A stretch of 64,000 nucleotides of DNA from Candidatus Planktophila dulcis (GTDB lineage Bacteria > Actinomycetota > Actinomycetes > Nanopelagicales > Nanopelagicaceae): positions 1,178,001 through 1,242,000 of the forward strand of contig NZ_CP016777.1 of the NCBI RefSeq assembly GCF_002288225.1. The letters are read 5' to 3'. Positions 1-64,000 of this stretch are shown here, piece after piece (positions within the stretch are counted from its first letter, which is position 1; every line of letters starts with the position of its first letter). The notes below the pieces were generated by a model. That model was not told the origin of the DNA and did not search any database. It worked only from the letters and a program-made list of their open reading frames with translations. The position numbers were made by a program, and so were the translations under genes.

Positions 1-119
1 ACGCCTTCATAAAGTGTCACCGTCTCTTTTGCCAGCATCTGACCTGGGGCGGCATAGGAATCAACGAGTTCGCGGATTGCCTTCACATCACTTGTCTTAG
101 CAGGACGAATAACAAGCAT
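1..119 (-). CDS. argA: ArgA-like amino-acid N-acetyltransferase, N-terminal part (cut by window edge)
   Basis: Only the first 39 codons are in the window; the gene runs off the left edge. The peptide begins MLVIRPAKTSDVKAIRELVD and continues to a segment reading LAKETVTLYEG, which resembles the N-terminus of the short GNAT-type N-acetylglutamate synthase of actinobacteria (Rv2747 type), first step of arginine synthesis. The ATG lies 2 nt after the lysS stop codon, so it is probably co-transcribed with lysS. With the acetyl-CoA-binding core outside the window, another GNAT acetyltransferase cannot be excluded. Confidence 0.65.
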   Translation of the reverse strand, partial: MLVIRPAKTSDVKAIRELVDSYAAPGQMLAKETVTLYEG

Positions 120-121
120 TC

Positions 122-1630
122 TTAATCTGCTTCAGGTTTTACGAGTGGGAACAAAATAGTTTCACGGATTCCAAGACCAGTCAGCGCCATGAGAAGTCGG
201 TCAACGCCCATTCCCATTCCGCCCATAGGTGGCATTCCAAATTCCATAGCACGTAAGAAATCTTCATCGACCTGCATCGCTTCAAGATCGCCCTTAGCTC
301 CAAGCTGTGCTTGTTCAATCAGACGCTCGCGTTGAATCACTGGGTCAATAAGTTCTGAGTATCCGGTTGCAAGTTCAAAGCCATCAACATAGAGATCCCA
401 TTTTTCAACAACTCCAGGAGTTTCGCGATGTGCACGAACAAGTGGAGAAGTATCAACTGGGTATCCCATAACAAATGTTGGCTCTACCAATTTATCTTGA
501 GCAACATGCTCAAAGATCTCTTCGGCGAGCTTGCCTGTTACCCACTTTGGGTCAATCTTCATACCGAGTTTTGTTGCATACTTCTTCAGCTCATCGATGG
601 AAGTAAGCGCTGTTACCTGCTCGCCTACTCCTTCAGAGATTGCGTCATAGAGTGAGATCTCTTTCCATGTGCCACCAAGATCTGCTTGGCGACCATCGTG
701 ATGTGTCACCACATGTGAACCAGCAACTGCCATGGCTGCATTTTGAATAAGAGAACGTGTGACATCAGCAATAGAGCGCCAATCGCCATAGGCCATGTAT
801 GACTCGACCATTGCAAACTCTGGTGAGTGTGAAGAATCTGCGCCTTCATTACGGAAATTACGATTGATTTCAAAGACGCGCTCAATGCCACCGACAACGC
901 AACGCTTTAGGAAAAGCTCAGGTGCAATACGCATGTAGAGATCCATATCGTATGCATTACTAAATGTCTTAAATGGACGAGCAGTAGCTCCACCATGCAT
1001 CACCTGAAGCATGGGTGTCTCTACCTCAATAAAGCTTTCACTATTAAATGTCTCTCGCAATGAACGCATCACAGCAGGGCGCATACGTGCTGCTGCACGT
1101 GCTTCAGGGCGAACAATCAAATCCACATAACGCATTCGAACGCGAGTCTCTTCAGACATCGGTTTGTGGTCGTTAGGAAGCGGGCGAAGAGACTTTGAAG
1201 CAAGAGCCCATGACGTTGCAAGGATAGAAAGTTCACCGCGCTTGGAAGTAATAATTTCTCCAGTAACAGAGACCATGTCACCTAAATCAATATCGGATTT
1301 CCATGCATCGAGTTGATCTTGTCCCACTTGATCCAGAGATAGCATCGCCTGAAGTTCAGTTCCATCGCCTTCGCGAAGAGTTGCAAAGCAAAGTTTTCCT
1401 GTGTCGCGCTTAAAGATGATGCGCCCTGTCAGGCTTTCAATATCTCCGGTGGCCACATCAACGGCAAGATCTGTGTATTTGTCGCGAACTTCCTTCAAAG
1501 ATTTAGTGCGGGCTACTGCAACCGGATATGGCTCAATTCCGCGCTCAATAAGGCTTGCACGCTTCTCGCGACGAATCCGAAGTTGCTCGGGTAGGTCATC
1601 CTCTGTGGCGGGCGAGTTATCGGTTGTCAT
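122..1630 (-). CDS. lysS: Lysyl-tRNA synthetase, class II
   Basis: Charges tRNA-Lys with lysine in the cytoplasm. The 502-residue protein has the usual length and layout: an N-terminal OB-fold anticodon-binding domain (about residues 65-150) and a class II catalytic core. Motif 1 is near residues 200-208 (FIEVETPML), motif 2 near 254-275 (FEINRNFRNEG then SHSPEF), and motif 3 near the C-terminus (GMGMGVDRLLMALTG). A TAGACT hexamer at 1640-1645 lies 9 nt before the ATG without a clear Shine-Dalgarno, so a very short leader is possible even though coaX ends only 25 nt upstream. Confidence 0.97.
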   Translation of the reverse strand: MTTDNSPATEDDLPEQLRIRREKRASLIERGIEPYPVAVARTKSLKEVRDKYTDLAVDVATGDIESLTGRIIFKRDTGKLCFATLREGDGTELQAMLSLDQVGQDQLDAWKSDIDLGDMVSVTGEIITSKRGELSILATSWALASKSLRPLPNDHKPMSEETRVRMRYVDLIVRPEARAAARMRPAVMRSLRETFNSESFIEVETPMLQVMHGGATARPFKTFSNAYDMDLYMRIAPELFLKRCVVGGIERVFEINRNFRNEGADSSHSPEFAMVESYMAYGDWRSIADVTRSLIQNAAMAVAGSHVVTHHDGRQADLGGTWKEISLYDAISEGVGEQVTALTSIDELKKYATKLGMKIDPKWVTGKLAEEIFEHVAQDKLVEPTFVMGYPVDTSPLVRAHRETPGVVEKWDLYVDGFELATGYSELIDPVIQRERLIEQAQLGAKGDLEAMQVDEDFLRAMEFGMPPMGGMGMGVDRLLMALTGLGIRETILFPLVKPEAD

Positions 1631-1655
1631 AGTGCAGTGAGTCTACCTTTTATAG

Positions 1656-2420
1656 CTACTGATTCTTCTCATGAATAAGGCGAAGGCCAATAAGAGTCAG
1701 ATCTGGCTCATGCTCATCGATAGTTTCAGATACTCCAATGATGAGTGGAGCAAGGCCACCTGTTGCAATCACGGTGGGAGCATCATCATAATCCTTCGCC
1801 AATTCTGCAGTGATTCGATCAACGAGACCATCTACTTGTCCAGCAAATCCAAAGATAGTTCCAGATTGAAGAGCTTCAACGGTGTTCTTTCCAATAACGC
1901 TCTTTGGTCGAACAAGTTCGACTTTGCGAAGCTGGGCTGCGCGAGCAGCGAGAGCATCCACTGAAATTTCAATTCCGGGCGCTAACGCTCCACCGAGGAA
2001 TTCACCTTTGGGAGAGACAACATCCAAGTTTGTTGATGTTCCAAAATCCACAACGATGGCTGGACCACCATAGAGAGTGTGGGCTGCAAGAGTATTAACA
2101 ATGCGATCTGCGCCAATTTCTTTTGGATTATCAACAAGGAGTTGAACGCCTGTCTTAGTTCCTGGTTCAACAATGGTGATTGCGATATCACTGAAGTACG
2201 AATCAATCATCGTGCGAAGCTCGCGAAGAGTTGCAGGAACTGTCGAACAGATGGCAAGTCCTGTGAGTGTGTAGCCGCTGATGAGTGCGCTGTATTGGAG
2301 CCAGAGTTCATCGGCAGTTGTGCGTGGGTCTGTCTTAACGCGCCATGACTTGATGAGTTGATCTTTATCAAAGATTCCCAGAACCGTATTTGTATTTCCG
2401 ACATCGACTGTTAACAACAT
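1656..2420 (-). CDS. coaX: Type III pantothenate kinase
   Basis: Phosphorylates pantothenate, the first step from pantothenate to coenzyme A, using a monovalent-cation-dependent ASKHA fold. Visible motifs are the N-terminal phosphate loop DVGNTNTVLG (residues 6-15), GADR (103-106) and the DFGTST segment (125-130). The length of 254 residues is typical. It starts 2 nt after the nadC stop with GCGGAG upstream as ribosome site, so it belongs to the panC-nadB-nadC-coaX operon that joins pantothenate and NAD synthesis. Confidence 0.95.
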   Translation of the reverse strand: MLLTVDVGNTNTVLGIFDKDQLIKSWRVKTDPRTTADELWLQYSALISGYTLTGLAICSTVPATLRELRTMIDSYFSDIAITIVEPGTKTGVQLLVDNPKEIGADRIVNTLAAHTLYGGPAIVVDFGTSTNLDVVSPKGEFLGGALAPGIEISVDALAARAAQLRKVELVRPKSVIGKNTVEALQSGTIFGFAGQVDGLVDRITAELAKDYDDAPTVIATGGLAPLIIGVSETIDEHEPDLTLIGLRLIHEKNQ

Positions 2421-2422
2421 GG

Positions 2423-3247
2423 CTACTCCGCTCTCATATCTAGACCAATATCAAAAACTGGAGCGCTATGTGTAAGTGCGCCAATTGCTAAGAAATTAAT
2501 TCCTGTTGCTGCATATGCCTTCGCATTCTCAAGTGAAATTCCACCTGAAGCCTCCAGCTTGGTTGCACCAGCGACTATGGAAACTGCCTCTACACACTGC
2601 GCAGGACTCATGTTATCCAGCAGCACTACATCAGGCTTTAAAGGCAAGACTTCACGCAACTGATCCAAAGTATCAACTTCGATTTCAATCTCTGAAGATG
2701 GAAACTCTGCGCGGACCTTTGAGAAAGCCTGTGCAACTCCCCCTGCTGCAGCAATGTGATTATCTTTAATGAGCGCAGCATCACTGAGTGACATACGGTG
2801 ATTAGTTCCACCACCCATACGCACTGCATATTTCTCAAGTAGTCGCATACCTGGAGTTGTTTTACGAGTATCGCGAATCTCGCACGTTGTGCCTGCGATG
2901 GCATCGACCCATGTGCGAGTCAGTGTTGCGATACCGCTCAAATGACCTAAGAAATTAAGTGCTGTGCGCTCTGCAAGCAAAATAGCGCGAGTATCACCAC
3001 GCACAGTCATCAAGACTTCACCCTGCTTGACCGATGCGCCATCCTTCACAAGAACTTCAATATCAGTTAGTCCTACTTCTTCAAGAACTGCGCGGGCCAT
3101 ATCAATACCAGCAACAATGCCTGCTTTGCGTGAAACGAAATCAGCAACAACTTTTTCACTACCGGATACCGTTGCCACAGATGTAATGTCCTGGCCACCT
3201 TGTAGATCTTCAGCGAGTGCTCTCTTAATCAGGTCGCGATCAATCAT
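2423..3247 (-). CDS. nadC: Nicotinate-nucleotide pyrophosphorylase (quinolinate phosphoribosyltransferase)
   Basis: Converts quinolinate and PRPP to nicotinate mononucleotide in de novo NAD synthesis. The 274-residue form starts at the ATG that overlaps the nadB stop as ATGA, preceded by a strong AGGAGG; a longer open frame reaching 3319 lies inside nadB and is rejected. Family signatures include TTPGMR followed by LEKYAVRMGGGTNHR and LIKDNH (roughly residues 135-170), which build the quinolinate-binding site. It sits directly behind nadB, whose product feeds this pathway. No nadA is present in the window. Confidence 0.95.
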   Translation of the reverse strand: MIDRDLIKRALAEDLQGGQDITSVATVSGSEKVVADFVSRKAGIVAGIDMARAVLEEVGLTDIEVLVKDGASVKQGEVLMTVRGDTRAILLAERTALNFLGHLSGIATLTRTWVDAIAGTTCEIRDTRKTTPGMRLLEKYAVRMGGGTNHRMSLSDAALIKDNHIAAAGGVAQAFSKVRAEFPSSEIEIEVDTLDQLREVLPLKPDVVLLDNMSPAQCVEAVSIVAGATKLEASGGISLENAKAYAATGINFLAIGALTHSAPVFDIGLDMRAE

Positions 3248-4854
3248 TTCCCAACCTCCTGATAGCCACTTGTCCAATAACCAGCTTGATCTACTTGTTG
3301 CACGATGCGCTTCTTCCACAGATCACTAGTCTGAGGGAAATCTTCACGCCAATGGGAGCCACGAGTTTCTTGTCGAATGAGCGCAGCTTTCACAATTGTC
3401 TGCGCGAGCTGGAAGAGGTTAGTTGTCTCCCATGCTTCAACACATGGCTCTGTGCTCTTTCTATCTTCAATACGAGTTAAATCAGAACTTGTTTTGAGTA
3501 ATGAATCTGATGATCGCAATACTCCTGCACCACGGCTCATACTCACCTGAATGTCATGGCGCACTTGTGGATCAAGCAGAATTGCTTGAGATGCATTCAC
3601 CACTGGTTCACTCTTCTCAGGCAACTTCTCTGCAATATCGGCTGCGATACGTGCGCTAAATACAAGGCCTTCAAGAAGTGAATTGGATGCAAGTCGATTA
3701 GCGCCATGAACACCAGAACATGCAGTTTCACCGCATGCATAGAGTCCATTCACACTTGTGCGGCCATTGAGATCAACGCGCACTCCACCTGATGCATAGT
3801 GCGATGCTGGAGCCACGGGAATCAAATCTTTCAGTGGATTAATGCCATGAGAAATACAGGATGCATAAATGGTTGGGAAGCGTTCCTTAAATCCTTCAAG
3901 GTGGCGAACATCGAGCCAGACATGGTGAGCACCAGTTGTATTCATCACGCGCATAATGGAAATTGCCACAACATCACGTGGTGCAAGTTCAGCAAGCGGG
4001 TGAATATCTTGCATGAAGCGCACGCCTTTATCGTCAACAAGATAGGCACCTTCACCGCGCACAGCTTCACTAATCAATGGCTGTTGTCCTTCTGAGTTAT
4101 CGCCCAGCCACAAGACTGTTGGGTGGAATTGAATGAATTCAACATCGGCCACCTTTGCCCCTGCGCGAAGAGCGAGTGCAACTCCATCTCCAGTTGATAC
4201 AGATGGATTTGTTGTTTGAGCAAATACTTGACCTAGTCCACCTGTTGCAAGGACTACAGCGCGAGCAAGACCTCGGCCAACGCCATCGCGACTACCTGCG
4301 CCGATAACGTGAAGAGTTACTCCACACACTTCACCAATATCGTTCTTAAGTGCATCGAGCACAAGTGCATGTTCAACAACTTCAATCTCAGGATCATCAT
4401 GGACAGCCGCAAGAAGTGCTCGGGAGACTTCAGCTCCAGTTGCATCTCCTCCTGCATGCAAGATGCGATTACGAAGGTGTCCACCTTCACGAGTAAGTGC
4501 AATTTCACCGCTATCTTCTTTATCAAAGATTGCTCCACGTTCGATTAACTTACGAACAGCTTCAGGGCCTTCTGTGACAAGTACGCGCACAGCATCAACA
4601 TCACAGAGCCCAGCACCTGCAACGAGTGTGTCTTTCTCATGAGCTTCGGGTGAATCACCATCACCAAGTGCTGCGGCAATACCGCCTTGCGCCCACTTAG
4701 TGGAGCCTTCATCAACTCGTGCTTTTGTCACAAGTAAAACTGATAATCCATATGTGCGACATTGCAGCGCAGTAGTTAGTCCTGCAATCCCTGATCCCAC
4801 AACGATGACATCAGCTGTTGCAGTCCAGCCCGGAGTTGGCGCTAATAACTTCAT
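3244..4854 (-). CDS. nadB: L-aspartate oxidase
   Basis: Oxidises L-aspartate to iminoaspartate with FAD, the first step of de novo NAD synthesis. The 536-residue protein shows the N-terminal FAD dinucleotide fold (VVGSGIAGL, near residues 19-27), the TKWAQGGIAAAL segment (about 52-63), the EFIQFHPT active-site region and the late FAD-contacting stretch GANRLASNSLLEGLVF. It overlaps panC upstream and nadC downstream by ATGA, so translation is probably coupled through the three genes. Confidence 0.95.
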   Translation of the reverse strand: MKLLAPTPGWTATADVIVVGSGIAGLTTALQCRTYGLSVLLVTKARVDEGSTKWAQGGIAAALGDGDSPEAHEKDTLVAGAGLCDVDAVRVLVTEGPEAVRKLIERGAIFDKEDSGEIALTREGGHLRNRILHAGGDATGAEVSRALLAAVHDDPEIEVVEHALVLDALKNDIGEVCGVTLHVIGAGSRDGVGRGLARAVVLATGGLGQVFAQTTNPSVSTGDGVALALRAGAKVADVEFIQFHPTVLWLGDNSEGQQPLISEAVRGEGAYLVDDKGVRFMQDIHPLAELAPRDVVAISIMRVMNTTGAHHVWLDVRHLEGFKERFPTIYASCISHGINPLKDLIPVAPASHYASGGVRVDLNGRTSVNGLYACGETACSGVHGANRLASNSLLEGLVFSARIAADIAEKLPEKSEPVVNASQAILLDPQVRHDIQVSMSRGAGVLRSSDSLLKTSSDLTRIEDRKSTEPCVEAWETTNLFQLAQTIVKAALIRQETRGSHWREDFPQTSDLWKKRIVQQVDQAGYWTSGYQEVGK

Positions 4855-5621
4855 GCGCGATTTCCCATAGGCATATTGTCAATCAATCGCACACCATTTA
4901 TCCACCCCGCGACAATCGCACGAACCTTACGAGTGTCTGATTGAGCGTGAGCAAAGGTCTTCTCATCGATGAAATCTGCATAATCAACAGTAAGAGAGCT
5001 CTCACTCGCCAAGATCTCACGCAATTCATTTTCAGACTTGGCTTTGGTAAGCGCTCTATAAATGACTTGTGCTGCGTTTCGACCCTCATCGCTAAGTCGC
5101 ACATTGCGAGATGAGAGCGCAAGTCCATCGACTTCACGAATAGTGGGTGCTGCAACAATCTCAATACCTTCAGCAATTGTCCTAATTAACTGCAGCTGCT
5201 GAAAATCTTTCTCTCCAAAGATCGCCACCTTTGGTTTAAGAAGTGAAAAAAATTGGTGGACAACGGTAAGTACTCCATCAAAATGTCCTGGTCGAGATTT
5301 ACCTTCATAGATATCACCCAGTGGCCCTGCAGATTTCTTCACATAACCATCAGGATAAATCTCTGCTTGAGTAGGAAGCCAGAGATGTGTAACTCCAGCT
5401 GCATCAGCAATTGCAATATCAATATCTGGTGTTCGGGGATATTGCGCTAGGTCTTCTTTATTCTCAAATTGCAAAGGATTAACAAAGATACTTGCCACAA
5501 CATCATCACTATATTTCTTAGCAAGTGCAAAGAGTGAAGCGTGGCCCGCATGCAGTGCGCCCATTGTCGGAACAAATGCGCAGGCAGAAGGAAGCTGGCG
5601 AGCATCTGTTACTACTTTCAT
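4851..5621 (-). CDS. panC: Pantothenate synthetase
   Basis: Condenses pantoate and beta-alanine with ATP to form pantothenate. The 256-residue protein has the HIGH-like nucleotidyl-transferase motif PTMGALHAGHASL (about residues 18-30) and the KMSKS-like LSSRNVRLS segment. A TGGAG element precedes the ATG. It is the promoter-proximal gene of the panC-nadB-nadC-coaX set, with a 50-nt gap from folK. The aspartate decarboxylase gene panD, often next to panC in actinobacteria, is not present in this window. Confidence 0.95.
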   Translation of the reverse strand: MKVVTDARQLPSACAFVPTMGALHAGHASLFALAKKYSDDVVASIFVNPLQFENKEDLAQYPRTPDIDIAIADAAGVTHLWLPTQAEIYPDGYVKKSAGPLGDIYEGKSRPGHFDGVLTVVHQFFSLLKPKVAIFGEKDFQQLQLIRTIAEGIEIVAAPTIREVDGLALSSRNVRLSDEGRNAAQVIYRALTKAKSENELREILASESSLTVDYADFIDEKTFAHAQSDTRKVRAIVAGWINGVRLIDNMPMGNRA

Positions 5622-5671
5622 GGCTCCAGTCCTTTCAGGTACCGGGCAGGCAGTGAGGTAATTCTAAGGCG

Positions 5672-6118
5672 TTAGGACAGTTGCGCCAAAAGCTCAGAGA
5701 TTTTGCCGTGTGTAAGAAGAAGGGCATCAGGTTCAATCTCATGCCACGGTTCCAGAACAAAGCGACGTTCAAAGGCGCGTGGATGAGGAAGTTCTAACTC
5801 TGTGGCGCTACTGAGCAATGTGCCATATTGAATGAGATCGAGATCGATGGTGCGAGGTCCCCACCTTTCAATACGTTCACGCCCCAGTGATTTCTCGATT
5901 CCATGTAGCAGCGAAAGCAGATCGATAGCAGGCAAATCACTTTCAAGAATGCAGACTGCATTGATGTAATCGGGTTGTTCTGGACCACCCACTGGTTTTG
6001 TTGTGTAGAAAGAAGAGACCGCAGTAACGATAGTTGCCTCTTTGAGCATCGCAACTGCTAAATCCATCTGCTCTTTTGGATTGCCAATATTGGCACCAAG
6101 TGCAACTACTGCCTTCAT
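5672..6118 (-). CDS. folK: 2-amino-4-hydroxy-6-hydroxymethyldihydropteridine pyrophosphokinase
   Basis: Transfers pyrophosphate from ATP to 6-hydroxymethyl-dihydropterin in folate synthesis. The 148-residue protein has the family signature RWGPRTIDLDLI (Asp ligands for magnesium), the N-terminal VALGANIGNP and the LPHPRAFERRFVLEPW substrate-binding segment. It overlaps folB by 4 nt (6115-6118) and is the last gene of a folE-folP-folB-folK run. Confidence 0.95.
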   Translation of the reverse strand: MKAVVALGANIGNPKEQMDLAVAMLKEATIVTAVSSFYTTKPVGGPEQPDYINAVCILESDLPAIDLLSLLHGIEKSLGRERIERWGPRTIDLDLIQYGTLLSSATELELPHPRAFERRFVLEPWHEIEPDALLLTHGKISELLAQLS

Positions 6119-6471
6119 CGGGTAATAGTGACCGAAATATCGGAAGCTTGTGCAGAAATAGGAGCCTTAGGTTTATGCACCGTCACAGCAATATTTGAAA
6201 TTTCTGGGTGCCCGCCCTTAATGCGATCTGCAATGCGTCCTGCAAGTCTTTCAATCAGTTGAACTCGCTCACCTGTGATCTCTTCAACCACAATGTCAGC
6301 AAGTGCTCCGTAATCAATTGTGTCCGCTAAATCATCACTCACACTTGCACGTGATAAATCTAAGTGAATTTCTAGATCAACAAAGAAATCTTGACCATTC
6401 TTTGCTTCATGATCGAAAACTCCGTGATATCCAAAACCCCAAATACCTGTGAGTGAGATGACATCACTCAT
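6115..6471 (-). CDS. folB: Dihydroneopterin aldolase
   Basis: Cleaves dihydroneopterin to hydroxymethyl-dihydropterin and glycolaldehyde. The 118-residue protein has typical length and the recognisable GYHGVFDHEAKNGQDFFVDLE N-terminal region, the DTIDYGAL segment that contacts substrate, and the LIERLAGRIAD helix. It overlaps folP upstream and folK downstream by 4 nt each, in pathway order. Confidence 0.94.
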   Translation of the reverse strand: MSDVISLTGIWGFGYHGVFDHEAKNGQDFFVDLEIHLDLSRASVSDDLADTIDYGALADIVVEEITGERVQLIERLAGRIADRIKGGHPEISNIAVTVHKPKAPISAQASDISVTITR

Positions 6472-7223
6472 GAGCGAGCTGCTTTCACATTTGCCTTCAC
6501 ACCATGAACTCTAACCGCCCAGATGCCCTTACCGACTAGTGATTGGGTTACTGCAACAGTGGCTTCTTCTCGCTCATCGGGATGCTCTCCGCCCAAGAAA
6601 CGTTTACGTGAGTGACCAATCAATACTGGATAGCCAAGTGCAACAAATTCATCAATCCGGTTAAGGACTTCCCAGTTGTGTTCAGCGTTCTTTGCAAAGC
6701 CAATACCTGGATCCAAGATGATGTTCTCGCGCTTAACGCCTGCTGCAAGTGCTTTATCAAGCTGCAGCGTCACTTCTTCAATGACTTCAGCAACAACATC
6801 GCCATAAATAGCCTTCTCATTCATATCTTTTGAATGTCCCCGCCAATGCATCAAGGTGTATTTACATCCCAGCTGAGCAACTGTTGAAAACATGTCAGGG
6901 TCTGCAGCCCCTCCGCTGACATCGTTAACGATGCTAGCTCCAGCTTCAACCGCGAGCTTGGCCGTTGTCGCTCTCATAGTGTCGATGCTGATTACAACTC
7001 CCTTTTTTGCAAGCTCACGAATGACAGGGATAACTCGTGCTTGCTCTTCTTCCTCTGAAATTCGATCGGCACCTGGACGAGTGGATTCACCGCCCACATC
7101 AATGATGTCAACACCATCTTCAATCATTTCAAGGCCATGTGTGATCGCTAGTGATTCTTCATAATGCAGGCCACCATCGGCAAAAGAATCTGGAGTGACG
7201 TTAAGAATGCCCATCACCAACAT
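6468..7223 (-). CDS. folP: Dihydropteroate synthase
   Basis: Joins hydroxymethyl-dihydropterin pyrophosphate with p-aminobenzoate; the target of sulfonamides. The 251-residue TIM-barrel shows the three signatures MGILNVTPDSFADGG (residues 4-18), GGESTRPGA (about 44-52) and DPGIGFAKN. It lies 6 nt downstream of folE and overlaps folB by 4 nt. Confidence 0.96.
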   Translation of the reverse strand: MLVMGILNVTPDSFADGGLHYEESLAITHGLEMIEDGVDIIDVGGESTRPGADRISEEEEQARVIPVIRELAKKGVVISIDTMRATTAKLAVEAGASIVNDVSGGAADPDMFSTVAQLGCKYTLMHWRGHSKDMNEKAIYGDVVAEVIEEVTLQLDKALAAGVKRENIILDPGIGFAKNAEHNWEVLNRIDEFVALGYPVLIGHSRKRFLGGEHPDEREEATVAVTQSLVGKGIWAVRVHGVKANVKAARS

Positions 7224-7229
7224 GAGAAT

Positions 7230-7841
7230 TTATCGATTCGTAATTAGGCTGATTGCTTCAGCGCGAGTAGCTGCATCGCGTAGAACACCGCGAACAGCTG
7301 ATGTTGTTGTGCGCGCCCTGGATTTACGGACTCCACGCATCGACATACATAAATGTTCACAATCGATGATGACAATGACGCCCATAGGTTTGAGAATCTC
7401 AACTAAGGCATCTGCAATTTGAGTTGTTAAACGCTCCTGCACTTGAGGACGACGAGCAAAGAGATCAACAAGACGTGCAACTTTGGATAGACCTGTGATC
7501 TTGCCGCTCGGGATATATCCCACATGTGCAACGCCATGAAAAGGTGTGAGGTGATGTTCGCAATGAGAAAAGACTTCAATATCGCGAATGATCACAAGCT
7601 CTTCATGTCCGATGTCAAAGGTAGTTGTTAATACATCTTCTGGCTTCTGCCATAGTCCTTCAAAGTTCTCTTTAAATGCACGAGCCACTCGTGCTGGAGT
7701 CTCTTTCAGACCTTCGCGTTCAGGATCTTCACCGAGCGCTAAGAGAAGTTCGCGCACAGCCTTTTCTGCGCGCTCCTGATCATAGGGATGCGCAGCACGT
7801 CCATCGCCAGGCCCCATGGAAACGGAGGAAATATCAGTCAC
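7230..7841 (-). CDS. folE: GTP cyclohydrolase I
   Basis: Converts GTP to 7,8-dihydroneopterin triphosphate, the entry step of folate synthesis. The 203-residue protein has the zinc-site motif [12 protein letters not shown] and the later CEHLCM cysteine, the usual ligand set of the zinc-dependent type IA enzyme. The start is a GTG at 7841, 8 nt inside the 3' end of ftsH, with AAGG upstream; an internal ATG at 7817 is a less likely alternative. Confidence 0.95.
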
Positions 7842-9897
7842 TCGAGGTTGCCTTCTTCACGCGACGTGATTTGCGAGGAGCATCTGTAGGAGTTGCTCGT
7901 TCTGGAATATCAACAGGTGGCCGTGCTGAAGGTAAACGATTCTCTGATCCTGTCCATGCTGGGCGCTTTGGCCATGACTTTACCTTGGCAAAGATTGCAG
8001 CAATCTCTTCCTTGTTGAGAGTTTCCTTTTCAAGAAGTTCTAGAACCATTTCATCAAGGATGGTGCGGTTTGCTTCAAGGATGTCATACGCCTCTTGATG
8101 CGCAGTCTCAATGAGTTTACGAATCTCACGATCGACAATTGCTGCAACATTTTCAGAGTAATCACGTTGATGTCCATAATCACGGCCCATAAATGGCTCT
8201 GATGCATCTGTGCCAAGTTTGATTGCACCAATTGCCTCAGTCATTCCATATTGAGTCACCATGGCACGAGCAAGAGCGGTTGCCTTCTCAATATCGTTAG
8301 AGGCTCCTGTTGATGGATCATGGAAGATGAGTTCTTCTGCAGCGCGTCCACCCAGTGAATATGCCAACTGATCAAGGAGCTGGTTGCGAGTTGTTGAGTA
8401 TTTATCTTCATCAGGAAGAACCATTGTGTAACCAAGTGCGCGACCGCGCGGCATGATCGTGATCTTATGAACAGGATCTGTATGAGGAAGTGCATAGGCA
8501 ACGAGAGCATGTCCTGCCTCGTGATACGCAGTAACGCGACGCTCTTCTTCAGACATCAGACGTGATTTACGTTGTGGTCCAGCCATCACGCGATCGATAG
8601 CTTCATCAATCTGTAAATTGGTAATTGTCTTTTGACCTTCACGAGCAGTAAGTAGGGCTGCCTCATTCAATACATTCGCAAGGTCTGCACCAGTAAACCC
8701 AGGTGTGCGACGGGCGTATGTAACGAGTTCAACATCCTTTGAAAGCGGCTTGCCCTTTGCATGCACTTTAAGAATATCTTCACGGCCCTTGAGATCTGGA
8801 CGTTCAACAGGAATCTGACGATCAAAGCGACCTGGACGTAGAAGTGCGGGATCTAAAACATCAGGTCGGTTGGTTGCTGCAATCAAAATAACTTGGCCAT
8901 TTGCTTCAAAGCCATCCATCTCAACAAGGAGTTGGTTCAGTGTTTGTTCGCGTTCATCATGACCGCCACCCATACCTGCTCCGCGCTGACGACCGACTGC
9001 ATCAATTTCATCTACGAAGACAATCGCAGGTGAATTGGCTTTGGCTTGGGTAAAGAGATCGCGCACGCGAGCTGCACCGACACCAACAAACATTTCAACA
9101 AAGTCAGAACCAGAAATTGAATAGAAAGGAACTTTTGCCTCACCAGCAACTGCGCGAGCAAGAAGAGTTTTACCTGTTCCTGGAGGACCGTAGAGAAGAA
9201 CGCCCTTAGGAATTTTTGCACCAAGGAGTGCGTACTTTGCAGGATCAGCTAAGAAATCTTTAATCTCTTCAAGTTCTGCAATCGCTTCATCCGCACCTGC
9301 AACATCATCAAAGGTATTTTGTGGAACATCGCTATCTTGTAGCTTCGCACGAGACTTACCAAATGAGAAGACGCGATTTCCGCCTTGAGCATTGCTCATC
9401 ATGAGGAAGAACAAGAAGCCAATAATCAGAATTGGGCCAAAGGTGAAGAAGAAAGTGGTCAAGAATGATTGCGATGGAACGCTAACGCTCCAACCCTTTG
9501 TAGGAGGGTTTGCAGTCAGAGCATCAATCAAATTCGGCTCTTGGCGCGCAATATAAGAAGCTTCAACTTTTGTTGCGCCCTTAATTGTGTTTCCACTATT
9601 GAGAATTAGACGAATCTTTTGTGATTTATCAACAAGGACTGCTGACTCAACTTGAGCCCTAGAAATAGCATCGATTGCTTGCGAAGTTTTGATCTCTGTA
9701 TAGCGATTGGCAGCGTTAGTAATCTGTCCAAAGATTGTGACACCAAAGATTGCAACAATGATCCAGAACAGCGGGCCACGGAAAATCTTCTGCGAACGAG
9801 TTAGAGGAGCCTTCTTGCCGCCATCTTTATTCGTCGGCTTAAGAGCCTTCTTCGCTGAGTTCTTCTTCAATTTACTAAGTGGGTTCTGGGAAGACAT
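7834..9897 (-). CDS. ftsH: ATP-dependent zinc metalloprotease FtsH
   Basis: Membrane-anchored AAA+ protease that degrades misfolded membrane proteins and selected regulators. The 687-residue protein has two N-terminal membrane segments (about residues 38-62 and 145-167), Walker A GPPGTGKT, Walker [10 protein letters not shown], the second region of homology, and the HEAGH zinc site of the protease domain. The C-terminal tail after the protease domain is basic and proline-rich. AAGGAA precedes the ATG. Placement between hpt and folE is a common actinobacterial arrangement. Confidence 0.97.
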
Positions 9898-9905
9898 GAA
9901 ATTCC

Positions 9906-10457
9906 TTATGAGTACATGTGCTTTGCAAGCACACCGATAAATGAGAGGTTGCGGTACTTCTCGTCGAAATCAAGTCCATAACCCACGACGAATTCCTTAG
10001 GAATATCAAAGCCAACGTATTTCACATCGACATCAACCTTTGCAGCTTCTGGCTTGCGAAGGATTGCAAGAATTTCAACAGATGCTGCACCGCGAGAGTA
10101 AAGGTTTGATTTAAGCCAAGAAAGTGTTAATCCGGTATCCACGATATCTTCAACAATCAGAACATGGCGACCAGTGATGTCACGATCGAGATCTTTAAGA
10201 ATGCGAACCACGCCACTTGATTTAGTTCCTGAACCGTAGGAAGAAACAGCCATCCAATCCATCTCGATATGAGTCTGCATTGCACGTGTTAAATCAGCCA
10301 TCGCCATGATTGCGCCTTTGAGCACGCCAACAAGAAGTACATTCTTATCTTTGTAATCTGCATCGACGAGCGCTGCGAGTTCTGCAATCTTTGCTGCAAG
10401 TTGATCTTCTGTTGCTATTACCTTTTCAACATCGGTTCCGACTGCTGCTAAATCCAC
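9906..10457 (-). CDS. hpt: Hypoxanthine phosphoribosyltransferase
   Basis: Salvages hypoxanthine or guanine with PRPP to the nucleotide. The 183-residue protein has the PRPP-binding motif VLIVEDIVDTGLT and the conserved SYGSGTKSSG flexible loop. It starts with GTG at 10457 behind AAGGAG at 8-nt spacing, and lies between tilS and ftsH as in many Gram-positive genomes. Confidence 0.95.
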   Translation of the reverse strand: MDLAAVGTDVEKVIATEDQLAAKIAELAALVDADYKDKNVLLVGVLKGAIMAMADLTRAMQTHIEMDWMAVSSYGSGTKSSGVVRILKDLDRDITGRHVLIVEDIVDTGLTLSWLKSNLYSRGAASVEILAILRKPEAAKVDVDVKYVGFDIPKEFVVGYGLDFDEKYRNLSFIGVLAKHMYS

Positions 10458-10476
10458 GTGGTCTGCTCCTTGATAC

Positions 10477-11439
10477 CTAGGGCTGGGCTAAGAGCGAAAG
10501 TCTGCCCGAAATTCGCTCAACCTTCACACCACCCGGAAGGCTCACCACCCCTTGACCATGCCAAGAAGTGACCAGCGCCTCAACTGCGGCAAGGTGATCG
10601 GCTGTAATTGAGCCTGTCGGGGCGCCAGCGGCATAGAGAGCAGCTCTCAGGACTCGAGAGCGGATTGCTCGAGCCAGGCTCGCTAAGTGATCGCACTCAA
10701 GATTTGCGAGGTCAGATGCTGAGATTTCACTCTGTGCAATCTCATCGAGGGCATCTGCATCATCACGCAAAATCGATGCGCTGCGAGCAAGTGCTGCTGC
10801 AATTCCAGGTCCTAACTTCTCCTCCATCACTGGAAGAACTTCGTTACGAACTCTGACGCGCGAAAATTCAGTATTTCCATTATGCGGATCATTCCAAGGT
10901 TCAATCTCTAATTCTCTACATGCAGCAACAGTTTCTTCTCGAGTGATCTGTAATAGTGGGCGAAGATAAATTCCATTCTCTAATGACATTCCAGACAGTG
11001 AGCGAGTTCCAGATCCCCGAGCAAGTCCTAACAGAACAGTTTCTGCTTGATCATCTCGTGTGTGACCTAAGAAGACTTTCGTTGCCTTCTCTTGCGCAGC
11101 GCACGCACTAAGAGCTTGATAGCGTGCATCACGAGCGCCAGCTTCGAGGCCGGACTCAGTAGTAACCACAACTTTCTTAACAATGACTTTGCCATAACCC
11201 ATCTCCTTCAATTGCTTCTCAACTTTTTCTGCCTGTGCACCCGAACCACTTTGTAGTTGATGATCGATAGTCACAGCAATTGTTGTAATCGCACATACTT
11301 TTGACTCTGTGAGAATTGCAGATGCAAGTGCAAGTGAATCTGCACCACCAGAGACAGCAACCAGCACAACATCGCCGGCTTCAAGCCGAGCAAGGTGAGG
11401 TTTTACAGCGTTGCGAATTGCAACGTTGGCATCAGTCAT
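10477..11439 (-). CDS. tilS: tRNA(Ile)-lysidine synthase
   Basis: Modifies the CAU anticodon of a tRNA-Ile with lysine so that AUA is read. The 320-residue protein has the PP-loop motif VAVSGGADSLALA (about residues 27-39), and the GHTRDDQAETVLLGLARGSG segment typical of TilS. At 320 residues it is shorter than the E. coli enzyme, as is common in actinobacteria. The -10 hexamer TAACCT (11446-11451) lies 6 nt before the ATG, so it is probably leaderless. Confidence 0.95.
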   Translation of the reverse strand: MTDANVAIRNAVKPHLARLEAGDVVLVAVSGGADSLALASAILTESKVCAITTIAVTIDHQLQSGSGAQAEKVEKQLKEMGYGKVIVKKVVVTTESGLEAGARDARYQALSACAAQEKATKVFLGHTRDDQAETVLLGLARGSGTRSLSGMSLENGIYLRPLLQITREETVAACRELEIEPWNDPHNGNTEFSRVRVRNEVLPVMEEKLGPGIAAALARSASILRDDADALDEIAQSEISASDLANLECDHLASLARAIRSRVLRAALYAAGAPTGSITADHLAAVEALVTSWHGQGVVSLPGGVKVERISGRLSLLAQP

Positions 11440-11445
11440 AGGTGA

Positions 11446-11451
11446 AGGTTA
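11446..11451 (-). promoter_or_regulatory. -10 element of tilS, overlapping the stop codon of the upstream gene
   Basis: TAACCT on the minus strand ends exactly 6 nt before the tilS ATG. Its first three bases are the TAA stop codon of the NlpC/P60 gene (11449-11451). No Shine-Dalgarno is seen in the 10-nt gap. Seen directly; promoter activity is inferred. Confidence 0.6.
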
Positions 11452-12651
11452 GACCCGACCACCAAATGGCATAAGCCCCTTAACGCTATAAATACTTGAG
11501 TAGAGCAAGCCCTTATCCTTGGAGTTGGCCTCCCACATCATTCCTCCACCTGCATAAATGGTGATGTGGTGAATTGTTGAGATTGTGCCCTTGTAGGAAT
11601 AGAAGAGAAGATCGCCAGGCTGAAGTTCAGTCAGCGCAACATGCTTTGTATAGCCTGAATACAAAGCAGAGTTAAGTCGATCCCAATTTGGCCAACCAAG
11701 ACCTGCTGACTTATAAGCAGCATAAACAAGACCTGAGCAGTCAAATGAATTTGGTCCTTCAGAACCCCAGATATATGGCTTACGTGCTTGAACCTGCTTC
11801 TTAGCAAAGGCCACCGCAGCTAAACGTTGTGCCTCAGTTGTTCTAATTGTTGTGCGACCCTTGAAGCCAATATTCGGCCAAACTTTCGCTTGGTTGATCG
11901 TGGTAGCCGCAGTAGAAGCTTGGCTCTCTTCAAGCAACGCCAACTGACGTTGTTGTTCTAGGGTCACACGAACATTACGTGCAGTAGCAAGTTCTTTCAT
12001 CAACTTATCTTGAACTGCTCGAAGTTTATTGACTTCCTTTTGTTGAAGAGCTTGCGCTGCATCCGCAATTTTCTTTGTCGCTTCAACTTTAGCAGTGGCA
12101 ACTACCTGGATTGCCTTTGCTTCATCAGCTTTCTTCTTTGCAGCTTTTGCAACAATCTCTGCAGCCTTATAGCGGTCAAGTGCAGTGGTGTTTTGTGCAC
12201 CTAACGTGTTGAGAGTGGAGAGTTGATCAATGAGATCTTGTGGTCCATTAGAACTCAGTAAGGGTTGGATATCACTCATACTTCCACCGAGGATGTATGC
12301 ATTGGCTGCAAGTTTTCCGATAACTCGGTGAGCTTCTGCGACTGCAGCTGCTGTCTCGGCAGCATGTTTGGCAGCCGCAATTGCTTGCGCTGTAGCAACT
12401 TCGAGTTCTCTCTTCGCTTTAAGATAAACAGCTTGCGCAGCATTGGCTCTGGCAGTTAATTGTTTAAGAGTGAGATTTGCTGCAGCTAATTTCTTTGCTG
12501 CAGCATCTGCTGCAGCTTTCTTGGCAGCTTCTGCCTGTTTAGCCGCTTCAATCTCAGCAAGTGTTGGTTTTGGCTTTGCGATGGCAGGGGTGGCCGCAAG
12601 AGTCAGGCTTGCAATGATGGCAAGGCACATCAAGGATTTTCTGCGGCGCAT
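11449..12651 (-). CDS. Secreted NlpC/P60 peptidoglycan hydrolase with coiled-coil domain (RipA-like)
   Basis: Likely a D,L-endopeptidase that cuts peptidoglycan stem peptides outside the membrane. The 400-residue protein starts with a basic stretch and signal peptide (MRRRKSLMCLAIIASLTLAA, ending at AxA near residues 21-25), then a long Ala/Lys-rich coiled coil (about 30-250) and a C-terminal NlpC/P60 domain. The catalytic Cys lies in SFDCSGLVYAAY and the His in TIHHITIYAG. Coiled-coil plus NlpC/P60 is the layout of actinobacterial division hydrolases. A -10-like TATTCT (12658-12663) sits 6 nt before the ATG. Confidence 0.9.
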   Translation of the reverse strand: MRRRKSLMCLAIIASLTLAATPAIAKPKPTLAEIEAAKQAEAAKKAAADAAAKKLAAANLTLKQLTARANAAQAVYLKAKRELEVATAQAIAAAKHAAETAAAVAEAHRVIGKLAANAYILGGSMSDIQPLLSSNGPQDLIDQLSTLNTLGAQNTTALDRYKAAEIVAKAAKKKADEAKAIQVVATAKVEATKKIADAAQALQQKEVNKLRAVQDKLMKELATARNVRVTLEQQRQLALLEESQASTAATTINQAKVWPNIGFKGRTTIRTTEAQRLAAVAFAKKQVQARKPYIWGSEGPNSFDCSGLVYAAYKSAGLGWPNWDRLNSALYSGYTKHVALTELQPGDLLFYSYKGTISTIHHITIYAGGGMMWEANSKDKGLLYSSIYSVKGLMPFGGRV

Positions 12652-12657
12652 TGTTTA

Positions 12658-12663
12658 AGAATA
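12658..12663 (-). promoter_or_regulatory. -10 element of the NlpC/P60 gene
   Basis: TATTCT on the minus strand ends 6 nt before the ATG at 12651, with TAAACA between and no Shine-Dalgarno, predicting a leaderless mRNA. It lies inside a 15-bp string that recurs upstream of bldC (12659-12673 and 29124-29138). Confidence 0.5.
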
Positions 12664-12705
12664 AATGAGCGCTGTATATATTCGGCGGGTATCGCCTAAG
12701 TGTCG

Positions 12706-13497
12706 CTAGTTAGCCACATCTCTTCGGGTGAAGAGGACCGTTGCAACTATCGCACCGACAAATACATAGGAACTTCCCAGAGTTAAGGCATGCATATATG
12801 AAATTTCTGAGCTACCGCCTTGAGCGATAAGGGAGAGTTGATTTCCTGGCATCCATTCAAGAAATACTGGCTTGACCGCTCCCAAGAGATTTTCGATGAT
12901 GAGAATCCAGAGAACTCCAATAGAAATTGATGAGATAGGTGAACGCAGCAAGAGTCCAAGAATCATTCCCACAATGCCAAAGTAGATCACTGAAATCGCC
13001 ACATTGAGAAGCGTCTTGCCGATTTCCTGGAACCCAGCCGAGGTAAACCATAGATCGGTAGACACCTTTGCTCTATCCGATAAGAAGTATGAGATTGCAA
13101 TACTGACTACCGCAGAGATTGCAATCATTACGAGAGCAAAAATCTTCATGGCGATAAGTTTTCCTACCAAAATCCTTATACGTCCTGGTTGACGAACCAA
13201 AAGATTACGTAGCGTTCCGTAGGTGTATTCCTGCGCTGTCTGTGCAGCAAAGACACAGAGGGCGATAATTCCCAGAAGTCCACCTACTGATGCAAATCCG
13301 TAGACAGATCCACCTGCGAGCTCCAGTACTTCACGACTTACCTGGCGACCACGGTCTGAATTGCCTTGCTCGGAATCAATCATCAAATACAGAAAAGTTG
13401 ATGTCAGACCGGTAAAGAAGAGAGCAGCGCCAATGGTGCCTAAGAAGAGTGTCGGGCGACGAAGTTTTCTCCACTCAGCATAGATCACGCGAATCAT
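12706..13497 (-). CDS. ABC-2 type transporter permease
   Basis: Membrane partner of the ATPase encoded just upstream, which it overlaps by 4 nt. The 263-residue protein has about six hydrophobic segments, starting near residues 18-38, then around 68-90, 112-135, 160-185, 190-212 and 240-258. A cytoplasmic TYGTLRNLLVRQPGR loop after the second segment is typical of ABC-2 permeases. The pair is probably an exporter, but the substrate cannot be read from the sequence. Confidence 0.88.
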   Translation of the reverse strand: MIRVIYAEWRKLRRPTLFLGTIGAALFFTGLTSTFLYLMIDSEQGNSDRGRQVSREVLELAGGSVYGFASVGGLLGIIALCVFAAQTAQEYTYGTLRNLLVRQPGRIRILVGKLIAMKIFALVMIAISAVVSIAISYFLSDRAKVSTDLWFTSAGFQEIGKTLLNVAISVIYFGIVGMILGLLLRSPISSISIGVLWILIIENLLGAVKPVFLEWMPGNQLSLIAQGGSSEISYMHALTLGSSYVFVGAIVATVLFTRRDVAN

Positions 13498-14402
13498 TTT
13501 CGATCTCCTGTCATCTCAAAGAATGTCTCTTCGAGGTTTGGCATCTGTGGTGAAAGTTGTGTAATCAAGATCCCGGCTTCAAATGCTTTGCGATTAAGAA
13601 TTCCGGCCCACTCTGCAGGTCCTTCAATATGAGCCACTTCAGAACGAATAGTTGCTTTATGTCCATCGGCTTGGGCAAGCTCGATAATCTTTTGAAGATC
13701 ACTCTGTGAATCTGTTTTCACAAGGATAAATGGTTGTTGCATTAGGAAGAGATCTTGAATTGGTCCAGCAAAAACGACTTCACCTTTGCGAAGCATCACG
13801 ATGTATTCGCTGATGAGTTCGAGTTCAGAGAGCAAGTGTGATGAGACAAAGACTGTTGTCCCTTCACTTGCCAACTTCTTGAGCAGATCGCGAACTTCTT
13901 GAATTCCTTCTGGATCAAGCCCATTTGTTGGTTCATCGAGGATTAAAACTCGCGGCTGTGGGAGTAGGGCTGCTGCAATTCCGAGGCGCTGCTTCATTCC
14001 TAAGGAATACGTTTTGTACTTTGAATCTCCACGTCCTTCTAGGCCCACTGTCTTTATCAATTCACCAACGCGCTCTATAGGAAATCCACCGAGCGTTGCT
14101 AAGACTTTAAGGTTTTCTTCACCAGAGAGCGCAGGATAAAAAGCTGGTCCCTCAATCATTGCGCCAACGCGTGAAAGGTATTTCTCTGGGTGAGTAATTG
14201 ATTCACCGAGAACTTCTGCTGTGCCACCCGTTGGGGTAATCAATCCAAGGAGCATGCGAATGGTCGTGGTCTTGCCCGCCCCATTGGGACCAACAAATCC
14301 ACAGATGGTGCCGAGGGGAACTTCAAAGTTTGCGTGTGAAACAGCAAAGCCCGAGTCATATTTCTTACTGAGATCTCTCGCTGAGATAGCCATAGTGCTC
14401 AT
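13494..14402 (-). CDS. ABC transporter ATP-binding protein
   Basis: Drives the ABC-2 exporter with the downstream permease. The 302-residue protein has Walker A GPNGAGKTTT, the signature YSLGMKQRLG, Walker B VLILDEPTNGLDPEG and a C-terminal extension typical of the drug/lipid-exporter ATPase class. The open frame continues upstream into the divergent metZ, but the start at 14402 is supported by a -10-like TATATT ending 6 nt before the ATG. An ATG three codons later (14393) is possible. Confidence 0.9.
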   Translation of the reverse strand: MSTMAISARDLSKKYDSGFAVSHANFEVPLGTICGFVGPNGAGKTTTIRMLLGLITPTGGTAEVLGESITHPEKYLSRVGAMIEGPAFYPALSGEENLKVLATLGGFPIERVGELIKTVGLEGRGDSKYKTYSLGMKQRLGIAAALLPQPRVLILDEPTNGLDPEGIQEVRDLLKKLASEGTTVFVSSHLLSELELISEYIVMLRKGEVVFAGPIQDLFLMQQPFILVKTDSQSDLQKIIELAQADGHKATIRSEVAHIEGPAEWAGILNRKAFEAGILITQLSPQMPNLEETFFEMTGDRK

Positions 14403-14408
14403 GTGGGC

Positions 14409-14432
14409 AATATAGCGTCCAAACCTTAGGAT
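14409..14432. promoter_or_regulatory. Divergent leaderless promoters for the ABC ATPase and metZ
   Basis: Minus-strand TATATT (14409-14414) ends 6 nt before the ATG at 14402. Plus-strand TAGGAT (14427-14432) ends 6 nt before the metZ ATG at 14439. The two starts are 37 bp apart, with no Shine-Dalgarno on either side. Clear -35 boxes are not visible, and any would have to lie within or beyond the opposing gene start. Confidence 0.55.
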
Positions 14433-14438
14433 GGGCTT

Positions 14439-15662
14439 ATGAGTAAAGAGGTCTGGGGCTATCACGAGCATCCAAAGCGTCGCGAACCAGATTGGGAAAT
14501 CAATCCACAAACTGCAGCTGTTCGCGAAGGTCTTGCGCGTTCTGGTTTCGGTGAAACTTCCGAGGCTCTCTTTCTCAATAGCGGTTTCACATACGCAAAT
14601 TCACAGGAAGCAGTCGATTCATTCACAGACGAGACTGATCACTTCCTCTATAGCCGTTTTCACAATCCAACCGTTGCGATGTTTGAAAAGCGCTTGGCTG
14701 CCATTGAGGGTGCGGAGCATTGTGTGGCAACGGGTTCTGGAATGGCCGCAATGTTTGCATCCCTTGCCTGCCTTGTTGAAGCAGGAGATCACATCGTTGC
14801 ATCGGCTGCCATGTTTAGCTCATGCCATGTAGTAATCACAGAGATTTTGCCTAAGTGGGGCGTCACATATGAATTGGTAAAGGCAAACGATAAGGCTGCT
14901 TGGGAGAAGGCGCTGACAAAGCCAACGAAGGCAGTCTTTATTGAATCCCCAAGCAATCCACTCTTAGAGATTGTTGATATTCGCTTCGTCTCTGATTTGG
15001 CTCATAAGGTGGGCGCAACAGTAATCGTCGATAACGTGATGGCATCTCCTGTCTTGCAAAAGCCATTAGAACTTGGCGCAGATGTAGTGATGTATTCAGC
15101 GACAAAACATATTGATGGACAAGGTCGCGTTCTTGCAGGCGCACTTCTTGGATCATTTGAATATATCTACGAAAAGCTCATTCCTTTCACTCGTCACACA
15201 GGTCCATCACTGAGCGCATTTAATGCATGGGTTCTCGTGAAATCACTTGAGACCATGGAGCTTCGAGTGACTCGTATGTGTGAAAATGCTCAGAAGCTTG
15301 CAGAATTCCTCGAAACTCGAAAAGAAATAAAGAGCGTTCGTTATCCAGGTCTTGCATCTCACCCTGATCGTGATGTCATTAAGAAGCAGATGAAAGCTGG
15401 CGGCACAACAATCGGAATTGAATTTGCTGGTACTCAGAAAGATGCTTTCCGCTTCATGGATGCACTTCGCGTCATCGATATCTCCAACAACTTGGGAGAT
15501 AGCAAATCACTGATTACTCACCCTGCATCTACTACTCATCGCCGCTTAGCTCCTGATGTGCTGCTAGAGATGGGCATTACACCCTCTGTTATTCGTCTAT
15601 CAGTTGGCCTTGAGCATATTGATGACTTGCTTAAAGATGTAACTCAAGCGCTTAATAGCTGA
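14439..15662 (+). CDS. metZ: PLP-dependent O-succinyl- or O-acetylhomoserine sulfhydrylase
   Basis: Makes homocysteine from an activated homoserine ester and sulfide, by direct sulfhydrylation. The 407-residue protein belongs to the Cys/Met-metabolism PLP family: FLYSRFHNPTVAMFEKRLAAIEGAEHCVATGSGMAA near the N-terminus, and the PLP lysine in YSATKHIDGQGR. Overall it looks most like the MetZ subgroup. Substrate choice (acetyl or succinyl) is not certain. A TAGGAT hexamer 6 nt before the ATG suggests a leaderless mRNA. Its 3' end overlaps ctaB by 19 nt. Confidence 0.88.
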   Translation: MSKEVWGYHEHPKRREPDWEINPQTAAVREGLARSGFGETSEALFLNSGFTYANSQEAVDSFTDETDHFLYSRFHNPTVAMFEKRLAAIEGAEHCVATGSGMAAMFASLACLVEAGDHIVASAAMFSSCHVVITEILPKWGVTYELVKANDKAAWEKALTKPTKAVFIESPSNPLLEIVDIRFVSDLAHKVGATVIVDNVMASPVLQKPLELGADVVMYSATKHIDGQGRVLAGALLGSFEYIYEKLIPFTRHTGPSLSAFNAWVLVKSLETMELRVTRMCENAQKLAEFLETRKEIKSVRYPGLASHPDRDVIKKQMKAGGTTIGIEFAGTQKDAFRFMDALRVIDISNNLGDSKSLITHPASTTHRRLAPDVLLEMGITPSVIRLSVGLEHIDDLLKDVTQALNS

Positions 15663-16513
15663 GCAACAACAAGTAATACAGAGAGCAAGCTCAAGTAAGT
15701 AATCGACCAGTGGAAAATTCCCGCTGCTACCTTGTTGTAATTATCTGAATTCTCTTTTAACTTAAAGAGCTGGAAGGTAAAGACTGCACCGAGCAACACT
15801 GTTGCACAAAGTACCCAGACCGGTAATTTTGCCAATTGGATCATGGCAGTTGATGAAACAACCATTGCAATGGTGTGAAACCACATCTGGCTAATAACAA
15901 TTGATTGGCTTGCAACTGATGGCAACATGGGAATTCCTGCTGCTGAGTAATCATCTTTATATTTAATAGCAAGAGCCCAGAAATGTGGCGGGGTCCAGAA
16001 GAAGACAACCATAAAGAATGCAACTGGTACCCACGTCAGAGATCCCGTAACAGCAGCCCAACCAATCAGAACTGGCATGCATCCTGCTGCTCCACCCCAC
16101 ACAATATTCTGTGCTGTATTGGGCTTAAGAATGATTGTATAAATAACGACGTAATAAAATATTGCAAGAGCAGTCAAGAGCGTTGCAAGCACTGTGGTGA
16201 AGAGCAGAAAAATCGCAAGAGAGAGAATTGTGATGAGCCATGCAAATACTGTGGCTTGGGTTTTGCTAATTACTCCAGTAACAAGCGGACGCTTTGATGT
16301 TCGCGCCATTAACTTGTCGGATTCAGATTCAATCACCATGTTAAAAGCATTGGAGGCACCTGCCGCCAGAGTTCCACCCATCAGGGTTGCTGCGACCAAA
16401 CCCAAGGATGGCAACCCTTTCTCAGCCAAGACCATAGCGGGAAGGGTTGTGATGATCAGGAGCTCAACAACCCGCAATTTCATGAGGTCTACGTAGGGGC
16501 GAAGGAGTGACAC
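15644..16513 (-). CDS. ctaB: Protoheme IX farnesyltransferase (heme O synthase)
   Basis: Adds a farnesyl group to heme B to form heme O for terminal oxidases. The 289-residue UbiA-family protein has about eight or nine membrane segments. The prenyl-diphosphate motif reads NMVIESESDKLMARTSKRPLVTG around residues 62-84 (positions given in place of full alignment), with Glu where many homologues have the first Asp. The second motif region includes YKDDYSAAGIPMLP. It starts with GTG at 16513, 6 nt after TACCCT, so it may be leaderless. Confidence 0.93.
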   Translation of the reverse strand: MSLLRPYVDLMKLRVVELLIITTLPAMVLAEKGLPSLGLVAATLMGGTLAAGASNAFNMVIESESDKLMARTSKRPLVTGVISKTQATVFAWLITILSLAIFLLFTTVLATLLTALAIFYYVVIYTIILKPNTAQNIVWGGAAGCMPVLIGWAAVTGSLTWVPVAFFMVVFFWTPPHFWALAIKYKDDYSAAGIPMLPSVASQSIVISQMWFHTIAMVVSSTAMIQLAKLPVWVLCATVLLGAVFTFQLFKLKENSDNYNKVAAGIFHWSITYLSLLSVLLVVAQLLSA

Positions 16514-16519
16514 ACGCTT

Positions 16520-16525
16520 AGGGTA
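16520..16525 (-). promoter_or_regulatory. -10 element of ctaB
   Basis: TACCCT on the minus strand ends 6 nt before the GTG start at 16513, with no Shine-Dalgarno between. Confidence 0.5.
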
Positions 16526-16611
16526 CCCATAACTGACAGCGAGTAACGGGTCGATTCTCAGTTGCCTTTAAGAAATGAGATCTATCTTGCACTTAACGAA
16601 AGAGGTCCACA

Positions 16612-17049
16612 ATGACATCGAAGAAACCTGAGTGGTTTGAACTAACAGAGGACAAGAGCCCATCTGCCGGTATCCGCAAGATAAATAAGAAGCTTCCTAT
16701 AGCTACTTTGGTAACAGCCGGTGCAATCATTCTGGGCGGTTCAATCTTTGCAACAGCACAAGATGAGCCTTCTGCAGTTGCAGATACTCCGGTTGTTTCA
16801 CAATCTATGGCAGCAGCACAAATTAGTACCCCTGCCATTTCCAACAATGCGAATTCAGCGCCTGCGCCAACTGGGCAAACTCTGCCATCTTCCAAGCTCT
16901 CTTCTAGCCTTAATTCACTACCTATGCCAGTAGTGAGCAATGTTCCACAACGCGACGATGACGATGATGAAGGTCGTGAAGGCAAACATGATCGTGGCGA
17001 TCGCGATCATGATGACGATGATGATGAAGAAGACGAAGATGACGATTAA
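16612..17049 (+). CDS. Single-pass membrane protein with an Asp/Glu-rich tail, unknown function
   Basis: I do not recognise this 145-residue protein. It has a charged N-terminus, one hydrophobic segment (about residues 29-48, LPIATLVTAGAIILGGSIFA), a low-complexity Ala/Ser/Pro/Thr linker and a C-terminal tail of about 35 residues that is almost all Asp, Glu, His, Arg and Gly, ending EEDEDDD. The tail is predicted outside the membrane and could bind cations, but that is inference. AGAGG upstream of the ATG is a plausible ribosome site. Its stop codon shares bases with the stop of the convergent dacB. Confidence 0.8.
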   Translation: MTSKKPEWFELTEDKSPSAGIRKINKKLPIATLVTAGAIILGGSIFATAQDEPSAVADTPVVSQSMAAAQISTPAISNNANSAPAPTGQTLPSSKLSSSLNSLPMPVVSNVPQRDDDDDEGREGKHDRGDRDHDDDDDEEDEDDD

Positions 17050-18245
17050 GCGGTTGTCGTAACCTCTTCAATAACTACTTCAGCTGGTTGTGTAGGAAAT
17101 ACTGGCAAGAGTGGTGCTGCTATCTTTCCTAAAATTCTATCGACTGTTGAACGTGCAAATTTTTCAGCACGTGAACTTGTCTTTAATCTGTCAGCAATGA
17201 TGACAAAGACATATTCACGATCTCCAGCCTCAACATAGCCAGCAAGATTTGCAGTTCCATTAAGAGTTCCAGTCTTAGCCTTAACAAGACCAACTGCTTG
17301 CGGTGCTGTGTCAACAAATCTATTGCGCAGGGTTCCCGTTAATCCACTGATTGGCAGGCCACTAATGAGTGAAGCAAATCGAGAATCTTTACGAATCTTC
17401 ACGAGTAACTGACCAACTTGTATTGCTGTGACTCGATTCTCTTTCGAGAGCCCGCTTGCGTCTTTGATTAATAGCCCTTTGTTGCTCACTCCAAGTCCTG
17501 TGAGTACTTCTTCAAAAGTTCGGGCTACGCCTTCATCACTCAGCGGATAACCAGCTGCTTGTGAAGCAAGACGAGCAATGCGTTCAGTTAGTAAGTTATC
17601 GCTCCACGTGAGCGCAAAAGCCAGCATCTCTTGAAGGTCTGGAGAATCTGAAGAAAGTATCTGCTCGGCAGAAAGCATCTGTGCTTCCTCCGTGCTCACC
17701 TTCTTCATAATGGGGCTAACGCCTTGCTTAATAAAGAAGCGCTTAATGTTGGCAACATCTTGCGAATACAAATCAGAGTAATAAATTGTTGAATTTCGAA
17801 TAGATCCCGGATTTGCTTCCTTGAGAGCTGAAAGTGAGTTGTATTCAATTCGAGGAATGGAAGTGCGACCCATCTTCTTTGCAACAGGATCACTCAGACT
17901 CATCCATGGATCAAGGGAGCCTTGGATAACAAGGCTCTTTGGATTCACCCCAACCCAAGCTGACGTTGTGAAAATTTGAGTGGGTTGCATATATGTCAGC
18001 GCTGCTGCTGCTGAATAGATTTTAAGGACAGAGGCAGGCTTTCGTTGTGAGTATGCGCTCTTCTCAAATACAACCTGACCTGTGAGCTGATCTATGACCA
18101 CAACTGAAGGATTAGCAAGTGCGGAACCTGCTGTAAGTCTTTCAAAGGTTGCAGCAACATTTATTGGATCAAGTGCAGTTGCTTGCCCCGGGAAAAGATT
18201 TGGGATTGCAAAAACAAGGCATGCAAGAATCCCAAACTTTTTCAT
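17046..18245 (-). CDS. dacB: D-alanyl-D-alanine carboxypeptidase/endopeptidase, PBP4 type
   Basis: Exported penicillin-binding protein of the S13 family, trimming or cutting peptidoglycan cross-links. The 399-residue protein has a signal peptide (MKKFGILACLVFAIPNLFP then QATA) and the three serine-enzyme motifs: SVLK inside KPASVLKIY (SxxK), SDN in WSDNLLTERIAR, and KTG in VKAKTGTLNGTANLAGYV. It lies 8 nt downstream of the four-helix membrane gene and ends on the stop codon of the convergent Asp-tail gene. Confidence 0.92.
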   Translation of the reverse strand: MKKFGILACLVFAIPNLFPGQATALDPINVAATFERLTAGSALANPSVVVIDQLTGQVVFEKSAYSQRKPASVLKIYSAAAALTYMQPTQIFTTSAWVGVNPKSLVIQGSLDPWMSLSDPVAKKMGRTSIPRIEYNSLSALKEANPGSIRNSTIYYSDLYSQDVANIKRFFIKQGVSPIMKKVSTEEAQMLSAEQILSSDSPDLQEMLAFALTWSDNLLTERIARLASQAAGYPLSDEGVARTFEEVLTGLGVSNKGLLIKDASGLSKENRVTAIQVGQLLVKIRKDSRFASLISGLPISGLTGTLRNRFVDTAPQAVGLVKAKTGTLNGTANLAGYVEAGDREYVFVIIADRLKTSSRAEKFARSTVDRILGKIAAPLLPVFPTQPAEVVIEEVTTTA

Positions 18246-18253
18246 ATCGAGTA

Positions 18254-18598
18254 TTACCAGGCGTAAGCAATAACGATATTGAGAACTGTCAGTCCAAGCA
18301 TTGTTACCCAGATTGAATTCTTGAGTACCGGCTTCTTAAGATGTGTGTAACCCAGAGTCAATATGACTGCAAGCACCAGTCCCTTGATACCGACCTTGGT
18401 GTGGTTAAGTGCTTCATCATGGACTTGATCCCACAATCCAACCATCACAAGAGCTGCAATCAGCGCTGTGAGCGTTGCATGAACAATGCCAGGATTGAGC
18501 TTCTTAGGATTCTTATTCGCCTGCAAGAGTAAGAGAGCCAGAATCGCAACTACGCAGAGCAGATGGATGCCAAAAGCGATGTGATAAACAATCTCCAT
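18254..18598 (-). CDS. Small four-helix membrane protein, unknown function
   Basis: A 114-residue protein with four hydrophobic segments (about residues 5-26, 40-58, 68-85 and 94-112) joined by short loops, the second ending in WDQVHDEALNHTKVGIK. I recognise no named domain, though similar small integral membrane proteins are widespread in actinobacteria. AAGGAG at good spacing supports the start. It is upstream of dacB in the same direction with an 8-nt gap, so a role near the envelope is possible. Confidence 0.8.
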   Translation of the reverse strand: MEIVYHIAFGIHLLCVVAILALLLLQANKNPKKLNPGIVHATLTALIAALVMVGLWDQVHDEALNHTKVGIKGLVLAVILTLGYTHLKKPVLKNSIWVTMLGLTVLNIVIAYAW

Positions 18599-18641
18599 TG
18601 TGACTCCTTCAAAGTTATTGGTATTGCCGGCTGCTTAAGTT

Positions 18642-18647
18642 TAGAGT
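18642..18647 (+). promoter_or_regulatory. -10 element of the TrmH-like methyltransferase gene
   Basis: TAGAGT ends 6 nt (GCATCC) before the ATG at 18654. No Shine-Dalgarno is seen, so the transcript is predicted leaderless. Confidence 0.5.
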
Positions 18648-18653
18648 GCATCC

Positions 18654-19304
18654 ATGGAAATCAATACACCTGCGGTCATCGGACCGGGTGAATTTTTCCC
18701 AGTAGTAGGCGTTGGCCCTCACGAAAAACCTTGGCCTACAGGTCCTCAATATGATCCTGAGCTTTTGGAAAATGGTGATCGCAGAAATGTTCTCGATTAC
18801 TACAGATATTGGACAGTTGAAGCGATTGTTGCCGACCTCAATACAAAACGTCATAAACTCCAGATTGCAATTGAAAACTGGCAGCACGATCTAAACATTG
18901 GCTCCATTGTTCGCACAGCAAATGCTTTTAATGCATCTATTGTTCACATCGTTGGAAAGCGCGATTGGAATAAGCGCGGTGCGATGGTGACCGATAGATA
19001 TCTCACTGTTCTGCATCACCCCACCATCGCCGAATTTGCACAGTGGTGTTCTGAGAATGAGACCCCCATCATTGGAATCGACAATGTCCCAGGATCTAAG
19101 CATTTAGAAGGTGCAGAACTTCCTGAGAAGTGCGTACTTCTCTTTGGCCAAGAAGGTGCCGGAATGTCAGATGAAGGAATTGCTATCTGTGAAGTTCTCT
19201 ATGCAATTGAACAATATGGTTCTACGCGTTCAATGAATGCATCTGCTGCTGGTGCTATCGCGATGTATCACTGGGCGCTTCAGCACCTACCGCGCAAGAT
19301 TTAA
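18654..19304 (+). CDS. TrmH/SpoU-family RNA 2'-O-methyltransferase
   Basis: SAM-dependent RNA methylase with the knotted SPOUT fold. The 216-residue protein has the family motifs NIGSIVRTANAF (motif 1, about residues 82-93), LLFGQEGAGMSDE (motif 2) and YGSTRSMNASAAGAIAMYHW (motif 3). An N-terminal extension of about 45 residues precedes the catalytic part. The RNA target (tRNA or rRNA) cannot be decided. Its 3' end shares a TTAA with the stop of the convergent TPR gene. Confidence 0.9.
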   Translation: MEINTPAVIGPGEFFPVVGVGPHEKPWPTGPQYDPELLENGDRRNVLDYYRYWTVEAIVADLNTKRHKLQIAIENWQHDLNIGSIVRTANAFNASIVHIVGKRDWNKRGAMVTDRYLTVLHHPTIAEFAQWCSENETPIIGIDNVPGSKHLEGAELPEKCVLLFGQEGAGMSDEGIAICEVLYAIEQYGSTRSMNASAAGAIAMYHWALQHLPRKI

Positions 19305-20263
19305 TCGTTGAGTATGACATCTGCATCTGATGCAGGTTCATCAGCGAGGGCTTCACGCACTGACTTCAATCGACGTTCAACCTCATCAGCTTCTTCCATG
19401 CGCCCTAATTGGCGCATGACAGCAACCATGCGGTCTTCGATATCGAGAATGAATTCAAAATCTTTCGGTTCATCGTCGGTAATGATTTGAAGGACGCCAT
19501 CGAGCGTGGATAGGCCATCTTCTAGTTTCCCAAGGAGAATCTCTGCTTTTCCGAACTCAAAGAGTGCAAAAGTTTCGCGGCGGTGATCATGGGCCGTTTC
19601 AAAGACATCGATGGACTTACGCGCTGCATCAATTGCTTTCTCACCATCGCCAAGTTCGACATAGCAAGAGGCAATCTTTTGATCGCATCGCGCAACATGA
19701 ATTACTTCTTTCTCTAACTTAAACATCTTGCGTGCCTCTTGGAAGCAGATGATTGCTTCGGCAAAATTCTTTAGTTCGCGCTGTGCGCAACCGATGAGGT
19801 GCATGTCATTGGCTGCACCAATTGTGTTTCCATCAACGAGATGCTCCTGCGAACACTCATACATAGTCTCAATAACTTTTTCATAATTCTTTGAGGCATA
19901 CCACCACTCACCGAGTGTGCAGGCGAGCTCAAGTGCAATAGGAGATTTGTTCTCACGCAAGATTGCAACAGCTTGGCTCATCGCAGTTGCAGCTTCATCC
20001 ATGCGCTTGAGCTGATTGAGGTTGTAACCAATGGCAGAATATGCCTGCGCTAATCCTTCACTGGGAGCAGATGCTCCTAGTTCAGAGAAGATATCTCGAG
20101 CGGTTTCTGCGAGCGCGAGCGCCTCGTCATATTGGCCGCGGGCAAAGATGCGGGCAGAGAGTTCGTAATAGGTATTGGCTCGCTCTTCACCGTGGACCTC
20201 AGGGATGCGATCCCAGAGCATCTCCTCAGTAACAAGATCATCCTGGCCTTCGTCATCACTCAT
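19301..20263 (-). CDS. TPR-repeat protein, unknown function
   Basis: A 320-residue acidic, soluble protein built of tetratricopeptide-like helix pairs: ANTYYELSARIFARGQYDEALALAETARDIF, LAQAYSAIGYNLNQLKRMDEAATAMSQAVAIL and later repeats of the same A/G/L/Y/A/P pattern, out to the LGRMEEADEVERRLKSV region. It has no signal peptide or membrane segment. TPR arrays usually scaffold protein complexes; no catalytic domain is seen. It is divergent from the nickel/cobalt importer and not obviously linked to it. Confidence 0.82.
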   Translation of the reverse strand: MSDDEGQDDLVTEEMLWDRIPEVHGEERANTYYELSARIFARGQYDEALALAETARDIFSELGASAPSEGLAQAYSAIGYNLNQLKRMDEAATAMSQAVAILRENKSPIALELACTLGEWWYASKNYEKVIETMYECSQEHLVDGNTIGAANDMHLIGCAQRELKNFAEAIICFQEARKMFKLEKEVIHVARCDQKIASCYVELGDGEKAIDAARKSIDVFETAHDHRRETFALFEFGKAEILLGKLEDGLSTLDGVLQIITDDEPKDFEFILDIEDRMVAVMRQLGRMEEADEVERRLKSVREALADEPASDADVILND

Positions 20264-20358
20264 CTAAAGACCCCCCAGCTGCTTGAGATTCCTGCACTGT
20301 AGACCTAACGCCCCCACGCTCGTGGTTATTTCAACTCGCTTGGGCGTAAATTCTCGGT

Positions 20359-20388
20359 TAATCTTCTCTTCTTGCGAATCATTTGCAT
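20359..20388 (+). promoter_or_regulatory. Predicted promoter -10 and Nur-like operator upstream of cbiM
   Basis: A -10-like TAATCT lies at 20359-20364. Directly after it, at 20372-20388, is TTGCGA-ATCAT-TTGCAT, an imperfect inverted repeat that fits the Nur box of Streptomyces (TTGCaa-N5-ttGCAA, from memory). A site just downstream of the -10 would block transcription, as expected for a nickel-responsive Fur-family repressor. The sequence is seen; regulator identity is inferred. Confidence 0.5.
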
Positions 20389-20404
20389 CTAGAAAGGGCT
20401 GACC

Positions 20405-21082
20405 ATGCATATTCCTGATGGCTTCATCGACATTCCTACCTCTGTCGCCTTCGCTGGATTAGCTGCAACTGGTGTGGCTATCTCACTCAAGGGGGCTAGA
20501 TCCTCCCTCGATGAGAAGACCGCTCCACTTGCTGGACTTACAGCAACATTTATCTTTGCTGTGCAGATGCTTAATTTCCCAGTCGCTGCTGGAACAAGTG
20601 GCCACTTACTGGGTGGAGCCCTTGCTGCAGTTCTTGTAGGTCCGTGGGCAGCATCGCTGGCACTGACTGTTGTCTTGCTGATGCAAGCCTTGCTCTTTGC
20701 TGATGGAGGATTAACCGCACTCGGACTCAACATCTTTAACATGTCCTTAGTCGGAGTGTGGGTTGGTTACCTCATTTTCATCCTCGTTAAGAAATTTCTA
20801 CCAAAAAATAAGTCTTCAATATCAATCGCTGCTTTTCTTGCAGGATTAATCTCAGTTCCATGTGCTGCCGCAGGATTTGTCCTCCAGTATGCAATCGGCG
20901 GAACTGCAACATTCTCTATTTCACAAGTACTCACAGCCATGCTTGGAACCCACTTACTTATAGGAATTGGTGAAGGAGTTATCACAGCACTAGCTGTAGG
21001 AGCAGTAATGGCTAGCCGTTCTGATCTTGTCTATGGCTACAAAGGAACTACACATTTACTAGAGACGCGAGTAAATAAATGA
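20405..21082 (+). CDS. cbiM: ECF transporter substrate-binding membrane protein CbiM
   Basis: Membrane component that binds nickel or cobalt ions in an energy-coupling-factor importer. The 225-residue protein begins MHIPDGFID, whose N-terminal amine and His2 form the metal site in this family, and has six or seven membrane segments with a LLGGALAAVLVGPWAA motif. AAAGGG lies before the ATG. It is first in a four-gene CbiM-PDGLE-CbiQ-CbiO operon and overlaps the next gene by 4 nt. Confidence 0.93.
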   Translation: MHIPDGFIDIPTSVAFAGLAATGVAISLKGARSSLDEKTAPLAGLTATFIFAVQMLNFPVAAGTSGHLLGGALAAVLVGPWAASLALTVVLLMQALLFADGGLTALGLNIFNMSLVGVWVGYLIFILVKKFLPKNKSSISIAAFLAGLISVPCAAAGFVLQYAIGGTATFSISQVLTAMLGTHLLIGIGEGVITALAVGAVMASRSDLVYGYKGTTHLLETRVNK

Positions 21083-21384
21083 AAAAACAAAATAAATTTA
21101 TTATTGCTGGGTTTGCTCTATCGCTATTGCTAGCAGGGGTTGTCTCGAACTATGCATCCTCTAGCCCAGACGGACTTGAAAAAGTAGCTGAAGATATTGG
21201 TTTCCTTGATAAGGCCAAAGAACATACGAATTCAGATGGATTGCTTGCTGACTATGGAGTAAAGGGTGTTAAGAATGAACGGCTTTCCACGGGAGCAGCC
21301 GGGGTCATTGGTGTACTCGCCACCGCAGGTGTTTCTTCAGGGCTCTTCTTGATTCTGCGACGCAAGAATGGCGCAAGCAAATAG
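21079..21384 (+). CDS. PDGLE-domain protein (CbiN-like component)
   Basis: A 101-residue protein with an N-terminal membrane segment (about residues 7-24), the diagnostic SSPDGLEKVAEDIGF stretch (about 29-43) and a second membrane segment (about 73-92) before a basic tail. It replaces CbiN in many CbiM-type importers and is needed for metal uptake by the CbiM module. It overlaps cbiM by 4 nt. Confidence 0.9.
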   Translation: MKKQNKFIIAGFALSLLLAGVVSNYASSSPDGLEKVAEDIGFLDKAKEHTNSDGLLADYGVKGVKNERLSTGAAGVIGVLATAGVSSGLFLILRRKNGASK

Positions 21385-21479
21385 AGACTTTATCCTCAGA
21401 AAAGAGTCAGGTTCACTCTCATGGCCATCACCATGGCCATGATGTAGGTGAAAGGCTTTACATTCATCGCCATTCAGTT

Positions 21480-22196
21480 GTGCACTCTTTGCCTTCGCAT
21501 GTAAAAATCCTCGCTGTTCTCTCTTTTGTGTTGGTCGTTGTATCTACCCCCATCACCTACTGGCCTGCCTTTGTGGGATTCCTAATCCTTGTGATTGCCT
21601 CCTCGCTAGCTGGAAAGATCTCAGTACTCACACTTTCAAAACGAGCTCTGATTGAAGTGCCTTTCATATTCTTCGCAGTTCTGATGCCTTTCGTTGGAAC
21701 TGGCGAACGATTTGAACTCGGTCCTTTCAATCTCTATAGAGATGGACTGTTGGCTGGGCTTTCAATTGTTGCCAAAGGAACTTTGGGTGTCTTAAGCGCT
21801 GTCATCCTCTCAACAACTACTACTGCTCGCGAGATCTTGCGAGGTCTAGAGCGACTACGGCTGCCACTTATTATGGTTCAGATTGCATCCTTCATGCTTC
21901 GATACATCAATGTAATCAGTGATGAGATGGAACGAATGAAGATTGCACGACAATCTCGCGGTTTCGATGCGACAGGAATCAAGCATTGGAAAGTTATCGC
22001 TACATCGGCTGCAGCGCTATTTATCCGTTCTTACGAACGCGGGGAACGCGTGCATCTAGCCATGCTCTCTCGTGGATTTGATGGTGAGCTCCCACATACG
22101 GAAGTGAAATTTGTCGGTTACTCGACATGGTTGAGAGCACTGAGTATTCCTGCATTTGCACTGCTGATTTCCATCTTCTTTAGAATGAATGGATAA
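21480..22196 (+). CDS. cbiQ: ECF transporter T component CbiQ (start codon uncertain)
   Basis: Transmembrane coupling protein linking CbiM to the ATPase. From the first in-frame canonical start (GTG at 21480) it is 238 residues with about six membrane segments and the two T-component coupling helices, including ARQSRGFDATG and AMLSRGFDG (the Ala-Arg-Gly signatures). Homologues have about 15-30 more residues before this point. The same frame upstream (about 21411-21479) encodes a His-rich stretch HSHGHHHGHDVGERLYIHRH that looks homologous, but no ATG, GTG or TTG lies in it. The true start is therefore unknown. Confidence 0.88.
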   Translation: MHSLPSHVKILAVLSFVLVVVSTPITYWPAFVGFLILVIASSLAGKISVLTLSKRALIEVPFIFFAVLMPFVGTGERFELGPFNLYRDGLLAGLSIVAKGTLGVLSAVILSTTTTAREILRGLERLRLPLIMVQIASFMLRYINVISDEMERMKIARQSRGFDATGIKHWKVIATSAAALFIRSYERGERVHLAMLSRGFDGELPHTEVKFVGYSTWLRALSIPAFALLISIFFRMNG

Positions 22197-22199
22197 AAC

Positions 22200-22946
22200 A
22201 TGAGCAACCACCCGAGTTTACTAATCAATAATCTGGCATTTGCTTATCCTGATGGCAATCAAGCTCTCTATGGAGTAAACCTTCGTGTTGAGAAGGGAGA
22301 GCGAGTAGCACTCCTTGGGCCTAATGGCGCAGGTAAGACCACTCTTGTTCTGCATATGAACGGAATTCACCAGACTATGCAAGGTGAAGTCTTTATTGCA
22401 GGTGAGAAAGTTGATTCCAAAAATAAGGATTCCATAAGAAACATTCGCTCAAAAGTCGGAATCGTATTTCAAGATCCTGATGATCAGTTATTTATGCCAA
22501 CAGTCGGTGAAGATGTTGCCTTCGGCCCTTACAACATGGGAGTGCGAGGTGATGAGCTAGAGGCAGTCGTTGACTATGCGCTGAAGTTAGTCGGTATGAG
22601 TGAGTTTAAGGATCGTCCTCCGCATCACCTCTCCTTTGGACAGCGCAGACGAGTCGCAGTTGCCACAGTTCTTGCGATGAAACCTGAAATCTTGGTTATG
22701 GATGAACCTTCATCAAATCTTGATCCGGCTAGCCGCAGAGAGTTGGCGGACATTTTGCGCTCACTCGATGTCACTATCGTGATGGTGACTCATGACCTTC
22801 CCTACGCACACGAGCTCTGTGAAAGAGCAGTGATTCTCTCTGGTGGAATCATTGTTGCAGACGATAAAACCGAATCAATATTGAAAAATGAAAAGTTACT
22901 TGGTACTCATCGACTTGAGCTGCCATTCGGTTTTACTCTTTCCTAA
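22200..22946 (+). CDS. cbiO: ECF transporter ATP-binding protein CbiO
   Basis: Provides ATP hydrolysis for the nickel/cobalt importer. The 248-residue protein has Walker A GPNGAGKTTL (about residues 41-50), the Q-loop FQDPDDQLF, signature LSFGQRRRVAVA, Walker B ILVMDEPSSNLDP and the H-loop VTHD. It follows cbiQ by 3 nt. Its 3' end overlaps the convergent EamA gene by 14 nt. Confidence 0.95.
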   Translation: MSNHPSLLINNLAFAYPDGNQALYGVNLRVEKGERVALLGPNGAGKTTLVLHMNGIHQTMQGEVFIAGEKVDSKNKDSIRNIRSKVGIVFQDPDDQLFMPTVGEDVAFGPYNMGVRGDELEAVVDYALKLVGMSEFKDRPPHHLSFGQRRRVAVATVLAMKPEILVMDEPSSNLDPASRRELADILRSLDVTIVMVTHDLPYAHELCERAVILSGGIIVADDKTESILKNEKLLGTHRLELPFGFTLS

Positions 22947-23820
22947 ATCTGATTCGCTCTTGAGCAATCGCTGCACCTAGGAGAACTACCAAAGCGCCAA
23001 CAGGTTCATGCCATGTGACTTTTTCATTGAGAAAGATCACTCCCACAATGACCGCCACAACCGGGGTCAAATACGTCACGCTACTTGCAATCGCACTTCC
23101 GGCTAACTCCATCACTTTGAAGTTCCAGATATAGGCAAAGCCACTGCCAAAAACACCGAGCGCGATCATTCCAAGGACTGGCGTCAGACGATATTCATCT
23201 TGAGCTATTCCATCAAAGAGATAGAAAGGCAGAAGTGTTGCCGCAGCTAGCGTCAGCTGTGTTGCAACAATAGATTCTGGTTTGGCCTTATAAGGAATCA
23301 CATACTTGCGCGTATAGGGAAATGAAATTCCATAACAAGAAACTGCTGCAAGTAATACCAAGATTGCCCAGAGCGGATTATCACCAAGACCACGCCATGC
23401 GCCCAGAACAATCAGTACTCCAGTAAATCCGATGATGATCCCAACGAATTGAAAGGTTTTTGGTTTCTCTTCCCTATGAACAATAAGAATTGCAAGCAGC
23501 GTCATTAGCGGTGTGACCGCATTGATAATTCCTGCAAGAACTGATGTCACCTCTGTCTGAGCAAGTGCAAAGAGAACTCCAGGAATGACATTGAGCAGCA
23601 TCGCAACTACCCATAAATGAAGAAGTAACTTCTTATCTGAAATCATCGCAGCGCCTTGGATCTTGGCATAGAGCACCAAAGAGAGCGCACCTAATGCGCA
23701 ACGGCCAAAGGCAACGCCAAAGGGAGTAAGAAATTCAAGGCCTAATTTAATGAAGATAAAGGAACAGCCCCACACGAAGCCAAGGGCTAGATAGGCAGGA
23801 AGCCAAGACTTACTTTTCAT
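22933..23820 (-). CDS. EamA/DMT-superfamily transporter
   Basis: A 295-residue inner-membrane protein with ten hydrophobic segments in two five-helix repeats, each carrying the EamA pattern (for example WGCSFIFIKLGLEFLTPFGVAFGRC and SSVTYLTPVVAVIVGVIFLNEKV). Substrates of this family range from amino acids to metabolites, so none can be assigned. The start at 23820 is chosen because TATCTT (23827-23832) ends 6 nt upstream; an ATG at 23835, 3 nt from the tRNA-Lys end, would add five residues. Confidence 0.88.
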   Translation of the reverse strand: MKSKSWLPAYLALGFVWGCSFIFIKLGLEFLTPFGVAFGRCALGALSLVLYAKIQGAAMISDKKLLLHLWVVAMLLNVIPGVLFALAQTEVTSVLAGIINAVTPLMTLLAILIVHREEKPKTFQFVGIIIGFTGVLIVLGAWRGLGDNPLWAILVLLAAVSCYGISFPYTRKYVIPYKAKPESIVATQLTLAAATLLPFYLFDGIAQDEYRLTPVLGMIALGVFGSGFAYIWNFKVMELAGSAIASSVTYLTPVVAVIVGVIFLNEKVTWHEPVGALVVLLGAAIAQERIRFRKE

Positions 23821-23826
23821 ATCGTG

Positions 23827-23832
23827 AAGATA
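23827..23832 (-). promoter_or_regulatory. -10 element of the EamA transporter gene
   Basis: TATCTT on the minus strand, 6 nt (CACGAT) before the ATG at 23820, squeezed into the 18 nt between the tRNA-Lys 3' end and the start codon. Confidence 0.45.
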
Positions 23833-23838
23833 CATGTG

Positions 23839-23911
23839 TGGGCCCAGACAGGCTCGAACTGTCGACCCACGGATTAAAAGTCCGTTGCTCTACCGACTGA
23901 GCTATAGGCCC
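23839..23911 (-). tRNA. tRNA-Lys (anticodon UUU)
   Basis: A 73-nt cloverleaf. Acceptor arm GGGCCTA pairs with TGGGCCC and the discriminator base is A. The D arm has AGCTCAG, the anticodon loop is CTTTTAA with anticodon TTT, and the T arm is GACAG-TTCGAGC-CTGTC. CCA is not encoded. Confidence 0.95.
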
Positions 23912-23940
23912 CAACTAATGAACTGGCGCAGTCTACTACC

Positions 23941-24906
23941 TCAACGCCCACGGCTAGCACGCAGTAATCGGTCCCGAATTGCAACGGAGATATCGTCACC
24001 GGAAGGCTGCTTCACAACTACGCGCGATAACGATTGCTCATCAGCACTTCGTAGCGCGGCATATAGCACTCTCGCAAAATCTTCATTGTTTGCAGGAGAT
24101 GCCAATCGAATGACTCCATCAGGTGTTGGGATTTCAATTGAGGCGATAAAGCCATCACCTTTTTCTGGAGTGATATCAAGAACTACTTGCGCACTTGGTG
24201 AGTAATGATTTTCTAGTGAACCACTCACTCTGATTTCAGTTGCATCATAGGAAAGATCAAGTTTAGTTACTTCTTTAATCATCTCTTCCGTAATTGCACC
24301 AGGGCGAAGAATCTTTGGGCTTTGTGTTGTGCAATCGATAATGGTGGATTCAACTCCCACCTGTGATGGCCCACCATCGAGAATCAAATCATCCTGTGCT
24401 AAATATTGAGAGAGCTCATCGCTAACAGCCTTAGCTGTTGTGGGTGAAACATGGCCAAAGCGATTGGCACTCGGGGCTGCAATGCCTTTGCCACCAATCT
24501 TCTTAAACTCATTCAGGAGTGCGAGTGCAATGACATGGTTGGGAACTCGAAGCCCAACTGTTTCTTGTCCCCCAGTGATGAAATCTTGTGCAAGGGGTGA
24601 ACGCTTGAGAATCAAAGTCATTGGGCCTGGCCAGAATGTGCGAGCAAGCGCGATTGCGTAATCTGGAATCTCATCAGACCACTGCGCTATATCTTGCATA
24701 TCTCCCACATGAACGATGAGTGGGTGATCGGCAGGGCGTCCCTTTACTTCATAAATCCGTGCCACAGCCTCTGGGTTAGTTGCATCGGCACCAAGTCCAT
24801 AGACAGTCTCAGTGGGGAAAGCGATGAGAGAGCCTGATTTCAAACTCTGTGCGGCGCGAGCCATCGCATCTGCTGTGCAGTTGGATACGAATTGCCCGCT
24901 AGTCAT
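23941..24906 (-). CDS. sua5: L-threonylcarbamoyladenylate synthase (Sua5/YrdC family)
   Basis: Makes threonylcarbamoyl-AMP for the t6A modification of tRNAs reading ANN codons. The 321-residue form has the YrdC domain (about residues 15-205: PTETVYGLGADA, KGRPADHPLIVHV, GLRVPNH, SANRFGHVSPT) and a C-terminal Sua5 domain including LRPGAIT and SPSAQVVL. The start at 24906 is chosen because the longer frame runs into the divergent glycosyltransferase promoter; GATAAT ends 7 nt before this ATG. Confidence 0.93.
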   Translation of the reverse strand: MTSGQFVSNCTADAMARAAQSLKSGSLIAFPTETVYGLGADATNPEAVARIYEVKGRPADHPLIVHVGDMQDIAQWSDEIPDYAIALARTFWPGPMTLILKRSPLAQDFITGGQETVGLRVPNHVIALALLNEFKKIGGKGIAAPSANRFGHVSPTTAKAVSDELSQYLAQDDLILDGGPSQVGVESTIIDCTTQSPKILRPGAITEEMIKEVTKLDLSYDATEIRVSGSLENHYSPSAQVVLDITPEKGDGFIASIEIPTPDGVIRLASPANNEDFARVLYAALRSADEQSLSRVVVKQPSGDDISVAIRDRLLRASRGR

Positions 24907-24945
24907 AAGTTCAATTATCCAGCCTTTTTGCGAGAAGATAACCAC

Positions 24946-26085
24946 ATGGCCGAGCGCATCAAAGTAATGCAGATTATCGCCCGCATGAATGTGGGTGGAC
25001 CGGCCGTCATCGTGGCAGAGCTAATGCGCGGAATAGATTCCTCTCGCTTTGAGCAGATTCTTATTACTGGTTATTGCGATGAAACAGAAGCTGACTTCCT
25101 CGATGAAGTTGCCACCGATATCAAAGCAACGCGTATTGCAGGTCTTGGTCGCTCTGTCTCTCCCATTGCAGATTTCACAGCCTTCTTAGGACTCATTAAA
25201 ACCATCAAGACTTTTAAGCCTGATGTGATCCATACTCACACAGCAAAAGCTGGCGTGCTCGGTCGGTTGGCATCGATCATTGCAGGACGTGGCGCTGTTC
25301 GTATTCACACCTTCCATGGCCATCTCTTGCATGGATATTTCGCAGGGTGGAAAACACAGCTTGTAGTTTTAATTGAGAAATTCTTTGCAAAGCGCACACA
25401 TCACCTCATTGCAATTGGCACACAAGTTCAGCGCGAACTCATTGCCGCAGGCATAGGTACTGCAAGCCAATACAGTGTCTTCTTTCCAGGACTACCTGAG
25501 CCTCACACTGCAAGCAAGGCTGAGATTCGCAAAAACCTCGAATTAGATCCGGCCACTATCTACTGCGCATTCGTTGGTCGCCTTACACAGATTAAGCGCC
25601 CCGATCGACTCTTAGATGTTGCAGCTGCGATGGTTAAGCGCGAAGTTCCTATTCACTTTCTTATCGCTGGTGAAGGTGAACTCTTTGAAAGTTCTAAGGC
25701 GCGAGCAGCTGCAGAGCACTTGCCAGTGAAATTCTTGGGATGGCGCAAAGATATTGATGATCTGCTTGCTGCAAGTGATATTGCAATACTGACAAGTGAT
25801 AACGAAGGTATCCCACTGACGTTGATTCAAGCAGCTCAAGCTGGGCTACCTATCGTGGCCCCTGCTGTGGGATCTATTTCAGATATCGTTGAAAACGATA
25901 AAACCGGTTTTCTCACCTCACCCCAACCGGGTGCGATGGCTAGTGCTTTAAGCGCACTTGCAACAGATTCAGCACTTCGAAATCGCCTTGGCTCTGCTGG
26001 AAAAGTTCGAGCACATAAGTACTTCTCACTGGAGAGAATGCTCAGAGATCACACAGAGATCTATAACCGTAGCCACAAGAAGTAA
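24946..26085 (+). CDS. Glycosyltransferase family 4 protein
   Basis: A GT-B-fold retaining sugar transferase, likely cytoplasmic and acting on a lipid-linked or cell-wall glycan. The 379-residue protein has the N-terminal RMNVGGPAVIVAELMRG motif, the GRLTQIKRPDRLLD linker, and the C-terminal donor site SDNEGIPLTLIQAAQAGLP. The E-x7-E motif reads E-x7-Q, a substitution of the second Glu. The longer open frame beginning at 24892 overlaps the promoter zone; GAAGAT ends 6 nt before the chosen ATG. Confidence 0.88.
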   Translation: MAERIKVMQIIARMNVGGPAVIVAELMRGIDSSRFEQILITGYCDETEADFLDEVATDIKATRIAGLGRSVSPIADFTAFLGLIKTIKTFKPDVIHTHTAKAGVLGRLASIIAGRGAVRIHTFHGHLLHGYFAGWKTQLVVLIEKFFAKRTHHLIAIGTQVQRELIAAGIGTASQYSVFFPGLPEPHTASKAEIRKNLELDPATIYCAFVGRLTQIKRPDRLLDVAAAMVKREVPIHFLIAGEGELFESSKARAAAEHLPVKFLGWRKDIDDLLAASDIAILTSDNEGIPLTLIQAAQAGLPIVAPAVGSISDIVENDKTGFLTSPQPGAMASALSALATDSALRNRLGSAGKVRAHKYFSLERMLRDHTEIYNRSHKK

Positions 26086-26087
26086 GA

Positions 26088-26093
26088 GATAAT
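26088..26093 (+). promoter_or_regulatory. -10 element of the SIMPL-domain gene
   Basis: GATAAT ends 6 nt (AGGTTT) before the ATG at 26100, between it and the stop of the glycosyltransferase gene. Confidence 0.5.
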
Positions 26094-26099
26094 AGGTTT

Positions 26100-26807
26100 A
26101 TGACAACTCGTAAACGCATCTCCCTCATTGCCCTTCTCTCCATTGCTGTGGCAGGTGTGATCTCACCTTCTGCTCATGCAGCAGCCACTCGCTACATCAC
26201 AGTCTCGGCGCAAGGCACAGTCAAAGTTGTCCCAGATGCAGTGCGCATTAACGCAACTGCCACATCCGTTGCTGCAACAAGCAAAGAAGCACTCGCTGCC
26301 ACTGCAAAGACTGCAACCGCCGTGCGGGCTGCGTTGAAAACAGCAAAGATTGATACGAAAGATATTGCAACTCAGAGCGTTAGCGTCTATCCAGAGTACA
26401 AATACACCAACGATGGCGGCTCTACTCTGACTGGCTACCGTGGATCACAATCCTTCACCATTACCGTGCGAGCTGCAGATACTGCTGGATCACTCGTTGA
26501 TGCACTTGTTGCAGCAGGTGGAGATAACTTGCAGATCAATGGAGCAACTCCGTTTGTTCTTGATTCCACAAAGTCACTAGAAGCTGCTCGTGCTGCTGCA
26601 GTAAAGAGTGCGAAAGCAAAGGCAACATCGTATGCAAAGTTGATGGGTGTAAAGCTTGGCAAAGTGAATTACCTCGTTGAAAACTCTGCTCCAACAAATT
26701 ACACACCTGTGATGGCTGTTGCTAAAGCAGAATCAGATGCAACGGTGATTGATTTAGGTCAGCAAGATGTGAGCATCTCTGTCACTGTGCAGTGGTCGCT
26801 GCTCTAA
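26100..26807 (+). CDS. Secreted SIMPL-domain (DUF541) protein
   Basis: A 235-residue exported protein. A signal peptide (about residues 1-28, with the AHAAATRY cleavage region) precedes one SIMPL domain beginning YITVSAQGTVKVVPDAVRI, with TKDIATQSVSVYPEYKY and the AKAKATSYAKLMGVKLGKV helix that marks the family. The biochemical role of SIMPL proteins is poorly known; some are periplasmic or outer-surface proteins. Transcription likely starts at or near the ATG. Confidence 0.88.
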   Translation: MTTRKRISLIALLSIAVAGVISPSAHAAATRYITVSAQGTVKVVPDAVRINATATSVAATSKEALAATAKTATAVRAALKTAKIDTKDIATQSVSVYPEYKYTNDGGSTLTGYRGSQSFTITVRAADTAGSLVDALVAAGGDNLQINGATPFVLDSTKSLEAARAAAVKSAKAKATSYAKLMGVKLGKVNYLVENSAPTNYTPVMAVAKAESDATVIDLGQQDVSISVTVQWSLL

Positions 26808-26810
26808 AAG

Positions 26811-26844
26811 AAGCCATTTTCATCCCTCTATCTAGGGGCTTTTT
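26811..26844 (+). terminator. Possible intrinsic terminator after the SIMPL gene
   Basis: AAGCC and CCT pair with AGG and GGCTT across a bulged stem, followed by a run of T. The bulge makes it weak; position 4 nt after the stop codon supports it. Confidence 0.35.
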
Positions 26845-26852
26845 CACCGAGT

Positions 26853-26881
26853 TTGGTCGTGCACGCTTAAGAAGGTACGAT
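26853..26881 (+). promoter_or_regulatory. Promoter of the tRNA-Glu/tRNA-Asp unit
   Basis: TTGGTC (26853-26858), 17-bp spacer, TACGAT (26876-26881). The predicted start is about 8-9 nt before tRNA-Glu. It is the clearest sigma70-type promoter in the window. Confidence 0.65.
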
Positions 26882-26896
26882 TTGCGAGCCTCAAAC

Positions 26897-26969
26897 GTCC
26901 CCATCGTCTAGGGGCCTAGGACATCGCCCTTTCACGGCGGTAACACGGGTTCGAATCCCGTTGGGGGCA
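26897..26969 (+). tRNA. tRNA-Glu (anticodon UUC)
   Basis: A 73-nt cloverleaf: acceptor GTCCCCA with TGGGGGC and discriminator A, anticodon loop CTTTCAC (anticodon TTC), T loop GTTCGAAT. CCA is not encoded. Confidence 0.95.
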
Positions 26970-27015
26970 CGCTTCGAAAGAAGAGAAAAATGGTCGAACG
27001 CATGTAAATGTGTAA

Positions 27016-27089
27016 GGCCCGGTAGCGCAGTTGGTTAGCGCGCCGCCCTGTCACGGCGGAGGTCGCGGGTTCAAGTCCCGTCCGGGTCG
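27016..27089 (+). tRNA. tRNA-Asp (anticodon GUC)
   Basis: A 74-nt cloverleaf: acceptor GGCCCGG with CCGGGTC and discriminator G, D arm AGCGCAGTTGGTTAGCGC, anticodon loop CTGTCAC (anticodon GTC). It lies 46 nt after tRNA-Glu and is probably in the same transcript. Confidence 0.95.
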
Positions 27090-27092
27090 CGA

Positions 27093-27126
27093 AAGAAGAG
27101 AGTGTCCACACGCTCTCTTCTTTTTT
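27093..27126 (+). terminator. Intrinsic terminator after tRNA-Asp
   Basis: AAGAAGAGAG pairs perfectly with CTCTCTTCTT, extended by three inner pairs around a CCAC loop, followed by TTTTTT. Strong hairpin plus T run. Confidence 0.85.
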
Positions 27127-27154
27127 AACTACAGCAGGATCACAACTACATATT

Positions 27155-27228
27155 GGCTCGGTAGCTCAGTTGGTACGAGCGCGCGACTGAAAATCGTGAG
27201 GTCGACAGTTCGATCCTGTCCCGAGCCA
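27155..27228 (+). tRNA. tRNA-Phe (anticodon GAA)
   Basis: A 74-nt cloverleaf: acceptor GGCTCGG with CCGAGCC and discriminator A, anticodon loop CTGAAAA (anticodon GAA), T arm GACAG-TTCGATC-CTGTC. It is separated from tRNA-Asp by the terminator, so it needs its own promoter. Confidence 0.95.
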
Positions 27229-27251
27229 CAAGTAATAGACCGAGAAGTGAT

Positions 27252-27542
27252 TTACAAAAGTGTGGGCTCGCCCATCAGCTCTTCAAGCTTTGCTTGGAGA
27301 GTTTTTTCATCTCCCTCTACCAAGAGCCTCTTATCGCGTCCAAGTTCACCAAAGACGATGGTGAAATCACGAGCACGCAGATTAAATGCATTCGCTAACT
27401 CTTTGATCACTGCTTGATTTGCCTTGCCATCAATTGCTGGGGCTTGAACAGCAACTACTAACCGTGGGGGCTCTCCAACACTTCCGCCAACTTTATTTCG
27501 CGAAGTATTGGGACGAACTCTAATTTCTAGAAGAAAGGGCAC
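27252..27542 (-). CDS. DUF167 (YggU-family) protein
   Basis: A 96-residue small alpha/beta protein with the family core LEIRVRPNTSRNKVGG at the N-terminus and VVAVQAPAIDGKANQAVIKELANAF in the middle, followed by IVFGELGRDKRLLVEG. Function is unknown across the family. The start is a GTG at 27542, just after the DUF5302 gene; no good ribosome site is seen. Confidence 0.88.
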   Translation of the reverse strand: MPFLLEIRVRPNTSRNKVGGSVGEPPRLVVAVQAPAIDGKANQAVIKELANAFNLRARDFTIVFGELGRDKRLLVEGDEKTLQAKLEELMGEPTLL

Positions 27543-27556
27543 TACCTAAAGAAAAT

Positions 27557-27748
27557 TTAGCCTGCAGAGCCAGAACCTGAAGGTCCTGCCTTGCGCTGAA
27601 CTTGTGGAGCGCCACCGCTGCGTTGTCCGCCGCGAATCTTTGAACCACCTTCAGAATGTGTTTGAGTGCCTGGAGCGCCCTTCTTATTCTTCTTTGCTTC
27701 AAGGGCAGCAAGCATTCTTGCTTTTACATCATCATTCTTATCAGCCAT
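27557..27748 (-). CDS. DUF5302-like small basic protein
   Basis: A 63-residue protein beginning MADKNDDVKARMLAALEAKK and continuing as a Gly/Ser/Lys-rich disordered tail. The pattern (short amphipathic helix, then a disordered Gly-rich tail) matches the actinobacterial DUF5302 family; function is unknown. A TAGACT hexamer 6 nt before the ATG predicts a leaderless mRNA. Confidence 0.75.
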   Translation of the reverse strand: MADKNDDVKARMLAALEAKKNKKGAPGTQTHSEGGSKIRGGQRSGGAPQVQRKAGPSGSGSAG

Positions 27749-27754
27749 GGTGTG

Positions 27755-27760
27755 AGTCTA
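27755..27760 (-). promoter_or_regulatory. -10 element of the DUF5302 gene, overlapping the upstream stop codon
   Basis: TAGACT on the minus strand ends 6 nt (CACACC) before the ATG at 27748. Its first three bases are the TAG stop (27758-27760) of the MraY-like gene. Confidence 0.55.
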
Positions 27761-28798
27761 CCCCTCAGATGGAATTCGTAAGAAATAGACGAGCTTTGCC
27801 AGCCAGAGCGCTGCTCCAACGATAATCAATGGAACTCCATAGGTATCAGGCCAGGTATAGATAGAGATAGCGATCAAGCCATAGAAGGCTGCAAGTCCCC
27901 ACAGGGTGAAAGCTGTTATTCGACGATTAAGACCTTTGCGCATCAATCGATGAGATAGGTGATCGCGTCCACCTTGGAAAGGTGAGATGCCTCGATAAAG
28001 GCGTGAAATAACGGCGACAGTGGTGTCCAAGATTGGGGTTGCCATCAGAAAGAGTGGAATCGCAAGTGACTTATAAGAAGGAACAACACCAGGGCTGAGG
28101 CGAATCGTTAATACAGAGATGATGATGCCAAGGAAGAGCGAACCCGCATCTCCCATATAGATCTTTGCAGGATGGCGGTTCCAGATGAGAAATCCTGCTG
28201 TGGCACCTGCTGTCACAATCGCAAGTGCGCTGACCAATATCTGCTGGCGGTCATAGGCAATAAAGAAGAGGAAGAAGGTAATAACGGCGACAGTTCCTGC
28301 TGCCCCTCCATCGTGATTATCAAAGAAGTTAATCGAATTACAGACTCCCACAATCCATAACACGGTGATGAAGTAATTCAGGAGATGGTTATTAAAGGCA
28401 AAGCCCATAGTGTCTGTGACAGTCAAAATGACTGCAACGATAATTCCGGTGAAGGTCTGTGCAACAAGGCGTGGCCAAGGCTCCAGGCCTTTCAGGTCAT
28501 CCCAGAGACCCATCCCTGAGATTGCCATTGCCGGAACTAAGACAAAGCTTGCCAACTTAAAAGTTTGCACGGAGAAATCAACTGCAAGAAGTGAGCCATA
28601 GGATGCTGCAACGATTCCCACCGCAATAGCCACGCCACCTAAATAAGGAACGGGCTCTTTCTGTGCTTTGCGCGCAAGAGTGGGCGCATCAACTGCATCA
28701 AGGCGCAGAGCGAGTTGGCGAATCGGTGGGGTAATGAGGCCAACAAAAATCAGAGTGAGGAAACCCAGTAAGAAAAATTGCTCGATGGAATAATTCAT
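27758..28798 (-). CDS. MraY/WecA/TagO-family polyprenyl-phosphate sugar-1-phosphate transferase
   Basis: Starts assembly of a lipid-linked cell-surface glycan by moving an N-acetylhexosamine-1-phosphate to undecaprenyl or decaprenyl phosphate. The 346-residue protein has about ten or eleven membrane segments, NFFDNHDGGAAG (catalytic Asp region, DNHDG in place of DNMDG), KIYMGDAGSLFLG, and GGRDHLSHRL in the last cytoplasmic loop. The family layout favours WecA/TagO rather than MraY. It is 15 nt downstream of bldC; a TAATCT hexamer at 28811-28816 lies 12 nt before the ATG. Confidence 0.9.
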   Translation of the reverse strand: MNYSIEQFFLLGFLTLIFVGLITPPIRQLALRLDAVDAPTLARKAQKEPVPYLGGVAIAVGIVAASYGSLLAVDFSVQTFKLASFVLVPAMAISGMGLWDDLKGLEPWPRLVAQTFTGIIVAVILTVTDTMGFAFNNHLLNYFITVLWIVGVCNSINFFDNHDGGAAGTVAVITFFLFFIAYDRQQILVSALAIVTAGATAGFLIWNRHPAKIYMGDAGSLFLGIIISVLTIRLSPGVVPSYKSLAIPLFLMATPILDTTVAVISRLYRGISPFQGGRDHLSHRLMRKGLNRRITAFTLWGLAAFYGLIAISIYTWPDTYGVPLIIVGAALWLAKLVYFLRIPSEG

Positions 28799-28813
28799 GG
28801 TGTTACAGAAAGA

Positions 28814-29011
28814 TTAGTTCTGTGCCTTGAAGTAATTTGTGCGAAGTTCATCAACTTCAGATTTACGATATCTGCGGTGACCACCTAATGTGCGGATGGA
28901 GGTGAGCTTTCCTGCCTTTGCCCAACGAGTTACTGTCTTGGGATCGACTCCGAATAAATCAGCGACTTCACGAGGAGTCAGCAAAACTTCTGCATCAGGC
29001 AGACGATTCAT
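28814..29011 (-). CDS. bldC: BldC-family MerR-like DNA-binding regulator
   Basis: A 65-residue single-domain regulator with a winged HTH: LLTPREVADLFGVDPKTVTRWAKAGKL then SIRTLGGHRRYRKSEVDELR. This matches Streptomyces BldC, which binds direct repeats cooperatively to control developmental genes, although this genome belongs to a lineage not expected to sporulate. The ATG at 29011 is chosen because GGGAG lies upstream; the open frame has a GTG at 29023 that overlaps this ribosome site. Confidence 0.93.
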   Translation of the reverse strand: MNRLPDAEVLLTPREVADLFGVDPKTVTRWAKAGKLTSIRTLGGHRRYRKSEVDELRTNYFKAQN

Positions 29012-29136
29012 ATGCTCTCCCACAAAGTTCGCTCATTGGAGTGTGGACTGAAATGTCCGTTTTGCTCCGTAATGACGGGAAGTATTCCCCACCACTACCG
29101 CTGATGGCAATACCGCAGCAGATGAATAAATGAGCG
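29012..29136. other. bldC upstream region
   Basis: This 125-bp gap before bldC holds no gene I can support. It contains a 15-bp string, GAATAAATGAGCGCT at 29124-29138, that is identical to one upstream of the NlpC/P60 gene (12659-12673). No clear -35/-10 pair is seen. Confidence 0.4.
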
Positions 29137-29952
29137 CTAGATAGCTGATTCGAAGGCCTGAACGCCGCGCCAACGGCTCACAAGACGCTCATATCCCTGT
29201 CCTGCAACTGATCCATCCCCTGCCGAGAGTCCAGACAAGCTAAATGCCACATCTTCAATAGATGAATCTTCATTAATTCCATCAAGGCCTGCTGCGCGCA
29301 GTGATGAATCGAGATAGGCAGCTAACCCACCGTAATCGAGTTCCACCAGTGATTGGGGATGAAAGAGTTCAAGCCAATCAATCATATTTTCAATCTCTTG
29401 CTCGACAGGGCCTTGCCCAAATGCACCTAACACAATTTCGTGGGATGCAAGTGAGCGCTCACGCGCCTTTGCCATCGTGGTGCGAGCAAAAGAATAAGGT
29501 CCATCATCATCTTCTCCACGCACTCGCTCATCGGGAGTGAAGATGGAGAACCAGCGTGGAGGAATAATCCAATTTTCGGTAATGATGTGGGGAACGCGAT
29601 CTTCCAATAAATCAACGCCGGTGGTAATTACCTCTTCGAGTGATGGTGGAATAAAAAATGGAGTAATCGATGATGGAAGTGATTCCTTGAAATCATCCAG
29701 TGCTGCCCAGCAACGAGTTGCAGTCGACCATGGTGAGACATAACGAATGCCATTGATGTCGAGAACATGTGCTCCATCAGGGCGAACTGCTGGTGGTTCA
29801 GGAAAAACTAAACGGCGGAGTGCGAGCGCCTGCTCCTCTTTGCGTGAATCGATATTTGCATCAATATTCTGCCAACGAATTCGGTCGACAGGTTCAAATG
29901 CAGAAAGTGGTTCGTAGATACGAAGGGATGCAACGTACGGGGTTGGTCTCAC
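29137..29952 (-). CDS. Conserved-looking protein of unknown function beside bldC
   Basis: A 271-residue soluble protein with no signal peptide or membrane segment. It is rich in Trp and Pro in the first two thirds (SPWSTATRCWAALDDF, ENWIIPPRWFSIFTPDERV), and ends in an acidic/Gly region and a SGLSAGDGSVAGQGYERLVSRWRG helix. I do not recognise a catalytic motif. It starts with GTG overlapping the DUF3073 stop as GTGA, so the two are translationally coupled, and it lies upstream of bldC in the same direction. Confidence 0.8.
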   Translation of the reverse strand: MRPTPYVASLRIYEPLSAFEPVDRIRWQNIDANIDSRKEEQALALRRLVFPEPPAVRPDGAHVLDINGIRYVSPWSTATRCWAALDDFKESLPSSITPFFIPPSLEEVITTGVDLLEDRVPHIITENWIIPPRWFSIFTPDERVRGEDDDGPYSFARTTMAKARERSLASHEIVLGAFGQGPVEQEIENMIDWLELFHPQSLVELDYGGLAAYLDSSLRAAGLDGINEDSSIEDVAFSLSGLSAGDGSVAGQGYERLVSRWRGVQAFESAI

Positions 29953-30125
29953 GCTCGTGGGATGTAATTACCTTCAGCAAAGGGATCGTCATCATCCTGA
30001 TTCTGCTGATTAGGAACATCACCGTGGAGTTCCTTGGTGAGGCGATCGAGATCCATCTCTTGAGAGTTGTACTTCAAATCGCGAGCAACCTTGGTTTGTT
30101 TTGCTTTTGCACGGCCGCGACCCAT
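29949..30125 (-). CDS. DUF3073 small protein
   Basis: A 58-residue protein found by reading the minus strand. It begins MGRGRAKAKQTKVARDLKYN and continues DLDRLTKELHGD, an acidic DDDDP run and FAEGNYIPRA. This is the actinobacterial DUF3073 family; function is unknown, with a basic N-terminus and acidic C-terminus. AGGAGG lies at good spacing before the ATG. Confidence 0.88.
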   Translation of the reverse strand: MGRGRAKAKQTKVARDLKYNSQEMDLDRLTKELHGDVPNQQNQDDDDPFAEGNYIPRA

Positions 30126-30167
30126 GGGCGACCTCCTTACGAATAGCTAATGTGTCAGACGCGTAGG

Positions 30168-31556
30168 TTATCGCGCCTGGCCACTTGACTCCAAAGCAAC
30201 GGCAAATGAGCCTGTTTTGAGCCTATGGCGCAGGGCGAAGTAGCCCATGACCTGCAGGAAGACGCTCAGGGTCATCGTAGGGATGCGAAAGCGGTGGTCC
30301 CCGATCGTTCCCATGGCCACAAGCCAGGAGATCACGACAGGAATGAATGAGGCGTAGGCCAAATTGGCGTAGATGCCCTTCATAGAGCGCAGCCAGAAGA
30401 ATCCCATGAAGAAGAGTGAGATACAGCCGATTACCCAGAAGAATGAAATTCCGCGCCCTACTGATTTATAGACCAAATCATTTCCAGATTGGCTGCCCTT
30501 AGCAATATTCACAATCGGATTGACCTTAAGCCATGGATTTCGTGCCATTGTTCCGTTACCCAGTGGACCTGACCACGGCGTCCAATAGAACCAAGCCTTA
30601 TTGATGAAGAGACGAATTGATTTACCAGGGTGGGTGGCATACCACTTGATCACACACTTAACAACATCGTTATCAGTTGTCGCTGTTGCAGGTGGTGTTG
30701 GTTCGCATGGAATATCAGGACCAGTACGAGCATAACCACCTTGGGTTTCATCCCCTGCACCGATGCGCATCGTCACGCCAAGGTTTGTTGAGATGACAGC
30801 CTTATCAATGGATTTGATATTGCGTTGCATCATGATGGCAGGAGCAAGTGTCATCACGCCAATGACTCCAACAAGAATAAGTGCCTGTGCTTTGCGACCT
30901 TTGGTGATGAGCGCCCAGAATGCTGCAATAACGAGTGAGGTGAGAATCCAACGTGGCTGCATAAAGGATGCAAGTGCTGAGAAGAACCCAACTGAGAGCA
31001 CACGCAGAACAAATTGGCGGTCATGGGCACTCTGACATGATTTCATAATCAAGCCAACGACCATCAACATACAAGCTGCAATAGGGCTTTCATATCCAAC
31101 TGCAAGCGAGCTCAGTGAAAGCGTTGGATTAAATGCAAGAGCCAATCCAATAAGGAACATATATGGCTGCAAACGAGTGCCACGCAGCTGCTTCACAAAG
31201 TAATAGCTGGCATAGGCATAGAAAATAGTTTGGGTAAATGCAATGAGGTAAATAACGTGGGCCAATGAAATCTTTGTAAGAATCCAGATAAGAATTGGAT
31301 AACCGGCAGGCCAGTAGGACAAGATGCTCTTATCGCTGAAATAACCTTGCTGAAGTAGGCCATCGACGCCACTTAAGTAATTCTCACCATCTGCGCCAAG
31401 CCATCCACCTAGCACTCCGCCATCGGTGCCTTTGATATTGGCCATGATGATCAGTTTGATGAAGAAGGCAAAGACAGGAATGCCAATCAGGTAGAAGTTA
31501 ATCTTCTTCGCAGATGTTGCCTGCTTCTTCTGTGCGAGCTTGGACTTACTTGCCAT
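30168..31556 (-). CDS. Polytopic membrane protein, GT39/GT-C-like glycosyltransferase
   Basis: A 462-residue protein with a basic N-terminus (MASKSKLAQKKQ) and about ten to twelve membrane segments. The first extracytoplasmic loop carries GGWLGADGENYLSGVDGLLQQGYF, a charged loop that in GT-C enzymes holds the catalytic Asp, followed by YWPAGYPILIWIL. Such proteins move mannose or other sugars from a polyprenyl-phosphate carrier to surface glycans or proteins. Subfamily and substrate are not certain. It follows purM by 6 nt and may be the last gene of the purine transcript. Confidence 0.75.
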   Translation of the reverse strand: MASKSKLAQKKQATSAKKINFYLIGIPVFAFFIKLIIMANIKGTDGGVLGGWLGADGENYLSGVDGLLQQGYFSDKSILSYWPAGYPILIWILTKISLAHVIYLIAFTQTIFYAYASYYFVKQLRGTRLQPYMFLIGLALAFNPTLSLSSLAVGYESPIAACMLMVVGLIMKSCQSAHDRQFVLRVLSVGFFSALASFMQPRWILTSLVIAAFWALITKGRKAQALILVGVIGVMTLAPAIMMQRNIKSIDKAVISTNLGVTMRIGAGDETQGGYARTGPDIPCEPTPPATATTDNDVVKCVIKWYATHPGKSIRLFINKAWFYWTPWSGPLGNGTMARNPWLKVNPIVNIAKGSQSGNDLVYKSVGRGISFFWVIGCISLFFMGFFWLRSMKGIYANLAYASFIPVVISWLVAMGTIGDHRFRIPTMTLSVFLQVMGYFALRHRLKTGSFAVALESSGQAR

Positions 31557-31561
31557 GAAAT

Positions 31562-32620
31562 TTACCCCTTGTAGTCAGATACCAAGTATGAACGAGCGGC
31601 GTCCTTATCTCCAGAAGGCTCAACGACACCAGCAACCCAAGCTGACATTCCACGAGCTGCAAGAGAGCGAAGGACTAGATCTGCAACAGATGGGTCCACC
31701 ACTGCCGACATTCCAATACCGCAATTCCAGGTGCGCTCCATATCTTCTTGTGGCACTGAAGCAACTTCTGCCAAGAATTTAGTGGCTTGTGGAAGTGCCC
31801 ATGTGGATCGGTCGTACTTTGCTGTGAGCCCTGCTGGAATAACGCGAGCGGTGTTATCTGCAAGTCCCCCACCGGTGATGTGGCTGAAAGTGCGTAACTT
31901 TTCACCTTGCGCCTTTATCAGCGCTAAACAATCAAGTGAGTAAATCTCTGTTGGAGTAAGAAGGATTTCACCGAGTGATTGTGAAAACCCTTCGTAGGTC
32001 TTTGCGAGATCAAGTTTCTGTGAGGCAAGGATGTGGCGAATGAGCGAGTATCCATTTGCATGGAATCCACTTGCTGGCATTGCGATGATCAGATCGCCCG
32101 CTTTCACGCGATGTGCTCCAAGCTGCTTATCAGCATCGACTGCACCAGTTGCTGCCCCTGCAATATCAAATTCATCTTCATCTAGTAAACCTGGATGCTC
32201 TGCAGTTTCTCCACCGACGAGTGCGGTTCCTGCCTTGACGCATCCACGTGCAATTCCAGCAACGATATCTGCAATGCGCTCAGGGATAACTTTTCCAACC
32301 GCGATGTAATCAGTCATAAAGAGTGGTTCTGCCCCACATACCACAAGGTCATCGACAACCATCGCAACAAGATCTTCACCGATGGTGTCGTACTTGCCCA
32401 TCGCTCGTGCAATCTCTGTCTTAGTTCCCACTCCATCAGTTGATGTTGCAAGCAGCGGTTGCTTCATCTCCTTCAGTGCTGATGCATCAAAGAGCCCTGC
32501 AAATCCACCGATGCCACCCATGACTTCAGGTCGGGATGCGCGAGCAATCGATGCCTTCATCAGCTCTACTGCGCGATCTCCTGCATCAATATCAACGCCA
32601 GAATCTTTATATGTTGCCAT
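31562..32620 (-). CDS. purM: Phosphoribosylformylglycinamidine cyclo-ligase (AIR synthetase)
   Basis: Closes the imidazole ring in step 5 of purine synthesis. The 352-residue protein has the N-terminal GGIGGFAGLFD and STDGVGTKTEIA signatures, and ALVGGETAEHPG. It shares one base with the purF stop (TAATG). No odd features were seen. Confidence 0.96.
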   Translation of the reverse strand: MATYKDSGVDIDAGDRAVELMKASIARASRPEVMGGIGGFAGLFDASALKEMKQPLLATSTDGVGTKTEIARAMGKYDTIGEDLVAMVVDDLVVCGAEPLFMTDYIAVGKVIPERIADIVAGIARGCVKAGTALVGGETAEHPGLLDEDEFDIAGAATGAVDADKQLGAHRVKAGDLIIAMPASGFHANGYSLIRHILASQKLDLAKTYEGFSQSLGEILLTPTEIYSLDCLALIKAQGEKLRTFSHITGGGLADNTARVIPAGLTAKYDRSTWALPQATKFLAEVASVPQEDMERTWNCGIGMSAVVDPSVADLVLRSLAARGMSAWVAGVVEPSGDKDAARSYLVSDYKG

Positions 32621-34107
32621 TACTTATGAACCTTATCGGTGTGAATATCGGTAACTTCAAGGCGCATCTTGCCTTCAGACATATCTGTAGGAATAGCGAT
32701 GGGATAAACACCTGAGAAGCATGCGCGACAGAGTTTAGATTCTTCAACATTTGTCGCTTCAATCAAACCTTCTTCAGAGACATAGGCCAATGAATCGGCG
32801 CCGATGGAGCGGCGAATCTCTTCCACCTCTAGACCGCTTGCAATAAGTTCTGCGCGAGTTGCAAAGTCGATTCCATAGAAACATGGCCACTTCACAGGAG
32901 GAGATGAAATACGAACGTGAATCTCAAGTGCTCCTGCCTCACGCAACATACGAACTAGCGCGCGCTGTGTATTGCCGCGGACGATCGAGTCATCAACAAC
33001 GATGATGCGCTTGCCCTCAATGATCTCGCGAAGTGGATTGAGCTTTAAGCGAATACCAAGCTGGCGAATTGTCTGTGATGGTTGAATGAAGGTGCGCCCC
33101 ACATAGGAATTCTTCACAAGGCCCAACCCATACGGAATTCCTGATTGCTTTGCATAACCAATAGCTGCAGGAGTTCCAGATTCAGGAACAGGAATAACAA
33201 GATCTGCATCAACAGGTGCTTCAATCGCTAAACGCTGACCAATACGACCGCGCACAGCGTGAATGCTCTGTCCTGCAATCGTTGTATCGGGGCGAGCGAG
33301 ATAGACATATTCAAAGATGCATCCCTTTGGCTCCGGCTTTGCCCACATCTCAGATCGAATTCCATCTTCATTAATTGCTAGAAATTCACCAGGTTCGACT
33401 TCACGCACAAATGCAGCACCGACGATGTCGAGCGCCGCAGATTCAGATGCAACTACCCATCCTCGTTCAAGCTTTCCGATTACAAGCGGGCGCACACCAT
33501 GGCGATCACGCGCTGCATACAAAGTGTGTTCATCCATAAAGACGAGTGAGAAGGCACCCTCTAGTTTTGGCAGAACTGCCATTGCACTTGCTTCAACATT
33601 TTTCTCATCCTGCAGACCAATGAGCGCTGTCATGATTTCAGTATCTGTTGTTGCACCGCGATCATTTTTTGGCACATCTACTTCAAGTTTCTGGACTAAC
33701 TCAGCAAGATCTCCGGTGTTAGTGAGATTCCCATTATGGGCAAGAGCGAGAGTTCCATATTTTGTGGGGCGAAGAGTTGGTTGTGCATTGACCCATGTGC
33801 TGGATCCCGTTGTGCTGTAGCGACAGTGACCGATTGCAAGATTGCCGACAAGGGATGCTAGATCTGTTTCGGTAAATACTTGAGAGACAAGGCCCATATC
33901 TTTATAGACCAAGATGCGTTCGCCATCAGATGTTGCGATACCTGCTGATTCTTGGCCGCGGTGTTGCAGTGCATAAAGACCATAGAAGGTTAACTTTGCG
34001 ACTTCTTCACCCGGTGCCCACACACCAAAGACTCCACATGCATCTTGTGGACCTTTATCGTCTTCAAGAACATTGTGATTTAACAATCCATCGGGGCGAC
34101 GGCTCAT
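32620..34107 (-). CDS. purF: Amidophosphoribosyltransferase
   Basis: First committed step of purine synthesis: PRPP plus glutamine to phosphoribosylamine. The 495-residue precursor carries a propeptide ending before Cys24 (QDACGVFGVW), the N-terminal nucleophile after self-cleavage. The PRPP loop reads IIVVDDSIVRGNT. Cysteines that could bind a 4Fe-4S cluster as in Bacillus PurF are present (CIFEY, WPCFYG, and LCRACFSG near the C-terminus). It overlaps the upstream SCP2-like gene by 4 nt. Confidence 0.96.
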   Translation of the reverse strand: MSRRPDGLLNHNVLEDDKGPQDACGVFGVWAPGEEVAKLTFYGLYALQHRGQESAGIATSDGERILVYKDMGLVSQVFTETDLASLVGNLAIGHCRYSTTGSSTWVNAQPTLRPTKYGTLALAHNGNLTNTGDLAELVQKLEVDVPKNDRGATTDTEIMTALIGLQDEKNVEASAMAVLPKLEGAFSLVFMDEHTLYAARDRHGVRPLVIGKLERGWVVASESAALDIVGAAFVREVEPGEFLAINEDGIRSEMWAKPEPKGCIFEYVYLARPDTTIAGQSIHAVRGRIGQRLAIEAPVDADLVIPVPESGTPAAIGYAKQSGIPYGLGLVKNSYVGRTFIQPSQTIRQLGIRLKLNPLREIIEGKRIIVVDDSIVRGNTQRALVRMLREAGALEIHVRISSPPVKWPCFYGIDFATRAELIASGLEVEEIRRSIGADSLAYVSEEGLIEATNVEESKLCRACFSGVYPIAIPTDMSEGKMRLEVTDIHTDKVHK

Positions 34108-34409
34108 GGGGTCATCCTAAGCGGTAGTAGTTCGGTTAAATCAGCGCGCACACCTGATGCAACTATGAGGCCTTCTGCCATTGCATCCGCCCAGCTTTTC
34201 TCACCACGAGCTAGTGCTAGCCAAGTCTGCGCATCCATCTCAATCACATTAGGAGGAGTTCCACGGGTATGCGTTGGTCCTTCTCCGCATTGCACGGCAG
34301 CATAAGGAGGAATACGGACTTCAATGGCGCGACCAGGTGAGCGCTGCGTCAGCAGAGCAAGAGTCTGCTTCACTTCTGCAAGTACTTCAGGATCGCGCAT
34401 TGACATCAT
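34104..34409 (-). CDS. SCP2-like (sterol carrier family) small protein in the purine operon
   Basis: A 101-residue protein starting [20 protein letters not shown], with a central region [16 protein letters not shown] and [29 protein letters not shown] that resembles the sterol-carrier-protein-2 fold as annotated in actinobacteria between purF and purL. Its ligand and role are unknown. It overlaps purL (34406-34409) and purF (34104-34107) by ATGA, so it is tightly coupled to both. Alternative ATG starts lie one and three codons downstream. Confidence 0.8.
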
Positions 34410-36637
34410 CCAAAGAGTTTCGGGAACGTTTCGGAATGAGCTTTACGAAGTTCAACAAGTGAAATTTTCGCATCGTTAATTACGAGTGAATCTCCCCCTG
34501 TTGTTCCAATCTTTGTGAGTGCAATCTTCTGTGATGCAGCCTCACTCGTAAGAGCTGCGGTTTGCGCAGGATCGATTGCCACGACAACGCGTCCTGGAGT
34601 TTCACTCAAGAGAGAAAGTCCAACGTTGTCGAGTTGCACAGTTGCACCAATGTTGTGACGCAAGACCATTTCAGTCAGAGTTGCTGATAATCCACCCTGG
34701 CTCAAATCGTGAGCTGCTGTGAAAATCTTCTTCGTGCGACCTGCGACCAATAAATCAATCAGACGCATTTCACGTTGAAGATCTGCAACCGGTGCAATTC
34801 CGCCACGTTGGTTATGCATATATGCCCATTCACTACCTGCAAGGTCATTCTCTGTTTCACCTAGGAGATAGAGATCAAGACCTGCGCGATCAAATGACAT
34901 CGGTGTGCGAGTGCGAACATCATCGATGACACCAAGAACACCAATGACTGGTGTTGGAAGGATTGCAACCGCACCTGTCTGGTTATAGAAGGAGACGTTG
35001 CCACCTGTAACAGGTAGGCCCATCTCTAGACACCCATCAGCAAGGCCACGCACTGTCTCTGCGAACTGCCACATAACCCCTGGATCTTCAGGAGAACCAA
35101 AGTTCAGACAGTTAGTAACTGCCAACGGCTTTGCACCAGCTGTTGCAATGTTTCGAGCAGCCTCAGCTAACGCCAACTTCGCACCTTCATAAGGATTCAG
35201 GTATGACCAGTTCGCATTGGCATCGGTTGCAATTGCAACGCCCAGATGTGTCTTTTCATCAATACGAACCATTCCAGAATCATCAGGCTGTGATTGAATC
35301 GAATTACCTTGAACATATCGATCGTATTGATCTGTCACCCATGACTTATCTGCAAGGTTGGGAGTTGCTGCAAGCTTCAGAACTGTTGCTTTGATTTCAT
35401 CAGCAGTAGATGGAAGCGGAATATTGATTACTTCTTTTGCAACTGCATCGATATATGCAGGCTGTGCAAGTGGTCGGTTATAGACCGGACCATCGTGGGC
35501 CACAGTGCGAGGTGGAACATCAACAATGAGTTCACCATTCCATGTAATTTCAAGGTGATTGCCATCAGTGACTTCACCAATCACAGTGACGGTGACATCC
35601 CACTTCTCACAGATTTCAAGAAAGCGTGCAATCTTGCTTGGTTCAACAATTGCGCACATACGCTCTTGTGATTCAGACATCAAGATCTCTTCTGGTGAAA
35701 GTGATGGATCTCGTAGCGGAACCTTGTCCAACTGCACCTTCATGCCACCTGAACCACCTGATGCAAGCTCTGATGTTGCACAAGAAAGTCCAGCACCGCC
35801 AAGATCTTGAATACCAACAACGAGATCTTCAGCAAAGATTTCAAGTGAGCATTCAATCAAAACCTTCTCTACAAATGGATCGCCAACCTGAACTGCTGGA
35901 CGCTTTGCAGGTCCCTTAGATTCAAATGTCTCTGATGCAAGTACAGATACGCCACCGATTCCATCGCCACCGGTCTTTGCACCGTAGAGAACAACGAGGT
36001 TTCCAGCACCAGCTGCCTTTGCAAGCTTGATATCGCTATGTTTCATAACGCCAATACAGAGCGCATTTACAAGGGGATTTCCGAGATAAGTCTGATCAAA
36101 GACAACTTCGCCACCAATATTTGGCAAGCCAAGACAGTTTCCATAACCACCAACGCCAGCAACGATGCCTGGCAATACGCGACGTGTATCTGGCGCATCT
36201 GCAGGTCCAAAGCGAAGTGGATCCATCACTGCAATCGGACGTGCACCCATTGTCAAAATGTCACGAACAATTCCACCAACACCCGTTGCAGCACCTTGAT
36301 ATGGCTCGATAAATGATGGGTGGTTGTGCGATTCAATCTTGAAAGTTACGGCATATCCCTGACCGACATCGACAACACCAGCATTTTCACCAATACCAAC
36401 AAGGAGTGCATCAGTCTTTACTGCCTTATCCCCAAATTGCTTGAGGTGAACTTTGGATGATTTGTATGAACAGTGCTCAGACCACATCACTGAATACATT
36501 GCGAGCTCTGATGAAGTTGGACGACGACCAAGGATTTCCTTGATACGTGCATATTCATCCGGCTTCAAACCAAGTTCTGCAAAGGGTTGTGATGCATCTG
36601 GATTTGCTTGCGCTGTTGCAACGGTGTCAAGTGACAT
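34406..36637 (-). CDS. purL: Phosphoribosylformylglycinamidine synthase, large subunit (small type)
   Basis: ATP-dependent amidation step 4 of purine synthesis, working with PurQ and PurS. At 743 residues it is the short PurL type of Gram-positives, which lacks the glutaminase domain. Visible motifs include [14 protein letters not shown] near residues 52-65, [25 protein letters not shown] and [16 protein letters not shown]. It shares one base with the upstream purQ stop. Confidence 0.97.
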
Positions 36638-37305
36638 TACTTCACCATCGCTTTTAGGACAGATGTGAAGAATCCAAGACCATCAGCAGATGGACCAGTG
36701 AGTGAATCGATTGCATGCTCTGGGTGTGGCATCAAGCCAACAATGTTTCCGCGCTCATTGGTAATTCCCGCAATCAAATTGCGTGAGCCATTGGGATTCT
36801 CTCCCACATATCGAGCAATGATGCGACCTTCACCCTCTAACATCGCAAGGGTTTCGTCATCGCACATATATGCGCCTTCACCATTTTTTAGTGGAATGAC
36901 AATCTCTTGACCTTGAGAAAACGAAGAAGTCCACGCTGTATTGGTATTTTCAATACTGATCTTCTGATCACGACATAGGAAGTGAAGTTCATGATTACGA
37001 GTAAGGGCACCTGGAATCAAGTGAGCTTCTGCAAGGACCTGAAAGCCGTTACAGATGCCTAGTAGAGGCATGCCACCCTGGGCAGCCTTAATGATGGGCT
37101 CCATCACTGGAGAAAAGCGTGAGATAGCACCACAACGAAGATAGTCACCGTAGGAGAAGCCACCAGGGAGGATGACTGCATCTACACCGTGAAGATCTGC
37201 ATCGTTATGCCAGAGAGCTACTGATTCACCACCGGCATGGCGAACTGCGCGAGCAGCATCTCGATCATCGAGAGTGCCTGGAAAAGTTACAACACCAATT
37301 TTCAT
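36637..37305 (-). CDS. purQ: Phosphoribosylformylglycinamidine synthase, glutaminase subunit
   Basis: Class I glutamine amidotransferase that hands ammonia to PurL. The 222-residue protein has the nucleophile Cys in [10 protein letters not shown] (about residues 84-93), [12 protein letters not shown], and the His/Glu of the triad in MPHPEHA near the C-terminus. Confidence 0.96.
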
Positions 37306-37310
37306 ACTTA

Positions 37311-37556
37311 CTACTTCTCCACTCGCACTGTGAAGTTTTCAATGACTGGGTTTGAAAGAAGCTTCTCGGCAGCCTTTTCAACATCGGCTAATTGTGCAGG
37401 AGTTGGATCGCCATCAACCTCAATCTCAAATCGCTTTCCTTGGCGAACATCCTTAGCAAAGGTGAATCCAAGTCGAGGAAGCGCTGCAGCAACTGCCTTT
37501 CCTTGTGGGTCGAGAATTTCGGGCTTTAACATCACATCAACCACGATCTTTGCCAT
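37311..37556 (-). CDS. purS: Phosphoribosylformylglycinamidine synthase subunit PurS
   Basis: Small (81 residues) structural subunit that links PurQ to PurL. It begins [22 protein letters not shown] and has the [12 protein letters not shown] stretch of the family. AGGGAG precedes the ATG and purQ follows after 5 nt. Confidence 0.94.
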
Positions 37557-37573
37557 TTCTTATCTCCCTGTTG

Positions 37574-38455
37574 TTAGAACTTGCTGCCGGTAATTCGTTC
37601 AAATGCTTGCTCATATCGCGCCGCAGTTTTTTCTACTATCTCTGCAGGCAATTCTGGAGGTGTGGACTTCTTATCCCATCCACTGGAAGTCAACCAATCG
37701 CGGACAAATTGTTTATCAAATGATGGTTGTGATTTTCCAGGAGCCCAACCATCTGCCTCCCAGAAACGTGAAGAGTCAGGAGTCAGTGCTTCATCACCCA
37801 GCGTGATTTCACCTGCCATATTGATTCCAAATTCAAATTTAGTATCTGCCAAAATGATTCCGCGGCTTCGAGAAAAGTCAGCAGCTGTGTCATAGAGCCT
37901 GATAGTTAAGTCGCGAAGCTCTTCTGCTTGATCTGCGCCAACAATCTTTGCCGCACTCTCAAAATCAATATTGATGTCATGATCGCCGATTTCAGCTTTT
38001 GTGGCGGGCGTGAAGATGCTGGCTGGAAGCTGGGAACCATCTAATAACCCAGCTGGGAGTGCATTTCCACAGACTGCTTGGTTGCTCATGTATTCAGTGA
38101 GCCCGCTGCCTGTGAGATATCCACGAGCAACACATTCAATGGCAAACATCTCAAGAGGTTGAACAATGACTGCGCGATCTGCAACAGATGCCGGAACATC
38201 ATCACTAATGATGTGATTTGGGACGATATCTGCAAGAAGTTCAAACCAGAAGAGTGAGAGCTGAGTAAGGATTGCGCCCTTATTGGGAATAGTTGTTGGC
38301 AATACCCAATCAAAGGCTGAGATGCGATCGGATGCGACGAGAAGAATTTCGCCAGATTCGTTTGTATAAAGGTCTCGTACTTTTCCTGTGCGCAGGTGTT
38401 TCCAGCCATCGATTGATGGTGCTGGCGGTGCGCCAGCTGCGCCGAAGCCGCTCAC
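37574..38455 (-). CDS. purC: Phosphoribosylaminoimidazole-succinocarboxamide synthase
   Basis: Adds aspartate to CAIR in purine synthesis. The 293-residue protein has GKVRDLYTNESGEILLVASDRISAFDWVLP near the N-terminus, the FAIECVARGYLTGSG motif, and the SRGIILADTKFEFGI signature. It overlaps purB by 4 nt. Confidence 0.96.
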   Translation of the reverse strand: MSGFGAAGAPPAPSIDGWKHLRTGKVRDLYTNESGEILLVASDRISAFDWVLPTTIPNKGAILTQLSLFWFELLADIVPNHIISDDVPASVADRAVIVQPLEMFAIECVARGYLTGSGLTEYMSNQAVCGNALPAGLLDGSQLPASIFTPATKAEIGDHDINIDFESAAKIVGADQAEELRDLTIRLYDTAADFSRSRGIILADTKFEFGINMAGEITLGDEALTPDSSRFWEADGWAPGKSQPSFDKQFVRDWLTSSGWDKKSTPPELPAEIVEKTAARYEQAFERITGSKF

Positions 38456-39873
38456 CGGATAGAGGCTGGTTTGTACTGCGCTGCGGCAGGGTGCGCGGAT
38501 GTAATCGCATCGATGCGACTGACAACTCGGGCTACTTGTTGGCGAGCATCGCCAGTAAATTCAATAGGGTTACCAATCAGCGCATCTAGTTCTGCGCGCT
38601 TAAATGGAATGCGATCATCGCCAGCTAATGCATCAAGGAAGTTATTTGTTTTGCCTTCGCGCATACCAAGGGCAGCAGCAACTGCATGTTCCTTAATCAC
38701 TTCATGTGCAACTTCGCGACCAACACCTGCTTTCACAGATGCCATCAAAATCTTTGTTGTTGCTAAAAATGGCAAGTAACGCTCAAGCTCTGCAGAGATC
38801 ACTGCAGGGAATGCTCCAAATTCATTAAGAACTGTGAGCATCGTTTCAAGTAAGCCATCCATTGCATAGAAAGCATCAGGAAGTGCAACGCGGCGAACAA
38901 CGCTGCATGAGACATCGCCTTCATTCCATTGATTGCCAGCGAGTTCAGAGACCATCGATGCATAGCCACGCAAAATAACGGTGAGGCCATTGACGCGCTC
39001 ACATGAGCGTGTATTCATCTTATGTGGCATGGCAGATGAACCAACTTGGCCTGCTTTAAATCCTTCAGTGACAAGTTCAGCACCTGCCATCAAGCGAATC
39101 GATGTTGCAAGAGATGATGGTGAAGCAGCTAACTGAACAAGAGTGGTGAGCACTTCATAATCCAGCGAACGTGGATAAACCTGACCGGTTGAATCGAGAA
39201 CGCGATCAAAGCCGAGCTCTTTTGCAATCGCTGATTCAAGTAATTGGTGTGCATCAGTAGAACCAAGCAAATCAATCGAATCTTGCGCAGTTCCTACTGG
39301 TCCCTTGATTCCGCGCATTGGGTAGCGACCCTGTAATGATGCAAGACGTTCGTATGCATAGAGAAGTTCTTCGGCTGCAGATGCAAAGCGCTTGCCAAGA
39401 GTTGTGATCTGGGCTGGGACATTATGTGAGCGACCAGCGATTGGCTGATCTGAATACTGCGCAGCTTTCACACCTAGGGCTGCAAGAAGTGCCACAGTCT
39501 TATCGTGAACAATTGCAAGACCATCGCGCACTTGAAGTGCTTCAATATTTTCTGTCAGATCACGGCTAGTCATTCCTGCATGGATTGCTTCATGTCCTGC
39601 CAGTGCGTTGAACTCTTCGATGCGGGCTTTGACATCGTGACGTGTGACTTTTTCACGTGCATCAATGGAAGCTAAATCAACTTTTGTTAATACCTTTTCA
39701 TAATCCTTAATGACAGCATCAGAGATTGGGTGACCGAGCTTTGATTGAGCACGAGCAACTGCAAGCCATAGCTTGCGCTCTGCGATAATTTTCTGTTCTG
39801 GCGCAAAGACTTGGCGCATCTCATTCGATGCATAACGATCGGCTAATACGCTCACTGGTGCATTCTCCCCCAT
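38452..39873 (-). CDS. purB: Adenylosuccinate lyase
   Basis: Catalyses two fumarate-releasing steps in purine synthesis. The 473-residue protein belongs to the fumarase/aspartase superfamily, with signature GSSAMPHKMNTRSCERVNGL, TSRDLTENIEALQV and the HDVKARIEEF segment. Start and purD stop are directly adjacent; GAAGGG lies inside the purD end. Confidence 0.95.
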   Translation of the reverse strand: MGENAPVSVLADRYASNEMRQVFAPEQKIIAERKLWLAVARAQSKLGHPISDAVIKDYEKVLTKVDLASIDAREKVTRHDVKARIEEFNALAGHEAIHAGMTSRDLTENIEALQVRDGLAIVHDKTVALLAALGVKAAQYSDQPIAGRSHNVPAQITTLGKRFASAAEELLYAYERLASLQGRYPMRGIKGPVGTAQDSIDLLGSTDAHQLLESAIAKELGFDRVLDSTGQVYPRSLDYEVLTTLVQLAASPSSLATSIRLMAGAELVTEGFKAGQVGSSAMPHKMNTRSCERVNGLTVILRGYASMVSELAGNQWNEGDVSCSVVRRVALPDAFYAMDGLLETMLTVLNEFGAFPAVISAELERYLPFLATTKILMASVKAGVGREVAHEVIKEHAVAAALGMREGKTNNFLDALAGDDRIPFKRAELDALIGNPIEFTGDARQQVARVVSRIDAITSAHPAAAQYKPASIR

Positions 39874-41118
39874 TTAATTGCCCTTCTCAGCGACCGACGC
39901 ATTGAGCGCGATATCAGAGCGGTAGAACGAACCTTCTAGTTCAATCTGTGAGATTGAGCGATATGCGCGGTCGCGAGCTTCAGTCAGATCTGAACCGGTT
40001 CCAGTCACAGTCAAGACTCGACCTCCTGTTGAAAGTAGTGAGCCACCATTGAGGGCTGTGCCCGCATGGAAAACCTGTGACTTATCAATTGTGGGAATCG
40101 ATGAAATAACAGCGCCTGTCTTGGGTGATTCTGGATAACCCTGCGCAGCAAGAACCACAGTGACTGCACTTTCATCGCGCCACTGCAGAACTGCATCATC
40201 TAAATTATCTGTCGCTGCGTTATAGAGAAGAGTTGCAAGCGGTGTCATCAGACGTGGAATCAACACCTGTGTCTCAGGATCACCAAAGCGCGCATTAAAT
40301 TCAATGACTCGGATTCCTTCATCGGTGAGTGCTAAACCTGCATAGAGCAGACCAACAAATGGTGTGCCACGGGCAGCCATCTCAGCAATCATCGGTGCTA
40401 ATACTTTTTCATATGTCTCTTCAACAATGTCATCAGGTGCCCATGGAAGTGGTGAGTAAGCACCCATGCCACCGGTGTTGGGACCTTCATCGCCATCATA
40501 TGCGCGCTTGAAATCTTGGGCTGGTTGCATAGGCAGAACATTGCGTCCATCAGAAATTCCAAAGAGTGAAATCTCAGGGCCATCAAGATATTCCTCAATC
40601 ACAACTCGTGAACAGCTCAGCGCATGATCTAGTGCCACTTGGCGATCATGCGTAACAACAACACCCTTGCCTGCAGCAAGTCCGTCATCTTTAACGACAT
40701 AGGGAGCACCGAATATATCGAGCGCCTTTTCAATCTCTGATTGTTCAGTGCATGTGAAGCTGTGTGCAGTTGGAACACCAGCATCGCGCATCACACCTTT
40801 GGCAAAATCTTTTGATCCCTCTAATTGAGCAGCTGCCTTGGATGGACCAAAGACAGCAAAACCTGCTTCACGCAACACATCAGCAACGCCATTGACCAAA
40901 GGCACTTCAGGGCCTATCACAACAAGATCAACAGCTAATTGTTGTGCGAGTGTGAGGATTGCGCTGTTATCTGTGATTGCAACGGGATGAAGAGTTGCAA
41001 GGGATGCAATACCTGGATTACCAGGAGCTGCATGTAGTTCTGTACAACTTTTATCTGCTTTGAGTCCTAGTGCGAGTGCGTGTTCGCGACCACCGCTTCC
41101 GACTAGGAGGATTTTCAT
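39874..41118 (-). CDS. purD: Phosphoribosylamine-glycine ligase
   Basis: ATP-grasp ligase joining glycine to phosphoribosylamine (step 2 of purine synthesis). The 414-residue protein has [10 protein letters not shown] at the N-terminus, [15 protein letters not shown] as ATP loop, and [14 protein letters not shown] plus the RFGDPETQV metal-binding signature. Confidence 0.97.
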
Positions 41119-41121
41119 GGC

Positions 41122-42429
<1,308 letters not shown>

Positions 42430-42433
42430 TTAA

Positions 42434-43468
42434 TTACTTAAGTAGTGATGTGCCAGTTGAACGAAGATCTTCACAAGCAACGCCAACACGTGCAGCGATT
42501 CCTGCTTCAGCAGCCTTACCCCACGCACGTGGATCGTAAGCCTTCTTATTTCCCACTTCGCCATCGATCTTAAGAACGCCGTCGTAGTTCTTGAACATAT
42601 GCTCAACAACTGGGCGAGTAAATGCATACTGAGTATCTGTATCGATATTCATCTTGATAACACCGTAATCAAGTGACTCGCGGATTTCTGTAAGAAGTGA
42701 GCCTGAACCACCGTGGAATACGAGATCCATTGGCTTGCTTCCTGCAGGAAGACCAAGCTTTTTAGCTACAGCTTCTTGGAGAGTTGCAAGAATCTTTGGC
42801 TGAAGAACAACGTTTCCTGGCTTATAAACACCGTGAACGTTTCCGAATGTTGCTGCCACCATGTAGCGAGCATTGGCATCGTGTCCAAGAGTTTCGATTG
42901 TAAGAAGTGCATCTTCAGGAGTTGAGTAGAGCTTCGCATCGTGCTTTGCCTCGATGCCATCTTCTTCTCCACCGACAACGCCGATTTCGATTTCAAGAAC
43001 TGTGCGAGCTGCAACTGACTTATCTAGAAGTTCGCGAGCAACCTTCATGTTCTCTGGCATATCAACTGCTGATCCATCCCACATATGTGAGCTAAATAGT
43101 GGTTGCTTACCTTCCTTAACGCGCTGCGCACCGATTTCAAGAAGTGGACGCATGAAACCGTCGAGCTTCTCCTTGGGGCAGTGATCTGTGTGAATACCGA
43201 TATTGACGTTGTAATTCTTTGCAACAACGTGTGCAAATTCTGCGAGCGCTACTGCACCATCAACCATGTGCTTAACAGTTGAACCTGAAGCGTATTCAGC
43301 GCCGCCCCATGAGAATTGAATGATTCCATCTGACTCTGCTTCTGCGAATCCACGGATTGCACCAATGATGGTCTGCGAAGATGAAACGTTGATTGCTGGG
43401 TATGCAAATGCTCCGGCCTTAGCGCGGTCCAACATTGCTGCATAAACTTCAGGGGTTGCTATTGGCAT
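42434..43468 (-). CDS. fbaA: Class II fructose-bisphosphate aldolase
   Basis: Zinc-dependent cleavage of fructose 1,6-bisphosphate in glycolysis, or the reverse in gluconeogenesis. The 344-residue form starts at MPIATPEVYAAML, behind GGGAG; a start four codons earlier overlaps that ribosome site. Zinc-site motifs include IGIHTDHCPKEKLDGF, EIEIGVVGGEEDG, FGNVHGVY and the VFHGGSGS loop. Confidence 0.95.
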   Translation of the reverse strand: MPIATPEVYAAMLDRAKAGAFAYPAINVSSSQTIIGAIRGFAEAESDGIIQFSWGGAEYASGSTVKHMVDGAVALAEFAHVVAKNYNVNIGIHTDHCPKEKLDGFMRPLLEIGAQRVKEGKQPLFSSHMWDGSAVDMPENMKVARELLDKSVAARTVLEIEIGVVGGEEDGIEAKHDAKLYSTPEDALLTIETLGHDANARYMVAATFGNVHGVYKPGNVVLQPKILATLQEAVAKKLGLPAGSKPMDLVFHGGSGSLLTEIRESLDYGVIKMNIDTDTQYAFTRPVVEHMFKNYDGVLKIDGEVGNKKAYDPRAWGKAAEAGIAARVGVACEDLRSTGTSLLK

Positions 43469-43480
43469 TGTGACTCCCAA

Positions 43481-43617
43481 GTCAGTGACTAGAACTGGTG
43501 TAAACGCTCTTGACGCACCGTTGGGTCTAAGTGAGGCTTACGCCTAATCCAACCACCTACCTCCGCGTATGAAAAATCGGCACACTCAATACGCGAGAGG
43601 AAGGGGTCTTTCCCAGG
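43481..43617. other. Gap between fbaA and the small peptide gene
   Basis: No gene is supported in these 137 bp. On the minus strand there is a short hairpin AGGC-GTAA-GCCT and an SD-like GGAGGTAGG not followed by a plausible ORF. It probably holds the fbaA promoter and leader, but no -10/-35 pair stands out. Confidence 0.4.
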
Positions 43618-43719
43618 CTATGGGTGGAGGGTCTTCTGCAGGAAGGCGATCAGGCCGGCGATGAGGGCTGGATTACTCAACACCTTGAGCAAGATGGCCA
43701 GGAAAGCTGCGATTGTCAT
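43618..43719 (-). CDS. 33-residue hydrophobic peptide
   Basis: A short ORF read by hand. The peptide starts MTIAAFLAILLKVLSNPALI and ends AFLQKTLHP; 33 residues, strongly hydrophobic with two Lys and one Pro-containing kink (NP) in the middle. An unusually good ribosome site (AAAGGAG, 5-6 nt before the ATG) and a clean stop support translation. It could be a single-pass membrane peptide, a type I toxin-like peptide, or a leader; I recognise no family. It lies 149 nt upstream of fbaA and divergent from acs. Confidence 0.6.
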   Translation of the reverse strand: MTIAAFLAILLKVLSNPALIAGLIAFLQKTLHP

Positions 43720-43856
43720 TTTTCTCCTTTCGAAATGTTCATATGTGTGAAGGTGCGCATTATTGGCAGATTAAGAAATAGAGAAATGAGCATTTGCACT
43801 CATTGTTGATAACTAATCCCTTTAAAAAGAACTCCTTCAACGGTAATCTGCTTCGC
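43720..43856. promoter_or_regulatory. Divergent control region of acs and the small peptide, with an inverted repeat
   Basis: AATGAG-N8-CTCATT at 43785-43804 is a perfect 6-bp inverted repeat centred about 62 bp before the predicted acs start site. A TAATCT -10 element is at 43844-43849, 7 nt before the acs ATG at 43857. The repeat position fits an activator site; the regulator is unknown. Confidence 0.45.
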
Positions 43857-45815
43857 ATGGCTAATGACTCAATCGAAAATCTCTCTACAGAGACCCGCAC
43901 CTTTGCGCCAAGTGCGGCATTTACTGCCCAGGCAAATGCACAGGCAGCTCTCTACGGTGAGGCGGAGAAAGATCGATTAGCGTTCTGGGATAAGCAAGCA
44001 GAAGCTTTAATCTGGGAGAAGAAGTGGGATAAGACCCTTGAGTGGGAATCTCCTTATGCCAAATGGTTTGTTGGTGGAAAACTCAATGCAACAGTCTCAG
44101 CACTTGATCGCCATATTGCAGAAGGCAATGGCAACCGCACAGCTTTTCACTTTGAAGGCGAACCAGGCGATACTCGAACAATTTCTTACACACAATTACT
44201 AGCCGATGTCAGCAAAGCGGCCAACGCTCTAACATCAATTGGAATTAGTTCTGGTGATCGAGTTGCCATCTATATGCCACTAATCCCTGAAGCAGTTGTT
44301 GCGATGCTTGCCTGTGCACGTATCGGTGCTATTCACTCCGTTGTCTTCGGTGGATTCTCTGCTGACGCACTCCTGTCTCGTATTCAAGATGCTGATGCAA
44401 AGTTAGTTATCACTGCAGACGGTGGATTTAGAAAGGGTGCAGCCTTTGCACTCAAGCCAGCAGTGGATGATGCTCTTAAGGGCAAGACCAACGTTGCTCA
44501 CGTACTGGTTGTAAAGCGCACAGGACAAGAGACTGCCTGGGTTGAAGGTCGTGATCTCTGGTGGCACGATCTCGTTGACCCACAAGCTTCAACGCACACA
44601 CCTGAATTCTTCGATAGTGAGCACCCACTCTTTATCTTGTATACATCAGGTACAACAGCTAAACCCAAGGGAATTTTCCACACAACAGCTGGTTATTTAA
44701 CCCAGGCTGCATACACACATAAAGTTGTCTTTGATATCAAACCAAGTAGCGATGTCTACTGGTGCACAGCAGATGTTGGTTGGATTACTGGCCACTCCTA
44801 CATGGTTTATGGCCCACTGATTAATGGTTCAACACAAGTGATCTATGAAGGTACGCCTGATACTCCCCACAAGGGACGCATGTTCGAAATCATCGAAAAA
44901 TATGGCGTCACTATTTTGTATACAGCTCCCACTCTGATTCGCACATGGATGAAGTGGGGAGATGAATTTCCTAATAAATGTAATCTCTCAACGCTTCGTC
45001 TTCTTGGCTCTGTTGGTGAACCGATTAACCCTGAAGCATGGATGTGGTATCGCCAAGTAATTGGTGGAGATAGATGTCCTATCGTCGACACATGGTGGCA
45101 GACAGAAACTGGCGCCATCATGATTTCACCGCTGCCAGGAGTTACCGCAACTAAACCAGGTTCTGCAATGAAGGCACTTCCTGGAATTAGCGCACAGGTT
45201 GTCGATGACAAAGGTGTTGCAGTACCGAATGGACATGGTGGTTTTCTTATTCTTGATAAGCCATGGCCATCGATGTTGCGCGGTGTGTGGGGCGAAGATG
45301 AACGCTATAAAGAGACTTACTGGTCACGCTTTCCTGGCATCTACTTTGCGGGAGATGGTGCAAAGCTCGATGGCGATGGCGCAATCTGGTTGATGGGCCG
45401 CGTTGATGATGTGATGAACATTTCTGGCCACCGCATCTCAACGACAGAAGTTGAATCTGCGCTGGTCTCCCATGAAGCAGTTGCAGAAGCAGCTGTCGTG
45501 GGTGCTGCAGATGCGCTCACAGGTCAAGGCATTGTTGCCTTCGTTATCTTGCGTGGTGGCGTTGCACATGCTGATGGTGATCACTTGATAAAAGAGCTAC
45601 GCGATCACGTTGCCAAAGAAATTGGTGCCATCGCAAAGCCACGTCAGATAATGGTTGTGAACGAACTTCCTAAGACTCGAAGCGGCAAAATCATGCGCCG
45701 TTTACTTAAAGATGTTGCTGAAAACCGAGCTGTGGGAGATGCAACAACATTGGCAGATCCCAATGTGATGAAGCTGATCTCAGAAGGCTTGAAGTCTTCT
45801 AAAGACGAGGATTAG
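43857..45815 (+). CDS. acs: Acetyl-CoA synthetase
   Basis: Activates acetate to acetyl-CoA through acetyl-AMP. The 652-residue protein has AMP-binding motif ILYTSGTTAKPKGI, YWCTADVGWITGHSY, DTWWQTETGAIM, and the C-terminal KTRSGKIMRRLL with the Lys that is acetylated in homologues. The chosen start (MANDSIENLS) is preceded by TAATCT at 7 nt and no Shine-Dalgarno, so a longer frame from 43794 is rejected. Its end overlaps the convergent CvpA gene by 17 nt. Confidence 0.96.
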   Translation: MANDSIENLSTETRTFAPSAAFTAQANAQAALYGEAEKDRLAFWDKQAEALIWEKKWDKTLEWESPYAKWFVGGKLNATVSALDRHIAEGNGNRTAFHFEGEPGDTRTISYTQLLADVSKAANALTSIGISSGDRVAIYMPLIPEAVVAMLACARIGAIHSVVFGGFSADALLSRIQDADAKLVITADGGFRKGAAFALKPAVDDALKGKTNVAHVLVVKRTGQETAWVEGRDLWWHDLVDPQASTHTPEFFDSEHPLFILYTSGTTAKPKGIFHTTAGYLTQAAYTHKVVFDIKPSSDVYWCTADVGWITGHSYMVYGPLINGSTQVIYEGTPDTPHKGRMFEIIEKYGVTILYTAPTLIRTWMKWGDEFPNKCNLSTLRLLGSVGEPINPEAWMWYRQVIGGDRCPIVDTWWQTETGAIMISPLPGVTATKPGSAMKALPGISAQVVDDKGVAVPNGHGGFLILDKPWPSMLRGVWGEDERYKETYWSRFPGIYFAGDGAKLDGDGAIWLMGRVDDVMNISGHRISTTEVESALVSHEAVAEAAVVGAADALTGQGIVAFVILRGGVAHADGDHLIKELRDHVAKEIGAIAKPRQIMVVNELPKTRSGKIMRRLLKDVAENRAVGDATTLADPNVMKLISEGLKSSKDED

Positions 45816-46269
45816 CCAGCGCCTTCTCAACTTCTTGACGAATATCTGCAATCACAGCAGGTGCATGCTTGCTCACCTGTAGGTAGAACTTACTTTCAGA
45901 GACCGCGTTCTGCCCAGCACTCCATGGCGCCCATAGCAAGATAGTTCCTATGACGTAGAAGGCAATGACGTACTTACCAACTTCAAGTGCTGCACCGAGC
46001 AAGGAATCAAGAAATTTCAGTGGACCGCGGATAAGAGTGAACTTCAATGTTTTTGCAATCTGAGTTCCAACCCAGGCTGCAACGTATGCACCCACAACGA
46101 TTGCTGCAATAAGCCAGCCACTCTGGTCATATTTCACAACTAAATACATTGCGCCCACACCACCTGCGATAAAGAAAGCTGTGCGAAAGATTGTGGTGAG
46201 TAAGCCATTCTTATAACCGTTAAAGAAGGCACCTACTGCGATGAAGGCAATGATGAGATCAAAGATCAT
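45799..46269 (-). CDS. CvpA-family membrane protein
   Basis: A 156-residue protein with four membrane segments (about residues 1-18, 26-45, 55-75, 95-118) and a C-terminal amphipathic helix. It begins [24 protein letters not shown], the CvpA pattern. In mycobacteria the protein at this place (MarP) has a CvpA membrane domain fused to a serine protease; here the protease part is absent. It overlaps the TlpA-like gene by 4 nt. Confidence 0.85.
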   Translation of the reverse strand: MIFDLIIAFIAVGAFFNGYKNGLLTTIFRTAFFIAGGVGAMYLVVKYDQSGWLIAAIVVGAYVAAWVGTQIAKTLKFTLIRGPLKFLDSLLGAALEVGKYVIAFYVIGTILLWAPWSAGQNAVSESKFYLQVSKHAPAVIADIRQEVEKALANPRL

Positions 46270-46787
46270 TTCACTCCTAAGTACTTAATCACTGATAACT
46301 CGATTTCCTCAAGAGATTTGAAAGGTCCATATTTCTTGTGGACCACCTTTCCAGATGCATCGATAAACCATGTCACAGGCACGCCCATGCCAAATTTTCC
46401 ACGTGTTGAGCCATCTGCGTCATAAAGAATGGGCCAAGACATTCCATTGGACTCCACAAATTTCCTCACCACGGCCATGTTCTTCTCTTCCACCGCAATG
46501 CCAATAATTGGCACAGATCCTTGCTTTGCTATGTAATGCGCAAAGTGAGGCAACTCTTGGCGACATGGAGCACACCATGTTCCCCACACATTAATCAGCG
46601 CAGGTCCCACAATCGAATCAGCAGCCACTCCTTTCGATCCATCAAGGCAATCAAGTGCTGCACCTTCACTTGCCACGGTCTTAATATCGGCGCAGCTGAC
46701 CACTTCACCTTTCACGGGAATAGGTTGCGTGAGTGAACATCCCGTAAGAGTGATAGCAGAGAGTGCGATAACAAGGAGCTTCTTCAT
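46266..46787 (-). CDS. TlpA/ResA-like thioredoxin-fold lipoprotein
   Basis: A 173-residue exported thiol-disulfide oxidoreductase. It has a lipoprotein signal peptide with lipobox LTGC (Cys17) and a thioredoxin fold with active site WCAPC (in [17 protein letters not shown]). The later cis-Pro segment reads [16 protein letters not shown]. Such proteins reduce cysteines outside the membrane, often for cytochrome c assembly. It overlaps nth by 4 nt. Confidence 0.92.
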
Positions 46788-47482
46788 CGGAAGTCCTTAT
46801 CTGTCTTTACCAATAGCTTTGCCTTCTCTTTATCCATCTCACCAATGCCAACCGATGGACATATCTTTGCAACAGGACATGCACCGCATGCAGGCTTACG
46901 TGAATGACACACGCGCCTTCCATGCCAGATCATTCTCTGCGAAAGGTTGGTCCACTCTTTCTGCGGAATCAGTGCACCTACTTCATGTTCAACTTTGACG
47001 GGATCCATAGATGTGGTCCATTCAAATCTGCGTGAGAGTCGACCAAAGTGTGTGTCCACAGTAATTCCAGGAATATCAAATGCATGACCTAAAACAACGT
47101 TGGCAGTTTTTCTTCCCACACCTGGCAGAGTAATAAGGTCATCGAGATTTCCTGGAACTTTTCCATCAAATTCTTCTACTAACTTACTTCCAAGGCCTTT
47201 AAGGTGACGCGCTTTTGCATGATAGAAACCTGTTGAGAAGATATATTCTTCAATCTCTGCAAGAGGTGCCTTTGCATAATCTTTCGCCTTCTTATACTTC
47301 TTGAAGAGCGCTGGGGTAATAGTGTTAACTCTCTTATCTGTGCACTGCGCTGAGAGAACTACAGCCACAATAAGCTCAAGCGGATTCTTAAAATCTAATT
47401 CACAGCGGATCTCAGGGTAGGTCTTGGTCAAAATGCGATAGATAGCCCGAGCCTCTTTACGATTTTCGTTCTGGGCGACCAT
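46784..47482 (-). CDS. nth: Endonuclease III
   Basis: DNA glycosylase/AP lyase for oxidised pyrimidines in base excision repair. The 232-residue protein has the helix-hairpin-helix [14 protein letters not shown], the catalytic Lys in [10 protein letters not shown], the catalytic Asp in [12 protein letters not shown], and the 4Fe-4S cluster motif C-x6-C-x2-C-x5-C near residues 195-212. Its ATG is 6 nt after TAGTTT on the minus strand, and it heads a nth-TlpA-CvpA operon. Confidence 0.96.
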
Positions 47483-47487
47483 ACGAG

Positions 47488-47494
47488 TAAACTA
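47488..47494. promoter_or_regulatory. Shared bidirectional -10 element between nth and crp
   Basis: The heptamer TAAACTA holds TAAACT (47488-47493) for crp and, on the other strand, TAGTTT (47489-47494) for nth. Each ends exactly 6 nt before its start codon (GTG at 47500, ATG at 47482). Predicted start sites are 18 bp apart. No Shine-Dalgarno exists on either side. Sequence and spacing are seen; bidirectional firing is inferred. Confidence 0.6.
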
Positions 47495-47499
47495 CCCAC

Positions 47500-48183
47500 G
47501 TGCCCCAAGAAGATGAAGTCGTAAGTCGCGCCCCACTCTTTACCGCCCTCGATGATGCCCAATCGGCATCACTTCGAGCCTCTATGGACTCTGTGAAAAT
47601 TTCCAAGGGTGGAATCCTCTTTAAAGAAGGCGATGAAGGCGAACATGTCTATGTCATCGTGGGTGGAAAGCTCAAGCTGGGAACAGCAAGTGGTGATGGC
47701 CGCGAAAATCTTCTCTCGATCCTTGGACCAGGTGAAATGTTTGGCGAGCTCTCTCTCTTTGATCCAGGACCACGCACCTCAACTGCAACAGCAGTCACTG
47801 ATGCAAAGCTCTTATCTCTAAGCCATGAGAAGTTAATCCCTTGGCTTAAGGGAAATCCGGAAGTTTCACTCCACCTTCTTGCTCGTCTTGCCCAGCGTCT
47901 TCGCCGCACGAATGAAGCAGTGGGCGATCTCGTCTTCTCAGATGTTCCAGGACGCGTTGCAAAAGCACTTATTGATTTGGGCACACGCTTTGGCAAGAAG
48001 ACAGATGATGGACTCTTTGTTCACCACGACCTCACACAAGAAGAGCTAGCTCAACTCGTTGGCGCATCCCGCGAGACAGTTAATAAGGCTCTCGCTGATT
48101 TTGCAGGTCGCGGTTGGCTCAAGCTTGATGGTCGCGCAGTATTAATTACAGATCTTGAACGCCTAGAAAAGCGCGGTAAGTAA
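47500..48183 (+). CDS. crp: Crp/Fnr-family transcription regulator
   Basis: Cyclic-nucleotide-binding regulator of carbon and energy genes. The 227-residue protein has an N-terminal cNMP domain with the phosphate-binding cassette [22 protein letters not shown] (about residues 78-99, with the Glu, Arg and Thr contacts), a dimer helix, and a C-terminal winged HTH ([24 protein letters not shown]). Synteny with nth and RidA matches Mtb Rv3676 (CRP). It starts with GTG, probably leaderless. Confidence 0.93.
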
Positions 48184-48642
48184 TTACTTAACTTCTACAG
48201 TTAACTCAACCTCAACAGGTGCGTTAAGAGGAAGTTCAGCAACACCGAGTGCACTACGTGCGGCAATTCCAGCTTCTCCCCAGATATGCATAAAGAGCTC
48301 TGAAGCTCCATTTGCAACTGCAGGTTGTGCTGTAAATCCTGGAGCACCGTTCACATAACAAACCACGCGAACAACTTTCACAATCGAATCAATCGGTGCA
48401 ACTAGCTCAACTGCAGCGAGTGCATTCAGTGCACAAATTTCAGCAAGTGCTTTTGCTTCATCGGCGGTGAGATCAGAACCGACTTTGCCTTCACGCACAA
48501 TCTTTCCATCCACCATAGGAAGCTGACCTGCAGTAAAGACTAGGTTTCCGGTGCGAGTTGCAGGAACGTAAGCAGCAATAGGCTTGGATGTAATAGGAAG
48601 TGTTAATCCCTTTTCGGCAAGCTTTGCGCGAACATCAGTCAT
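48184..48642 (-). CDS. RidA-family (YjgF/YER057c) protein
   Basis: A 152-residue member of the Rid family, some of which hydrolyse reactive enamine/imine intermediates. It has [18 protein letters not shown], an LNALAAVE helix, VVRVVCYVN and the [24 protein letters not shown]-terminal part including the conserved Arg. It is about 20 residues longer at the N-terminus than classic RidA. Its stop abuts the crp stop in convergent orientation, and its ATG overlaps the DUF4177 stop as TAATG. Confidence 0.9.
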
Positions 48643-48794
48643 TACTTAACCTCACGCTTCATATAGGCAACGAGCTGCTCGCCACCTGGTGCTGGAATCA
48701 CTGTGACAAGATCCCATCCATCAGAACCCCATGTATCAAGAATCTGCTTTGTTGCATGTGAAAGAAGTGGAACTGTTGCATATTCGAATTTCAT
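48642..48794 (-). CDS. DUF4177-like small protein
   Basis: A 50-residue ORF too short for a standard ORF search. It reads MKFEYATVPLLSHATKQILD, then WGSDGWDLVTVIPAPGGEQLVAYMKREVK. The pattern Y..VPLL ... I.. .W...GW.L V ... AY.KR is the DUF4177 type found beside RidA in actinobacteria (compare Rv3678A). Function unknown. It joins its neighbours by TAATG overlaps on both sides, so it belongs to a three-gene operon. Confidence 0.85.
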   Translation of the reverse strand: MKFEYATVPLLSHATKQILDTWGSDGWDLVTVIPAPGGEQLVAYMKREVK

Positions 48795-49249
48795 TAGTTG
48801 CTCCCTAGCGCTGCTTTGACGAGTGATGAAACGAGTGCTCCATCTGCTTTTCCTGCAATCTGTGGCTTGATAGCGCCCATGACCTTGCCCATATCGCCAG
48901 GTCCTGATGCACCAGTTGATGCAACTGCTGCTGCGATCATCTTCTTAATATCTTCTTCGGAAAGTTGAGCAGGCAAATACTTAGCAATAACTTCGCCTTC
49001 AGCTTTTTCTTCAGCTGCCTTATCGGGGCGATTTGCCTTTGCAAACTCTTCTGCTGCTTCGCGACGCTTCTTTGCCTCACGTGAGAGAACAGTGATGATC
49101 TCATCATCGGAGAGCACGCGTGCCTCTTTGCCAGAAACCTCTTCGTTGGTGATTGCAGTCAACACCATACGGATCGTGCCTGATACAACCTTGTTGCTAC
49201 TGCGAATTGCCTCGGTGAGGTCGCTCTTAAGTGTCTCTTTAAGTCCCAT
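48794..49249 (-). CDS. GatB/YqeY-domain protein
   Basis: A 151-residue protein beginning MGLKETLKSDLTEAIRSSNK, with VLRMVLTAI-like SGTIRMVLTAITNEEVSG and the C-terminal GPGDMGKVMGAIKPQIAGKADGALVSSLVK helix pair that defines the GatB/YqeY tail domain, related to the tRNA-binding end of GatB. Possibly involved in tRNA-dependent amidation or translation, but unproven. GAAGAT lies 6 nt before the ATG on the minus strand. Confidence 0.92.
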   Translation of the reverse strand: MGLKETLKSDLTEAIRSSNKVVSGTIRMVLTAITNEEVSGKEARVLSDDEIITVLSREAKKRREAAEEFAKANRPDKAAEEKAEGEVIAKYLPAQLSEEDIKKMIAAAVASTGASGPGDMGKVMGAIKPQIAGKADGALVSSLVKAALGSN

Positions 49250-49254
49250 GGCTG

Positions 49255-49261
49255 TATCTTC
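49255..49261. promoter_or_regulatory. Second candidate bidirectional -10 element
   Basis: TATCTTC holds TATCTT (49255-49260, plus) and GAAGAT (49256-49261, minus), in the same one-base-offset register as the nth/crp element. The minus hexamer ends 6 nt before the GatB/YqeY ATG (49249). The plus hexamer predicts a start at 49267, three nt before an ATG at 49270. The predicted starts are again 18 bp apart. Confidence 0.45.
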
Positions 49262-49269
49262 TCATGCCT

Positions 49270-50085
49270 ATGACATACGTTCTCCGCGAGGCTGAGATGC
49301 CTATCTTGCCACCAGGCCATGAGGATATTCGCATCCTGCATTTTTCAGACCTGCACCTAACGCCTGCGCGAAAGAATGAGATCGCAGATATCAAGTCATT
49401 TATTTCACTCAAGCCTGATCTTGTCATTAGCACCGGTGATTTCTTGGCGCATAAGAACGCTGTGCCAGTTGCCCTTGATGCACTCGATGGATTACTTCAT
49501 ATTCCTGGCCTCTTCGTCTTTGGCTCCAATGATTACTACGAACCAATCCCTAAAAATCCTTTGAAGTACTTGCTCCCCAATCACGGCAAGCGCAAACATG
49601 GACCAGAGCTACCCTGGCAAGAACTCGATTCCGGATTACAAGCTCGCGGATGGAAGAACATCAACACATCCCGCACCACACTCACTATTAAGAAAACAAT
49701 CATTGAAGCGCGTGGCACAGATGATGCACATCTTGAATTTGATGATTACTCACTCGTTGCTGGTGAAGCTGGTAAATGTCACGTTGCAATCGGTGTTACG
49801 CACGCACCTTATTTACGTATCATCGAAGGGATGAAGAACGATAACCTCGATGCAATCTTTGCCGGCCACACACATGGTGGCCAAGTACGTCTTCCATGGC
49901 CTGGTGGATCAAAGGCACTTACAACCAATTGCGACCTTCCGAATTGGCGAGCACGCGGACTCACTGTTGTGAAAAGTGAACCACTTCTAAATGTCTCAGC
50001 CGGAATGGGAACAGGACCGTTCTCACGAATCAGAGTTGCAAGTCCACCAGAAGTTTCACTGGTGACACTTACTGCAGCTTTCTAG
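49270..50085 (+). CDS. Calcineurin-like metallophosphoesterase
   Basis: A 271-residue phosphoesterase with the di-metal motifs in order: FSDLHL (about residues 25-30), STGDF, GSNDY (in place of GNH), THAPYL and GHTHGGQVRLP. It resembles the YkuE/YaeI branch but has no obvious membrane anchor. An ATG at 49264 would add two residues; 49270 fits the predicted transcription start better. Position corresponds to Mtb Rv3683. Its end overlaps the convergent GT2 gene by 17 nt. Confidence 0.88.
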   Translation: MTYVLREAEMPILPPGHEDIRILHFSDLHLTPARKNEIADIKSFISLKPDLVISTGDFLAHKNAVPVALDALDGLLHIPGLFVFGSNDYYEPIPKNPLKYLLPNHGKRKHGPELPWQELDSGLQARGWKNINTSRTTLTIKKTIIEARGTDDAHLEFDDYSLVAGEAGKCHVAIGVTHAPYLRIIEGMKNDNLDAIFAGHTHGGQVRLPWPGGSKALTTNCDLPNWRARGLTVVKSEPLLNVSAGMGTGPFSRIRVASPPEVSLVTLTAAF

Positions 50086-50806
50086 ATTTCTTCTTTTGGC
50101 CTGGAAGATTGTAAAAAACGATACAAAATATTGCTCTGAATCCATCTTTTGCGTGGATTTTTTTACCTTCTTCATAAGTACGTCCAAAATAGCTTATTGA
50201 GACTTCAAAGAATCGTAATTTTTTAGCAGCTAATTTGGCTGTCATCTCAGGCTCCACGCCGAAACGCTTTTCCTTTAAATCTAGATTCTGGAAATGTGAA
50301 GACTTCATCGCTTTAAAACAAGTTTCCATGTCTGACAAATTTAGGTTTGTAAATGCATTGGAGAGCAATGTCAAAAATTGATTCCCTAAGAAATGCCAAA
50401 AATAGAGAACGCGTCTAACTTCACCTGTTTGGAATCTTGATCCATAAACCACATCCGCGTGGCCGCTTATTAGTGGAGCAAGAATCTTGGAGTACTGCGT
50501 GGGGTCATATTCCAAATCAGCATCTTGAATCAAAACGTATGGAAATTTGATGTTTTGAGAGGCGCTCTTTATAGCTGCTCCCTTACCCATATTTCTTGGG
50601 TGAGTAATGATTTCAACCTTTGGATTCTGGCCTATCTTCAAAAGAATCTGAGGCGTGCCGTCACTGGAGGCATCATCAACAATAATGAGCTGGCCGACTT
50701 GAGGTTGCGCGAGAACACGAGTCACGATTTGTTCAAGAGTTGATTCTTCATTAAAAGCCGGCATGACAACACTCAAAATTTCAGTTTTCCCCAGACCGGC
50801 ATCCAT
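50069..50806 (-). CDS. Glycosyltransferase family 2, dolichol-phosphate-mannose-synthase-like
   Basis: A GT-A enzyme that likely loads a sugar on polyprenyl phosphate. The 245-residue form begins MDAGLGKTEILSVVMPAFNE, with IIVDDASSDGTPQIL, the metal motif QDADLEYDP, and VYGSRFQTGEVRRVLYFWHF then LSDMETCFKAMK, which are DPM1-like. The open frame extends to a TTG at 50848 with no better ribosome site. A downstream polytopic membrane protein on the other strand could be a sugar transferase that uses its product. Confidence 0.87.
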   Translation of the reverse strand: MDAGLGKTEILSVVMPAFNEESTLEQIVTRVLAQPQVGQLIIVDDASSDGTPQILLKIGQNPKVEIITHPRNMGKGAAIKSASQNIKFPYVLIQDADLEYDPTQYSKILAPLISGHADVVYGSRFQTGEVRRVLYFWHFLGNQFLTLLSNAFTNLNLSDMETCFKAMKSSHFQNLDLKEKRFGVEPEMTAKLAAKKLRFFEVSISYFGRTYEEGKKIHAKDGFRAIFCIVFYNLPGQKKKSRKLQ

Positions 50807-50878
50807 TGAAGTCACATCTAAAGAATACCTTGCTAAATCTTCTCTCAAAAGTAGACTTGCTGAATGCTGAGGATTTCA

Positions 50879-52204
50879 ATGTCTGGAAAAATCAAAGACT
50901 TCATCATCCTCATCCTCATCGTATTCGTAGTGGTTGGAATTTTCCCTGGAACAGGTGGAGAGGGTGCTCAGCGAGAAATTCCAGCACTCGATGAAAAACG
51001 TGACTGGTGGAATTTTTCGACTGCTGCTTTATATGGACTTTGGCCGGATGGGTATTATCCCTGGACTTTTTCACTCACTATTGCACAGCTAGTCATTTAT
51101 GTATTAGGCGTGTGGCTGATCCATCGTGAACTTCAATTAAGTCAGAATAGAAAAGTATTTGACTTTATTGCATTAATCGGTGGAGTTTTTGTTTTTCAGC
51201 TATGGAGAGACTCGACACTTCTAGCTATTGAGACTCTATCTTTAGGACTACTCGTTGGGGTGAAGGCGATCCCTAGTTTTAAACAAGTGATTAGGTTTAC
51301 TTCAGCTTTTCTCATTTCACTAATCGGATGTCTCTTTAAACCGGTCTTCGCGCCTCTTGTACTTCTAATATTCTTGTTGGTCTTAATATCGAAATTAAAG
51401 AGCAGAAAACTAATAGCTATTTTATCAATTCTTGCATTTATTTTTGCAATTCTTCCAATTGGATTAGACAAAATCTTGTCGAACAACTTTCAACTGCGTA
51501 AGAGTTACCCAGAACAACAAGTTTTCATATACGACCTTTCGAAACTATATTGCTGGGGCTATTCCCCCGAAGTTACCTCTAGCGCAAAAACACTTTTAAG
51601 CGGTATTTTGGAAAACAAAAATGACTATGAGTCTGTCTGTGCTTCCTTGTCTCCAACTGGTTGGGATAGTTTGCATGTTCAGATTCCGGAGGTGAACTCA
51701 TCTCCCGCGCTAAGAATAATTGAAGCCGGAGAGGAAAGAACCCTGAATGAATTGAAATCAGGGTGGGCGAGAACCATTTTGGCTCATCCCATGGAATGGC
51801 TAATGACTAAATCTTCTGATGCAACGCAGGTTCTTTTCATGGCAAACGCGTTCCATATGCCTGGACTCTACGCGAATTCAACAGGTCTGTTCACTTCCGT
51901 TGGGGACCAAGTAATTAGGATAATTCTTGTGCCATTTCACATTTTGGATAAGATTCGAGTTTTTACTCTTGCGTTTACTCTAATCTTTGGGTTATTTATG
52001 ATCTATCGAAATCGTTCAAGTTCTCTGTTCTCTAAGTCAAAGGAGCAGATATTATTCAAATTTCTACTAATAAATTTTGCGATCACGAGTTTCGCAACTG
52101 TTGCATTCATTGCCAATAATGGTAGGTATGTCTTACCGTACCTTTTAATGTCTTACTTTTACTTGATTATTTCTTGTGACCGAGAAAAAGTTAAATCCCT
52201 CTAG
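50879..52204 (+). CDS. Polytopic membrane protein, possibly GT-C-like, unknown
   Basis: A 441-residue protein with about ten hydrophobic segments, starting at [20 protein letters not shown] large soluble loop follows the middle segments (about residues 200-305, with [11 protein letters not shown] and [25 protein letters not shown]). GAGGA lies 7 nt before the ATG. The layout suggests a surface polysaccharide protein. The DNA is visibly more AT-rich than its neighbours and uses TTA, ATA and AGA codons more, consistent with lateral exchange. Confidence 0.75.
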
Positions 52205-53171
52205 CAATATCGGCATCAACCATAAGTTCTGCAAGCTCTTTCCAATGAGTTGTAGCTTTCCAATTAAGGGCCTTTGTTGCCTTTGATGGATCACCGATAA
52301 GTGCATCAACTTCTGTCGGACGGATGTACTTCTTATCTGTCTCAACATGGTCAGCCCAATTAAGTCCTGCGCGTGAAAACGCTGCTTCTGCAAAGTCTTT
52401 CACTGTAGCTCCAACGCCGGTTGCAACAACGTAATCAGATGGCTTATCTTGCTGAAGCATCAACCACATTGACTCGACATACTCTTTTGCATAACCCCAG
52501 TCGCGTACTGCATCAAGGTTTCCAAGGAATAGTTTGTCTTGCTTGCCCGCCTTGATGGCAGCAACTGCGCGTGTAATTTTGCGAGTAACGAATGTTTCAC
52601 CGCGACGAGGTGATTCGTGATTAAAGAGAATTCCGTTTGTTGCATGAAGTCCATAGCCATCGCGGTAGTTGACTGTGCACCAGTAGGCCATCAACTTTGC
52701 AGCTGCATACGGCGATTGTGGACGAAATACTGAATTCTCATTCTGTGGTGGTGGAGTTGAACCAAAGAGTTCCGATGTTGATGCTTGATAGAAACGGATA
52801 TCAAGGTCAGCTGAGCGAATCGCTTCAAGAAGACCCACGGCACCGACTGCATCAACTTGACCTGTGTATTGAGGCATGGTGAAAGAGACCTGAACGTGTG
52901 ACTGTGCACCGAGGTTATAAACCTCAGTTGGTTTGATTTCACGGATGAGGTTGGTAAGTCCAACACCATCAATCAAATCTCCGTAGTGCAAGAAGAGCTT
53001 TGGGTTCTTCTCATGTGGGTCTTGGTAGATGTGATCGATGCGAGATGTATTAAATGTTGAGGAACGACGGATTAGGCCGTGTACTTCATAACCCTTAGCA
53101 AGCAAGAACTCTGCAAGGTATGAACCATCTTGGCCGGTAACACCAGTAATTAGTGCAACTTTTCTACTCAT
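52191..53171 (-). CDS. gmd: GDP-mannose 4,6-dehydratase
   Basis: Makes GDP-4-keto-6-deoxymannose, the first step to GDP-L-fucose and related sugars. The 326-residue SDR protein has [17 protein letters not shown] (NAD(P) loop, about residues 8-24), [13 protein letters not shown], the catalytic STSELFG and SPYAAAK (YxxxK) motifs, and [17 protein letters not shown]. It overlaps fcl by 4 nt. Confidence 0.96.
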
Positions 53172-54100
53172 CGTCTAGCCACTCCCTTTGCAGATGCATC
53201 TTTATACCAAGCGATAGTTGATGCAATTCCATCGCGGAGAGAAATCTTCGGTGCCCAACCTAGCGATTTTGCCTTCGAAACATCAAGGACCTTGCGTGGA
53301 GTTCCATCGGGTTTTGTTGAATCCCATGCAATTTGACCCTTAAAGCCAGCTAATTCAGCGACTAGCTCTGCAAGTTCTTTAATTGTCAGGTCTTCACCAC
53401 TGCCGATATTTAGATGTTGAGAAGAGTCATACGTTGATCCAAGATGCACAACTGCTGCTGCCAAATCATCAACATGGAGGAACTCACGCTTTGGTGAACC
53501 GGTCCCCCATAGAGTCTCTGTTGCAACGTTGTTCTGTGTTGCCTCAACAAAGCGGCGGATAAATGCAGGAAGAACGTGTGAGCCTTGTAGTTCAAAGTTG
53601 TCGTTTGGGCCATAGAGATTTGTTGGCATAAGTGAGATCCATGTGCGGCCATACTCTTTACGGAAAGATTTAATCAGTTCGATTCCGGCAATCTTTGCAA
53701 TTGCATAGGCAGAGTTTGTCTCCTCCAGTGGACCAGTCAGCAAATACTCTTCTTTGATTGGCTGTGCGCAATCGCGTGGATAAATACAACTGGAACCAAG
53801 GAAGATGAACTTCTCAACATCGGCAGCATGCGCTGCCTCCATCAGATTGCTCTGGATGCGCACATTATCTGAAAGGAACTCAACCGGAAATGCGTTATTG
53901 GCACCGATTCCGCCAACCTTGGCAGCTGCATCGACAACCAGTGTTGGCTTAGTTTTCTTTAAGAAGGCCGTCGTTGCATCGCGATCAAGCAGGTCAACTA
54001 CTGTGCGATTAACTGCAATGACCTCAGCACCTGTTGCCTGATAGGCGCGCACGATTGCAGAGCCCGCAAGACCTGTTCCGCCTGCGACAACGATTGTCAT
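53168..54100 (-). CDS. fcl: GDP-L-fucose synthase
   Basis: Epimerase-reductase that turns the Gmd product into GDP-L-fucose. The 310-residue SDR protein has [16 protein letters not shown] at the N-terminus, [23 protein letters not shown], the [10 protein letters not shown] YxxxK motif and a [19 protein letters not shown] segment. It lies 19 nt downstream of asd and overlaps gmd, giving a lysC-asd-fcl-gmd run of mixed function. Confidence 0.95.
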
Positions 54101-54119
54101 GGTTGCAGTCTAGTTGCGG

Positions 54120-55214
54120 TTAGCGTGTGAATTCAGCAGCAACGAGTTCTGCAATTTGTGCAGTATTTAACGCAGCTCCCTTGCGTAAGTTATCTCCGCA
54201 TACAAAGAGGTCAATCGCCTTTGGATTATCCAAAGACTGACGAACGCGGCCAACCCATGTTGGATCTGTTCCAACAACATCAGCCGGAGTTGGGTACTCC
54301 TTCTTCTCTGGATTGTCATAGAGAAGAACGCCTTCAGCCTTCTTCAGCGCATTCTGTGCAGCTTTACGGGTAACAACCTTTGAGAAAGCAGCGTGGACTG
54401 TGAGTGAGTGAGTTGTAATCACCGGAACGCGAACACAGGTAACAGCAACTTTAAGTTTTGGCATTCCAAGAATCTTGCGTGATTCATTACGAACTTTGAG
54501 CTCTTCGGATGAGTAACCATCTTCTTTGAGTGAACCTGCCCATGGGACAACATTCATTGCAAGAGGAGCTGGGAATGGACCAAGATCTGTAATGACTTCT
54601 CGAAGATCTTTAGCAACAGATCCCAGGTTCTTGCCTGCAACCTTTGAAATCTGATCATGCAAAGCATCAATGCCAGGTTGTCCGGCACCTGATGCTGCCT
54701 GGTAGGAAGAGACAACAAGTTCCTTTAGACCAAACTTCTTATCAAGTGCGCCCATTGCAACAATCATCGAAAGAGTTGTGCAGTTTGGGTTAGAGATAAT
54801 TCCCTTAGGACGCTTCTTAATGTCCTTTGGATTAACTTCAGGAACAACCAAGGGAACTTTCTTATCCATACGAAATGCACCTGAGTTATCAACAACAACT
54901 GCCCCACGCTGTGCTGCAATCGGTGCCCACTCAGCAGAGATCTCATCTGGAACATCGAACATTGCAATATCAATTCCATCGAAAGCTTCAGGAGAAAGTG
55001 CAACAACTGTGAGTTCTTCACCGCGACAGGTCAACTTCTTACCTGCGCTACGAGCAGATGCAATCAGACGAATCTCGCCATAAACATTCTTACGCTTGCT
55101 CAAGATGTCGAGCATGACTGTGCCGACCGCACCTGTTGCACCAACTACAGCAAGGGATGGAAGTTTCTTTGCAGCCTTTACTTTCTTAGCTGGCTTTGCA
55201 CTCTTCTTTGTCAT
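54120..55214 (-). CDS. asd: Aspartate-semialdehyde dehydrogenase
   Basis: NADPH-dependent reduction of aspartyl phosphate, serving lysine, methionine, threonine and diaminopimelate synthesis. The 364-residue protein has an Ala/Lys-rich N-terminal extension of about 20 residues, [16 protein letters not shown], the catalytic Cys in [17 protein letters not shown], and [13 protein letters not shown]. It overlaps lysC by 4 nt. Confidence 0.95.
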
Positions 55215-56482
55215 CGACCTGTTCCTCCATATACAACTGCTTCAATCTGATCAGCATCTAGGCCAAAAGCTGAGTGTGCGGCCTTTGCTGCGCGCTCAAC
55301 ATCAGCCTCTCGAACGATGACAGAGATGCGGATTTCAGAGGTTGAAATCATCTCGATATTCACGCCTGCATCAGCCATAGATGCAAAGAAGGTAGCTGTC
55401 ACGCCTGGGTGTGAACGCATTCCTGCGCCGACGAGTGAAAGCTTTCCAATGGTGTCGTCATAAATTATTGATGCAAATCCAACTTCACCTTGAATGCGCT
55501 GTAAGACACCAGTTGCCTTCTGTCCTTCAGCTTTTGGAACAGTAAAAGAAATATCGGTAAGGCCAGTAGCGGCTGCAGATACGTTCTGCACAATCATGTC
55601 GACGTTGATGTCGTTATCGGCAATCGCTTGGAAGATGCGCGCTGCAATACCCGTGCGGTCTGGAACACCCACGATCGTGACCTTTGCCTCTGACTTATCG
55701 TGCGCTACGCCAGAGATGATTGCTTGCTCCATGGTGCCTCCTTCAGGATGGTTTTCAACCACCCAGGTTCCTTCGTTAGGTGAGAAAGATGAACGGACGT
55801 GAATCGGTAAATTGAAACGGCGTGCATATTCAACGCAGCGCAAGTGAAGAACCTTTGCACCTGCTGCAGCAAGTTCTAACATCTCTTCATAAGTAACAGT
55901 CTTAAGTTTGCGAGCAGCTGGAACAACGCGAGGATCTGCAGAAAATACTCCGTCGACATCTGTGTAAATCTCACAGACATCAGCATCAAGGGCTGCAGCG
56001 AGTGCGACTGCAGTTGTGTCAGATCCACCACGACCTAAGGTTGTGATGTCCTTTGTATCCTGCGAAATTCCTTGGAAGCCAGCAACGATTGCAATTGCAC
56101 CGCTATCGATTGCTTCGCGAATACGTCCTGGTGTCACATCGATGATGCGCGCTTTGCCATGGACAGAATCTGTAATCACTCCAGCTTGGGATCCAGTAAA
56201 GGACAACGCTTCAAAACCTAAATTGTTAATTGCCATGGCAAGCACTGCCATAGAAATTCGCTCACCGGCTGTGAGCAACATGTCGAGCTCACGCCCCTGT
56301 GGAATTGGAGTCACAGCATTGGCAAGCTCGATCAATTCATCAGTGGTATCGCCCATGGCGCTGACAACAACAACGACCTGATTGCCGGCCTTCTTTGTTG
56401 CAACGATGCGGGCGGCAACGCGCTTCATGCCCTCGGCATCAGCGACGGAGGAACCGCCAAACTTCTGAACAATCAGACCCAT
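55211..56482 (-). CDS. lysC: Aspartate kinase
   Basis: Phosphorylates aspartate at the head of the aspartate-family pathway. The 423-residue protein has [19 protein letters not shown] (about residues 4-22), the [19 protein letters not shown] catalytic loop, and two C-terminal ACT domains ([17 protein letters not shown] and [19 protein letters not shown]) that bind feedback inhibitors. Confidence 0.96.
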
Positions 56483-56572
56483 GGGCTAAGTGTGAAGCAC
56501 GAGAAAAGATGGCGCTAGCCATTAATTGGAAAATCCTAATATATGAGACGGCCCACCGCCCATATAGTGAGA

Positions 56573-57178
56573 CTAAAGGGTGGTACGTCCCTCAAATGCT
56601 CGACCGAGCGTGACTTCATCGGCATATTCCAGATCTCCGCCGACAGGTAGTCCTGATGCAAGGCGTGAGACGTTGATGCCCATCGGCTTAATCAGGCGAG
56701 CTAGATAGGTAGCTGTCGCCTCTCCCTCAAGGTTGGGATCGGTGGCCAAGATGATTTCAGTAATCGTTGAATCAGCTAAACGCTGCATCAATTCACGAAT
56801 GCGTAGCTGATCAGGGCCAATTCCATCGATAGGACTGATCGCTCCTCCAAGCACGTGATACTTGCCGCGAAATTCTCGTGTACGTTCGATGGCAATCACA
56901 TCTTTACTCTCTTCAACAACACAGATCTTTGTGCCATCGCGTCGTGGATCACGACAGATGCGACATTCAGCCTCCTCTGAGACATTGCCACATTGCGTGC
57001 AGAACTTCACTCGCTCTTTCACGGTGCGCACTGCCTCAACAAGACTTGCTGCAATCTCTGAATCTGATTGCAAGATATGAAATGCGATGCGCTGAGCAGA
57101 CTTTGGTCCGATTCCAGGCAGGCGCCCTAAAGCATCAATCAGATCTTGAATCGCACCTTCATACATTCCGGTAGACAT
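56573..57178 (-). CDS. recR: Recombination mediator RecR
   Basis: Loads RecA onto gapped DNA with RecF and RecO. The 201-residue protein has an N-terminal HhH ([20 protein letters not shown]), a zinc-finger region [19 protein letters not shown] and a Toprim domain ([19 protein letters not shown], and [17 protein letters not shown]). It starts directly at the dnaX stop, the common dnaX-recR arrangement. Confidence 0.96.
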
Positions 57179-58926
57179 TAGTCGTGGTTCGTTTCGCTAA
57201 TGACAGTTGCACCGAGTTCGGCTGCAAGGAGTGCGGCCCCCGAAAGCTGTGTGGCATCTGTTGGCGCTTCCGATGTTCTGACTGCGCGCGCTTCGGGAGT
57301 AGCAGTTGTATCGATACTCGGATCGACAGTTACTTCAATCTTGCGATCAAGGCCTACAACTTCAATAAATGCTTGTCGCAAAATCTCATCCGATTCACTG
57401 CGCACAAATGAATCACGGGCACCAGCATTAACAATGCCAATCGTGATGATCTTCTCATCCACACCAAGGATCTGTGCACTGGCTGAAAGCAGTGACCAGG
57501 TAAGGCGGCGGCGCTTCTTCACATTCTCAATCACATCTGGCCATAAGCGGCGAAGGCCTGCAACATCCATGGAATCAATACGTCGCTCAGGTGCTGCAGG
57601 TGCTTTCTCTTCCTTAACAACTGCGGCAACAACTTCTTCCTTTGCCTTAGCTGCCTTTGTAGGCACTTCACGCTTTGCCTCAGCTGTTACTGGGCTGATG
57701 TAATCAGCAGGATCTGCAGCTGGTGCCTTTGCAGCAGGTGCTGCAGCACGTGGTTGAGGAGCAATGGATTCAACGCGTTCTAAGCGTTCAATACGTGCAA
57801 GAAGTCCTGCCTCGCTGGAATCTCCCATAGGCAAGAGGATGCGTCCGCAGATGAGTTCAAGAATTAAACGAGGAGCAGTGGCACCACGCATCTGTGTAAG
57901 ACCTTCAGCTGCAATATCTGCAGCGCGTGAAAGAGATGCTTGCCCGATGCTCTTTGCTTGAACGCGCATACGTTCGAGTTGATCATCAGGTAGCTCACGC
58001 AAAATACTGTTGGCATTAGTTGCCTCTAACGCATCCACAATCATCAGATCACGCAGACGTTCAAGTAAATCTTGTGTGAAGCGACGTGGGTCATGCCCTG
58101 ATTCAATAACGCGATCAACTGTCTTAAAGAGCGTTGCACCATCACGAGCAGAGATTGCATCCATCGCATCATCAAGGAGTGCGCCATCAGTAAAGCCAAG
58201 TAGCTGAATTGCAATTTCATAGCTGACGCCATCTTTTCCAGCACCAGCGAGAAGCTGGCCAAGGACAGAGAGCGCATCACGCACAGAGCCCCCAGATGCT
58301 CGTACTACAAGTGGAATAACGCCCTTAGCGACTTTGACGCCTTCTGATTCGCAGACCTTCTCAAGATGTGTTCCAAGGATTCCAGGTGGTACTAAACGAA
58401 ATGGATAGTGGTGTGTTCGAGAGCGAATAGTTGAAATCAACTTCTCTGGCTCTGTTGTAGCAAAGATAAAGATGACGTGTGCTGGTGGCTCTTCAACTAC
58501 TTTAAGGAGTGCATTAGCAGCACCCGGCCCAAGCTGGTGAGCCTCATCGATAATGTAAATCTTATACTTGCTCTGCACTGGTGCAAAGAATGCTTTATCG
58601 CGAAGATCGCGGGCATCATCAACTAATCCGTGTGTAGCTGCATCGAGTTCGATGACATCGATAGAACCTGGGCCATTGGCAACGAGATCAGAACACGATT
58701 GGCACTTGCCACATGGATTAGGTGTTGGGCCCTTTTCACAGTTGAGTGAGCGCGCCATGATGCGAGCGCTAGAAGTCTTGCCGCAACCGCGTGGACCGCT
58801 AAAGAGATATGCGTGATGAGTTTTACCTGATTCAAGCGCGTTAGATAAAGGAACAGTGACATGTTCTTGCCCGATGACATCTGCAAATACAGAGGGGCGA
58901 TACTTTCGATATAACGCTAACGACAT
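57178..58926 (-). CDS. dnaX: DNA polymerase III gamma/tau subunit
   Basis: Clamp-loader ATPase that also couples polymerase cores. The 582-residue protein has [15 protein letters not shown], Walker [15 protein letters not shown] (about residues 44-57), the zinc motif CGKCQSC, Walker [12 protein letters not shown], and the sensor [14 protein letters not shown]. The C-terminal third has an Ala/Lys/Glu/Pro-rich linker (about 395-455) and a tau-like domain. No A-rich slippery site for a gamma frameshift was noticed. Confidence 0.95.
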
Positions 58927-58999
58927 CTTTATCTACTCTCGTTAAGGCCGCGATTCAATTCACTTCTAATTGACCGAGACTTACTTATTCACTTCTAGG
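58927..58999. other. Gap between ffs and dnaX with a short direct repeat
   Basis: No gene. The 11-mer ATTCACTTCTA occurs at 58958-58968 and 58987-58997, 29 bp apart, the second copy touching the SRP RNA 3' end. It could belong to the dnaX promoter or RNA processing; meaning unknown. Confidence 0.4.
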
Positions 59000-59088
59000 G
59001 ACCTCCGGTGCACCCGCCAGAGCGTACCTACCCTTGCTGTATTCCTACCCTGGGGGAGTTCGGCACGGTGACGTCGCACCGGAGATCT
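59000..59088 (-). ncRNA. ffs: Signal recognition particle RNA, small bacterial type
   Basis: RNA scaffold of the SRP with Ffh. On the minus strand a terminal stem GATCTCCGG/CCGGAGGTC encloses CGAACTCCCCCAGG, a GTA-GGAA-TAC stem-loop with GGAA tetraloop, and AGCAAGGGTA, which is the conserved domain IV (CAGG/AGCA symmetric loop). The following CTCTGGCGGGTGCACC matches actinobacterial SRP RNAs. A -10-like TAAGAT at 59095-59100 places the 5' end at about 59088. Confidence 0.9.
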
Positions 59089-59162
59089 GAGCCAATCTTA
59101 TGTGTCAGGGCTGACGCTACGCACCGCTACCCTTGGGGCGTTAAGGCTCGCGCCTTAGCGCT

Positions 59163-59247
59163 GGAGGATTCGCATAGCGGCCGAGTGCGCACGCTTGGAA
59201 AGCGTGTATAGGGAAACCTATCGAGGGTTCAAATCCCTCATCCTCCG
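59163..59247 (+). tRNA. tRNA-Ser (anticodon GGA)
   Basis: An 85-nt class II tRNA: acceptor GGAGGAT with ATCCTCC and discriminator G, anticodon stem CACGC/GCGTG with loop TTGGAAA (anticodon GGA), long variable arm GTATAGGGAAACCTAT region, and T loop GGTTCAAAT. Unlike the other four tRNAs here, CCA follows directly in the DNA (59248-59250). Confidence 0.95.
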
Positions 59248-59304
59248 CCAGAATGACTGTGGATAACCCAATTCAGATTCTCTGAGATTTTGAAATTCTC
59301 GGGC

Positions 59305-59787
59305 ATGGATAAATTTCTTCACATACGAACAGCCTCGATTTCCTTAATCTGTGCTCTCTTTATGTCATCTTCATCTCAAGCAAATGGCGTTGGAACGGTT
59401 GTTACTCTGCCCAAAACAAAGTGCTTCATCGAAGTCCAAAATGCTCATATCTCAACTTCAATCTTTGAGCAGCAGGGTCGTTTAGCAGTGAAAGTGAATG
59501 CGACTTCAAAATGTAATGTTCCACAAAGTAAAGTCGTCTTGACGGTCAAAATATTTAAAGAAGGTTTCGGTGCTCCGCATCTTGTAGCCCAGCGAAGCAC
59601 CCGAGCCGATGACCCAAAATCGCAAGGCTTCCTGGTGAAAAATCAATTCACATTTGCTTACTGTAAGAACACAGCAAAATCTAAGTATTACGGTGTGGCT
59701 TCAGCTCGAGCAACCATTCGAGGAAAGCGCTATTTAACACCGCCGGTCTGGTCTGAGAAAACTCTTGAACTCCAATGCGGCACCTGA
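59305..59787 (+). CDS. Small secreted protein, unknown function
   Basis: A 160-residue protein with a signal peptide (about residues 1-30, with ISLICALFMSSSSQANG) and a mature part with five cysteines (KTKCFIEV, TSKCNV, FAYCKN, LELQCG and the signal Cys). The cysteines could form disulfides after export. No domain is recognised. The open frame starts at a TTG at 59290; the ATG at 59305 is preferred. It lies downstream of tRNA-Ser in a pocket of orphan genes. Confidence 0.7.
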   Translation: MDKFLHIRTASISLICALFMSSSSQANGVGTVVTLPKTKCFIEVQNAHISTSIFEQQGRLAVKVNATSKCNVPQSKVVLTVKIFKEGFGAPHLVAQRSTRADDPKSQGFLVKNQFTFAYCKNTAKSKYYGVASARATIRGKRYLTPPVWSEKTLELQCGT

Positions 59788-59789
59788 GT

Positions 59790-59795
59790 TAGACT
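59790..59795 (+). promoter_or_regulatory. -10 element of the small soluble protein gene
   Basis: TAGACT ends 6 nt (TTGTTC) before the ATG at 59802, two bases after the TGA of the secreted protein gene. No Shine-Dalgarno. Confidence 0.5.
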
Positions 59796-59801
59796 TTGTT
59801 C

Positions 59802-60140
59802 ATGAGTGAAAACCTAGACAACTTCATGAGCGATGCGGATTTGGCGTGGGAACGTTCTTACTTCTCTCTGATGGCGGATTTAAAGAGAAAGAATTTGTCG
59901 AGGTACGAAGATCTAGCGGTTAGATTATCGGCTGGGGGCGAAGAGATACTCGAACTACCAACTAGAACTTACAAAATTTCAGTGGACAGAAACGGTTGTG
60001 GATATAGCTGTAGAGAAGAAGTAGGGATGGACTTTCAAAGATTGGGATGGACGAAACTCCCCCAAAATCCCTCCGAAAGAATTACTGCCATTACAGATGT
60101 GTTGGCTGAATGTGAAGCAAGAGCTCAGATAGACGTCTGA
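59802..60140 (+). CDS. Small soluble protein, unknown function
   Basis: A 112-residue acidic protein (MSENLDNFMSDADLAWERSY at the N-terminus), with a helix-rich first half, DLAVRLSAGGEEILELPTRTYKI, and a CGYSCREEVGMDFQRLGW segment. I recognise no family. TAGACT ends 6 nt before the ATG, so it has its own predicted leaderless promoter just after the previous stop codon. Confidence 0.65.
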   Translation: MSENLDNFMSDADLAWERSYFSLMADLKRKNLSRYEDLAVRLSAGGEEILELPTRTYKISVDRNGCGYSCREEVGMDFQRLGWTKLPQNPSERITAITDVLAECEARAQIDV

Positions 60141-60152
60141 GTAATGTATTGA

Positions 60153-60179
60153 ATCTCAACGCCTAGGTACTTAGTCTGC
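60153..60179. repeat. Direct repeat copy A (copy of the aldehyde dehydrogenase 3' end)
   Basis: 27 bp, 25 of them identical to 60488-60514, in the same orientation and 335 bp away. The B copy is the C-terminal coding end of the dehydrogenase (LQTKYIGVEI). Similarity ends abruptly on both sides. Confidence 0.8.
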
Positions 60180-60192
60180 GAAAGGCTATAGC

Positions 60193-60369
60193 TTACGAAG
60201 CGATGGATGTAGTCGTAATCGTTGGCAGCGATAGATGCTTATTAGACATCAAGCTTGAATACCCGCACTCGTCGCAGAGAATCATTGGACCGTTTTCTGC
60301 ATTCATGACTAGTTCGAGGTCTTGAGAACGACACAAGAAGCACTCTGGTAGAGAGTTAATTTGTGACAT
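60193..60369 (-). CDS. 58-residue zinc-ribbon-like protein
   Basis: Read by hand on the minus strand. MSQINSLPECFLCRSQDLEL, then NAENGPMILCDECGYSS and a hydrophilic tail ending ITTTSIAS. Two CxxC pairs (Cys10/Cys13 and Cys32/Cys35) about 19 residues apart form a likely zinc ribbon. AGGAAGG lies about 9 nt before the ATG. It lies between the two copies of the 27-bp repeat. Function unknown; it could bind RNA, DNA or a protein partner. Confidence 0.6.
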   Translation of the reverse strand: MSQINSLPECFLCRSQDLELVMNAENGPMILCDECGYSSLMSNKHLSLPTITTTSIAS

Positions 60370-60483
60370 GACAACCCCTTCCTATTGCATTGATTCGGCT
60401 GGGGAAGCAGCTAAATCATCCGCCGAGGCGCTGGGCTACTGGTGAGTTGAGAGTGAATGTTCGGTAAATAACAGTTGAAGAAT
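60370..60483. other. Gap between the zinc-ribbon gene and gabD
   Basis: 114 bp with no ORF I can support. It probably carries the promoter and ribosome site of the zinc-ribbon gene and the end of the gabD transcript. A short CGCC/GGCG stem near 60423 is too weak to call a terminator. Confidence 0.4.
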
Positions 60484-61902
60484 TTAGATCTCAACGCCTA
60501 TGTATTTAGTCTGCAAGAACTCGTGAACTCCGTCGAAGCCACCTTCGCGACCAAGTCCTGATTGCTTCACGCCACCAAATGGCGCTGCAGGATCTGAGAG
60601 AAGTCCGCGGTTGATACCAACCATGCCAGCTTCAATTCCTTCAGCAAAGCGAATTGCGCGCTTGAGATCTTCTGAATACACGTAACTAATAAGTCCGTAT
60701 TCAGTGTCATTGGCCATCTTCAAAGCTTCTTCATCTGTATCAAAGAGAACTACAGGAGCCACAGGCCCAAAGACTTCATTGGCAAGGATTTCATCATCTT
60801 TCGAAACTTCAAGAACTGTTGCAGGATAGAAAGCGCCAGCACCTTCAGGAGTTGTTCCACCGAGGTGAACCTTTGCACCTCCTGCTTTAGCTGCATCAAC
60901 AAGTTCTGCAATCTTGTTACGTTCCTTCATAGAAACACTTGCACCAAGTTGCGTGCCAGCTTCACGACCAACGCCCATTTTTAGCGATGCCATCGCCTTC
61001 GTAAATTCTGCGATGAACTTATCGCCGATAGAGCGTGCAACATAGATGCGATTTGCTGCGGTGCATGCTGCTCCTCCATTGCGCATCTTTGCCATCATCA
61101 AACCTTTAACTGCCTCTTCGATATTGGCATCATCGAGAACAACAAATGGTGCATTGCCACCGAGCTCCATAGAGCAGCGGATTACTTGATCGGCTGCTTC
61201 CTTCAGAAGAATTTTTCCAACAAATGTTGAACCAGTAAATGAAAGATTCTTTACTCGTGAATCGTGAAGCACTTTGCTAATACCAGGACCAGTTTGTGCA
61301 GGAAGAATGACGTTGAGAACTCCCTTAGGAAGTCCGCAGCGTTCCAGGATGTCAACGATGGCCAGAGCTGTCAGTGGAGTTTCACCTGCAGGTTTGAGAA
61401 TCATTGTGCAGCCGGCAGCAACTGCTGGACCAATCTTGCGTGTAGCCATACCTGCAGGGAAGTTCCATGGAGTAATAAGCAGTGAGACGCCAATAGGTTG
61501 GTGAGTGACAAGGATGCGCTTATCTCCAGATGGAGCCATACGGAAATCACCAGAGATGCGAACAGTCTCTTCAGCAAACCAACGGAAGAATTCTGCTGCG
61601 TAATTAACTTCTGCCTTGGCATCCGGTAGCGCCTTGCCATTTTCCTTAGAGATCAGCTCTGCTAGGTAATCAGCTTCAGTAATCATCATTTCAAATGCTT
61701 TGCGCAAGATTTCACTGCGAACGCGAGGTGCGGTTTTGGCCCATGAGGCGGCGGCGCGGTCAGCGGCATCAACAGCTGCGAGGTTCTGTTCATCGCTTGA
61801 AGTAGCAACTTTGGCGATAACTGAGCCATCGCTGGGATCGATAACGTCCAAAGTCCCGCTTCCATCGACCCATTGACCATCTATATATAACTGTGTGCGC
61901 AT
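60484..61902 (-). CDS. gabD: NAD(P)-dependent succinate-semialdehyde dehydrogenase family protein
   Basis: Aldehyde dehydrogenase that probably oxidises succinate semialdehyde. The 472-residue form starts MRTQLYIDGQWVDGSGTLDV. It has the NAD-binding PWNFPAG motif, ELGGNAPFVVLDDANIE (catalytic Glu), GGAACTAANRIYV (catalytic Cys), and NDTEYGLISYVYS, all typical of the GabD group. Another aldehyde substrate is possible. The start at 61902 is chosen because TATGCT ends 6 nt upstream. Confidence 0.9.
   Translation of the reverse strand: MRTQLYIDGQWVDGSGTLDVIDPSDGSVIAKVATSSDEQNLAAVDAADRAAASWAKTAPRVRSEILRKAFEMMITEADYLAELISKENGKALPDAKAEVNYAAEFFRWFAEETVRISGDFRMAPSGDKRILVTHQPIGVSLLITPWNFPAGMATRKIGPAVAAGCTMILKPAGETPLTALAIVDILERCGLPKGVLNVILPAQTGPGISKVLHDSRVKNLSFTGSTFVGKILLKEAADQVIRCSMELGGNAPFVVLDDANIEEAVKGLMMAKMRNGGAACTAANRIYVARSIGDKFIAEFTKAMASLKMGVGREAGTQLGASVSMKERNKIAELVDAAKAGGAKVHLGGTTPEGAGAFYPATVLEVSKDDEILANEVFGPVAPVVLFDTDEEALKMANDTEYGLISYVYSEDLKRAIRFAEGIEAGMVGINRGLLSDPAAPFGGVKQSGLGREGGFDGVHEFLQTKYIGVEI
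60488..60514. repeat. Direct repeat copy B (inside the gabD 3' end)
   Basis: The 27-bp partner of 60153-60179, with two mismatches. This copy encodes the last residues of the dehydrogenase and is presumably the ancestral one. Confidence 0.8.
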
Positions 61903-61908
61903 AGGATT

Positions 61909-61937
61909 AGCATACTTACGAGAATTCAACGGGTCAC
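61909..61937 (-). promoter_or_regulatory. Promoter of gabD
   Basis: Minus strand: -35-like GTGACC (61932-61937), 17-bp spacer, -10 TATGCT (61909-61914), then 6 nt to the ATG at 61902. Predicted leaderless. Confidence 0.55.
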
Positions 61938-61944
61938 CTAAAAT
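61916..61944 (+). promoter_or_regulatory. Promoter of the KimA-like gene
   Basis: Plus strand: -35-like TTACGA (61916-61921), 17-bp spacer, -10 TAAAAT (61939-61944). It is interleaved with the gabD promoter, so both polymerases would compete for the same DNA face. Predicted 5' leader about 45 nt. Confidence 0.5.
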
Positions 61945-61995
61945 GGTTACCTAGGCAGCGGTGATGCTCTAGATGCAACGCCAAAGGGAGTAGTT

Positions 61996-64000
61996 GTGGC
62001 TAAGTCTTGGACTGATGATGCACCCCAGCCTGTCGCACTTCAGGATCACGCACACGTAAAAGATCCCTTCTCCTACAAGGTCAAGCGATTCTTCTTAGGT
62101 GGTGCGCTCAACCGTCACTCACTCGGTCATCAGAGACTGAGTAAGCGTTATGCCCTTGGAATTCTGTCATCCGACTGTATTTCATCATCTGCATACGGTT
62201 CTGAACAGATTCTGATTGCACTCTTGCCAGCATTTGGTCTTGCAGCCTTTGCCATCTTGATGCCGATGACCGCAATTGTCTTAGCGATTCTCGTCATCAT
62301 CACTTTGTCATATCGAAATGTCATCGATGTCTACACCAAGACCGGTGGCGCATATATTGTCTCGCGCGATAACTTCGGTCCAGTAGTTGCACAGATTGCA
62401 GCTGTTGCACTGATGCTTGATTACATCGTCACATTAGCTATTCAGTCAGCAGCTGGTGTTGCTGCAATTATTTCAACGTTCCCTTCTCTTGAACCATACA
62501 AAATGCCTATGATCTTTGCAGTCATCATCTTGTTGACCTACGGAAATCTGCGTGGAGTAAAAGAAGCTGGAAAGGCTTTTGCTTTCCCTACTTACTTCTT
62601 CGTCGGCTGCATGTTCATTGTCTTTGGCATGGGTCTCTATCGCTTAGCAAATGGAACACTTCCTGTGCTCGATACCGATCTACCTGGAGCAATTCCTCTC
62701 GGACAAGAACAGGGGCTGCTTACCTTTGCAGCAATCTTTATTCTGCTTCGCGCCTTTGCAAATGGTGGATCATCACTGACTGGTCTTGAAGCAATCTCTG
62801 ATGGTGTTGCTCTCTTTAAGACACCTGAGCATGTCAACGCCAAGCGCACATTGGTTGTTATGAGTTGCCTTCTTGGAATCCTCGTCCTTGGTGTCTCCTA
62901 CTTTGCGCATCACATCCACGCGATGCCATATGAGTCGGGTGTTCCAACTGTTATCTCTCAGATTGCAAAAGCAGCAGTAGGAACTGGAACTTTTGGAACA
63001 GTCATGTTCATCATGGTTCAGCTTGCAACAATGCTTATTCTCTTCGCTGGTGCAAACACCACATATAGCGCATTCCCATTGCTGGTGAACTTCGTGGCCG
63101 CAGATGGATATCTTCCGCGCCAATTAACAAAGCGTGGGCACCGTTTAGCTTTCTCAAATGGAATTCTCTTACTTGCAGGAGGTGGATTACTTCTTGTCAT
63201 CATCACTGCAGGATCTGTCGAACACCTCGTTGCCTTCTATGCACTCGGTGTCTTTACAGGATTTACCTTGGCTGGATTTGGTATGACTCGATATTACTTG
63301 CGGACTAAACCATCACAATGGAGAGTTAAGGTCTTTATCAATGCACTTGCAGGCTCTATCTCACTATTAATCGTCATCATCTTCTCCGTCGTGAAGTTCA
63401 CTCAAGGTGCTTGGCTAGTTCTTGTTACAGCTCCTATCTTGGTTGCAACACTTTTACGTTTACGTCGCCAATACACTCGCGAACAGGAAGCTCTCTCGGT
63501 TAAGAGTTTTGAAGAGCGCGCAACATCGATGGCCCGCCATGATGTCACTATCTTTGTAGATAGCGTTGATATCGCCACAGTCGGTGCTGTTCGTTATGCA
63601 CGAAGCCTTAAGCCACATAAGGTCAAGGCTGTTCACTTTGTTATCGATGATCGTCGTGCTGAGGCAATTCAAAAGGCGTGGGCAGAATCTGAGGCGCTGG
63701 AAGATGTGCAGTTAGATCTGATTGATTGCCCAGATCGCCGCATTGCAAATTCAGCACTTGACTATGCAATTCGTAAGACTGAAAAGCCTGATATTGAATT
63801 AACAATTCTGCTTCCTCGTCGTTCTTACTCACGATTCTTAGGTCGCCTGCTACACGATCAAACGGCTGAAGAAATTGCTGCACCAATCTCGCAGTTGCAG
63901 CGAGTTGTTGCAACGATTGTTCCTTTTGACGTCAATCGCATTACTTCTCGTGGAGATTTGCATATCCGTCACGAGCAGGAAACGTTAAGAAGTGTGAGCA
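61996..64000 (+). CDS. kimA: KimA-like APC-superfamily potassium permease (3' end outside window)
   Basis: Likely a proton-coupled, high-affinity potassium importer. At least 668 residues are in the window with no stop. After a hydrophilic N-terminus of about 45 residues come about twelve membrane segments with strong resemblance to Bacillus KimA: ALGILSSDCISSSAYGSEQILI, TKTGGAYIVSRDNFG, YGNLRGVKEAG and GVFTGFTLAGFGMTRY. A cytoplasmic C-terminal domain (from about residue 495, DVTIFVDSVDIATVGAVRYA) follows. GTG start behind GGGAG. Other APC amino-acid permeases are possible but less similar. Confidence 0.8.
   Translation, partial: MAKSWTDDAPQPVALQDHAHVKDPFSYKVKRFFLGGALNRHSLGHQRLSKRYALGILSSDCISSSAYGSEQILIALLPAFGLAAFAILMPMTAIVLAILVIITLSYRNVIDVYTKTGGAYIVSRDNFGPVVAQIAAVALMLDYIVTLAIQSAAGVAAIISTFPSLEPYKMPMIFAVIILLTYGNLRGVKEAGKAFAFPTYFFVGCMFIVFGMGLYRLANGTLPVLDTDLPGAIPLGQEQGLLTFAAIFILLRAFANGGSSLTGLEAISDGVALFKTPEHVNAKRTLVVMSCLLGILVLGVSYFAHHIHAMPYESGVPTVISQIAKAAVGTGTFGTVMFIMVQLATMLILFAGANTTYSAFPLLVNFVAADGYLPRQLTKRGHRLAFSNGILLLAGGGLLLVIITAGSVEHLVAFYALGVFTGFTLAGFGMTRYYLRTKPSQWRVKVFINALAGSISLLIVIIFSVVKFTQGAWLVLVTAPILVATLLRLRRQYTREQEALSVKSFEERATSMARHDVTIFVDSVDIATVGAVRYARSLKPHKVKAVHFVIDDRRAEAIQKAWAESEALEDVQLDLIDCPDRRIANSALDYAIRKTEKPDIELTILLPRRSYSRFLGRLLHDQTAEEIAAPISQLQRVVATIVPFDVNRITSRGDLHIRHEQETLRSVS

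Follow-up and report, generated by a model that had tools for sequence, protein, structure and literature searches.

The 33-codon frame lying between the divergent acs and fbaA genes of Candidatus Planktophila dulcis raises the question of whether so short an ORF is a gene at all and, if it is, what its hydrophobic product could do. In the window (the whole stretch of DNA that was analysed, 64,000 nucleotides), the preliminary description reported a complete ORF at this place, divergent from acs and upstream of fbaA, about three quarters hydrophobic, with two lysines and a central N-P, and named no strand. The genes of the locus are the following:

43618..43719, minus strand: the 33-aa microprotein ORF (ATG at 43719, 33 codons encoding MTIAAFLAILLKVLSNPALIAGLIAFLQKTLHP, stop TAG)
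43857..45815, plus strand: acs, acetate-CoA ligase, the divergent neighbour (ATG at 43857; NCBIfam TIGR02188 / PRK00174, above cut-off)
42434..43468, minus strand: fbaA, class II fructose-bisphosphate aldolase, the downstream neighbour (Pfam PF01116, NCBIfam TIGR01520)

The frame is complete, on the minus strand, 5' of fbaA and on the same strand as fbaA, and A/I/L/M/F/V/G/P account for 25 of its 33 residues, in agreement with that description. Comparison of the peptide with PHROGs, the PDB, and NCBIfam returns no match. DUF5326 (PF17260), the sole Pfam family appearing for it (E 0.15), is ruled out, since it scores 12.8 bits where the cut-off is 27. The Rfam scan of the window reports tRNA and SRP RNA only, and the titles and abstracts of the open-licence literature, a limited negative, return nothing on the peptide or on small proteins of its order. 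Functional predictions are reported to be missing for most small proteins (PMC11364881).

Of 118 genomes of the same genus (Ca. Planktophila records) that carry this fbaA, 106 have a homologous ORF at the locus, five give a profile match only (G185, G239, G280, G010, and G036), and three are without a call (G205, G251, and G275). In the last four (G014, G028, G202, and G215), acs and fbaA stand close together and the ORF is absent; the peptide is therefore not essential. In one further genome, G269, the peptide is present without an fbaA match, which brings the own-genus genomes of the selection set to 107, and in the sister genus g35 the peptide is found in all 19 genomes with fbaA. Outside the genus, a first search of 60 genomes gave nothing stronger than weak matches. 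The profile search of the order matched 141/296 genomes at E <= 0.1, many of the weak matches being spurious (e.g., L072, L073, and L075, elsewhere on the genome), while in a class-wide sample the 17 matching genomes out of 296 all belong to the same family. By name, most of the matching records are MAGs of actinobacteria, Ca. Planktophila limnetica and lacus, or the isolates IMCC25003 and IMCC26103. Separately, MAG contigs titled Bifidobacterium breve (L201, L202, and L205) carry a Planktophila-type locus, and their labels are probably wrong. Every confirmed homologue stands beside acs and/or fbaA, and in their gap when both are on the contig. The gene is single-copy and vertically inherited, and the viral contigs, phages, and plasmids searched hold no copy of the peptide. 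Joint loss of the peptide and fbaA was set aside as evidence: in the incomplete MAGs inspected, acs too is often missing.

The preliminary description had proposed to look for the frame at the same place in relatives and to compare synonymous with non-synonymous change. In 49 independent pairs drawn from the 107 own-genus and 19 g35 genomes (peptide identity at least 70%, equal length), dN/dS is 0.099, with 477.7 synonymous changes over 1256 sites and 182.3 non-synonymous changes over 3607; a laxer set of 52 pairs gives 0.110. Changes at the three codon positions number 156, 51, and 446 (a separate run), the five other frames have dN/dS values from 0.229 to 5.05, and identity is 0.872 in the ORF versus 0.742 upstream and 0.757 downstream, in sets that, like those used below for charge and moment, box counts, residues by position, and the P/D/S/TXXXG count, include one misassigned ORF (long-family locus L105). 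The 0.229, more than twice the value of the ORF, comes from one antisense frame and plausibly reflects codon-position geometry. A dN/dS of 0.099 means that selection acts on the peptide itself, which must therefore be translated. The frame thus passes the proposed comparison, and the further claims of a really translated and overlooked peptide of membrane type gain support from this conserved, unannotated ORF under purifying selection. The microprotein is a genuine, overlooked, and unannotated gene that matches no named family. A strongly selected gene absent from family libraries marks a direct and testable gap in the biology of these bacteria, and more than 100 variants found in nature, four genomes that have lost it, and several candidate replacements offer a resource for asking what a 33-residue membrane peptide needs.

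The family of this peptide, hereafter the short family, comprises 100 distinct peptides of 32-38 residues, none of which contains Trp or Cys. The pattern [KR]x3[NSTA][PAQ] occurs in 99 of them and [KR]x4P in 87. When the 99 anchored peptides are compared, the anchor is Lys in 98%, followed by N/S/T at +4, Pro at +5 in 85%, and Leu at +7 in 93%, and polar residues return every three to four positions in a polar/apolar alternation. K12 and the N-P hinge are the hallmarks of the microprotein. AlphaFold, given 22 sequences, predicts a helix at residues 3-15, a kink, and a second helix at 17-31 (mean pLDDT 88.6, pTM 0.43). Mean net charge is +2.7, acidic residues are almost lacking, no signal peptide is obvious, the best 19-residue hydropathy is 1.92, and the hydrophobic moment reaches 0.59 versus 0.40 in shuffled sequences. 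Helix prediction, charge, hydropathy, and moment together suggest that the peptide is membrane-associated, and it combines the coding selection and the helical hydrophobic design expected of a membrane microprotein.

The signals around the ORF are the following:

43724..43730, minus strand: Shine-Dalgarno sequence AAAGGAG, read from the sequence, 4 nt upstream of the ATG
43759..43764, minus strand: putative -10 element AATAAT (AT..T) of the peptide's own presumed promoter, at a fixed place in relatives
43804..43812, minus strand: conserved TTATCAACA box in the interval from acs to the peptide, identical in 16/16 close relatives
43497..43585, minus strand: conserved non-coding block between the peptide and fbaA, with the near-invariant core GTGGTTGGATTAGGCGTAAGCC

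A strong Shine-Dalgarno sequence precedes 4 of the 58 gene-size ORFs of the window and 2 of the 37 ATG ORFs of 28-60 aa outside them, which agrees with the earlier remark that such a site is unusual for this genome. Across 121 genomes, it reads AAAGGAG or AAAGGAGG in 58 and AAAGGA in 31, and nine have none of the listed motifs; the mean unpaired probability of its region, which bears on sequestration by mRNA structure as in type I toxin systems, is 0.48. The other small ORF of the window with a strong site, at 29949-30125 on the minus strand, starts with MGRGRAKAKQTKVARDLKY and presumably resembles DUF3073. In the peptide subgroup beginning MTLITFLSYL (L013, L014, L095, L150, and L256), the site is weak or absent, and these peptides may be translated from leaderless mRNA. 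Across 16 aligned close relatives, the AT..T hexamer keeps a fixed position ~40 nt ahead of the ORF, and the sigma-70 promoter scan of the window returned no match for a peptide promoter. The box, in the form TTATC[AC]ACA, occurs in 74/126 loci versus 7/6300 shuffles and in 29 genome copies, including copies right at the contig ends; we take it to resemble a DnaA box. The block downstream of the peptide has no Rfam match, and alifold gives no consensus RNA structure for it. It probably represents the promoter/leader of fbaA, and fbaA probably has its own promoter since the block persists where the peptide is absent (L099). The block with its GTGGTTGGATTAGGCGTAAGCC core is shared across the family, and a similar one precedes purA where fbaA is missing (L209).

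We favour, at a probability of roughly 0.55, the reading that this ORF encodes an amphipathic membrane microprotein belonging to the core of the lineage, expressed independently and modulating a putative partner. It takes as its starting points the observed conservation, coding selection, location, and helix-hinge-helix pattern of the prediction. From its own putative promoter and an unusually strong ribosome site, the gene would yield a cationic, cysteine-free peptide of 33 residues, predicted to fold into two amphipathic helices joined at the N-P hinge. This peptide would sit in or on the inner membrane, where the narrow polar stripe formed by K12, S15, N16, Q28, and K29 would most likely bind either a membrane protein or the surface of the membrane, and the bound partner would thereby be modulated. 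Among the roles initially proposed, namely membrane modulator, type I toxin, and membrane-active signal, the modulator thus seems the better fit and the toxin is weakened; toxin, secreted peptide, and acs-specific regulator all have lower odds than the partner-modulating microprotein.

The other genera of the family have different hydrophobic peptides of 34-54 aa, led by Shine-Dalgarno sequences, in the same slot. A long family of 48-54 aa with a conserved SN.G motif is found in g25, g26, g33, and g34 (51/296 genomes) and has a dN/dS of 0.091 (11 pairs); in the long-family loci examined, acs and fbaA are both present in 30/30, and the ORF passed the filter on Shine-Dalgarno sequence and length in 26/30. 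A hydrophobic ORF with such a site lies 5' of acs in g32 (39-40 aa), g31 (44-45 aa), g27, g36 (46-53 aa), g39, and g40, and g38 provides a candidate that is less certain, with purA at a distance of 1.1 kb. In g28, g29, g30, and g37, whose acs does not adjoin fbaA or purA, no such ORF is found at either place, in some cases with ~400 bases upstream only; the acs locus may therefore matter more than the words "independent gene" imply. The gene downstream of the slot is purA in g31, g27, and most g32, fbaA in g39, g40, and some g32, and a class I aldolase in g36. In g36 (L211, L213, L216, and L247), the position taken in other genera by class II fbaA is occupied by this class I fructose-bisphosphate aldolase, an unrelated enzyme that has apparently displaced it there.

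Profile comparison against 500 shuffles each supports kinship with the short family for g32 (0-4/500), g39, and g40 (0/500), and does not support it for g27, g31, g36, g38, and the long family. Homology between the short and long families was rejected, with an hhalign E of 0.095 and a negative profile test (run on 13 of the 25 distinct long peptides; the best of them was still reached by 10/500 shuffles). Position and design are thus widely shared, with common descent shown for part only. It is a tentative suggestion that the Nanopelagicaceae keep an acs-fba/purA slot for one function, filled by mutually unrecognisable peptides through complete sequence turnover between genera. Within this suggestion, and just as tentatively, the slot would hold peptides of four types (32-38 aa, 39-45 aa, 46-53 aa, and SN.G 48-54 aa), with size range, charge, and amphipathic design kept constant. 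If the slot is indeed kept in this way, the peptide may be a membrane component found throughout this lineage of the most abundant freshwater bacteria.

Among the alternatives, an unlikely one, although it survives best, is that of a type I toxin, a small hydrophobic peptide that is silenced by an antisense RNA and, once released, permeabilises or depolarises the membrane. Size, hydrophobicity, a helix with a Pro hinge, and a strong Shine-Dalgarno sequence all match what PMC8309996 and PMC7472228 describe for such toxins, and the g36 peptides, whose homology to the short family is unsupported, contain PXXXG (SPIFRG) and, close to the C-terminus, a Trp. However, the intergenic region has neither direct nor inverted repeats, the scan of the window reports no intrinsic terminator (hairpin-like sequences are seen by eye 3' of the ORF in some relatives), the structure of the window transcript does not exceed that of shuffles (z +0.87), and the 5' UTR would be short. 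Members of the Fst/Ldr family (PF13955) resemble the microprotein in their ~30-35 residues, single hydrophobic helical stretch, and mid-helix Pro. They are described as having a conserved Trp, Val in the prototype, between the helix and a highly charged C-terminus, and, in the majority, P/D/S/TXXXG in the membrane helix (PMC7472228). In contrast, the 100 distinct short-family peptides contain no Trp and PXXXG in 8 cases, P/D/S/TXXXG occurs in 14/101 peptides, about one charged residue is found in the last seven, and the locus shows no repeat or antisense signature. The PF13955 profile gives no match, with 0/21 own-genus genomes above the cut-off, a weak control since 0/14 control genomes exceed it too. 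With no antisense signature, no Fst/Ldr signature, and a single-copy, vertically inherited gene without mobile copies, a type I toxin is conceivable but unsupported.

It is rather unlikely that the peptide specifically regulates acetate/Acs metabolism, under joint control with the divergent acs. Its case rests on acs being the constant neighbour in g31, g32, g27, and g36 while the downstream gene changes, and on the conserved TTATC[AC]ACA box between the two genes. Strict linkage to acs is nevertheless contradicted by g33, in which the peptide adjoins fbaA and acs is elsewhere, and by several g34 loci, in which the acs match begins ~1.1-1.2 kb from fbaA and the peptide is next to fbaA only.

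Slightly less likely still is a secreted or surface-active cationic amphipathic peptide, acting in the manner of a leaderless bacteriocin or as a signal. The charge of about +2.7, the strong amphipathicity, the scarcity of acidic residues, the lack of an obvious signal peptide, and the very different peptides that fill the slot in other genera would suit it, but the neighbours are acs, fbaA, and purA, with no adjoining exporter or immunity gene, and selection within the genus is strongly purifying rather than diversifying. A leader peptide whose translation controls fbaA by attenuation, as its place immediately ahead of fbaA, in the same orientation and with a conserved block between, might suggest, is close to excluded, since the next gene is fbaA, a class I aldolase, or purA depending on the genus, the block outlives the peptide in G014 and lacks consensus RNA structure, and the whole peptide is under amino-acid selection; the position upstream of fbaA is thus true of this genome and incidental.

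The partner-modulating membrane microprotein can be compared with two kinds of known systems. KdpF, AcrZ, and MgtS are regulatory small membrane proteins, and SpoVM-type peptides are amphipathic membrane peptides. By description, the former share with the Planktophila microprotein a single short hydrophobic peptide, a fixed locus, and a presumed membrane partner, whereas no partner gene adjoins the Planktophila ORF. The SpoVM type comes from another group of organisms, and the Planktophila peptide is far more hydrophobic; by description, both are nonetheless very short amphipathic helices kinked at a proline.
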